37,729 nucleotides of DNA. Source: Candidatus Beckwithbacteria bacterium. GTDB lineage: Bacteria; Patescibacteriota; Microgenomatia; UBA1400; UBA1449. The first letter of the stretch is position 1. Each line of letters starts with the position of its first letter. The position numbers and the translations under genes are program-made. The DNA lies in contig JAAZOH010000042.1 of NCBI GenBank assembly GCA_012797845.1, positions 1-37,729 of the forward strand, in the 5' to 3' direction. This document shows positions 1 through 37,729 of the stretch, in pieces. The notes under the pieces are model-generated. The model had not been told where the DNA came from. It worked only from the letters and a program-made list of their open reading frames with translations, and searched no databases.

Positions 1-172
<172 letters not shown>

Positions 173-235
173 TAAGCATTAACGACGTTTCTTCCACATC
201 TGACTTTCTCATCTTTTGAGATGTTTGAAATCTAG

Positions 236-269
236 AACCACCCTTCGACTATGCTCAGGGTGGTTTTTT
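236..269 (+). terminator. Rho-independent terminator after 16S
   Basis: A perfect 9-bp stem, AACCACCCT (236-244) with AGGGTGGTT (257-265), closes a 12-nt loop and runs into a row of T. The loop and stem carry the CCCTTCGACT...GCTCAGGG motif typical of repetitive palindromes. It should end the 16S transcript well before 23S, so 16S and 23S are probably separate transcription units. Confidence 0.85.
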
Positions 270-277
270 GTTACAAT
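269..277 (+). promoter_or_regulatory. Extended -10 promoter, likely leaderless start
   Basis: TGTTACAAT has the TGn extension (269-271) and a TACAAT -10 box (272-277). No good -35 is visible. A start of transcription about 7 nt downstream falls on the ATG at 284, and no SD is present, so the mRNA would be leaderless. Confidence 0.45.
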
Positions 278-283
278 CAAGTT

Positions 284-1039
284 ATGGTGGCAATTTGTGA
301 AGTTTCTACTTTTCATGATCCAGTTGGTGATACGAGTACAGTTTTTTTACAAAAACACGCTGAAACTATTAAAAGCTTGTTTCCTGATATTGCTATTGCG
401 GTGACTGATGCTACAAACTCTAACTTGTTAAATCTTTTAGATCATTTAAAAATTCCATACCAGAAGACACTAACTGGAAAAGGCAGTCTATCTCGAAGGC
501 GAGCTCTTGAAACGGGTTTACAAAGCCAGGCTCAAACCTTTTTTCATATTGATTTAGACCGCTTATTATTTTGGTTAGACCAGTACCCTCAAGAGTTGGA
601 AAAAGTATTACAGCAATGTAAAAACCTAAATAATCAATTCTTAGTAATTGGTCGGACAGTTAAAGCATGGCAAAGTCATCCCATTTGGCAGCAAGAACCA
701 GAAGCATTAACTAATCAAGCTATTTCTCGAGAATTAGGAGTGAAACTTGATGTTACAGCAGGTTGTTATGCTTTTGACAGAACTATTGCCCAAATTATTA
801 CCCAGACAGCCCAAGGTGAAGCTTCGTGTGTTTCTGATATTGAATGGGTAATGATAGCCAAACACATAGGCGCCCAAATTCTTAGTATTAAAGTTGATGG
901 TTTAAGCTATGAAACCAAGCTCATCTTTGGTCAAGCACGAGCCAGTCAACCAGCTGGTAATTATGAATCTAGTCGGCAAAAGCTAGCCGAGCAAACAATT
1001 GCAATGATAGAAAAAGTCAAAACCTATGATCAAAATTAA
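284..1039 (+). CDS. GT-A-like glycosyltransferase-family protein
   Basis: This predicted soluble protein of about 251 aa has the look of a GT-A-fold nucleotide-sugar enzyme. Near residues 84-86 it has an H-I-D-L-D element like the DxD metal/nucleotide-sugar motif, an early region rich in Asp/Ser, and SDIEW late in the chain, where such enzymes carry the acceptor-side acidic residue. The specific donor and acceptor are not recognisable. An upstream in-frame ATG at 251 lies inside the terminator hairpin, so the ATG at 284 (MVAICEV) is preferred. The gene overlaps the next one by 14 nt and shares an operon with a GT-C-like protein and a GT2 enzyme. Together they suggest transfer of sugars to a lipid carrier or the cell surface. 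The position between 16S and tRNA-Ile is unusual. It could also be a non-catalytic relative. Confidence 0.6.
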   Translation: MVAICEVSTFHDPVGDTSTVFLQKHAETIKSLFPDIAIAVTDATNSNLLNLLDHLKIPYQKTLTGKGSLSRRRALETGLQSQAQTFFHIDLDRLLFWLDQYPQELEKVLQQCKNLNNQFLVIGRTVKAWQSHPIWQQEPEALTNQAISRELGVKLDVTAGCYAFDRTIAQIITQTAQGEASCVSDIEWVMIAKHIGAQILSIKVDGLSYETKLIFGQARASQPAGNYESSRQKLAEQTIAMIEKVKTYDQN

Positions 1040-2720
1040 GTCTTATCTTTTTCCAATCTTACTTATTATCTTCTCTCTCTTTGCGGTCAAAGCCCTGTTT
1101 CATCCAGGTTTTTATACTAGCCATGATGGTGGCCACCAAATTATGCGCTTGGTTTATTTTCATCAAGGCTTAGTTGATGGCCAGTTTCCAGTCCGTTGGG
1201 CTGGTAATGCTTTAGATAGTTATGGTTATCCCTTATTTATCTTTACCTACCGTTTGCCATTTTGGATTGCTGAAATCTGGTACCTGCTATTTCACAGTTT
1301 GGCTGGAGCCATTAAGTTTGCCTTTATTGCTAGCTTTGTAATCTCAAGTCTGACCATGTATTGGCTGCTACTGCGGCTTAGTAAAAGCAAAATTGCGGCT
1401 TTTACCGGCAGTATGGTGTACCTTTGGGCGCCGTACCGTTTTGTCGATATCTTTGTCCGAGCAGCTTTAGGAGAAGCTTTTACCTTTATATTTGCCCCTT
1501 TAATGTTTCTAGGGCTGTTTGAATTAAGCCATAGTAAAAAAATAAAAGAACAAATTAAATGGGGATTAGTTTTAGCTTTAGGGATTACAGGTATGGTTTT
1601 ATCTCACAGCATGACGTTGGTGCTCTTTATTTTTCCTCTGCTACTTTGGTTTTTATTGTGGCTTTTAAAAAGTAAAAGTAAATTGCGATACATAGGCACA
1701 ACGGTAGTTTCTGGTTTGCTAAGTCTGGGTTTGACGGCGTACTATTGGTTTCCAGCTTTTTATGAGCGCAAATTTACCATTGTGTCGGATGTGTTGGGAG
1801 CCTACTACAAAGACCATTTTGTGACCTTTACCCAGCTATTGCGCAGCACTTGGCTCTATGGTTTTTCTATGCCAGGTACAGCCGATGATATGATGTCATT
1901 TCAAGTTGGTTACGCGCAATGGGGTATAGCAGCCTTAGCTTTTACTACTATCTTGTTGTTTTTAGTTAGATCAAAGCTGAAAAGTTTTATAACCCTTGGT
2001 TTCCAACAGCTACTGATTTTAGTCTATAGCTTGTTGGTTTTTGGGATAGCTATTATGCTTATGTTACCAAGTGGAGAACCATTTTTTGATTTTTTAAGCA
2101 AAGTAGTAGCTATTGATTTACCTTGGAAATTTCTAGAAGTAACTACGTTTAGTGCAGCTTTACTGATTACCGTTATTGTACAGATTATAACTAAAAAGTG
2201 GTTGCAAACCTTTTGCGTGATTGGAATAGTTGCCTTGGCGCTAGTAGGCAATCGGCATCATTTGCGGGTTAATCAATATACCTTTATGCCAGATAGTGAC
2301 TACTTTGCTAGTACTGAAACCAGTAATCAATATGAAGACTATCGCCCCAAGGAATTTGACCAAAATTTGTCCCAAAAAGATCCGTTAGTACAAGTTTTAT
2401 CTGGTCAGGCACAGACAAGCGATGTTTACAATAAATCAAATCAACTTAGTTTTACTGCCCAGGTGGCTTCTGATGGAGCTAAACTAGGCCTTAAAAAAGC
2501 TTACTATCCAGGTTGGCAAATTAAAGTAGATGAGCAAGCTCAGACCCTTAATCAAGAACAAGGCCGTTTAGTTGTGAGTCTGAATCAAGGCAAACACCAT
2601 GTTGTCGCTATTTTTACTAATACCTCTTGGCGGCAGGTAGTTGACCTGGTTTCTTTATTGACTTTACTAGGAGTTACTTTTACAGTGCTAATATTATGGC
2701 TAAGGAAAAAGCAAAAGTAG
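1026..2720 (+). CDS. Polytopic membrane protein, PTPS-related / GT-C-like
   Basis: This 564-aa integral membrane protein has about 11-12 predicted hydrophobic segments in its first 400 residues and a final one near the C terminus before the positive tail LRKKQK. The N-terminal segment is followed by an extracytoplasmic loop with HDGGHQ and FPVRW, a pattern seen in the 6-pyruvoyl-tetrahydropterin-synthase-related membrane family and in GT-C glycosyltransferases generally. The acidic pair usual at the first loop is only loosely matched. Residues about 420-530 form a soluble domain ending in a GWQIKVD-type beta module, as in YfhO-like proteins. It is translationally coupled to both neighbours (overlaps of 14 and 25 nt). 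It probably uses a polyprenyl-phosphate sugar made by the downstream GT2 enzyme. Substrate unknown. Confidence 0.7.
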   Translation: MIKIKSYLFPILLIIFSLFAVKALFHPGFYTSHDGGHQIMRLVYFHQGLVDGQFPVRWAGNALDSYGYPLFIFTYRLPFWIAEIWYLLFHSLAGAIKFAFIASFVISSLTMYWLLLRLSKSKIAAFTGSMVYLWAPYRFVDIFVRAALGEAFTFIFAPLMFLGLFELSHSKKIKEQIKWGLVLALGITGMVLSHSMTLVLFIFPLLLWFLLWLLKSKSKLRYIGTTVVSGLLSLGLTAYYWFPAFYERKFTIVSDVLGAYYKDHFVTFTQLLRSTWLYGFSMPGTADDMMSFQVGYAQWGIAALAFTTILLFLVRSKLKSFITLGFQQLLILVYSLLVFGIAIMLMLPSGEPFFDFLSKVVAIDLPWKFLEVTTFSAALLITVIVQIITKKWLQTFCVIGIVALALVGNRHHLRVNQYTFMPDSDYFASTETSNQYEDYRPKEFDQNLSQKDPLVQVLSGQAQTSDVYNKSNQLSFTAQVASDGAKLGLKKAYYPGWQIKVDEQAQTLNQEQGRLVVSLNQGKHHVVAIFTNTSWRQVVDLVSLLTLLGVTFTVLILWLRKKQK

Positions 2721-3430
2721 TAGTCATTATGCCGGCCTACAATGCAGCTAAAACCCTGGAAAAAACGGTTAAAGATATTCCGCCTGGGATAGCTAGCGAG
2801 ATTATTTTGGTTGATGATGGCTCTTCTGATAAAACCATTAAAGTTGCCCAAAAAATGGGCTTATCGGTTTTTTCCCACCCAGCCAATCTAGGCTATGGTG
2901 GTAATCAAAAAACCTGCTACTGGGAAGCCCTTAAGAAAAAGCCGGATATTGTAGTCATGATTCATCCTGATTACCAATATGACGCAACTTTAACCGAAGA
3001 ATTAATCAGACCAATTGTTCAAGGCCGCTTTGATATTATGCTAGGCTCCCGAGTCCGAAGTCGGGCAGAGGTACTGGCTGGGGGGATGCCATGGTGGAAG
3101 TACTATGGCAACCGCTTTTTGACCATTTCGGAAAATATTTTCCTAGGACTGAACTTATCTGAGTACCATACTGGTTTCAGGGCTTACTCAGCTAAAGCCT
3201 TGCGAAAAATTCCCTTTATGCGGATGTCCAACAATTTTGTCTTTGACCAGCAACTTCTGATTTCGGCAGTAGCCAACAATCTTAAGATAGGGGAAATTCC
3301 TGTGCCGGTGCGCTACTTCCCAGAAGCCTCCTCAGCCAATTTTATGGCCTCAACTAGGTATGGTCTGGAAACCCTATTTAACCTAGGCAGGTATATGTTC
3401 AATCGGCAAAGTCGCAAGTTTACATCCTGA
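2696..3430 (+). CDS. GT2 family glycosyltransferase, polyprenyl-phosphate sugar synthase type
   Basis: This 244-aa GT-A enzyme carries the family-2 signature near the N terminus: VVIMPAYNAAKTLE, then ILVDDGSSD (residues about 38-46) for UDP/GDP binding. MIHPDYQYD (about 87-95) replaces the usual DxD stretch. This pattern matches the DPM1/DPG-synthase-like branch, which loads a sugar onto polyprenyl phosphate on the cytoplasmic face. It lacks C-terminal membrane anchors, as single-domain members of the branch do. The start at 2696 overlaps the upstream gene by 25 nt; an ATG at 2729 would delete part of the first beta strand and is less likely. With the preceding GT-C-like protein it forms a plausible lipid-linked sugar donor/transferase pair. 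It ends with TGA. Confidence 0.85.
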   Translation: MAKEKAKVVVIMPAYNAAKTLEKTVKDIPPGIASEIILVDDGSSDKTIKVAQKMGLSVFSHPANLGYGGNQKTCYWEALKKKPDIVVMIHPDYQYDATLTEELIRPIVQGRFDIMLGSRVRSRAEVLAGGMPWWKYYGNRFLTISENIFLGLNLSEYHTGFRAYSAKALRKIPFMRMSNNFVFDQQLLISAVANNLKIGEIPVPVRYFPEASSANFMASTRYGLETLFNLGRYMFNRQSRKFTS

Positions 3431-3526
3431 TAATTTTTTCTAAAATTTGGAAAATATTTTCTAACATCTAAACTGAATGTTTTCTCAAGAAAAAATGTGT
3501 TCAAAGAAGCTGCTTGCAGCTGCTAG

Positions 3527-3554
3527 TTGGTAACTAAGAAAAAAATGGTAAAAT
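3527..3554 (+). promoter_or_regulatory. Probable promoter of tRNA-Ile
   Basis: TTGGTA (3527-3532), a 16-nt spacer and TAAAAT (3549-3554) preceded by TGG give an extended -10 promoter. The expected start is near 3561, about 8 nt before the tRNA. The gap before it (3431-3526) holds only AT-rich sequence and a 14-bp palindrome, AGCTGC-TT-GCAGCT, at 3508-3521. Confidence 0.5.
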
Positions 3555-3568
3555 AAACGGTTGTGAAT

Positions 3569-3642
3569 GGGTGATTAGCTCAGTTGGTTAGAGCGCAGTC
3601 CTGATAAGACTGAGGTCCTTGGTTCGACTCCAAGATCACCCA
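3569..3642 (+). tRNA. tRNA-Ile (GAT)
   Basis: A full cloverleaf of 74 nt is present. The acceptor GGGTGAT pairs with ATCACCC at 3635-3641, followed by discriminator A. The anticodon stem CAGTC/GACTG encloses CTGATAA with anticodon GAT at 3603-3605, and the T arm carries GGTTCGACTCC. CCA is not encoded. This is one of the two standard rRNA-spacer tRNAs, but here it sits more than 3 kb after 16S. Confidence 0.97.
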
Positions 3643-3807
3643 CCCTTCGTTCTTGATTTAATAATCAAGAACTACGGAGTGGCAAGCCACCTTAATTAAC
3701 CATATAGTTTTGGGAATAGATGCGAAGGGTGTCCCTCACGGAGTTTTTAGCAGAGTGGGACAGATTTCGGCGGGCAGGCCCACCAAAATAATTTCAAAAA
3801 CTCCCGT
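3643..3807 (+). other. Structured intergenic stretch between tRNA-Ile and leader module
   Basis: No gene is seen. A hairpin, GTTCTTGATT...AATCAAGAAC (3649-3672), follows the tRNA but has no T run. Further on, ACGGAGTTTTT (about 3739) can pair with AAAAACTCCCGT (about 3796-3807), enclosing GTGGG/CCCAC and a GGCAGGCC motif. This looks like a palindromic intergenic repeat rather than a gene. Confidence 0.4.
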
Positions 3808-3837
3808 TTGACTTGCCTGAATACTATCTGTTACAAT
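3808..3837 (+). promoter_or_regulatory. Promoter of the leader-peptide module
   Basis: TTGACT (3808-3813), an 18-nt spacer and TACAAT (3832-3837) form a near-consensus housekeeping promoter on the same strand as 23S. Transcription would begin near 3844, a few nucleotides before the SD of the small ORF at 3868. Confidence 0.7.
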
Positions 3838-3867
3838 ACTCTTTGCCTTTTAGGAGCTAATTAAAAC

Positions 3868-3939
3868 ATGAGTACAACTCAAACAATCAATAAAATCCTT
3901 AGCCATTATTTTTCAGTTTTTGCCCATTGGCGGTTTTGA
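3868..3939 (+). CDS. Putative 23-aa leader peptide upstream of tRNA-Ala-23S
   Basis: A short ORF begins with ATG 11 nt after an AGGAG SD (3852-3856) and ends with TGA. Its C-terminal half is strikingly aromatic (HYFSVFAHWRF: His, Tyr, three Phe and Trp in 11 residues). It lies between a good promoter (3808-3837) and a strong terminator hairpin (3964-3988), the layout of a transcription-attenuation leader. The next gene on the strand is tRNA-Ala followed by 23S rRNA, not an amino-acid biosynthesis operon. It is not known to me as a described leader peptide. It may instead be a free-standing small peptide gene with its own terminator. The sequence shows the parts; the regulatory role is inference. 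Confidence 0.55.
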   Translation: MSTTQTINKILSHYFSVFAHWRF

Positions 3940-3963
3940 TTTGAGTTTATATCTGTTTTTTGC

Positions 3964-3988
3964 AAAGTCTCCTCAAGGAGACTTTTTT
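3964..3988 (+). terminator. Terminator/attenuator hairpin after the leader peptide
   Basis: AAAGTCTCC (3964-3972) pairs perfectly with GGAGACTTT (3977-3985) across a TCAA tetraloop and is followed by further T. CTCCT (3969-3973) could also pair with the AGGAG SD of the leader peptide, so an alternative fold is possible. Only a weak promoter candidate (TTTAGC-17-TAGGAT, 3992-4020) lies between it and tRNA-Ala. Confidence 0.85.
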
Positions 3989-4038
3989 AGTTTTAGCACT
4001 TTTAATTTAGAAGTTAGGATAGTCGGGACAGGAACAAA

Positions 4039-4111
4039 GGGCCTATAGCTCATCTGGTAGAGCGCATCGTTTGCAACGATGAGGTGGCCGGTTCGAGCCC
4101 GGCTAGGTCCA
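4039..4111 (+). tRNA. tRNA-Ala (TGC)
   Basis: A 73-nt cloverleaf is present. The acceptor GGGCCTA pairs with TAGGTCC (4104-4110, one G-U), followed by discriminator A. The anticodon stem CATCG/CGATG encloses TTTGCAA with anticodon TGC at 4072-4074, and GGTTCGAGCCC forms the T arm. CCA is not encoded. It is the second rRNA-spacer tRNA and lies about 240 nt before 23S. A 12-bp palindrome, CCTGCCGGCAGG (4129-4140), follows it. Confidence 0.97.
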
Positions 4112-4283
4112 CATGATTAAACAGGAGTCCTGCCGGCAGGCAAGTCGACTCTCCTAGATCCACAACTTAGAGATTAGTAATTGGTAACTTGTTTAGTTGC
4201 TAGCTACTAGTTTCTAAAGTAACTAGAAACATTGAGAACAAATTGAGGACAACTGGTGTTTAATCGAAGCGTTGCTCATGTTT

Positions 4284-4298
4284 TAGTTCTTTGAAAAG
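4284..4298 (+). promoter_or_regulatory. boxA-like antitermination site before 23S
   Basis: AGTTCTTTGAAAAG matches the boxA-type element (GTTCTTTGAAAACT) found in the 16S-23S spacers of many Gram-positive bacteria, where Nus factors bind the nascent rRNA. It overlaps the 5' arm of the 23S processing stem, as is common. Confidence 0.55.
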
Positions 4299-4308
4299 TG
4301 AATAGAAG
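4286..4308 (+). repeat. 23S precursor processing stem, 5' arm
   Basis: This 23-nt arm is the reverse complement of 7319-7341, with one G-U pair. Inside it, 4327-4349 (TTAATAGCTATTTGC...) pairs with 7281-7302 after a 2-nt bulge, and TTAGCACTT pairs with AAGTGCTTT. The long stem brackets 23S rRNA and should be cut by RNase III during maturation. Confidence 0.85.
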
Positions 4309-4351
4309 AGTGTAGGCAAATTATTAATAGCTATTTGCTATTGAAATTTAG

Positions 4352-7280
<2,929 letters not shown>

Positions 7281-7318
7281 TTTTCAATAGCAAAGCTATT
7301 AAAAGAGCTTACGTAAAA

Positions 7319-7341
7319 CTTCTATTCACTTTTCAGAGAAC
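7319..7341 (+). repeat. 23S precursor processing stem, 3' arm
   Basis: Pairs with 4286-4308 over 23 positions (22 Watson-Crick plus one G-U) and closes the 23S precursor loop. Confidence 0.85.
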
Positions 7342-7354
7342 TGCACTTTTATAG

Positions 7355-7494
7355 TGTCATTCTGAGCGAAGCGAAGAATCTTCTATAGTTCATCTTGAAC
7401 ATATGGGGGATCCCTCGAATTCTGTTTTTGTCACATCAAAAACAGATATTCTCAGGATGACAAGTTTGATCTAAAAAAGTTTATCAAACTTGTC
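7355..7494 (+). repeat. REP/BIME-like palindromic element between 23S and 5S
   Basis: TGTCATTCTGAG (7355-7366) and CTCAGGATGACA (7451-7462) are inverted ends matching at 11 of 12 positions. Inside are CTGTTTTTG/CAAAAACAG (7422-7445) and GTTCATCTTGAAC. An attached hairpin, GACAAGTTTGAT (7459-7470) with ATCAAACTTGTC (7483-7494), is perfect. A diverged second copy lies at 9465-9535. It sits inside the 23S-5S spacer. Confidence 0.65.
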
Positions 7495-7507
7495 AGTTTA
7501 TTTATCC

Positions 7508-7629
7508 TGTTCCGGTTTCTGGAGCGAGGTGGTCCCACCTCTTCCCATTCCGAACAGAGTCGTTAAACGCCTCAGCGCCGACGATATTGCCCGGGCAACT
7601 GGGTGAGAAAATAGGTCGAAGCCGGAACA
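7508..7629 (+). rRNA. rrf: 5S ribosomal RNA
   Basis: The sequence holds the 5S hallmarks CCCATTCCGAACAGAG, CAGCGCCGACGATATTGCCC and TAGGTCGAAGCCGG. Terminal helix I is CCTGTTCCGG (7506-7515) pairing with CCGGAACAGG (7622-7631). The mature ends lie within this helix and are set approximately. Confidence 0.94.
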
Positions 7630-7644
7630 GGGTAAATAAAAGAT

Positions 7645-7669
7645 AAACCCGCGATAAGCGGGTTTTATT
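7645..7669 (+). terminator. Terminator after 5S
   Basis: AAACCCGC (7645-7652) pairs with GCGGGTTT (7658-7665) over a 5-nt loop and is followed by TATTG. It ends the tRNA-Ala-23S-5S unit. Confidence 0.8.
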
Positions 7670-7702
7670 GATTCTTAAGCCTAATTATGCTAATTTAATA
7701 CT

Positions 7703-7936
7703 ATGATTCTGGATGAATTGACAGCTCTCTATGATCGCTTTTTAACCTTGTTTCCAGGCAGTATTCAGCCTTTGGTTTCTTTAATTATTATTATAGCGGT
7801 GGTGCTTTTAGTAATTGATCTAGTTAAACGTAATTTTATCTGGATTATCTTGCTTATTCTGCTACTGCCAGCCTCAATTCCTTTACTGCGCTCAGTGTTG
7901 GATGGAGTGTTGGCTTTTCTCAATCACGCGCTTTAG
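7703..7936 (+). CDS. Small two-helix membrane protein, unknown function
   Basis: This 77-aa protein has a short amphipathic start (residues 1-18) and two hydrophobic helices at about 22-41 and 45-62, joined by a basic turn (VKRN). No enzymatic motif is seen. There is no SD; TATGCT at 7686-7691 lies 11 nt before the ATG and could drive a nearly leaderless mRNA. The gene stands alone between the rRNA terminator and the S1 promoter. The function is unrecognised. Confidence 0.6.
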   Translation: MILDELTALYDRFLTLFPGSIQPLVSLIIIIAVVLLVIDLVKRNFIWIILLILLLPASIPLLRSVLDGVLAFLNHAL

Positions 7937-7956
7937 CTTTCACCTTCTAACTATTT

Positions 7957-7965
7957 TGGTATAAT
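7957..7965 (+). promoter_or_regulatory. Extended -10 promoter of the S1 gene
   Basis: TGGTATAAT is a perfect extended -10. The -35 is weak (CTTTCA, 7937-7942). The resulting leader to 8095 is about 120 nt. Confidence 0.7.
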
Positions 7966-8094
7966 ACTACTTGGTACCATCAGGGTCTTAGTATTTTATT
8001 ACTATTGAAACTAAGCTGGTGGTTTATTGATTTGTTAAAGCATGACAATTTTTTGCCAACAAATCACATCTTAATTAGAAAGGAATTTTATTGT

Positions 8095-9459
8095 ATGCCA
8101 AAAAAGACTAGTGCTAAAACTGCTAAAACTCAAAAAAAGGAGGAACAAGTTGAGCTAAAGGCTAAAGCTAAGCCAGTTAAGACTGAAAAAACTGAGAAAG
8201 CTTCTAAAAAAACTACAGTTAAAAAACCCGTTAAAACTGAAGAGCCTGCCGTTGAAGACGGTAAAAAAGCTGCCTCTCCTTCAGAGAATAAAACCAATGA
8301 AACTTTAGCTCGAGTAGTGATTGCTGATTCTCTACAAGAAGCTAAGAAAAAACAGCCTTTAAAAGAGCTGAAAAAACAACCTGATTCCATGGAGGAACTG
8401 CTGGAACAAACCGGCTACCAAATTGTAGGACTTAAAAAAGGTCAGGAAGTAGCCGCTACTATTTCAGACAAAAACAAGAAATCGGTATTTTTTGATATTG
8501 GTGCTAAAACCGAAGGTATTTTAGTTGAACGGGAAATGGAGTGGGTTGAGGACTACATCAACTTTTTAAATGTTGGTGATACGGTTTTAGCTACGGTAGT
8601 TGCTCCGGAAAATGATAAAGGTCAAATCCTGTTGTCGCTTTTAAAAGCTGCTAATGACTGGAAGTGGAAATTATTTGAGAAATACATGGAAACAGGGGAG
8701 GAAGTCGAAGTTCGAGGTTTGGATATTAATAAAGGCGGTATGATTGCCAGACTTATGAATGTCCGCGGTTTTATTCCAGTTTCTCAATTTGGTCGCCAGT
8801 GGGTAGGCAAGCTCGACCAACTATATAACAAAGTGTTTAAAGCTAAAGTCATTGAAGTTGACCGCGAAAAAAATCGTTTAATCTTCTCTGAAAAAGCTGT
8901 GTCTGAGTCTGACATTTTAGACAAACAGCAAGAACTACTATCTGAGGTCAAAGTTGGTGGTACCTATAAAGGTCAAGTTTCCGGTGTCATGCCGTTTGGA
9001 ATTTTTGTCCGAGTTATCCTTGACGAAAAGAATAAAGATGCAGGTTTTCTGGATGGTTTAGTCCATATCAGTGAAATTTCCTGGGAAAAAGTCAATGATG
9101 TGGCTAAACTCTATAAAGTTGGCGATGTGATTGATGTTCAAGTGATGGATATTGATCAAAATACCGGTAAGCTCAACTTGTCAGTCAAACGCTTAAGTGA
9201 TGATCCTTGGGAGCAGATTGCCACCAACTATCCGGTTGATAGCAAGGCTAAAGGGACAGTCACCAGACTGGCGGCATTTGGAGCTTTTGTCGAGATTGAA
9301 AAAGGTATTGAAGGCCTAATTCATATCTCTAAAATCCCATCAGATTTGGATATTAAAGTTGGTGACAAAGTTGATGTCTACATTGAATCACTTGACAAAC
9401 AGAATCACCGGATTAGTTTGGGAGTGGTTCTTTCAGCAAAACCTGTGGGATACAAATAA
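8095..9459 (+). CDS. rpsA: 30S ribosomal protein S1 (four S1 domains)
   Basis: This 454-aa RNA-binding protein of the small subunit helps load mRNA on the ribosome. Residues 1-95 are a Lys/Thr/Ala-rich disordered extension. Four OB-fold S1 domains follow at about 110-180, 196-262, 285-365 and 378-445. The last two are the best conserved (MPFGIFVRV...GLVHISEISW and LAAFGAFVEI...GLIHISKI). Four domains is shorter than the six of E. coli and common in Gram-positive-like S1. The start is the ATG at 8095 after an AAAGGAA SD; a TTG further upstream at 8005 has no support. It is probably transcribed from the extended -10 promoter at 7957-7965. Confidence 0.93.
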   Translation: MPKKTSAKTAKTQKKEEQVELKAKAKPVKTEKTEKASKKTTVKKPVKTEEPAVEDGKKAASPSENKTNETLARVVIADSLQEAKKKQPLKELKKQPDSMEELLEQTGYQIVGLKKGQEVAATISDKNKKSVFFDIGAKTEGILVEREMEWVEDYINFLNVGDTVLATVVAPENDKGQILLSLLKAANDWKWKLFEKYMETGEEVEVRGLDINKGGMIARLMNVRGFIPVSQFGRQWVGKLDQLYNKVFKAKVIEVDREKNRLIFSEKAVSESDILDKQQELLSEVKVGGTYKGQVSGVMPFGIFVRVILDEKNKDAGFLDGLVHISEISWEKVNDVAKLYKVGDVIDVQVMDIDQNTGKLNLSVKRLSDDPWEQIATNYPVDSKAKGTVTRLAAFGAFVEIEKGIEGLIHISKIPSDLDIKVGDKVDVYIESLDKQNHRISLGVVLSAKPVGYK

Positions 9460-9464
9460 AGAAA

Positions 9465-9535
9465 ATCCTTCGACTTTCTGATTTGTTACATCAAATTAGA
9501 GGTGTTTAGGATGACAAGTTTAATCTAAACTTGTC
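9465..9535 (+). repeat. REP-like palindromic element, second copy
   Basis: CCTTCGAC, a hairpin TCTGATTTG-TTACAT-CAAATTAGA, the core GGATGACAAGTTT and a closing hairpin GACAAGTTTA/TAAACTTGTC follow in the same order as in the element at 7355-7494. It may act as a terminator or mRNA stabiliser after the S1 gene. Confidence 0.6.
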
Positions 9536-9553
9536 AAATAAAAGGAGAAACAT

Positions 9554-9706
9554 ATGTCTCAAAAAATGATTGTAACCGACAAATCCATCCTGATTGACTT
9601 TCGGCTAGTGTTTAAAGCTATCCGGGAAGAACAAGGTAATTGGGAAAAAGTCGAACAAGAGCTTGAAGCTTACTTTGATAGCCTTAAAACTGAGGAAGAA
9701 GAGTAA
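9554..9706 (+). CDS. Small acidic 50-aa protein, unknown function
   Basis: An ORF with a strong SD (AAAGGAGA, 9541-9548) codes for 50 aa, beginning MSQKMIVTDKS and ending with an acidic tail KTEEEE. The middle (FKAIREEQGNWEKVEQELEA) is predicted as an amphipathic helix. A perfect terminator follows 57 nt after the stop, so this is a complete small transcription unit or the end of the S1 unit. No homologous family is recognised. The SD and the terminator make it a real gene. Confidence 0.7.
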   Translation: MSQKMIVTDKSILIDFRLVFKAIREEQGNWEKVEQELEAYFDSLKTEEEE

Positions 9707-9762
9707 AAGCCGAACATTCTAAATAGCAAATTACAAATTCAAAAAATCTTTTGAGTTATATT

Positions 9763-9790
9763 AAAACTGGGCGTTAAGCCCAGTTTTTTT
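9763..9790 (+). terminator. Terminator
   Basis: AAAACTGGGC (9763-9772) pairs with GCCCAGTTTT (9778-9787) over GTTAA and is followed by T residues. It closes the S1/small-protein region. Confidence 0.9.
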
Positions 9791-9896
9791 GTCTCTTGCC
9801 AAAACTATCGGTCTTGCGTACTATCTTTTTATGCCAAAAACTGGTCTAATTATAAGCTACACAACTACGCTGTATGGTTTTTCAAATAGTATCAAA

Positions 9897-9938
9897 TATA
9901 ATCAAACTATCAAAAACTGATGCTTAGTCAGTTTTTTT
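9897..9938 (+). promoter_or_regulatory. Promoter plus terminator-like hairpin in front of the orphan gene
   Basis: TATAAT (9897-9902) has no clear -35. About 10 nt later a hairpin, AAAAACTGA (9912-9920) with TCAGTTTTT (9928-9936), runs into T residues. The transcript would begin almost at the foot of a terminator, so either the hairpin ends an upstream transcript or it attenuates the gene at 9993. Confidence 0.45.
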
Positions 9939-9992
9939 ATGGTAAAAACAAATTATAAAATTACACATCCTTCCTGCCCAGGAAAGAAACAT

Positions 9993-11492
9993 ATGCCAGA
10001 TCTAAGAGAAAGAGATGAAACAACCTTTAGTACTCCTCTTTTAGAGTTAGTTTCAGAAGCAGAAGAAACAACTGACTCCATAGGATTTTCTGGTGAGTCT
10101 ATTGCAAAAGTCTTGAGTGTTCTTAAAGACAATGCACAAACAATAATCGGAAAATTAATAGAAGGGGGTGCTCACCCAGATGCAGCGAAGGCTATTTATT
10201 TTGGGGAGATTTTGCGGATAAAATGTCTTGGTCAAGAAAAAGAATATTTGCCTTTTTTTTACCGTGAGCCATTAGAACTACTGCAAGCAGCTGGAGTGAT
10301 TGACAGTGAAGATGAAATTAATGATATAGGGGCCTCTTTTGCGGTTGTTTGGACTCAAATCCCAGAAGAATTAAGACTAAAAATTATTCATGCTATTGAA
10401 AAAGATAAAACTACCAGGAAAGCGGGAGCTGCATTGACTGGAATTTTTGAAGAGGAAAATTATTGGGCTACTGGGACAGTAGTTCATGAAGGATTAGAAG
10501 AGCAAACTCCCCAAGCTTTATCTATTGGGTCTTTATTTATTCAATATCTACATAGTCCAGAGATTGCGGTTAAGGTTCTAGAAGAAGCAACGAAAGAAAA
10601 TGGCATTATTGTTGCTACAGATGTATTACATGCTCCCATAGATATAAACAACGAAGAGCTTACCATGGAGAGAATTCCTATTGGTGGGGAAGAAACTGGT
10701 TTATGTTGGGTTATTGATGAATCTTGGCAACAAACTTCAACCGGAGAAGTATGTACTGCTCATTTGGAATTAAGAAAAGATGTCTACGATGCAGATAGGG
10801 TTACTAACATAGTCTTTCCAGGGTATCCTAATAATCACCAACAAAAACTAACTAGAGTAAGTTTAGAAGATGGACGTACTATTGTGGTACCTTGGGCTAT
10901 CCAGCCTGTTCCAGAAACAGAAGCTTTGCTAAATATATCCACAGAAAATTTGTCAGAAGCAGAAGCTGGTGAGGTAAATGAGCTAAAAAAGGAATTAGCT
11001 GATATTCTTGCCCTCAGAGATGTTTTTATAGATGCCTGGCGAGAAGACTTACCTGATTTAGAAGGAGAAAAAGCAGCGGAGCAGGTAGGTGGGGGTAGAT
11101 GGGATGCTCATAATATTGCCAAGATAGTTCCTCTTTTAAAAGAAAAGGAAGATTATCGACTTGCTGTTAATTTTGATAGTACCAACATGAATGAGGTTGG
11201 AGAATTTTCAACTTCAAGAGTTGATTTAGCGCTAATGTTGGCAATTATTAAAAGAAATAGAGTAAGAGCGGCTGGTTTGCTTGAAAAAGGATTGTTGAGA
11301 TCCGTTGGAGAGAATAAACACTTTAAAGATCTAGAAGAAATGTTCCAAGCTTTAGATAAACTAGTTGCTGATCCAACTTTGGCTGAAAGATATAAAATTT
11401 ATAATCCACTACTTATGGTGGTCATAGCTTCAAAGGATAAAATAAAAATGGAAAAAATTTGTCAAGCAGCTATGTCTCAAAAAGCCGCTTAA
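9993..11492 (+). CDS. Unknown 499-aa soluble protein
   Basis: This predicted cytoplasmic, acidic, mostly helical protein has no signal peptide or membrane segment. Residues about 20-150 are helical. A central stretch (about 225-340) is rich in beta strands with Trp, Asp and Glu (GLCWVIDESW, CTAHLELRKDVYD). Residues about 370-480 are helical again, with the repeated VDLALMLAIIKRNR type of helix. No known motif is recognised. The start at 9993 is chosen because CAGGAAAG (9979-9986) is a good SD; the longer reading from 9939 starts at the foot of a hairpin and has no SD. The sequence is AT-rich like its neighbours, giving no sign of recent transfer. It stands alone between a terminator and a signalling operon. 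The function is open. Confidence 0.75.
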   Translation: MPDLRERDETTFSTPLLELVSEAEETTDSIGFSGESIAKVLSVLKDNAQTIIGKLIEGGAHPDAAKAIYFGEILRIKCLGQEKEYLPFFYREPLELLQAAGVIDSEDEINDIGASFAVVWTQIPEELRLKIIHAIEKDKTTRKAGAALTGIFEEENYWATGTVVHEGLEEQTPQALSIGSLFIQYLHSPEIAVKVLEEATKENGIIVATDVLHAPIDINNEELTMERIPIGGEETGLCWVIDESWQQTSTGEVCTAHLELRKDVYDADRVTNIVFPGYPNNHQQKLTRVSLEDGRTIVVPWAIQPVPETEALLNISTENLSEAEAGEVNELKKELADILALRDVFIDAWREDLPDLEGEKAAEQVGGGRWDAHNIAKIVPLLKEKEDYRLAVNFDSTNMNEVGEFSTSRVDLALMLAIIKRNRVRAAGLLEKGLLRSVGENKHFKDLEEMFQALDKLVADPTLAERYKIYNPLLMVVIASKDKIKMEKICQAAMSQKAA

Positions 11493-11521
11493 ACTTGAAT
11501 CTTGTTGCTTAAGCCCCAAGT

Positions 11522-11530
11522 TGCTACCAT
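11522..11530 (+). promoter_or_regulatory. Extended -10 promoter of the histidine kinase
   Basis: TGCTACCAT carries the TGn extension and a -10 box ending 9 nt before the ATG at 11540. No SD lies between, so the mRNA would be leaderless or nearly so. The arrangement matches that before radA (26817-26825). Confidence 0.45.
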
Positions 11531-11539
11531 ATTTAGGCA

Positions 11540-13708
11540 ATGTATTCGCCAATTATTTTGGCAGCCTGCCTGATACCAGCTGCTCTCAATCTCATTTTAG
11601 GTCTTTTGGTTATAGCTCGAAACCCAAATAAACGGGCCAATCAAGCCTTCTTTTTTATCGCCTTTTGGTTTGTAGTCTGGTCAATTTGTCTGTTTTTTTA
11701 CCAGTATCCCTTGGTTTTTACTAGTGTTTTTTGGATTAAGGCCACCTATTTTTCGGCCTCTTTTATTTCCATCGGTTTGCTGATTTTGTCATATGTTTTT
11801 CCTAGAGAAATATCGGAAAAACCTCATTGGCTTGCAATTGCTTATACTATTTTATTTTTAATTTTTATTAGCTTTTTACTGGTGAATCAATTATGGATTC
11901 GTGATGTTGTCAATGATCCAAGCAAAGGGTTGCAAACTATATACAATCCCTTGTCTTATCTTTCATGGTTAGTTGCGGCTTGGACCTTTATGTTTTGGGC
12001 TATTTATAACTGGCGCAGTACCTACTTTAAACTTACCAGCTTAGAGCGTTTACAGCTTAAGTATGTGTTTTTTGGTATTTTTACCTGGGCTTTTGGGGCT
12101 ACGATTATTGATGTAGTTTTACCTTTTATCTTACAAGATACCAGAACATTTCCCTTTAGTACGGCTGTGGGTATTGGGCTTAGTATTGCAACAGCTTATG
12201 CTATCCTAAAACATCGGCTCATGGATATCCGCTTGGTTTTAGCGCGAACAGTTTCTTATACCTTGCTAACATTATTGGTCGTAGCTTTTTATACGATTGG
12301 ACTATTTTTGATTGGCAACTTGCTTTTGCCTACCCACGTTGATGGGAATCAGCTTTTAATCTCTGCCTTTTTAGCCCTGATTATTGCCTATACTATTCAG
12401 CCGATTCGTAGGTTTTTGGAGCAAATAACTGAAAATATCTTTTTCAAAGAAAATTATGATTCTGATGCGCTGTTGAGCAAACTTTCTAAAACTTTAAGTT
12501 CAACTCTAAATTTGACCAAACTGGGAGAGCGGGTTTTTGCTCTTTTGGAAGAAAATATCCATCTGGAATTTTATTCATTGCTTCTTTTTAAAGAAAATGG
12601 CCATCTCAGTCTTGACCGCATTATTGGCCATGACTTTATTGCTGCCAAAGTTCAACCAGGTAATCAACAACTTGGACTTCTCTTAAGAAGTAGAAAGCAA
12701 ATATGTATCTATGATGAATTGCCAGAAAGTTCTCTCAAACAATTTATGAGAACTAATAATTTGGGCGTTTTAATGTATCTAAGAGCTAAGGATAGTTTAG
12801 TGGGAGCTTTAGTTTTGGGCAATAAAAAATCAGGAGATGTTTTAACAGGCAATGATATTAAAGTGTTGCAAATCTTAGCTCCCCAGCTGGCAATTGCCAT
12901 CCAAAACGCCAGGCAATTTGAAGAGATTCAGCAATTTAGTGAAAAATTAAAAGTTAAAATCAAAGAAGCAACCACAAATTTAGAAACGGCTAATCAAAAA
13001 CTCAAAGAGCTTGATAAACGCAAAGATGAGTTTCTTTCAGTAGCAGCTCATGAGCTTCGAGCGCCGCTAACTGCAGTCAAAGGCTATTTGTCTATGGTTT
13101 TGGATGGAGATGGAGGTTCGGTCAATAGCAAGGTTAAAGACTTTATTCAAGGGGCGGTGGAAGGGGCAGAGCGGGAAGTCCGACTGGTTAATAATATGCT
13201 CAATGTGTCGCGAATTGAAGAAGGACGGTTAGTCTATGAAATGGGTAAAGTTAGGTTGCGTGATGTGGCGCGATCAGTCTTTGACGAGTTTAACCTTGAT
13301 GCTGAGACTAAGGATTTACGTATCAAATTACAGATTCCAAATGGGATTAAAGATAGTGTTTGGGTGGACAAAGATCGGATTCATGAAGTGGTGGCCAATT
13401 TTGTCAGCAATGCCATTAAATATACCGACAAGGGAGATATTAGCATTGCGCTCTTGCAACCGACTAAAACAACTGTGCGACTAGAAGTTGCTGATACCGG
13501 CTATGGAATGTCCGAGGGAGAGCAGAAAAAACTGTTTAGCAAATTCTTTAGAGCAGAGTCTAGTGCTGGTAAAGCTATGGGGACTGGATTAGGACTGTAT
13601 ATCACTAAGCTGTTGGTTGAAAAATTTGATGGGAAAATTGGTTTTAGTTCTGAGATGGGAAAGGGGAGCATTTTTTGGTTTGAGTTGCCCCTTACTAAGA
13701 AAAACTAA
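11540..13708 (+). CDS. Sensor histidine kinase (7TM-type sensor, GAF-like, HisKA, HATPase)
   Basis: This 722-aa membrane kinase has about eight to ten hydrophobic segments in residues 1-300, the first block like the 7TM histidine-kinase sensor region. A GAF-like domain (about 330-455) and a coiled coil (about 460-490) follow. HisKA comes next with the phosphoacceptor His504 in AAHELRAPLTAVKGYL. The ATPase domain has the N box (VANFVSNAIKYT, near 620), G1 (VADTGYGMS) and G2 (GTGLGLYITKLL), all intact. It should autophosphorylate on His504 and pass the phosphate to the CheY-like protein encoded 120 bp downstream. The next gene after that is pilB, so pilus control is a reasonable guess but not shown. 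The ligand is unknown. Confidence 0.92.
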   Translation: MYSPIILAACLIPAALNLILGLLVIARNPNKRANQAFFFIAFWFVVWSICLFFYQYPLVFTSVFWIKATYFSASFISIGLLILSYVFPREISEKPHWLAIAYTILFLIFISFLLVNQLWIRDVVNDPSKGLQTIYNPLSYLSWLVAAWTFMFWAIYNWRSTYFKLTSLERLQLKYVFFGIFTWAFGATIIDVVLPFILQDTRTFPFSTAVGIGLSIATAYAILKHRLMDIRLVLARTVSYTLLTLLVVAFYTIGLFLIGNLLLPTHVDGNQLLISAFLALIIAYTIQPIRRFLEQITENIFFKENYDSDALLSKLSKTLSSTLNLTKLGERVFALLEENIHLEFYSLLLFKENGHLSLDRIIGHDFIAAKVQPGNQQLGLLLRSRKQICIYDELPESSLKQFMRTNNLGVLMYLRAKDSLVGALVLGNKKSGDVLTGNDIKVLQILAPQLAIAIQNARQFEEIQQFSEKLKVKIKEATTNLETANQKLKELDKRKDEFLSVAAHELRAPLTAVKGYLSMVLDGDGGSVNSKVKDFIQGAVEGAEREVRLVNNMLNVSRIEEGRLVYEMGKVRLRDVARSVFDEFNLDAETKDLRIKLQIPNGIKDSVWVDKDRIHEVVANFVSNAIKYTDKGDISIALLQPTKTTVRLEVADTGYGMSEGEQKKLFSKFFRAESSAGKAMGTGLGLYITKLLVEKFDGKIGFSSEMGKGSIFWFELPLTKKN

Positions 13709-13783
13709 CCCTATATTTATTGACAAGAGGGTAGAAAACCGTTAGATTGACCTTTGTAATAAATCTAATAATTTAGAAAGATC

Positions 13784-13822
13784 CCTGCCTGTAGGCAGGC
13801 AGGTCTCGACAAGTTCGAGAGG
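13784..13822 (+). repeat. Twin palindromes upstream of the response regulator
   Basis: CCTGCCT-GT-AGGCAGG (13784-13799) is followed by TCTCGA-CAAGT-TCGAGA (13804-13820). The second 3' arm plus the next GG forms the likely SD of the regulator gene, so folding could hide the ribosome site. Confidence 0.6.
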
Positions 13823-13831
13823 ATGATTTTT

Positions 13832-14197
13832 ATGGCTAGAATTTTAATTGTTGAAGATGATTCCTTGCTTATTAAAATGTATCAAACCAAATTTGCAGCT
13901 GAAGGTTTTGAGATTTTAACTGCAGAAGATGGGGAAGCTGGTTGGCAAGTGATTAAGACTCAAAAGCCAGATTTTGTGATTATGGATGTGATGATGCCTA
14001 AGTATTCAGGTCTGCAAGTTTTAGAAGCTATCCGCAAAGATAGTGAGCTTAAAAATACTCCAGTTTTGATGCTGTCTAATTTATCAGCTCCAGATAAAAT
14101 GGAAAAAGCTAAGGCGCTTGGAGTCAAAGAATTTTTAATCAAAGCCAACTATACGCCTTCACAGATTGTTGAAAAGGTGAAACTGTATCTTAAATAA
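13832..14197 (+). CDS. CheY-like single-domain response regulator
   Basis: This 121-aa receiver domain has no output domain. It has the acidic pocket E8-D9-D10, phosphoacceptor D52 in VIMDVMMP, the switch serine S82 (LMLSNLS) and the conserved K104 (FLIKA), so it should be phosphorylatable. Without a DNA-binding domain it must act by protein contact, possibly on the pilus motor encoded just downstream. The ATG at 13832 is chosen over 13823 because AGAGG (13818-13822) lies 9 nt before it. It pairs with the kinase at 11540. Confidence 0.92.
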   Translation: MARILIVEDDSLLIKMYQTKFAAEGFEILTAEDGEAGWQVIKTQKPDFVIMDVMMPKYSGLQVLEAIRKDSELKNTPVLMLSNLSAPDKMEKAKALGVKEFLIKANYTPSQIVEKVKLYLK

Positions 14198-14239
14198 GTT
14201 TTCTCTTATTATTTTCTAGCTACCAAATAGCAAATGAGA

Positions 14240-14245
14240 TATACT
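14240..14245 (+). promoter_or_regulatory. -10 box of pilB
   Basis: TATACT ends 7 nt before the ATG at 14253, with no SD in between, again consistent with a leaderless transcript. No -35 of note is seen. Confidence 0.4.
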
Positions 14246-14252
14246 AGATGCT

Positions 14253-15929
14253 ATGAAACTGTCCACTGCCCAGCTGGAAAAGATTTTAGTTGGTTCGGGC
14301 TTTGTTAATGCCCAGGACTTTAAACTAGCCGCCAAATCAGCTGCTGAGCTCAATATTGATATTGCCGACATTCTTATTTTCCGAGGGATTATTTCCGAGC
14401 AGGCCTTAGGTCAACTGATTGCTGAACATCTCAAAGTTCCTTTCATTACTATCGGCCAGCAGGTGATTCCCATGGAGCTTATGGATCTGATACCAGAAAA
14501 AATCGCCAGGTCTCATTCGGTGGTTCCTTTTGCTCTGGAGAAGAATAACTTAAAACTGGCGATGAGTGACCCCAATGATTTTGAAGCAGTTGAATTTGTA
14601 AGGCGACATACGGGATACAATGTTGAACCGTTTTATGCCACTACGGCTGATATTAGAAAAGCCTTAGGTCAATACAAACGCAATATTAGAAAAGACTTTG
14701 AGCAAATTATTTCTCAAAATATTAAATTGGCTGGTAAGGGAGCGGACCTTTTAAAAGTAGCTGAAGACCTACCTATTGTTAAAATCCTAGACACAGTTTT
14801 GGATTACGCTATTGCTGAAGGAACCTCTGATATTCACATTGAAGTTAATAGTAATGAAGTAATGATTCGTTTCAGGGTTGATGGTATGCTACGCGATATT
14901 ATTGCCTTACCTAAAAAGATTGAATCAGCTCTGGTGGCTCGGATTAAGATTTTAGCCAACCTAAAAATTGATGAACACCGAATTCCTCAAGATGGTCGAT
15001 ATAAATACGATATGTCCGGCGAAGTAGTTGCATTCCGGGTTTCTATTATCCCAGGTTATTATGGTGAAAACGTCGTGCTGCGGTTGTTGCCGGAAACGAC
15101 GAGGCCTCATTCTCTGGAAGAACTAGGTTTTGGAGGTAAAAACTTAGAGATTTTAAAAAACCAAATTCATCGGCCTCATGGCATGATTTTAGTGACTGGT
15201 CCCACTGGTTCAGGTAAAACCACCTCTTTGTATTCAGTATTAAACATGCTCAACAACGTCAATGTCAAAATTTGTACCATTGAAGACCCAATTGAGTATG
15301 GATTAAACCGCTTGATTCAAATTCAAGTCAACAACAAATCTGGACTCACTTTTGCAGCTGGGTTGCGAGCGCTGCTGCGACATGACCCAGATATTATGAT
15401 GGTAGGAGAAATTCGGGATACGGAAACAGCTGAGATTGCAGTGCACGCAGCCTTAACCGGCCATTTAGTTTTGACCACGCTGCATACCAATGATGCGCCA
15501 GGAGCAATCCCTAGGATGTTGGATATGGGAGTGGAAGCCTACTTATTATCTTCAACTGTTAATGTAGTGCTGGCTCAACGGTTAGTCCGCAAAATCTGTC
15601 AGAACTGCTTGTATGAGCAAAAGCCAGATACCGCTACTTTGGAATACTTTAAAAAAATGTTAGGTAGAGACATCTCTAAACAAAAATTTTACGCTGGTAA
15701 AGGTTGTGAAGAATGTGGCCAGACAGGGTATAAAGGACGGATTGGCATTTATGAACTTTTTGAGGTAAACGAAGAGATTAGACAGCTCACGATCAAAGGA
15801 GCTTCAGGAGATGAGCTTAAGGCTCAGGCTCAGAAAGATGGGATGAAAACTATGATGGAGGATGGGATTGATAAAGTCGCCTCTGGTCAAACGACGCTTG
15901 AGGAAGTTTTGAGAGCAGTCAGGGAATAA
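14253..15929 (+). CDS. pilB: Type IV pilus assembly ATPase PilB (GspE family)
   Basis: This 558-aa cytoplasmic hexameric motor powers pilin polymerisation. Residues 1-150 form an MshEN-type N-terminal domain. The ATPase core holds Walker A GPTGSGKTT (316-324, Lys322), an Asp box (CTIEDPIEYG), Walker B (DPDIMMVGEIRD) and the His box (LTTLHTND). A tetracysteine zinc site follows (CQNC ... CEEC). All key residues are present and the length is typical. It begins the pilus locus, with pilC following. There is no SD at the start; the -10-like TATACT just upstream suggests leaderless initiation. Confidence 0.96.
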   Translation: MKLSTAQLEKILVGSGFVNAQDFKLAAKSAAELNIDIADILIFRGIISEQALGQLIAEHLKVPFITIGQQVIPMELMDLIPEKIARSHSVVPFALEKNNLKLAMSDPNDFEAVEFVRRHTGYNVEPFYATTADIRKALGQYKRNIRKDFEQIISQNIKLAGKGADLLKVAEDLPIVKILDTVLDYAIAEGTSDIHIEVNSNEVMIRFRVDGMLRDIIALPKKIESALVARIKILANLKIDEHRIPQDGRYKYDMSGEVVAFRVSIIPGYYGENVVLRLLPETTRPHSLEELGFGGKNLEILKNQIHRPHGMILVTGPTGSGKTTSLYSVLNMLNNVNVKICTIEDPIEYGLNRLIQIQVNNKSGLTFAAGLRALLRHDPDIMMVGEIRDTETAEIAVHAALTGHLVLTTLHTNDAPGAIPRMLDMGVEAYLLSSTVNVVLAQRLVRKICQNCLYEQKPDTATLEYFKKMLGRDISKQKFYAGKGCEECGQTGYKGRIGIYELFEVNEEIRQLTIKGASGDELKAQAQKDGMKTMMEDGIDKVASGQTTLEEVLRAVRE

Positions 15930-15945
15930 AAGAATTATAAATCAA

Positions 15946-16019
15946 GAATTATGAATCAAGAATATTAAGATTTAGCTTGGGCTTAAAACCCTTAATTCTT
16001 AATTCGTTATTCATAATTC
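15946..16019 (+). repeat. Inverted repeat between pilB and pilC
   Basis: GAATTATGAAT (15946-15956) is the exact reverse complement of ATTCATAATTC (16009-16019). Inner segments AAGAATATTAAG and CTTAATTCTT extend the pairing. It forms a long AT-rich hairpin without a clear T tail. The stop-to-start gap of 96 nt holds nothing else. Confidence 0.6.
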
Positions 16020-16025
16020 ATTTTT

Positions 16026-17240
16026 GTGCCACTTTTTTACTATAAAGGTCTCCAGGAAAACGGTAAGGTAATTGAGCAAACCATTCAGGCTCATAGTCAG
16101 GATGAAGTGGTAGCGCTACTGCGCAGTAAAAGCTTGCGGATTTTATCAATCAAATCAGCTAAAGCTAAAAAAGACTTATTGCAAGGTGGAGTTTCTGTGG
16201 CTGAAAAAGCTAATTTCTGCCGCTATTTAGCGGTTATGATCAAATCAGGACTAGCGATTTCCGAGGCAGTGGAAACTATCCAGGCCGAAACTGAAAACAA
16301 ACGAATGAAATCAATTTTGCAAGACATGAGTTTTGCCTTGCAGGAAGGAGGCGAGATTTCTCAAGTTTTAACTAAGTATCCGGATGTTTTTGATGAAGTC
16401 TTTTTGGCGTTAGTGCGGGCTGGTGAACAATCCGGGTCTTTGGAAAAAACCTTTGAGTATTTAAGCCAGCAGCTGTATGCTTCACACCGGCTCAACAATA
16501 AAATCAAAGGAGCCATGATGTATCCTATGGTTATTTTTGCCGCTATGGGTGGAGTAGGGATTTTAATGATGACTTTTGTTTTGCCTCGTTTGGGTTCAGT
16601 TTTTCTTAAGATGAATATTCCCTTACCAACTCCAACTAGACTCTTGTTGGAATTTGGAAATTTTATGGGTAAAAATGTGGTTCTGGTTTTCTTGAGTCTA
16701 ATTATCATTGGCGTAATAGTTGCAACCTTGTTTAAAACTCATCAAACCCGGAAGTTTTTGATGGCCCAGATAGCTAATTTTCCAGTCGTCAAAAAACTAT
16801 TTCGCCAAACTGACTTGGCTCGGTTTTCCAGAACTTTGGCAACTCTGCTGCAATCAGGAGTGCCTATTGTAGCAGCTCTTAATATTTCCTCTGCAGTTTT
16901 TAGTCAATTTGGTTTTATTAAACTTGCTAAAAATTTTGAAAAAGGAGTCACTGAAGGTAAAACTATTGCTAGTATGCTCACTGACGAGCAAAAAACTTTT
17001 CCATCAATTATGGTGCAAACTATTAAGACTGGGGAAAAAACCGGAACTTTGGATTCGGTGCTACTGGAATTGGCTGACTACTACGAAGCTGAGCTGGAAG
17101 ATGCCTTGAAAGAATTTACCACTATTTTGGAGCCGGTGATTATGCTGATTATTGGCGTAGCAGTGGGAGCTATGGTGATTATGATTATTGCTCCTATTTA
17201 CTCAGTTTTAGGAGGCCTGCAAAGCTCAATGGGCAAGTAG
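16026..17240 (+). CDS. pilC: Type IV pilus inner membrane platform protein PilC
   Basis: This 404-aa platform protein anchors the assembly motor in the cytoplasmic membrane. Residues 1-50 form the usual FxYKGLQENGKVIEQ beta start. Two T2SSF repeats follow (about 65-185 and 265-385), each with the helical bundle and closed by hydrophobic segments near 165-190, 215-235 and 370-395. The second repeat has the family motif TIKTGEKTGTLDSVL. The start is GTG at 16026 with no SD. It probably depends on the same transcript as pilB or on an AT-rich -10 (CATAAT, 16012-16017). Confidence 0.95.
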   Translation: MPLFYYKGLQENGKVIEQTIQAHSQDEVVALLRSKSLRILSIKSAKAKKDLLQGGVSVAEKANFCRYLAVMIKSGLAISEAVETIQAETENKRMKSILQDMSFALQEGGEISQVLTKYPDVFDEVFLALVRAGEQSGSLEKTFEYLSQQLYASHRLNNKIKGAMMYPMVIFAAMGGVGILMMTFVLPRLGSVFLKMNIPLPTPTRLLLEFGNFMGKNVVLVFLSLIIIGVIVATLFKTHQTRKFLMAQIANFPVVKKLFRQTDLARFSRTLATLLQSGVPIVAALNISSAVFSQFGFIKLAKNFEKGVTEGKTIASMLTDEQKTFPSIMVQTIKTGEKTGTLDSVLLELADYYEAELEDALKEFTTILEPVIMLIIGVAVGAMVIMIIAPIYSVLGGLQSSMGK

Positions 17241-17249
17241 TAGTATTAT

Positions 17250-17933
17250 ATGGCTGAACCATTATCAGATCAGTTTAGGAAAAATCCAGCACTCATTATT
17301 GGAGTTGCTTTATTAGTTGTACTCCTGTTGGGAGCTTTAGGATATCTTACTTACCGTCAATTTCAGCCTCCCAAAAAATCACCTGAAGTTATGGTGGTTT
17401 CATTTAATGATGGTCAAAATGAGGTTATTGTGAATCGCAATGGGACAGTGACCATTAAAACTCCTCATGGGACGTTTACGCAAAAATGGGATCCAGCCAA
17501 AATCAAACAATTTTTTGAAAATATTGACAACCTGGATTTTGATTTGCTAAGCAAATTTATTGGTACTGATGTGGCTATTACCTTAACCTTTAATGATGGT
17601 CAAAAGATTATTGTCGCCATTGACCCTCAAACTGAGGCAATTGCTGATACTTTAGAAGATACTTTAGAAGAGGTGTATGAAGAAGAGGAATCAGAAACAG
17701 GTCAAACTATCTTACCAAGTTATATTCCCACTCCAATCCCCACAGCTAAAGCAAGTACTGGAGCGACTCCAACTCCGACCCCAACTTCTAGCAGCAGTAG
17801 TAATAGTTCTTCAGACAATCCTTGGCAGCAGGGAACTGAGCCTGAAAATGCAATTAAAACATTTGTCTGCAACCAATATGATCCTGCTACAGGCAAAAAG
17901 GTAGTTATTTCAAATACGCTGTGTGCTCAATAA
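17250..17933 (+). CDS. Membrane-anchored protein of unknown function in the pilus locus
   Basis: This 227-aa protein has a short cytoplasmic start, one transmembrane helix (about 15-36) and then an extracytoplasmic domain rich in beta strands (about 45-130, with repeated FNDGQ). An acidic stretch (EEVYEEEESE) and a Thr/Pro/Ser linker (about 160-195) lead to a small C-terminal part with two Cys. It lies 9 nt after the pilC stop and has no SD, so it is probably coupled to pilC. Place and shape suggest a pilus accessory or surface-exposed part, but no family is recognised. Confidence 0.7.
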   Translation: MAEPLSDQFRKNPALIIGVALLVVLLLGALGYLTYRQFQPPKKSPEVMVVSFNDGQNEVIVNRNGTVTIKTPHGTFTQKWDPAKIKQFFENIDNLDFDLLSKFIGTDVAITLTFNDGQKIIVAIDPQTEAIADTLEDTLEEVYEEEESETGQTILPSYIPTPIPTAKASTGATPTPTPTSSSSSNSSSDNPWQQGTEPENAIKTFVCNQYDPATGKKVVISNTLCAQ

Positions 17934-17948
17934 AGTATAAGAACAAAA

Positions 17949-20018
17949 TTACTCTTCTTGCCAACTGATAAACTCATACTCACCTTCAGTGGGGAAGTAG
18001 GGTGGTGGGTAGTAAAGCAAAGTGCCATCATAAATCATTTCTCTGGTGTAAAAACCTGAAGAAGGTGGATCTCCAAAATTCCAATACGATTTGTTATTGG
18101 AAATTAACGTACCATAAATCGTTAAAGAATTTTTGACTGCTTGACTACTCCAACCACAATACCAGAGATAGCCGTGGCGTAGCACTGCTCCTTTTTGAGC
18201 CAAAAGAGCAGCGTCGACTTCAAAATCTTCAGGTAAATCTCTGATAAAGTAAATATCATGCTGGGCAATCAAACCTAAACTGTGATTACCATCCTTAGTG
18301 TGATACGTGATATTGCCATTGATCCATATATCCATAGCATTACTATCTATGGGAAAACGAGCAGCTACTAAGGTAGTTTTACCATTAACAGTACCATCTA
18401 CCCAAACTGTATCTTCAAGAAAAATAATAGGAACATCACTCACTTGATAGGTTCCAATATATGTTTGATTAGGACCTGGATTAACTGGAGGAGTTGGAGT
18501 TGGAGTTGGTGGTGGTGCTGGAGTGGTGTATTCTAAATTTAAAGTAGCAGCGTGATTAAGACCGGCATTTCGATCTAACCATTCAACCTTATCGCGATTA
18601 TTGCAGTTAGGATCAGTTATCCAAACCACAATATGAGATCCCCCAGATAAGCCGTTATATTTATCAACTAAATACTGAATTAGATTATCAAAAGAGATTG
18701 AGTTGGCCCAATATCCTGAAGACGGCCAAGACAAACCGGAACGACTTGGCCAACGAACTCCATCACTAAGTCTGTTGGGGTATACATCAGTACTACCGGC
18801 GCTAGAATCAATATTTGGTCTGCCAGTAGCACTACTTACCCTTGGAGCATCCGCTGCATCAGTAATATACAAACTCAAATATTGATTAGAATTCCAAGAA
18901 TTGGTGCCTTGAGAATACAATGAGATAGTAGAATTACTGACTGTTGCATTAGCTGAAATACCTTCTGCTGGAACAGTAAATCGTGCTGCTCCCCATGTAC
19001 AGTGATTCCATTGTCCTGTAGCTAAGGCATTTCCGCTCTCACCATTAGCATAAAAAGTTGTTCCATCAATTTCCCAGTCATCAAAAGCTGTTTCAGGTTG
19101 TAAATTAAGACTAGTATTAACTGGAGTAGGTTGAGGAGTAGGTTGAGGAGTAGAGGTGGTAATATTTTGATATAAACGTTGGCAACCTAATTCATCAGAA
19201 TAGCCATAATATGAGTCAGCACTTTCAACTCGAAATAAACTAAACGTACCATTGTCCTGAAACACAACATGATAACCCATAACTCCAGAAGCATCCCGAT
19301 AAACCCCACTATTTTTAGCAGCGGTTCTCATTTTGTCAAAATCAACAGAAATGGAGTCAAAATCAATAGTTGGGGTTGGATACTGCCAAAGGTTGTAATT
19401 TGGACCACTACCCCAAACTCCAGGTTTGGTTTGAGTAGGAGAACAACCAGTTTCACTTCCGCAAGTATAGGTTTTTTGAGCGCTAGTAACCAGAGAAGTA
19501 TTAATCCCATCCATGCGAATCCCATTATTAGAGTGGACTAATCCATGGACTGTAATTCCCTCACCATACCAAGTACTGGCATTGCTTAAATTTGAATAAC
19601 GAGCCAGTGAAGGAATGCCATATGAAGCAGTGATGGTTCTTTTGGCTCCTTCAAAACCCTTAACCCAACCAGTTGCCGTAAGTGTTACCAACGAAGAGCC
19701 ATTTTCAGGAGGGGTGATAAGTAGTGAATAACTCCCAACTTCTTTGCCCTGACTATCTTTATAGCTATGTATGTAAGGGCCAGTATGTCCGGTCCCATCT
19801 GTAAAATCATCTGGAGAGTGAGCTAAGTGCCAACGATAGTATTGAATTCCAGCTTCAGCTATAGCTAATGCCTGATCAGAGGCAGTTTGGCGCTGAGTTA
19901 AATCCCATTGGTTGCTTAACATAAAAACCAAACCATAGATAACTACAATAAAAGCAGCAGTAATAACCAAGATTGGTCCAGTAATTGAGCCACGATTTGT
20001 AATGCGTTGTTTTTTCAT
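17949..20018 (-). CDS. Large PilX-like minor pilin/adhesin with inserted domain
   Basis: This 689-aa surface protein has an N-terminal helix (about 14-38: GPILVITAAFIVVIYGLVF) and the PilX-type continuation ASDQALAIAEAGIQYYRW. The residue expected as Glu5 of a prepilin is absent. Two Pro/Thr linkers (about 288-298 and 499-512) bracket an inserted beta-rich domain of about 200 aa (DDWEIDGTTFY to LNLEYT). The main domain then resumes (TYIGTYQVSDVPIIFLEDTVW). The gene ends the minus-strand pilin operon, with ATGA overlap to the gene before it. It is probably a pilus-tip or surface-attachment component; the ligand is unknown. Confidence 0.7.
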   Translation of the reverse strand: MKKQRITNRGSITGPILVITAAFIVVIYGLVFMLSNQWDLTQRQTASDQALAIAEAGIQYYRWHLAHSPDDFTDGTGHTGPYIHSYKDSQGKEVGSYSLLITPPENGSSLVTLTATGWVKGFEGAKRTITASYGIPSLARYSNLSNASTWYGEGITVHGLVHSNNGIRMDGINTSLVTSAQKTYTCGSETGCSPTQTKPGVWGSGPNYNLWQYPTPTIDFDSISVDFDKMRTAAKNSGVYRDASGVMGYHVVFQDNGTFSLFRVESADSYYGYSDELGCQRLYQNITTSTPQPTPQPTPVNTSLNLQPETAFDDWEIDGTTFYANGESGNALATGQWNHCTWGAARFTVPAEGISANATVSNSTISLYSQGTNSWNSNQYLSLYITDAADAPRVSSATGRPNIDSSAGSTDVYPNRLSDGVRWPSRSGLSWPSSGYWANSISFDNLIQYLVDKYNGLSGGSHIVVWITDPNCNNRDKVEWLDRNAGLNHAATLNLEYTTPAPPPTPTPTPPVNPGPNQTYIGTYQVSDVPIIFLEDTVWVDGTVNGKTTLVAARFPIDSNAMDIWINGNITYHTKDGNHSLGLIAQHDIYFIRDLPEDFEVDAALLAQKGAVLRHGYLWYCGWSSQAVKNSLTIYGTLISNNKSYWNFGDPPSSGFYTREMIYDGTLLYYPPPYFPTEGEYEFISWQEE

Positions 20019-20644
20019 AAATTATCTTTTAATGTTCTGATTTCAGCGGCTGATTGGATTTCATGATTTGTTTTTTGGTATTTACTGTCACCAGCTACAA
20101 TAATATCAATTCCAATGGTTCTAGTTTGAAGTAATCGTTGGTTAGTGGGTAAGGGATTGTGAGCTGTATCGCTAGGCCAGTCCCCATTATAATAATAAAA
20201 AACAGGCTTGGTGCCATTGACCAAATGGTCAACTAACGTGATAATTTTTTCTTGGTTGGTGGGATAATCAACTGGAAAAGCGGTAGGATTAATTACTCCT
20301 TTTTTAAAACTATCACCATCTATAAAATAGCGAATTCGCTCAATTGCTGAATCATTGTCAGCGTTAGAAAAAAAAGTCAAACCTTGATCATTTACTTGCA
20401 CTAAAGTATAAGCGCCATTATCTCCATGACGACTGTTGCGAATCTCTTTTACCATACGCTCAACAGCTCTATTGGCTGCTTCAATACTCACATATGAGCT
20501 CATGGTTAATTCTTCTTGAGTAAAAATAATATTTTGTAAAGCTACTAGAGCTAAGAGAATCACTGAAGCTAAAAACAAAGATACAACAACTTCAAGTAAA
20601 GTAAACCCCGATGATTGATATTGTAGAAATGCATGTTTACTCAT
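20015..20644 (-). CDS. Type IV prepilin-like minor pilin (PilW/GspJ-like)
   Basis: This 209-aa prepilin has a short basic leader, then SSG|FTLLEVVVSLFLASVILLA. It matches the class III signal peptide, cut after Gly by a prepilin peptidase, with Glu5 present. The C-terminal part (about 45-205) has the SIEAANRAVERMVKEIRNS helix and beta strands seen in PilW/GspJ minor pilins. The ATG at 20644 is chosen because it gives a normal prepilin leader and avoids a 29-nt overlap with the upstream gene; a longer version from 20674 is possible. It overlaps the next gene by ATGA. No prepilin peptidase gene is in the window. Confidence 0.8.
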   Translation of the reverse strand: MSKHAFLQYQSSGFTLLEVVVSLFLASVILLALVALQNIIFTQEELTMSSYVSIEAANRAVERMVKEIRNSRHGDNGAYTLVQVNDQGLTFFSNADNDSAIERIRYFIDGDSFKKGVINPTAFPVDYPTNQEKIITLVDHLVNGTKPVFYYYNGDWPSDTAHNPLPTNQRLLQTRTIGIDIIVAGDSKYQKTNHEIQSAAEIRTLKDNL

Positions 20645-20645
20645 T

Positions 20646-21989
20646 TTATTTACTTGGCAAAATAATAGTTTCACTGGCGTTTCCTGCTACCGGAATAGTG
20701 CCGGTCATAGATTGGTAGTCTGGGTGGCTAAGTGTATATGTATAGGTAGTGGCACTTAATCCTCCAAAAAAAACTTGGCCAAAATCAGGATCATCTTTTA
20801 GGCCGCTAGAACTAGTAGCTATAAAATCAGGTGTTAGACTTAAATTAGCACTTGCAGAAGCAATACTGTTTCCATTGGGATCTTTGACATTTAGTAATAA
20901 ACTATTAGGAGTTTTAATAGATAAGGCCATATTTAAATTGATGCTCTGCGCAGGATCTATAGCAAAGGGTTGACTAGGAGTAATTCCTGAAGGAGTATAA
21001 GAGCTTTCTAGTAGGGTAATGATGTAATTATCCCATTCTAAATTTGGAATTTCTAACCTACCCTCACCATCCGTTTGCAGTTCTTGATCATATTTAAAAA
21101 CTGGATCACCGTCAGTATTGGTACCGATTTGTTTAGAACCTGTTAAACGAAAACTGACATTAGATAAAGGAGCAAAATTAGCTTCTCGATCATTGACGGT
21201 TGCTATTAATAAATCGCTAAGTTCGTCGATAACAAAAACTCCTTCAGAAATGCAACCATTACTAATAGTAATAGGGCGCTGATTGGGATTGGCTACTTCT
21301 GTGGTAGTATAGGTTTTATCTCGAGTATAACCAGTTTTTGTAATTGTTATATGATAGCAGCTAGCACAGCTAGGAGCTCCAGGTAGGATGACCCGACCAT
21401 CCTGATTGCTTTGTAAAGTCATATCAATAGCTGGAGTTACAGCGCTATTAGTAATATGAACTTGAGCTTGAGTAACTGGATTAGCTTGGGCATTAATGAC
21501 ATACACAGAAAGAGTGCCTCCAGACACTGCAGTTTCTAAGCCCTTTGGGGCTATGGTAGTAACCAAGACTAATGGTTGAGCTCGACTAGAATATTGACCA
21601 CTCCAACTAATTTCTAGGCGGATTTGTTTATAATCAGTTGGAAGTAAATCAGTTGGAGCCGTGCCATCATAAGCGTCATCAATGTAGGTAATAGAGGTGT
21701 GTACAGTATAGTTAAGACCATTACGCTCAACTGTCTCAAATTCAGGAATATTGCCTTGAGGAATACCACCGCTTGTGCCTAGTTGACTATAGGGCAAATT
21801 TTCTAAATATTCTAATTTTTCTGTAGCTAGATGACGAGCAATTAAATGAACTTGAGCATAGCCCATACTTTCATAAATAACTACAACCAAAGAAAAAACT
21901 GCATGCATTAAAATGAGAAATATTCCAATAGTAACCACAATATCTAAAAGAGCCTGGCCACAACTAGTGGAAGAAGAAATTTTGGGCAT
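20646..21989 (-). CDS. Minor pilin-like protein with carboxypeptidase-regulatory/Ig-like repeats
   Basis: This 447-aa protein is the first gene of the minus-strand pilin operon. The N terminus ends in CG|QALLDIVVTIGIFLILM, a prepilin-like helix with Asp in place of Glu5. After a PilV-like segment (about 40-150) come beta-sandwich modules: about 155-245 (GGTLSVYVINAQANPVTQAQV), 250-345 (IATVNDREANFAPLSNVSF, with TDGEGRLEIPNL) and 350-447 (NSLLLNVKDPNGNSIASA). These follow the pattern of carboxypeptidase-regulatory-like domains. Such modules lengthen and display pilus-tip proteins. Processing with Asp5 is uncertain. It diverges from pilM across 125 bp that should hold both promoters. Confidence 0.75.
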   Translation of the reverse strand: MPKISSSTSCGQALLDIVVTIGIFLILMHAVFSLVVVIYESMGYAQVHLIARHLATEKLEYLENLPYSQLGTSGGIPQGNIPEFETVERNGLNYTVHTSITYIDDAYDGTAPTDLLPTDYKQIRLEISWSGQYSSRAQPLVLVTTIAPKGLETAVSGGTLSVYVINAQANPVTQAQVHITNSAVTPAIDMTLQSNQDGRVILPGAPSCASCYHITITKTGYTRDKTYTTTEVANPNQRPITISNGCISEGVFVIDELSDLLIATVNDREANFAPLSNVSFRLTGSKQIGTNTDGDPVFKYDQELQTDGEGRLEIPNLEWDNYIITLLESSYTPSGITPSQPFAIDPAQSINLNMALSIKTPNSLLLNVKDPNGNSIASASANLSLTPDFIATSSSGLKDDPDFGQVFFGGLSATTYTYTLSHPDYQSMTGTIPVAGNASETIILPSK

Positions 21990-22114
21990 TAGTTTTACTA
22001 TACCGCAAACGTCCTCAAAAATCTTGAAAATAGCCTCAGTACCGAAACTATTTGATAGACATAACCCCTCTTTTCTGTTAGGCTAAGAATAGAAGTAAAG
22101 TCGTTACTGCCCAC

Positions 22115-23509
22115 ATGATTACATCTGTTTTGGTCTTTTCCACCAACTTGATTCAATTTCTGCAACTTGATACTAAGCAAAAGCAGATTGTAACCTCGTT
22201 TTCTCAGCAGCTACCCACTGGTCTTATTCAGCGAGGGAAAATTACTAATCTTGAGCAAGTACAGCAGATAGTTGGCCAACTACTGACTCAGATTAAAACC
22301 AAGCTCATGTATATCGAGCTAGTTATCCCTGAAGATGCAGTAGTTTCTAAATCACTTGAGTTGCCCAATTTACCAAATCACGAAATTGATGAAGCAGTAC
22401 GTTGGGAAGCCGAAGGAGTTTTACATTTTCCCTTAGGAGCTGCAGTTTTGGACTGGAAGCGTTTATTTAGCAATGGCAATTATCATGTTTTAATGCAGGC
22501 TGTTCCCCAGGAGATTGTGGATGAATACCTAGCTGTTGCTACTTCCAGTAATTTAATAGTCCAAACCATAAGTACTCCAGCTTTAGGATTAGTTACTTTG
22601 GCAGAGCAAAAACCTGGGGTTAGGCTGCTCATGTATGTGGGTCCGTCAGATACCATCTTGACTTTAACTCGGGAACAAGAAGTAATTGCAACTTCAATTG
22701 TGCCAGACAATAAAACCAATTCTATAGTTCAAACCATTCAACGAATGATACATTACTATGACAAGTTTCCAATTGAATGGATCCAAGTTGGGGGAGTAGG
22801 GCTCAATAATGAGCTAATTACTGCTTTAAAAGCCTTTAAATTACCAGTAACTGGATTTACTATGCCAGTATCTGTAAATACCGAAACTGCTAATACTTAC
22901 CTGCTGGCTATTTCGGTGGCAGTTGCTCCAATAGCCCCACCTAGTGATCAGGGGACAATCAACTTACTACCTCAGTGGTATGATAATCAAGAACGAAAAA
23001 AAAGACAGTTTTCTTTTTGGAAGCAATTACTTCTTATTTTTGCTACATTTAGTTTAGTAATTACTGCTGCGCTTGGAGGATGCTACTTTTGGTTATCCCG
23101 CTTAGAAACTAGTTTTTTAACTCAGCAAAATCTACCCTCATCCGTTACTAAGGAGGCTCTAGAGTCAGCTAGTCAGGCTAATAATTTAAGCCGTTTAGCC
23201 TTAGCTTTAGAAACCACCGACTACTTTCCTACTAAAGCTATTAATCAAATAAAAGATTTAGCAGGAGATACTATTACTTTGGGGCGGGTTGAACTCCAGC
23301 TATCCGAACAAAAAGGTACGGTTATGGGATTAGCTAAGAGTAGAGATGGGCTTTTAGCATTTAAACAAGCTTTGGAACAATTACCAGGTATAGCCGAAGT
23401 ACAACTACCAGTTTCCAGTTTTGTTGAAGAAACTGATTTGCCATTTCAGCTCTATCTAACTTTTGCTAAAGAACCAACCACCTTACTACAGGAGGAAGAT
23501 GCCAAGTAA
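22115..23509 (+). CDS. pilM: PilM-PilN fusion protein (type IV pilus alignment complex)
   Basis: In this 464-aa protein, residues about 1-280 are an actin-like PilM (IELVIPEDAVVSKSLELPNL, the EIDEAVRWEAE helix, then LLMYVGPSDTILTLTR). At about 288 the text switches to the exact start of PilN, INLLP, the short motif by which PilN binds PilM. This is followed by a transmembrane helix (about 305-328) and a periplasmic-type ferredoxin-like domain to the end. In most bacteria these are two separate proteins held together by that motif; here they are covalently joined. The next gene is PilO, overlapping by 11 nt. The fused complex should link the cytoplasmic motor to the membrane. Confidence 0.88.
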   Translation: MITSVLVFSTNLIQFLQLDTKQKQIVTSFSQQLPTGLIQRGKITNLEQVQQIVGQLLTQIKTKLMYIELVIPEDAVVSKSLELPNLPNHEIDEAVRWEAEGVLHFPLGAAVLDWKRLFSNGNYHVLMQAVPQEIVDEYLAVATSSNLIVQTISTPALGLVTLAEQKPGVRLLMYVGPSDTILTLTREQEVIATSIVPDNKTNSIVQTIQRMIHYYDKFPIEWIQVGGVGLNNELITALKAFKLPVTGFTMPVSVNTETANTYLLAISVAVAPIAPPSDQGTINLLPQWYDNQERKKRQFSFWKQLLLIFATFSLVITAALGGCYFWLSRLETSFLTQQNLPSSVTKEALESASQANNLSRLALALETTDYFPTKAINQIKDLAGDTITLGRVELQLSEQKGTVMGLAKSRDGLLAFKQALEQLPGIAEVQLPVSSFVEETDLPFQLYLTFAKEPTTLLQEEDAK

Positions 23510-24143
23510 AACAAGCCAATCGCCAGCACCATCTGATCAGGCTAAAAAGGCCAATAAACAAGTAGTCAAAGCTTCTGTAAAACCAGAAAAAACCGGTTCT
23601 TCATTTAATTTGCCTTGGCTATTAGTTGGCTTAGCTTTAGTTAGTATTGCTTCTCTGAGCTTAAGTTTTTGGCTTTTGGGAAAATTACCAGCCAAGGCTG
23701 AAGCAATCAAGCAATTGCGGACTCAGGTTTTGGCATATCAAATTAGTGATCAAGATGAAGCCTTGTTGCTACAGGCTTTAAAAGATACGGAGTCAGATCG
23801 GGAAGTTATTATTGCAGCTTTTCCAACTGAAGAAAGCCTACTTAACTTTATTGCAGTCATTGATAGTCTCAAAAATGCTCAAGTGGAGGTATTACGTTTC
23901 AGTGTTGATAGCGATACGCCTAGTAAAATTGGGCGTAATCCTAGTTTTTTGCCAATCACCCTTAGTTTGCGAGGTGAGGCTAAAGCAGTTGAACAAGCCT
24001 TGACTAAAATAACAGATAGTCCTTATTTTATTAGACCAGTTATTTATTACTATGAATCAGGAGATGGAAAAGGGGAGCAGGTGATTATAAACACCCAATT
24101 CCATCTCTTTGTCAGTGATGAATTCACTAAAACTAAATCTTAA
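23499..24143 (+). CDS. pilO: PilO-like pilus alignment protein
   Basis: This 214-aa protein has a disordered Lys/Ser-rich start (1-35), a transmembrane helix (about 42-66), a coiled-coil stretch (about 67-110) and a ferredoxin-like domain (about 115-205), the PilO layout. AGGAGG (23490-23495) is a good SD for the ATG at 23499, so this start is preferred over 23463. It overlaps pilMN by 11 nt and should pair with the PilN half. Confidence 0.82.
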   Translation: MPSKTSQSPAPSDQAKKANKQVVKASVKPEKTGSSFNLPWLLVGLALVSIASLSLSFWLLGKLPAKAEAIKQLRTQVLAYQISDQDEALLLQALKDTESDREVIIAAFPTEESLLNFIAVIDSLKNAQVEVLRFSVDSDTPSKIGRNPSFLPITLSLRGEAKAVEQALTKITDSPYFIRPVIYYYESGDGKGEQVIINTQFHLFVSDEFTKTKS

Positions 24144-24663
24144 CCATCTGATCATCTTTATCTTTTTTGTGCTAGCCTTGTTTTTGCTGCTTATGGCTGG
24201 TCGAGTAGGGTTTCAAGCTTGGCAAACTGCAGGAAGCTTAGATGAAAACTTGGCAATTTCCACTTCACCGACCTTAAACCGACAAAGTATTGGAAAAGCT
24301 GCCAAGTGGTTGCGTCAAAGTCCTACTGTATCTGTTGAAGACACTAAAGAAAAAGCAGCTTCAACTCCGGTGCCAACGCCAACTCCTGTCCCAAGTGTTC
24401 TCAAAGTTGAGATTATTAATGCCAGTGGGATTGATGGAGCAGCTAGTCAGCTGAGCCAAGCTCTCGAGGTTGATGCTAGTTTTTCTTTGAAAACCAACCA
24501 AGTGGTGCTTGACGAGAGCAGTTTAGTTTATAAAAATAGATACAAGGACCAAGCTACTGCTTGGCAAGAAAAACTCAATGCATTGGGATGGTCTGGACTT
24601 GCTATGCAAGAACAATCCGATGATAATGAGTTTGATGTGATTATTACATTAGGTGCCAAATAG
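24118..24663 (+). CDS. Membrane-anchored LytR_C-like domain protein
   Basis: This 181-aa protein has an N-terminal transmembrane helix (about 8-33), a variable region with a Pro/Thr linker (near 85-95, TPVPTPTPVPS) and a C-terminal domain starting KVEIINASGIDGAA (about 98-181). That start matches the pattern of the LytR/CpsA/Psr C-terminal domain. The ATG at 24118 overlaps pilO by 26 nt; a TTG at 24109 is the alternative. It occupies the place where PilP often lies, but shows no PilP features. It probably works with the pilus membrane complex or binds cell-wall material. Confidence 0.65.
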   Translation: MNSLKLNLNHLIIFIFFVLALFLLLMAGRVGFQAWQTAGSLDENLAISTSPTLNRQSIGKAAKWLRQSPTVSVEDTKEKAASTPVPTPTPVPSVLKVEIINASGIDGAASQLSQALEVDASFSLKTNQVVLDESSLVYKNRYKDQATAWQEKLNALGWSGLAMQEQSDDNEFDVIITLGAK

Positions 24664-24668
24664 CATTG

Positions 24669-24692
24669 TTATAAAACTTCGAAGTTTTATAA
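24669..24692 (+). repeat. Perfect 24-bp palindrome before the pilin genes
   Basis: TTATAAAACTTC (24669-24680) is followed at once by its exact reverse complement (24681-24692). No T run follows, so it is not a typical terminator. It lies 26 nt before the first pilin ATG and just upstream of its SD, so it could be an operator or a 5' stabilising hairpin. Confidence 0.7.
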
Positions 24693-24717
24693 TACTGAGG
24701 GGAGGTGAGCAATTTAT

Positions 24718-25191
24718 ATGAAAAAGATTGTCGACAATCGTGGTTTTACCCTGATTGAACTCCTAGTTGTTATTGGCGTGATTGCTATTCTAGCTGCTAT
24801 CGTTTTAGTTGCTGTCAATCCTGGCCGCCAGTTTGCTCAAGCTCGAGATACCCAAAGGCGTTCAGATCTGTATTCCATTACTAATGCGATTTACCAATAT
24901 GCTGCTGAGCATGAAGGTAATTTGCCTGATACTGATGGAGATGATTCAACCAGTAACTTCCCAACTACCCCAACTTGTATTGGAGTTGGTGCTGGCTGTT
25001 TTGATCTGGGAGCTTCCACTGATGAGGCCGGAACTGAAACTGTAGTTCCTACCTATATAGCAGAAATTCCCTCTGATCCGTCAACTGGTGATGCAGCCAA
25101 TACTGGCTACTTAATCAATGTGGATGGCAATGGCAGAATCATTGCTTCTGCAAGTGGAGAGATCCAAACATCTATTACGGTAACCAGGTAG
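24718..25191 (+). CDS. Type IV pilin, copy 1
   Basis: This 157-aa prepilin has leader MKKIVDNRG, then the cut site and FTLIELLVVIGVIAILAA with Glu5, the classical N-methylated helix. The AVNPGRQFAQARDTQRRSDL segment is usual for pseudopilin-like major pilins of Patescibacteria. The C-terminal domain (about 55-150) has a Cys pair (CIGVGAGC) and ends TGYLINVDGNGRIIASASG. The SD GGGGAGGTGAG (24699-24709) is strong. It is a tandem paralogue of the next gene, and each copy has its own terminator. Confidence 0.93.
   Translation: MKKIVDNRGFTLIELLVVIGVIAILAAIVLVAVNPGRQFAQARDTQRRSDLYSITNAIYQYAAEHEGNLPDTDGDDSTSNFPTTPTCIGVGAGCFDLGASTDEAGTETVVPTYIAEIPSDPSTGDAANTGYLINVDGNGRIIASASGEIQTSITVTR
24802..24902 (+). 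repeat. 101-bp tract identical to 25395-25495 (pilin copy 1)
   Basis: This stretch is base-for-base identical to the second pilin gene, whereas codons just before and after it differ at many silent positions. Confidence 0.9.
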
Positions 25192-25200
25192 AAGAATATA

Positions 25201-25251
25201 AACACTCAGCGACACTAAGGTGCAAGCCTGCCCTGTTGCTGAGTGTTTTTT
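25201..25251 (+). terminator. Terminator after pilin 1
   Basis: AACACTCAGC (25201-25210) pairs with GCTGAGTGTT (25238-25247), followed by T residues. The 27-nt loop is unusually long. Confidence 0.85.
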
Positions 25252-25302
25252 GTGGTTTTTAAAACTTGCAGTGAAGATAAAAAACATGTTAGGCTTAAAA
25301 AG

Positions 25303-25313
25303 AAGGAGGTGAT
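25303..25313 (+). promoter_or_regulatory. Full-length Shine-Dalgarno of pilin 2
   Basis: AAGGAGGTGAT is complementary to the whole anti-SD end of the 16S at 80-92 and lies 6 nt before the ATG. It is the longest SD in the window and points to very high translation. Confidence 0.85.
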
Positions 25314-25319
25314 ATTATC

Positions 25320-25775
25320 ATGAATTCAAATCGAGGTTTTACTCTAATTGAACTTTTAGTAGTGATTGGAGTTATTGCTATCTTAGCAGCAGTAGTTTTA
25401 GTTGCTGTCAATCCTGGCCGCCAGTTTGCTCAAGCTCGAGATACCCAAAGGCGTTCAGATCTGTATTCCATTACTAATGCGATTTACCAATATGCAGCTG
25501 AGCATGAAGGCAATTTGCCTGATACTGATGGAGATCCAGTGACTGACAACTTTCCGACTACTCCAACCTGTATTGGTGCTGGAGCTGGTTGCTTTAATTT
25601 AGGTGTAGCTGGCGATGATGTAACTGTAGTTCCTACCTATATGGCAGAAATCCCTGCTGATCCAGCTACTGGTGATGCAGCCAATACCGGTTATTTGATC
25701 AACGTTGATGCTAATGGCCGAGTAGTAGCATCTGGGAGCGGAGAGTTGGTTGAGGCTATTACTGTTACCCGTTAA
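25320..25775 (+). CDS. Type IV pilin, copy 2
   Basis: This 151-aa prepilin has a leader of MNSNRG, then FTLIELLVVIGVIAILAA with Glu5. The protein is nearly the same as copy 1 through residue 70 and at the C-terminal GDAANTGYLINVD part, but differs in the middle loop after CIGAGAGC, where copy 1 is longer. A loop exposed on the pilus surface is the expected place for such change. The very strong SD suggests that this is the more highly made pilin. The terminator follows immediately and shares the stop codon. Confidence 0.93.
   Translation: MNSNRGFTLIELLVVIGVIAILAAVVLVAVNPGRQFAQARDTQRRSDLYSITNAIYQYAAEHEGNLPDTDGDPVTDNFPTTPTCIGAGAGCFNLGVAGDDVTVVPTYMAEIPADPATGDAANTGYLINVDANGRVVASGSGELVEAITVTR
25395..25495 (+). 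repeat. 101-bp tract identical to 24802-24902 (pilin copy 2)
   Basis: Partner of the tract in copy 1; identity ends abruptly at both sides. Confidence 0.9.
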
Positions 25776-25824
25776 AAACACCCTAATTTTCAAAAAGACA
25801 TTTTTTTGAGAAGGGGTGTTTTTA
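25774..25824 (+). terminator. Terminator after pilin 2
   Basis: AAAAACACCCT (25774-25784) pairs with AGGGGTGTTTTT (25812-25823), ending in T. It overlaps the TAA stop of pilin 2 and closes the pilus locus. Confidence 0.85.
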
Positions 25825-25877
25825 GTGGTTTTAAAACCTTTTTTGCCCAAGCTCTGCTTGCTTTATGTTTATCTTTC

Positions 25878-25886
25878 TGTTACATC
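25878..25886 (+). promoter_or_regulatory. Extended -10 promoter of the DUF4349 gene
   Basis: TGTTACATC (TGn plus -10 box) ends 6 nt before the ATG at 25893; there is no usable SD. The predicted transcript is leaderless. Confidence 0.4.
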
Positions 25887-25892
25887 TAAGGT

Positions 25893-26810
25893 ATGAACCT
25901 AATTTCCTGGGTCAAACAAAATCAATTAGCTACTATTCTTCTTATTATCTTCGTCTTTTTTATTCTTAAAACCTTGTTTGGTAATTTTTATGGCTATAAT
26001 CTCAAATACTCTGAAAATTATGTCATGCCTATGGCTGCATTTATGGATGAAGAGAGTTATAGTCGTGATTTTAAAGTTAGCAGCTCTACTCAAGGGACAG
26101 CAGCTCCAGCTCCAGAAATCAGCCAGCGGATGGTCATTCAAAGCTCCCAGTTGTCTCTGCTGGTTTCTGATGTCAAGAAAACGTTAGAAGCTATTAGTAG
26201 CTATACCCAAAGCATTGGTGGGTATATGGTAGAAAGTACCTTAGATCGGCCCGAAGAATCAGCTTCAGGCCGAATTACCGTTCGAGTTCCTCAAGAAAAA
26301 CTAAATGAAGCCTTGGCACACTTTAATGCTCAAGCAGTTAAAGTAGTTTCTCAAACATTGGAAGGAACTGATGTGACTGATGAATATGTGGACAACCAAG
26401 CAAGATTAGCAATCTTAGATCAAAATAAAACTAGATTTGAAGAAATTATGGCTAAAGCTGTTACTGTTCAGGAAATTTTACAAGTTCAAAATGAAATCTT
26501 TAATCTCCAATCCCAAATTGATCAGATCAAAGGCCAGCAAGAGTATCTGCAAAAAAATACTCAAATGGTCAGAATTACTATTTATTTAGCTGAAGACGAA
26601 CTGTCCTTACCTTATGTACCAGATAATGCTTGGCGACCTGATGTAATTTTCAAACAAGCAGTGCGGAATCTGATTAGTCTTTTGAGAGGTTTGGGATCAA
26701 TTGTCATTTGGATTGGTGTTTTTTCAGTACTGTGGATACCTGTAGTAGTTGGCGTTATCTTTTACAAAAAATATTACACCAAGAAAAAACTAGCTAAAAA
26801 CCCTTCTTAA
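25893..26810 (+). CDS. DUF4349 membrane protein
   Basis: This 305-aa protein has an N-terminal transmembrane helix (about 12-30), an extracytoplasmic domain (about 75-245) and a second helix (about 260-290) with a basic tail KKYYTKKKLAK. The domain shows the DUF4349 pattern: MVIQSSQLSLLVSDV, IGGYMVESTLDRP, GRITVRVPQEKLNEAL and a coiled coil (about 165-225) ahead of VRITIYLAED. The role of DUF4349 is not known; members often lie near envelope or lipoprotein genes. It stands alone here after the pilin terminator. Confidence 0.85.
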   Translation: MNLISWVKQNQLATILLIIFVFFILKTLFGNFYGYNLKYSENYVMPMAAFMDEESYSRDFKVSSSTQGTAAPAPEISQRMVIQSSQLSLLVSDVKKTLEAISSYTQSIGGYMVESTLDRPEESASGRITVRVPQEKLNEALAHFNAQAVKVVSQTLEGTDVTDEYVDNQARLAILDQNKTRFEEIMAKAVTVQEILQVQNEIFNLQSQIDQIKGQQEYLQKNTQMVRITIYLAEDELSLPYVPDNAWRPDVIFKQAVRNLISLLRGLGSIVIWIGVFSVLWIPVVVGVIFYKKYYTKKKLAKNPS

Positions 26811-26816
26811 ATCTTG

Positions 26817-26825
26817 TGCTACACT
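26817..26825 (+). promoter_or_regulatory. Extended -10 promoter of radA
   Basis: TGCTACACT ends 9 nt before the ATG at 26835, with no SD. It resembles the element before the histidine kinase (TGCTACCAT, also 9 nt). Confidence 0.45.
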
Positions 26826-26834
26826 AGCTTTGTC

Positions 26835-28139
26835 ATGCCGAAAAAAGCTTCCTCTGTATATATTTGTCAAAACTGCAACTACCAGAGTCCTAAGTGGTTA
26901 GGTCAATGTCCTAGTTGCAAAGCTTGGAACAGCCTGGTTGAAACTGCGGTAGCACCAACTCCAGCTGGGTTTAGGAGTAAAACAGGAGTTCAGGCAGTTC
27001 CAGCCGCTACCTTAAAACTAGCTACGGTGGCTAGTAAACAGTTTAAACGAATTGCCACGCCCTTTACTGAGCTGGATCGAGTTTTAGGAGGAGGAATTGT
27101 GCCTGGATCAGTGACGTTGGTGGCTGGTCCACCCGGGATTGGTAAATCCAGCCTATTAACCTCAGTTGTTGCTAAGCTCAAGGGATTATATGTTTTAGGA
27201 GAAGAATCACCTCAACAGGTCAAACTGCGGGTGGAACGAATGGGCTTGCCAGTTGATTTTGAAGTCCTACCGGAAACCAATGCTGAAACTATTGTAGCTA
27301 CAATTGGCAAGCAGCCTTTGGTAGTCGTTGACTCGATTCAGACGCTTTGGACCCAGAAACTGACAGGTGTAGCTGGTTCGGTAGGCCAAGTTCGGGAATC
27401 AGCCCAAATGTTGCTCCAACAGGCTAAAGCTACTGACGTCCCCATAATTATTGTTGGACACGTTACTAAGGAGGGATCTGTAGCCGGACCCAAGGTTTTA
27501 GAACACTTAGTGGATACAGTTCTACAATTTGAAGGGGATAGCAAGCATGAGTACCGCCTGTTACGGGCGGCTAAAAACCGTTTTGGCCCCACTGATGAAG
27601 TAGGGGTGTTTGCCATGCACGACCAAGGTTTAATTGAGGTCAAAAACCCCTCAGATCTATTTTTACAAGATAGGCAAGCCGGTAATCCAGCTGGTAGTGT
27701 CGTGGTAGCTACTATGCAAGGAGTCAGGCCTGTCTTGGTAGAAATCCAAGCTTTAGTTAATCCCACTGATCTAGCTATGCCTAGAAGAGTAGGGACTGGC
27801 ATTGATCAAAAACGGCTGCAAATCTTATGTGCAGTTTTATCTAAGCATACTGGTCTTAAGTTGTCAGACAAAGATGTGTTTGTTAATGTAGCTGGAGGTT
27901 TAAATCTACGGGAACCAGCGGCTGACCTAGGCATTTGTTTAGCCATTGCTTCATCATATAAAAATAAACCTGTTCCCCAAAAAACCGTGGCTATTGGAGA
28001 AGTTGGGCTTTTGGGGGAAATCCGTCAGGTATCATTTATGGATAAACGAAGTAAAGAAGCCAGAGCTCAAGGTTTTGCTCATATTATTTCTGCCAAAGAA
28101 GTGGCTTGGATTAGACAGGCAGTGAGTAAACTTCAGTAA
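26835..28139 (+). CDS. radA: DNA repair protein RadA
   Basis: This 434-aa RecA-like ATPase drives branch migration in recombination repair. The N-terminal zinc finger is CQNC...CPSC (about 10-27). The ATPase core has Walker A GPPGIGKSS (98-106, Lys104), Walker B (LVVVDSIQT) and the RadA-only KNRFG motif (near 247). The C-terminal Lon-protease-like domain (about 275-430) carries the family stretch VFVNVAGGLNLREPAADLG, as usual without a protease dyad. All hallmarks and the length are normal. The ATG at 26835 is the only start that gives the standard N terminus. Confidence 0.96.
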   Translation: MPKKASSVYICQNCNYQSPKWLGQCPSCKAWNSLVETAVAPTPAGFRSKTGVQAVPAATLKLATVASKQFKRIATPFTELDRVLGGGIVPGSVTLVAGPPGIGKSSLLTSVVAKLKGLYVLGEESPQQVKLRVERMGLPVDFEVLPETNAETIVATIGKQPLVVVDSIQTLWTQKLTGVAGSVGQVRESAQMLLQQAKATDVPIIIVGHVTKEGSVAGPKVLEHLVDTVLQFEGDSKHEYRLLRAAKNRFGPTDEVGVFAMHDQGLIEVKNPSDLFLQDRQAGNPAGSVVVATMQGVRPVLVEIQALVNPTDLAMPRRVGTGIDQKRLQILCAVLSKHTGLKLSDKDVFVNVAGGLNLREPAADLGICLAIASSYKNKPVPQKTVAIGEVGLLGEIRQVSFMDKRSKEARAQGFAHIISAKEVAWIRQAVSKLQ

Positions 28140-28161
28140 GATACGCAAAGTTGTGTTCTTG

Positions 28162-28170
28162 TGCTATAAT
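28162..28170 (+). promoter_or_regulatory. Extended -10 promoter of the sortase gene
   Basis: TGCTATAAT is a perfect extended -10. No clear -35 is seen. The leader to 28221 is about 44 nt and contains a GGAG at about 13 nt from the ATG. Confidence 0.6.
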
Positions 28171-28220
28171 ATCCTATAACAATAAATAAATTCCTGTTTT
28201 CATGGAGATATTATCAGTAC

Positions 28221-28937
28221 ATGTTTGGGCAAAAAAAATTTCAACCATACCGATATATCAAAGCTACTGCTCGTGTAGTTCGGGTGCATCGTCAAACAAG
28301 CGATACATTTTTATCTGCAGTAGGCTATGCTGTCACCAGTTTAGCTTTATTAGGCATGTTGTTTCTGGCTAGCCCATTGATCGTGACTGAAAGCATTTTG
28401 CTGCTACAAAAACTTAATCGGCAATTAACTAGTCTGGCCTTTATGCCAAGTAGCGATGAACTACATTTCCCAGTCAATAAACCCATGCCTACCCAAGATC
28501 CGGCTACTTTACCATTTTCGATTTCTATTCCCAAGTTAGAACTGGAGGCTAAGGTTATTGCTAATGTGGATGCCAGTGATCAATCAATTTATAGCCAAGC
28601 TTTAAAAGAAGGAGTAGCTCATGGTCTAGGTTCAGCCTTTCCAGGTCAGGGCAAACTAGTTTATATCTTTGGTCACTCTACTGATTACGTTTGGAATGTG
28701 AGTACCTATAACGCTTTGTTTTATCAGATTAAAGACTTAGAAGCAGGGGATAGTATCAAGCTTAGTCTTGGTACCAAAACGTATACCTATATAGTAGTAG
28801 CCAAACATATTGTAGCTCCTACTGACATTAGTCTCATTGAACAAAACCAAGATAATGATTTATTAGTTTTACAAACTTGCTATCCACCCGGGACTGATTG
28901 GCAGCGCTTGCTCATAGTAGCTGAACCAGTTAAATAA
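28221..28937 (+). CDS. Sortase
   Basis: This 238-aa membrane-anchored transpeptidase has an N-terminal cytoplasmic part (1-32), a hydrophobic anchor (about 33-60) and the sortase beta-barrel (about 95-238). Catalytic residues are His152 (FGHSTD), Cys220 (LQTCYPPGTDW) and Arg229 (QRLLIV). It cleaves a C-terminal LPXTG-type signal between Thr and Gly and joins the protein to a surface amine. The next gene, 162 bp downstream, codes for a protein with LPATG, the obvious substrate. The class within the sortase family (D/E-like) is not settled by eye. Confidence 0.92.
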   Translation: MFGQKKFQPYRYIKATARVVRVHRQTSDTFLSAVGYAVTSLALLGMLFLASPLIVTESILLLQKLNRQLTSLAFMPSSDELHFPVNKPMPTQDPATLPFSISIPKLELEAKVIANVDASDQSIYSQALKEGVAHGLGSAFPGQGKLVYIFGHSTDYVWNVSTYNALFYQIKDLEAGDSIKLSLGTKTYTYIVVAKHIVAPTDISLIEQNQDNDLLVLQTCYPPGTDWQRLLIVAEPVK

Positions 28938-28987
28938 AGCTTAGAAAAAAGCATATTTTCTCTTATATTTCTAATATCCCATAATAC

Positions 28988-29016
28988 TTGACAAGCAATG
29001 TATAACATGTTATTAT
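28988..29016 (+). promoter_or_regulatory. Promoter of the LPXTG protein gene
   Basis: TTGACA (28988-28993), a 17-nt spacer and TATTAT (29011-29016) form a near-consensus promoter. The leader to 29100 is about 77 nt. Confidence 0.8.
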
Positions 29017-29099
29017 TGCCCAAATTAGAAACCCATAGTATCAATTCTAGTTTTTATTTAACATCATATTTGTTGAATAAAAACGCAAAGGACTGCTCT

Positions 29100-29753
29100 A
29101 TGAATAAACATATAACTACAATCCTAGCTACTATTGCTTTAGTTTTGGTAGCTACTTTTACCAATGTAAATCAGGCTCAAGCTGCTTGTCATAGTGTTTA
29201 TGGTGGTGGGGAAGTTTGTGATGAGTATGATATTGATTTGGATAAAGTGGTTTGGAATCCCAGTGAAGACAAGTGGCAAGACAATATTGACAGCAGCACC
29301 TATCTTTTTAAAGACGGTCAAGAAGTCAAATTTGAACTACGGGTTAAAAATACCGGTGACAGAAAAATCCATGAAATCACCTTGCGAGACATCTTTCCTA
29401 GTTATTTAAACTGGACCTCTGGTGGCAGTTGGCTTAGTGATAGTCAAAAATCTGAATTTAAAATTTATGACTTAGAGGCCGGTAGTACAGTTACTAAAAC
29501 CGTCTATGCCAAGTTTGTAGGCAAAGATGATCTGCCTTCTGGTATTACCTGTGTCACTAATAAAGGTGAAGTTTATACTAAACACGATGGTAGTGATACT
29601 GACACCTCAACTATTTGTGTAAGCCGTGAAGCTAAGGTTTTAGGCGTAACTACTTTACCAGCTACTGGACCCAATGTTCCAGTGATATTGGTAGCTGAAC
29701 TAGCTGCTCTTACTGGGTTAGGTTTTGCTTACCTAAAAGTCGCTAAAAAGTAA
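29100..29753 (+). CDS. LPXTG-anchored surface protein, sortase substrate
   Basis: This 217-aa secreted protein has a signal peptide of about 27 aa ending in AQA|A, then a small domain with two Cys. A DUF11-like beta-sandwich follows (about 70-165: VKFELRVKNTGDRKIHEITLRDIFP). The cell-wall sorting signal is LPATG at 186-190, with a hydrophobic helix (about 193-212) and the positive tail KVAKK. Start ATG 29100 has AAAGGA (29087-29092) as SD; a longer reading from 28998 runs through the promoter and is wrong. The upstream sortase is the probable anchoring enzyme. It has its own promoter and terminator. Confidence 0.88.
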   Translation: MNKHITTILATIALVLVATFTNVNQAQAACHSVYGGGEVCDEYDIDLDKVVWNPSEDKWQDNIDSSTYLFKDGQEVKFELRVKNTGDRKIHEITLRDIFPSYLNWTSGGSWLSDSQKSEFKIYDLEAGSTVTKTVYAKFVGKDDLPSGITCVTNKGEVYTKHDGSDTDTSTICVSREAKVLGVTTLPATGPNVPVILVAELAALTGLGFAYLKVAKK

Positions 29754-29775
29754 CTTTGATAAAAATATAAAAAAC

Positions 29776-29807
29776 AAAAACTCTCTTATTACTAAGAGAG
29801 TTTTTTT
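29776..29807 (+). terminator. Terminator after the LPXTG protein gene
   Basis: AAAAACTCTCTTA (29776-29788) pairs with TAAGAGAGTTTTT (29793-29805) over TTAC, with further T. Confidence 0.93.
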
Positions 29808-29891
29808 ATGGGAAAGTATATTTTGATTTTACCTATTAAAAGAACAAAGTCTTTTAGTTTCTTACCAGAATGTTTATCTTTATCCTATAAC

Positions 29892-29920
29892 TTGACAAAA
29901 GTTTTTTTATAACCTATAAT
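29892..29920 (+). promoter_or_regulatory. Consensus promoter of the structured leader
   Basis: TTGACA (29892-29897), exactly 17 nt, then TATAAT (29915-29920): a full sigma-70-type consensus and the best promoter in the window. Transcription should begin near 29927, at the first base of the pairing segment described next. Confidence 0.9.
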
Positions 29921-29927
29921 ATGCAAC

Positions 29928-30302
29928 AGCTTTAACAGAATTACCAATTTTTCAAAAAATATACAAGCCAAACTGTTAAAGCAGGGACGGCATTTTGTTG
30001 GGAAAAACTAGGGGAATAGATCTGTTAAAGCTATAACTTCTTTATTCCCCTGGTTTCTCCCAAGAAACGGGAGAATAGGGTGCTGATTTTTGCCAAAAGA
30101 CACTGCGTCTTAATCTGGTAGGGAAAAGCACTGCTCTTTAATAAAGCATACACGGGAAAGTTGGCCAAGCCATTGTGGCTGCAAGAACAAAAGGCTTGTA
30201 TCTGCACTGGCTTGGCTAACTATATCAAACAAACTCTCGGGCGGAAACGCCGCAAACACCCAAGCTGAGGGAGTGCACCATACCTTAAAGGAGGTAAGTA
30301 AG
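29928..30302 (+). ncRNA. Highly structured leader RNA, possible riboswitch or ncRNA
   Basis: No ORF is evident in this stretch, which fills the gap between promoter and gene. AGCTTTAACAG (29928-29938) can pair with CTGTTAAAGC (29973-29982) or with CTGTTAAAGCT (30022-30032), so the two helices exclude each other. A 14-bp stem, AAACTAGGGGAATA with TATTCCCCTGGTTT (about 30006-30055), holds the second copy in its loop. TTCTCCC/GGGAGAA follows (30055-30075). A 26-position stem (30160-30185 with 30195-30220; 20 Watson-Crick, 4 G-U) dominates the 3' half. Then comes ACTCTC/GGGAGT (30233-30274) enclosing GGCG-GAAA-CGCC. TACCT (30281-30285) can pair with AGGTA (30292-30296) over the SD. It does not match tmRNA, RNase P, SRP, 6S, cobalamin or c-di-GMP motifs that I know. 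Confidence 0.65.
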
Positions 30303-31079
30303 ATGAGAGTAACAAGAGTTTTGGGAGTAGTAGGGATTGGTCTGGTTGTACTGGCTTTGCTGATTAGCGTTGTGAACATGGTGGTCGCGGCTGGCCCCTT
30401 CGTGGGGACGCCCAACTGCAAGGTTAACGGTACTGTGCGGAATATGGCGTGGGATGGGGAGACTCGCTTGTGGATGGACAACCAGCTAGCTCTGGATATC
30501 AAAACCAGTGGCGGTAGCTGTGTTGTCCGGTTCACCAACGCGATGGCATTCGTGCTCAACAGCGTTGAGGGGGAAGTTCGAGTTGATGGCAATGTCAATC
30601 CGTGGCCTCGAGGCAACGGACTCAAGTTGACAGGAACTGAAATCTCCATCGACTACCACGCCGATGACTACTCGAACGGCTTTGATCTCTGGCTGATCCG
30701 GACGCCTGCTCTGGTCCCAACTCAACCTGCACCGACCAAGGCTACCAAGCCAGTACCGAGTGTCGTAACACCTGTTCCGACCTATATGGTCCCGGCGCCT
30801 TCGACCCAGCCTGCGACGGGCTCATGCAAGGCCGGCAACAAGGAATGGAGTCTCGTTTGGGATGACAGCAAGGGTCGCTTGTATATGGACCCTTGGATTG
30901 CCGAAGCGCGTGAGGTCAACAAGACGCAGGTTGTCACCTGCACTCTCACCACGCAGGTTGCCGGCAACGTTGAGGCTCTGGGCAAGCAGATCCCGATTGC
31001 GGCGGCGGAAAGCTGGGAATATACCTTTCCGAAGGCTGATCCCAGTTTTGGATTTGCCTTTCAGGCAAGTCGCGGCTAG
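30303..31079 (+). CDS. Secreted two-repeat protein of unknown function, GC-rich
   Basis: This 258-aa protein has an N-terminal signal peptide or anchor (about 7-30, VVAA before GPF). Two related beta-rich modules begin CKVNG at Cys39 and CKAGN at Cys175. Each has a Trp-Asp core (AWDGETRLWMD; VWDDSKGRLYMD), and they are joined by a Pro/Thr linker (about 138-172). The SD AAAGGAGG (30287-30294) fixes the ATG at 30303. Codon use is plainly GC-rich (many CTG, GTC, GGC, ACG), unlike all neighbours, and the flanks to about 30110 and 31130 share this. That suggests transfer as a unit with its leader. No family is recognised. Export and modular structure suggest a surface or secreted binding protein. 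Confidence 0.75.
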   Translation: MRVTRVLGVVGIGLVVLALLISVVNMVVAAGPFVGTPNCKVNGTVRNMAWDGETRLWMDNQLALDIKTSGGSCVVRFTNAMAFVLNSVEGEVRVDGNVNPWPRGNGLKLTGTEISIDYHADDYSNGFDLWLIRTPALVPTQPAPTKATKPVPSVVTPVPTYMVPAPSTQPATGSCKAGNKEWSLVWDDSKGRLYMDPWIAEAREVNKTQVVTCTLTTQVAGNVEALGKQIPIAAAESWEYTFPKADPSFGFAFQASRG

Positions 31080-31095
31080 CAGTCACGACCCGCCC

Positions 31096-31208
31096 GGCAG
31101 GGCACAAGTAAAATCGTGCCCTGCTTGGCACTCAAAGGTAACAGATTGAGACAATGGCGTCTTGATCAAGTTACCGAGAGACAGTGGTCTCTTACCCTTT
31201 TGTTTTTT
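31096..31208 (+). terminator. Hairpin series after the GC-rich gene
   Basis: Three stems follow the stop: GCAGGGCAC/GTGCCCTGC (31097-31124), GGTAAC/GTTACC (31137-31175) with an inner GAGAC/GTCTT, and GAGAGAC/GTCTCTT (31176-31193). The last leads into ACCCTTTTG and six T (31203-31208), so it is the probable terminator. The rest of the gap to 31298 shows nothing more. Confidence 0.6.
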
Positions 31209-31298
31209 AAAAAGTGTAAGAATGACCCCGTGTATGCTGTTTCTCTGAATGCAGCAAAATACTGATGCATTGAGAGGAATTAATAAAATTTAGCTTTT

Positions 31299-32210
31299 AT
31301 GAGTAAAAAAAGGCAAGAAAACGAGCTTATTTCCATTATTATGCCGGTTTACAATGCCGGTGATTTTTTAGTGGAAGCTATTAAAAGCATTTTGGATCAA
31401 ACCTATACGAATTGGGAGCTGATTGCAGTAGATGATAAATCCGAAGACAACTCTTTACAGATCTTAAAAAAATTTGCAGCTGGTGATAAACGGATCAAAA
31501 TAATTACTAACCGAAGTAATCGTGGAATTGGTTATAGTTTAAACCGAGCCCTTAAAGTAGCTAAAGGCACTTTTATTGCCCGGATGGATGCAGACGATAT
31601 TGCTGCTCCTAAAAGACTGGCTATTCAACAACAGTTTTTGAAAAAACACCCTAAAATTATTGTTTGTGGTGGGCAAGCCAATATGATTGATTGTCAAGGT
31701 AAAGTATTTGCTAAAAAGCAGTTTCCAACCAAACCCTCAATTTTATATGACATGATCATGCAAATGATCCCGATTCAACATCCCATGCTCATGGCCAGAG
31801 CCAAGTACTATAAAAGGTACCGCTATGATGAGTCGCTCTCAACAGCTGAAGATGTAGATTTGCTATTTTACTTTCTGAGCCGAGGCCCAATCAGTAATGT
31901 TTCTCAATATATCTACAACTATCGCAAAGCCAATAGTTCCAATGGCTACCATAATGTCAAAAAAACTTTTTACTTGACGTTTTTAGCTAGATGGAAAGCT
32001 ATTATTAGCTACCGGTACCAACCTTCTATTAAAGGAGTGCTTATTAGTCTAGCCCAGCTTATGGCTGTAACTGTCTTACCTTCACAATGGATAGTTAAAC
32101 TGTTTGAAGCTATTCGGTTTTATCCGCCCGTTTGGCAACGTTTACTAGCCATGCCTGAGAGATTAAACCCAAACCAAGAACTACGATTAAACCATAACCT
32201 AAATAGCTAA
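31299..32210 (+). CDS. GT2 family glycosyltransferase
   Basis: This 303-aa GT-A enzyme begins with the classical GT2 sequence ISIIMPVYNAGDFLVEAI, LIAVDDKSEDNS (residues about 45-56) and ARMDADDIAAP (about 93-103) with the metal-binding DxD. The C-terminal half (about 185-270) holds the usual ED motif (TAEDVDLLF) acting as catalytic base. A weakly hydrophobic stretch near 245-262 may touch the membrane. It probably adds sugars to a surface polysaccharide or glycolipid. No close SD is seen (GAGAGGA lies about 20 nt off). The last 101 nt overlap the 3' end of the opposite-strand gene. Confidence 0.9.
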   Translation: MSKKRQENELISIIMPVYNAGDFLVEAIKSILDQTYTNWELIAVDDKSEDNSLQILKKFAAGDKRIKIITNRSNRGIGYSLNRALKVAKGTFIARMDADDIAAPKRLAIQQQFLKKHPKIIVCGGQANMIDCQGKVFAKKQFPTKPSILYDMIMQMIPIQHPMLMARAKYYKRYRYDESLSTAEDVDLLFYFLSRGPISNVSQYIYNYRKANSSNGYHNVKKTFYLTFLARWKAIISYRYQPSIKGVLISLAQLMAVTVLPSQWIVKLFEAIRFYPPVWQRLLAMPERLNPNQELRLNHNLNS

Positions 32211-35200
32211 AGATATTTGGCCAGTAAAACACCTTTTCAACATCTTCTTGACTGTCTACAATCCAACCCTGTTCCCAACCATTTACCCTCACTGGCTGCT
32301 GATTTTTGCCAATAGTTAGCCAATATGGAGAAACAGCCTGATTTAATGTACAGATATGTTGAGAACTGATCATAGTTATATCTGGTTTAATGTGAATATT
32401 GGCCCAGGTTACTGGGATCATTTGGAAAAACCAGTTGTTAATTTGGTTAATACTGGGTTGAGCCCCAATTCCTTTAGCAAGAATCTCAGTATAGTATTGA
32501 TTTTGAACTGTAGGTATGATTACAAAATCCAAAAAAGCATCTGATTCATGGCGATTAGCCATGCGTTTATAAAGATTAAATTCTTGTTCGGGCTGACGCA
32601 GCTTAAGTTCGTAGGGGATAGACTGTACATTGGTCCCACTAGCACCTATTAAAGCTATTTTTCCTTCACTGTGTATCTGATTAATCAGCTGATAGATGCT
32701 TGTATTAGCTTCCTGAGAAACCATCATAATAGTATTATTTTTAGTGTTGATATCGCTTGTTTCTTCTTTATTATCAAAATATTCAATACTGGTTTCTGGT
32801 GTAAATTGGCTGTTGCTCTCAGGATAGTGATAATTTTCAGACCCTTGAATCATTGGTAGGCTCATGGAAATTTGATCACCTTGATGCAAAGCAAAATTGT
32901 AGGTTTGAACAGAAGGGATCTTGCTAATATTTAAATCACTAATTTCCTCACTATTTGTGTAGACGTTTGCTTGCAGGCGCTTATAAGTAAAATTAGAGAT
33001 TTGAGTATCCTTAGGTTTTATATACATTTTAATTACTTCTCGAGATGTGATTATCTTAGGAATCAATAAAGTAAAAGAATTACTTCCTTTTAAGGCAGCA
33101 AATTGATTAGGTTTATTTAAACACCTTTGTTGTAAGTCAGACCATACGCAAACACTAAAATTAGCCTTTTGGGGCACTTCAAATGTAGCTTCCAACTCTA
33201 AAATAGTTGGCTCTGAAACTTGTAGTTGCCAAGCTCCTAAAAGATCAAGTTGAGTTGAATTGCCGTTCCAAACCGAAAGATTTTTATCGGTATATATGTC
33301 TCGAAAACGAGTATTAAGCACCACTTTTTTATTTTGATCTTTCCTTAGGTCAATCACCTGATCATTTACTGTAATAAATTTCGGAATCAAAGTAGTCTGG
33401 GGGAGTTGCATTTTGGGAACTTGAATATCTACTGGCTCTTTATTGATTTTGATAGTAGGCCAGGCTGGAGTAAGACTTATTCTGCCATTTTGGTATTGAA
33501 CTTTGGTTGGTGAATTAATCAACTCTTGATAATCAATATTCCAAGTAAAATTTTGACTTTTATGTGTGTATCTCCAATTAGTTTCTATAGTATTTTGATC
33601 GAATGTTATTGTTTTTTGATTTAAAGCTAAAGGATACAGTGTCCCTGGAAGATCAAAACTAGAAACATATGTTTGATTAGGTGAATTTTTAGTTAGTATT
33701 GTATTGAGGCGTAACCAATTATGATCAGTATCTACAATTAGGTATTCATCCGCTTCCTTTTTAGCTAAGACTTGATATAGCTTGAGCTTGCCAAAAGATT
33801 TGAGCAATACCAATCCTGAATTTTTTTCAACCATTTGGTTATGAAGACTCCAATCATATTTGTAGCCAACAACTCCTTTTGAAATATACTTATCTGAGAG
33901 CACATAAGAAACATTATATTGTTGTAAGGCCTTGTCAAATAACTCAGGATCTTGTGAATAATAAGAATTGTGAAGTAATGTATAAGCTTGTTCATTTTCA
34001 TCAGATCCAATAATCAGAGCCTTTTCTATAATTGGGTTTGGTAGTACATAATTAAGTACCACAGAACCCCAAAACCCCCAGTCGTAATTGCGAAAATATT
34101 GAGTATTAGCTTCTGGGGCTATGTAGATACGGCCATATGGATTAGTGTCTTTTAAGTAATTAGCAAGTTGTTGGTATTGAAAGGGTATTTGAACGTACAT
34201 ACTATTTCTAATCAAGCTTCCTATAAGTATGGGGAAAACATTAATCAATAAAAGTAAAGCTATAAAGCTTCCTAAAATAGCCTTCTGTTGTTTTTGCTTT
34301 AATAATCTTAATAAGCCATAAGTGCCTATTGAAGCAACAATAGGTAGAGGTAAAAGCATTAATGGCCAGAGCTTTGAGCTTTGCCAGCGGAAAACTTGTT
34401 CAAAAAGAGGAACATATTTTTGTAACCAAATAAAGATAATACCAAATGGTGGATTTACTCCTTTAATTAAAAACCAACCAAAGAAATATGATATTGATAG
34501 AACCAATAACGGTTTTTGTCTTTTTTTAATTAGATAAATAGTTCCACAAACAAATAGAAATAGAGGGATATAGCTAATAGCCGTGCCAAGAGGAGACTTA
34601 ATGTACCAACTAAATTGAGGATAGGTATAATTTTTACCATCTTCTTGGGTAAATAACCAAGAAAACGCATATCGAGGAATATTTAAAAAAGTATTATATT
34701 TTTGTTCGTTAGCAATAGTTTCGCTAGTAATCTCACGGTTAATTTGTGAGTTTTGTAAATCTATTTTTTGACTACTAACATAGAATAAAAATGGAACTAT
34801 CCAAAATAAATGAACAATAAAGACTAAAATAATGGCTTTAATTAATATCACCATTTTTTCTTTATTTTTTAACAAAAGCAAAAGCAAGAAACCAAATATG
34901 AAAATAACAAGAGCAATAATAATAAACATAGTGGCAGTTAAGGCTGCTGTGCCAAGAAGTAAACTACTAAGAATTAGAGTTAGATAATTTATTGGTTTTG
35001 GATGATCTACTGTTTTTATTATTTGCCAAATCACTAAAGGAAGAAAAGCAAAAGCAGCTACAAAAAGATGAACCGGGAAAAAATAAACCCAAATAGTCAA
35101 GAGATTAGAAATGTAAAATAAACCTCCAAAAAAGAAAAATAATTGTTTATGCTTTTTCTTAGCCACAAATTGGGAAAACCAACAAGTGATGGATCCCATG

Positions 35201-35538
35201 CTAAAAACAGCAATAAAAAAAGTTATAAAAATATATAACTGTGAGATTAACCAAGAGGGAAGAACAGTTTGTAATAAGTAAAAGAGAGTTGTCCGAAAAA
35301 TATCTCCCTGTTCACTATCAGATGGAATTCCTAAAACCCTGTATGAACGCCAAGCAGGATTTAGTAAAGATCGTTTTAAAGTCAATCCAGGATTTAACTC
35401 AGGAGAAAAATTATCATTTCCTATAATAAAATAATTCAGTTTAAAATTAGTTAAAAATACAAGCAATGAAATAATTAAAAGCATCACAATACCCAGGTTA
35501 TTTTTCAAACTTATGCTCGCTTTTTTAAAATAACTCAT
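32110..35538 (-). CDS. Very large YfhO/GT-C-like membrane protein
   Basis: This 1142-aa protein has about twelve hydrophobic helices in residues 1-450, with a first extracytoplasmic loop containing NDNFSPELN. A very long extracytoplasmic region (about 455-1095), mostly beta strands, follows, and then one final helix near 1112-1132 with tail KRADKTE. This is the YfhO-like/GT-C glycosyltransferase layout: the first loop supplies the active-site acid and the outer domain binds the acceptor. Start ATG at 35538; the TTG at 35556 is less likely. It is convergent with a GT2 gene that could make its lipid-linked sugar donor. Substrate unknown. Confidence 0.75.
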   Translation of the reverse strand: MSYFKKASISLKNNLGIVMLLIISLLVFLTNFKLNYFIIGNDNFSPELNPGLTLKRSLLNPAWRSYRVLGIPSDSEQGDIFRTTLFYLLQTVLPSWLISQLYIFITFFIAVFSMGSITCWFSQFVAKKKHKQLFFFFGGLFYISNLLTIWVYFFPVHLFVAAFAFLPLVIWQIIKTVDHPKPINYLTLILSSLLLGTAALTATMFIIIALVIFIFGFLLLLLLKNKEKMVILIKAIILVFIVHLFWIVPFLFYVSSQKIDLQNSQINREITSETIANEQKYNTFLNIPRYAFSWLFTQEDGKNYTYPQFSWYIKSPLGTAISYIPLFLFVCGTIYLIKKRQKPLLVLSISYFFGWFLIKGVNPPFGIIFIWLQKYVPLFEQVFRWQSSKLWPLMLLPLPIVASIGTYGLLRLLKQKQQKAILGSFIALLLLINVFPILIGSLIRNSMYVQIPFQYQQLANYLKDTNPYGRIYIAPEANTQYFRNYDWGFWGSVVLNYVLPNPIIEKALIIGSDENEQAYTLLHNSYYSQDPELFDKALQQYNVSYVLSDKYISKGVVGYKYDWSLHNQMVEKNSGLVLLKSFGKLKLYQVLAKKEADEYLIVDTDHNWLRLNTILTKNSPNQTYVSSFDLPGTLYPLALNQKTITFDQNTIETNWRYTHKSQNFTWNIDYQELINSPTKVQYQNGRISLTPAWPTIKINKEPVDIQVPKMQLPQTTLIPKFITVNDQVIDLRKDQNKKVVLNTRFRDIYTDKNLSVWNGNSTQLDLLGAWQLQVSEPTILELEATFEVPQKANFSVCVWSDLQQRCLNKPNQFAALKGSNSFTLLIPKIITSREVIKMYIKPKDTQISNFTYKRLQANVYTNSEEISDLNISKIPSVQTYNFALHQGDQISMSLPMIQGSENYHYPESNSQFTPETSIEYFDNKEETSDINTKNNTIMMVSQEANTSIYQLINQIHSEGKIALIGASGTNVQSIPYELKLRQPEQEFNLYKRMANRHESDAFLDFVIIPTVQNQYYTEILAKGIGAQPSINQINNWFFQMIPVTWANIHIKPDITMISSQHICTLNQAVSPYWLTIGKNQQPVRVNGWEQGWIVDSQEDVEKVFYWPNIFSYLGYGLIVVLGLGLISQAWLVNVAKRADKTE

Positions 35539-35604
35539 AAAAATTGCTTTGTACAAATTATATGTTATAACCCTATATTAATCATAATAAAGATTATTGC
35601 TAAG

Positions 35605-35844
35605 ATGAAACCGCAGATTATTACGTTACTATCTTCAATTATTATAAGCATTAGCTTGGTTGGTGTCATTTACTGGATTAGCATCCAGGCATTAAGTCAG
35701 TGAGAAAAGTATCAAATAAATCAAGTCAAGCATAATTGTGTAATGGAGCATCGGGTAAATTATAAAACTCCAGAAGGTGGACAGATAAGTGAACCGTTAC
35801 AAGCAGGCTATGAAAAGTGTTTGGCTGAAATGGCGTTGAAATAA
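35605..35844 (+). pseudogene. Small membrane protein ORF interrupted by an in-frame TGA
   Basis: ATG at 35605 opens a 32-aa ORF with one hydrophobic helix (about 6-28) that stops at TGA (35701-35703). The same frame stays open for 46 more codons to TAA at 35842, giving a hydrophilic tail (PEGGQISEPLQAGYEKC). Helix plus tail look like a single 78-residue anchored protein broken by a nonsense codon. TGA ends other genes here (3430, 20015), so general recoding is unlikely. A real 32-aa membrane peptide, a sequencing error or readthrough are alternatives. No good SD is present. The remaining gap to 35904 shows nothing more. Confidence 0.45.
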
Positions 35845-35904
35845 GATTTCTTTCTATAACACCTTCCCCATAAGATAAATCAAACACATTTTTTTCATAA
35901 TGAG

Positions 35905-35990
35905 CGGAGGAGGTGGGATTTGAACCCACGGGCCCCAAATTGGAGCGCGGTTTAGCAAACCGCTGCAATTGACCACTATGCGACTCCTCC
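35905..35990 (-). tRNA. tRNA-Ser (GCT)
   Basis: An 86-nt class II tRNA on the minus strand. The acceptor GGAGGAG (35990-35984) pairs with CTCCTCC (35912-35906), followed by discriminator G. The anticodon stem GCGGT/ACCGC encloses TTGCTAA with anticodon GCT (35956-35954). A long variable arm (CTCCAATTTGGGG region) and the T arm GGGTTCAAATCCC are clear. CCA is not encoded. Confidence 0.95.
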
Positions 35991-36108
35991 AGATTTTATT
36001 AACTGCTAAATTATACCGCATCGATTTGTTTAGAAACAGATATGTATAGTATCATTGACTTTGTATACCATACAAGAGACTTGTTGCAAATTAAGTTTTA
36101 AGTAGTTC

Positions 36109-37272
36109 ATGAATGCTATTTTCTCTTCAGCTAAACATTCCAGATTGATTTATGTACTATTTCTCGTTTTTGTATTTTTGATAGGGGGTTTGGTATATCT
36201 CAGCTGGTCATTTGTTGCTCAAAACACTATTAAATTTTTATCCCCAGTGAACCCATCAGAACTAAAACCTCAAATCAGAAACATGTCTGATAATTCTTCT
36301 CGATTTAATCAAAATCAAATAGTAGGACAGGTATTAATGACTACCCTTGAAGGGACACAACTATCTGCTTCAGAGGCGGCTTGGTTGCGAGATGGGGTAG
36401 TAGGAGGAATTCTACTTTTGGGTAGAAATATTGAAAACAAAGACCAACTCAAAGCCTTAACGACTCAGATTATGCTCGAAGCTTCGAGTTCGGGCGTACA
36501 ACCATTTATTGCAGTAGATCAAGAAGGAGGTAGTGTAGCCCGAATTGATTGGATTGAAAAAACTGCTCAGGTAGATATTACAAGCACTGACCAAGCTTAT
36601 CAAGTAGCCCTAAAACGAGGTCAAGCATTAAAAGATTTGGGTATTACTATGAATTTAGCTCCAGTTTTGGAGTGTTCTTCTGATCAAGAAAGTTATATTG
36701 CTAGTCAAGGACGCAGTTTTAGCAATCATTGCTTAGAGAAAGCCATGGCTATGGTTAAAGGATACCGGGTAGCTGGAATTATACCAGTTGTCAAACATTT
36801 TCCTGATGGTTTAGCTTGGACTACAACTGATCCTCATAAAAGTTTGCCTATTATTGACCAAGATCAAAACCAGCTACTATCAAACCTGCAACCATATCGG
36901 CAACTGATTAAAGCCAATATCCCAGCTCTGATGGTGACTCATCTAAATTACCCATTGCTTGATAGTAGGCCTGCCAGTGCTTCTTATTTTTTTCTGACTT
37001 CTTTACTGGCTGAGAATTTTAGTTTTACTGGCTTAATTATTGTTGATGATCTGAGTATGAAAGCAGTAGCTGATAACTATGAGGTGGGAGAATATGCGCT
37101 CAACAGTCTTAATGCCGGAGCTGATTTTTTGATAGCTTCTTCGCCAAATGATTTTGAAAAAATTTCCAAGACTTTGTTTACAGCTTGGCAGCAAAAGCAA
37201 ATTACTAAGTCAGATTTTGATCGCAAGCTTTTACACATTACCGCAGTCAAACAAAGCCTGAACGAACACTAA
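36109..37272 (+). CDS. Membrane-anchored GH3 hydrolase, NagZ-like beta-N-acetylhexosaminidase
   Basis: This 387-aa protein has an N-terminal membrane anchor (about 13-36) and a GH3 TIM-barrel domain (about 70-380). Key parts are VGGILLLGRNI, IAVDQEGGSVARI (about 142-154), KHFPDGLAWTTTDPHKSLP (about 228-246, with the Asp-x-His dyad) and the nucleophile region GLIIVDDLSM (Asp313). It would release GlcNAc from muropeptides or glycans outside the membrane. Two motif changes are odd: KHFPGHG is replaced by KHFPDGL, and Val replaces the Ser/Thr usual before the nucleophile. The activity may thus be altered. No SD is visible at the start. Confidence 0.85.
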   Translation: MNAIFSSAKHSRLIYVLFLVFVFLIGGLVYLSWSFVAQNTIKFLSPVNPSELKPQIRNMSDNSSRFNQNQIVGQVLMTTLEGTQLSASEAAWLRDGVVGGILLLGRNIENKDQLKALTTQIMLEASSSGVQPFIAVDQEGGSVARIDWIEKTAQVDITSTDQAYQVALKRGQALKDLGITMNLAPVLECSSDQESYIASQGRSFSNHCLEKAMAMVKGYRVAGIIPVVKHFPDGLAWTTTDPHKSLPIIDQDQNQLLSNLQPYRQLIKANIPALMVTHLNYPLLDSRPASASYFFLTSLLAENFSFTGLIIVDDLSMKAVADNYEVGEYALNSLNAGADFLIASSPNDFEKISKTLFTAWQQKQITKSDFDRKLLHITAVKQSLNEH

Positions 37273-37439
37273 AGCAAGAGTAGTTTATTTACATCAGCTA
37301 TAAATATAATTATTATTATATTTAGCAAAAAAGCATAATTGAGTACAGAGTATACTAATAAAACTTCGCTTTTGATCACAAGGTTTTTCAGTAGCAGAGA
37401 TAAACTAAATTAAACCCGAAAACATTAGAGATTATAGGA
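37273..37439 (+). other. AT-rich intergenic stretch
   Basis: No gene is seen. A short AT hairpin, AAATATAAT/ATTATATTT (37302-37323), follows the GH3 stop; it has no clear T tail and may be only a weak terminator. Confidence 0.4.
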
Positions 37440-37468
37440 TTGACAAAGCAAAAAAAAGTTGATAGAAT
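37440..37468 (+). promoter_or_regulatory. Near-consensus promoter at the right end
   Basis: TTGACA (37440-37445), a 17-nt spacer and TAGAAT (37463-37468). No SD-led ORF follows on this strand, so it probably drives an RNA gene. Confidence 0.75.
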
Positions 37469-37474
37469 GGGGTT

Positions 37475-37620
37475 TGTATCTGACGAATAGAAGGTCTTTT
37501 AAAAAAGAAAGAAAGCATTACTATCGCTCCTTATTATTCCACCAGGCAGTAGAATGTGGACGAGTAGCAATGCTCTCTTAAGCTTATTGGCTTTCTTTAA
37601 AAGGACAGGAATAAAGAAAA
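37475..37620 (+). ncRNA. Candidate rod-shaped structured RNA (6S-like?)
   Basis: GTCTTTTAAA...GAAAG (37494-37511) pairs with CTTTCTTTAAAAGGAC (37591-37606). GCATTACTATCG (37515-37526) pairs with CGAGTAGCAATGC (37561-37573). The tip is TCCAC/GTGGA (37538-37560). Between the stems are an 11-nt 5' bulge and a 17-nt 3' bulge. A long rod with inner bulges and a strong promoter recalls 6S RNA, but no diagnostic sequence proves it. The RNA may extend to the window end. Confidence 0.4.
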
Positions 37621-37680
37621 GCCTATGCTTAAAACTAGCACAGCTTAGAACTGGTGTCAAGTATTTTTGATGTTGTGATA

Positions 37681-37713
37681 GGGATTCGAGTGTAGGGCAG
37701 GCTCTCGAATCCC
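37681..37713 (+). repeat. Perfect inverted repeat at the window end
   Basis: GGGATTCGAG (37681-37690) pairs with CTCGAATCCC (37704-37713) over a 13-nt loop. No T run follows. It may be part of the structured RNA before it or a separate palindromic repeat; the window ends 16 nt later. Confidence 0.6.
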
Positions 37714-37729
37714 GATTAGAACACCTAAA

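What the first reader, a model, noticed from the sequence alone, without database searches (positions are those of the whole stretch)
29928..30302. Leader RNA with mutually exclusive helices and a masked SD: possible new regulatory RNA
A perfect consensus promoter drives about 375 nt of RNA without an evident ORF. The first 11 nt (AGCTTTAACAG) can pair with either of two complementary copies, 29973-29982 or 30022-30032; the second lies in the loop of a 14-bp stem, giving a pseudoknot. A 26-position hairpin, a GNRA-capped stem and a hairpin touching the SD follow. This is the architecture of a switch, and it does not match classes I know.
Basis: partly seen in the sequence, partly recalled or inferred. 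Interest (0 to 1): 0.72.

Follow-up and report, generated by a model that had tools for sequence, protein, structure and literature searches.

The report
RNA frame around variable surface genes
Tiny bacteria of the Microgenomates group carry an apparently undescribed two-part RNA structure that brackets a swap-prone set of surface-protein genes, its two halves pairing with each other across up to about 4.4 kb of gene; the reported "leader" is the first half of it.

Summary
The leader is real and strongly folded (z = -8), with a perfect promoter and no Rfam match. That pairing is non-random in this window, yet I found no counterpart in relatives. The conserved object is a two-part RNA module. 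Before the gene: a tiered hairpin (H1, 30079-30132), an unpaired UCUUUAACAA-type linker (30135-30144) and the 5' strand of a helix, P4 (30145-30156). After the gene: the 3' strand of P4 (31227-31238) and a hairpin, H3 (31239-31280). P4 thus embraces the whole orphan secreted-protein gene.

I found the module at 21 Microgenomates loci in at least 8 families, next to sortase-substrate and glycosyltransferase genes where I looked. It encloses 0.5-4.4 kb of mostly unrelated secreted or lipoprotein genes. In P4, 11 of 12 base pairs show compensatory changes (0 of 500 shuffles reach the covariation score). Three members were found by synteny alone.

Most likely it is a cis-acting 5'/3' UTR frame that stabilises, or marks for processing, the surface-gene mRNA. 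The mechanism is inferred; the anatomy is well supported. Probably a new RNA class; a riboswitch is unlikely.

The parts
29892..29920 (+). Promoter TTGACA-17-TATAAT; expected start near 29926-29928
   Evidence: start site inferred
29928..29982 (+). 5' helix P1: GCTTTAACAG 29929-29938 with CTGTTAAAGC 29973-29982. Window-specific, alternative to 29928-29939 with 30021-30032
   Evidence: not found in relatives
29994..30067 (+). Long 5' hairpin P2, whose loop holds the second complementary copy 30021-30032
30079..30132 (+). H1: three-tier hairpin, apical loop ACUGC (30102-30106); recurrent shape in relatives
30135..30144 (+). Conserved unpaired linker UCUUUAAUAA (family consensus UCUUUAACAA)
30145..30156 (+). 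P4, 5' strand AGCAUACACGGG
30159..30221 (+). H2 hairpin just after the P4 5' strand
30281..30296 (+). Weak 6-bp hairpin over the Shine-Dalgarno AAGGAGGT
30303..31079 (+). Cargo: orphan secreted protein of 258 aa with an N-terminal hydrophobic helix; GC about 55% in a 35-40% GC setting
31092..31193 (+). 3' hairpins 31092-31129, 31137-31175 and 31178-31193
31227..31238 (+). P4, 3' strand CCCGUGUAUGCU
31239..31280 (+). H3 hairpin, abutting P4, upstream of the glycosyltransferase start at 31299

Best explanation
It is the 5' half of a bipartite cis-acting RNA element that frames a surface-gene cassette. Shown by comparison: H1, the linker UCUUUAACAA and the P4 5' strand lie before the cargo genes; the P4 3' strand and H3 lie after them; P4 is kept as a base-paired helix while the cargo differs from genome to genome. 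Inferred: one transcript runs from the promoter through the cargo. Once the 3' strand has been made, P4 closes the mRNA into a loop, with H1 and H3 flanking the junction and the linker exposed as a likely protein-binding site. The closed frame protects the cassette mRNA from exonucleases and/or marks where an endonuclease such as RNase III separates it from the downstream glycosyltransferase gene, so that whatever surface genes sit there share one expression signal.
For: P4 at 21 loci in one register, 0.5-4.4 kb apart; 11 of 12 pairs with changes on both sides, covariation 0.446 against 0.168 shuffled, 0/500, and slid controls far lower. Three members (L253, L257, L258) found from the neighbouring LPXTG-like gene without using the motif. 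H1 mean z -3.3 and H3 mean z -5.2 against -0.27 in nearby controls. Cargo under purifying selection (dN/dS about 0.2-0.3) although H1 is only 31-44% identical among sister genomes and the motif 95-100%. Strong promoters in this window and in L039. No partner plus strong H3 among 17-mer matches outside Microgenomates. Setting: sortase substrate upstream and glycosyltransferase or other envelope gene downstream. Precedent for 5'-3' UTR pairing with RNase III cutting: icaR (PMC3868564).
Against: No transcript data: that one RNA spans the cassette is assumed. Partners were first picked by complementarity; against stems from other loci the own stem ranks first in 12 of 18 loci, not all. L041 needs a bulge, L227 a mismatch; H3 is weak or displaced in L217, L218 and L227. 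Promoters elsewhere are weak by consensus. Some syntenic loci lack it (L254, L259; L256 unconfirmed). A stability or processing role is by analogy only.
Confidence: 0.5

Rival explanations
1. The RNA itself is the product: a large noncoding RNA (compare OLE, ROOL, GOLLD) that works in trans or as a particle, with the surface genes as insertions in one of its loops.
For: Ornate folding on both sides, a conserved unpaired core and loop pattern, a frame more conserved than its cargo.
Against: One copy found per genome, in one envelope locus; cargo conserved at protein level in sister genomes and always secreted, membrane or lipoprotein; only the H1-linker-P4-H3 core is conserved; no match to the large-RNA models.
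Confidence: 0.18
2. The P4 strands act as DNA inverted repeats: ends of a mobile or invertible cassette, so that 'covariation' only reflects identical repeat ends.
For: Cargo turns over between genomes and has a different GC content; perfect inverted repeats of 12-13 bp in several loci.
Against: No recombinase among the cargo scanned; cargo always in the same orientation; G.U pairs inside helices of L039, L214 and L216; the linker is conserved on one side only and hairpins abut the other side; no target duplication seen.
Confidence: 0.12
3. A riboswitch or RNA thermometer in the leader, as first proposed: the 5' end pairs with either of two copies and so controls the SD.
For: Mutually exclusive helices of -11.8 and -15.3 kcal/mol in this window; SD in a weak hairpin.
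Against: Segments not found in relatives; no terminator; no Rfam class; does not explain the 3' half.
Confidence: 0.07
4. An intron-like ribozyme: P4 closes a catalytic RNA that excises or circularises the cargo-bearing region.
For: An ORF-bearing domain closed by a helix, with a conserved unpaired core sequence.
Against: No group I or II intron match here or in 17 related loci; it does not interrupt a gene; no reverse transcriptase or homing endonuclease among the cargo examined.
Confidence: 0.06

Closest known systems
icaR mRNA 5'-3' UTR pairing, Staphylococcus aureus (PMC3868564)
   Same: 5' and 3' UTRs of one mRNA base-pair across a coding region.
   Different: In icaR a short UCCCC-type motif covers the SD and makes an RNase III site, for one gene. 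Here the 5' strand lies about 135 nt before the SD, the helix has its own hairpin module, and unrelated cargo, up to several genes, sits inside.
RNase III processing stems around ribosomal RNAs (own knowledge)
   Same: A long-range helix that encloses a large insert of a transcript.
   Different: Encloses mRNA for surface proteins; shorter helix; conserved unpaired linker; cutting not shown.
OLE, ROOL and GOLLD RNAs (PMC12286853)
   Same: Large ornate bacterial RNA of unknown role.
   Different: No match to any Rfam model; protein genes lie inside the long-range helix; conserved core is small.
Group II introns with an ORF in a domain loop (own knowledge)
   Same: An ORF inside a helix-closed domain of a structured RNA.
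   Different: No intron model match, no reverse transcriptase found, no interrupted host gene; cargo is secreted proteins.

Membership tests
Any Rfam 15 family | Covariance-model score at or above the gathering threshold | tested here: not met
Riboswitch | Conserved aptamer in the 5' leader only, upstream of an expression platform | tested here: not met
   The conserved unit spans both sides of the cargo; no terminator in the leader
Riboswitch | Ligand binding that changes the fold | not testable with these tools
   needs probing
icaR-type 5'-3' UTR pairing | 5' and 3' UTRs of one mRNA pair | tested here: met
   (pairing by covariation; a single spanning transcript is inferred)
icaR-type 5'-3' UTR pairing | Pairing occludes the SD | tested here: not met
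   P4 5' strand 30145-30156, SD 30288-30295
icaR-type 5'-3' UTR pairing | RNase III cleavage of the duplex | not testable with these tools
   needs RNA work
Group I / group II intron | Conserved catalytic core (domain V; P3-P7) | tested here: not met
   no model match
OLE / ROOL / GOLLD | Match to the family model | tested here: not met
DNA transposon / inverton | Recombinase gene, target duplication, or inverted alleles | tested here: not met
   cargo always in the same orientation. Alleles within populations were not tested

The most novel reading that the evidence does not exclude
A lineage-specific RNA chassis that hosts exchangeable surface-gene cargo: the conserved H1-linker-P4-H3 module is an RNP docking or processing site that stabilises, excises or circularises whatever genes lie within it, so that Microgenomates can swap surface proteins without changing their expression signals.
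Probability: 0.25. Interest if true: 0.9.

Novelty: categorically new. Interest (0 to 1): 0.8.

Why it matters
A covarying helix that joins the two ends of a 0.5-4.4 kb gene cassette, conserved while the enclosed genes turn over, is not a kind of element I found described (the library I searched is incomplete). If it acts as proposed, it shows RNA-level control of the most variable surface locus of these largely uncultivated bacteria. It also gives a handle (linker plus GGCAUAC/GUAUGCC) for finding such cassettes, and a clean test case for long-range mRNA closure in bacteria.

Tried and rejected
Nucleotide search for the leader in 53 relatives gave only short promoter-like or AT-rich matches. 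Protein searches for the cargo found no relatives; phage DNA search found nothing. Viral contigs and non-Microgenomates genomes that match the 17-mer show no P4 plus strong H3, so those hits are taken as chance; L118 and L127 look like coding sequence. I looked for an anti-linker (TGTTAAAG) in relatives' leaders: absent in most; and for the linker's complement in the rRNA operon: none. The MAFFT alignment of H1 is too poor for pair counts, so H1 rests on folding energy and recurrent shape. L220, L229-L233 and L256 had motif-like words without a convincing P4. Single-sequence AlphaFold of the cargo: pLDDT 50, not usable. Paper searches for an existing description found none.

Full report
WHAT WAS CHECKED. 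The promoter (12/12 match, spacing 17, 29892-29920), the ORF-poor leader, the complementary segments and the strong folding (z -8.05) are all in the sequence. The three-segment complementarity is beyond chance (0.02% of shuffles). Rfam gives no hit at gathering level in this region, and only weak matches of E 0.65 and above, mostly eukaryotic miRNA models, otherwise.

WHAT WAS MISSED. The region downstream of the gene, 31080-31298, folds just as strongly (z -8.03). A perfect 12-bp complement, 30145-30156 with 31227-31238, links it to the leader across the whole ORF. Its pairs have probability about 1 for ten of the twelve and at least 0.84 for the other two in a fold of the complete 1.37-kb RNA. 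In independent shuffles of the two flanks such a 12-mer appeared in 0.9%.

RELATIVES. The cargo protein is an orphan, so I used synteny. The upstream sortase substrate (LPATG-ended, 28998-29753) and the downstream glycosyltransferase (31299-32210) led to G001 and G006. There, unrelated GC-rich secreted genes occupy the same place, preceded by CTCTTTAACAAGGCATAC or TTCTTTAACAAGGCATAC. Searching that motif in 88 genomes of the order, 374 of the class, and a collection of 84,980 species genomes, and testing for a downstream partner, gave 18 loci. Those with names are Gottesmanbacteria, Woesebacteria, Roizmanbacteria and unnamed Microgenomates or Patescibacteria. The partner lies 0.5-4.4 kb downstream, always in the same register. 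Among the 17-mer matches outside Microgenomates, none has both a partner of at least 9 pairs and an H3 as stable as those of the Microgenomates loci.

COVARIATION. On 20 distinct sequences, 92.9% of P4 cells pair and 11 of 12 pairs show changes on both sides. The covariation score is 0.446 against 0.168 in shuffles (0 of 500), and every slid control is far lower. Single loci carry striking compensation: CAUGC/GCAUG (L217), GACAUAC/GUAUGUC (L218), AGCAAAC/GUUUGCU (L219), GGCGUGUAG/CUACACGCC (L253). Because partners were first picked by complementarity, I ran two checks. The locus's own stem finds a better partner than stems taken from other loci in 12 of 18 loci. Loci chosen only through the upstream LPXTG-like gene, with no use of the motif, yielded three further intact modules (L253, L257, L258) among seven read.

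ANATOMY. H1 is a multi-tier hairpin ending a few nucleotides before the linker, with an apical loop of the form A(n)2-4GC in about half of the loci. H3 starts 0-4 nt after P4 in most loci. Mean z is -3.3 for H1 and -5.2 for H3, against -0.27 in nearby control stretches. Among three sister genomes H1 identity is 31-44%, the motif 95-100%, and the shared cargo protein has dS 0.7-1.3 and dN 0.13-0.33. So H1 shape, motif sequence and cargo protein each appear constrained, in different ways. Additional ORFs differ even between these sisters, so cargo turns over.

MECHANISM. Shown by comparison: a conserved bipartite structure that pairs across the cargo. Inferred: co-transcription, closure of the mRNA into a loop, and a role in stability or processing. 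The position next to sortase, LPXTG-protein and glycosyltransferase genes, and the secreted or lipoprotein nature of the cargo, point to control of the variable cell surface. The P4 5' strand is about 135 nt from the SD, so direct SD occlusion as in icaR (PMC3868564) is unlikely here. A DNA-level role is disfavoured by G.U pairs, fixed orientation, the one-sided linker and the abutting hairpins. Intron, ornate-RNA and riboswitch memberships were tested and not met.

Right that this is an unclassified structured RNA. Unsupported on the switch: its competing segments have no counterpart in relatives. The element extends beyond the given coordinates, to 31280.

LIMITS. No RNA data; the genomes searched are a sample and the motif search misses diverged members; the H1 alignment is not good enough for pair counts; the literature library is open-access only. 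'Categorically new' refers to the architecture (no known RNA family; a paired frame around changing genes); if the mechanism proves to be plain UTR-UTR pairing, 'new variant of a known kind' would be the fairer label.

Noticed in passing
window 24718-25191 and 25320-25775: Two adjacent, nearly identical type IV pilin-like genes (tandem duplicate) in the pilus operon.
   Followed up: no
window 1-7627: rRNA operon with three protein genes (251-3430) between the 16S end (92) and the 23S start (4356), plus two tRNAs.
   Followed up: no
L222-L228, about 100-220 nt before the motif: Gottesmanbacteria-type members share an extra conserved 5' hairpin, GGAAAUGAGUCCCG...CGGGAUUC, absent from this window.
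   Followed up: partly
L255 (G038:C44), before the secreted ORF that starts near 1480 of the reversed slice: A likely further member: an H1-like hairpin with a GUUGC loop followed by TTCTTTAACA, but the P4 strand has diverged and the slice read was too short to test for its partner.
   Followed up: partly
window 29973-29982 and 30022-30031 against 30134-30143: The two CTGTTAAAGC copies can also pair with the conserved linker itself (8 bp, -5.4 kcal/mol), which could mask it in this genome.
   Followed up: partly
window 30303-31079: The cargo is much richer in GC (about 55%) than its surroundings; cargo in L039, L041 and others is likewise GC-richer than its flanks.
   Followed up: partly
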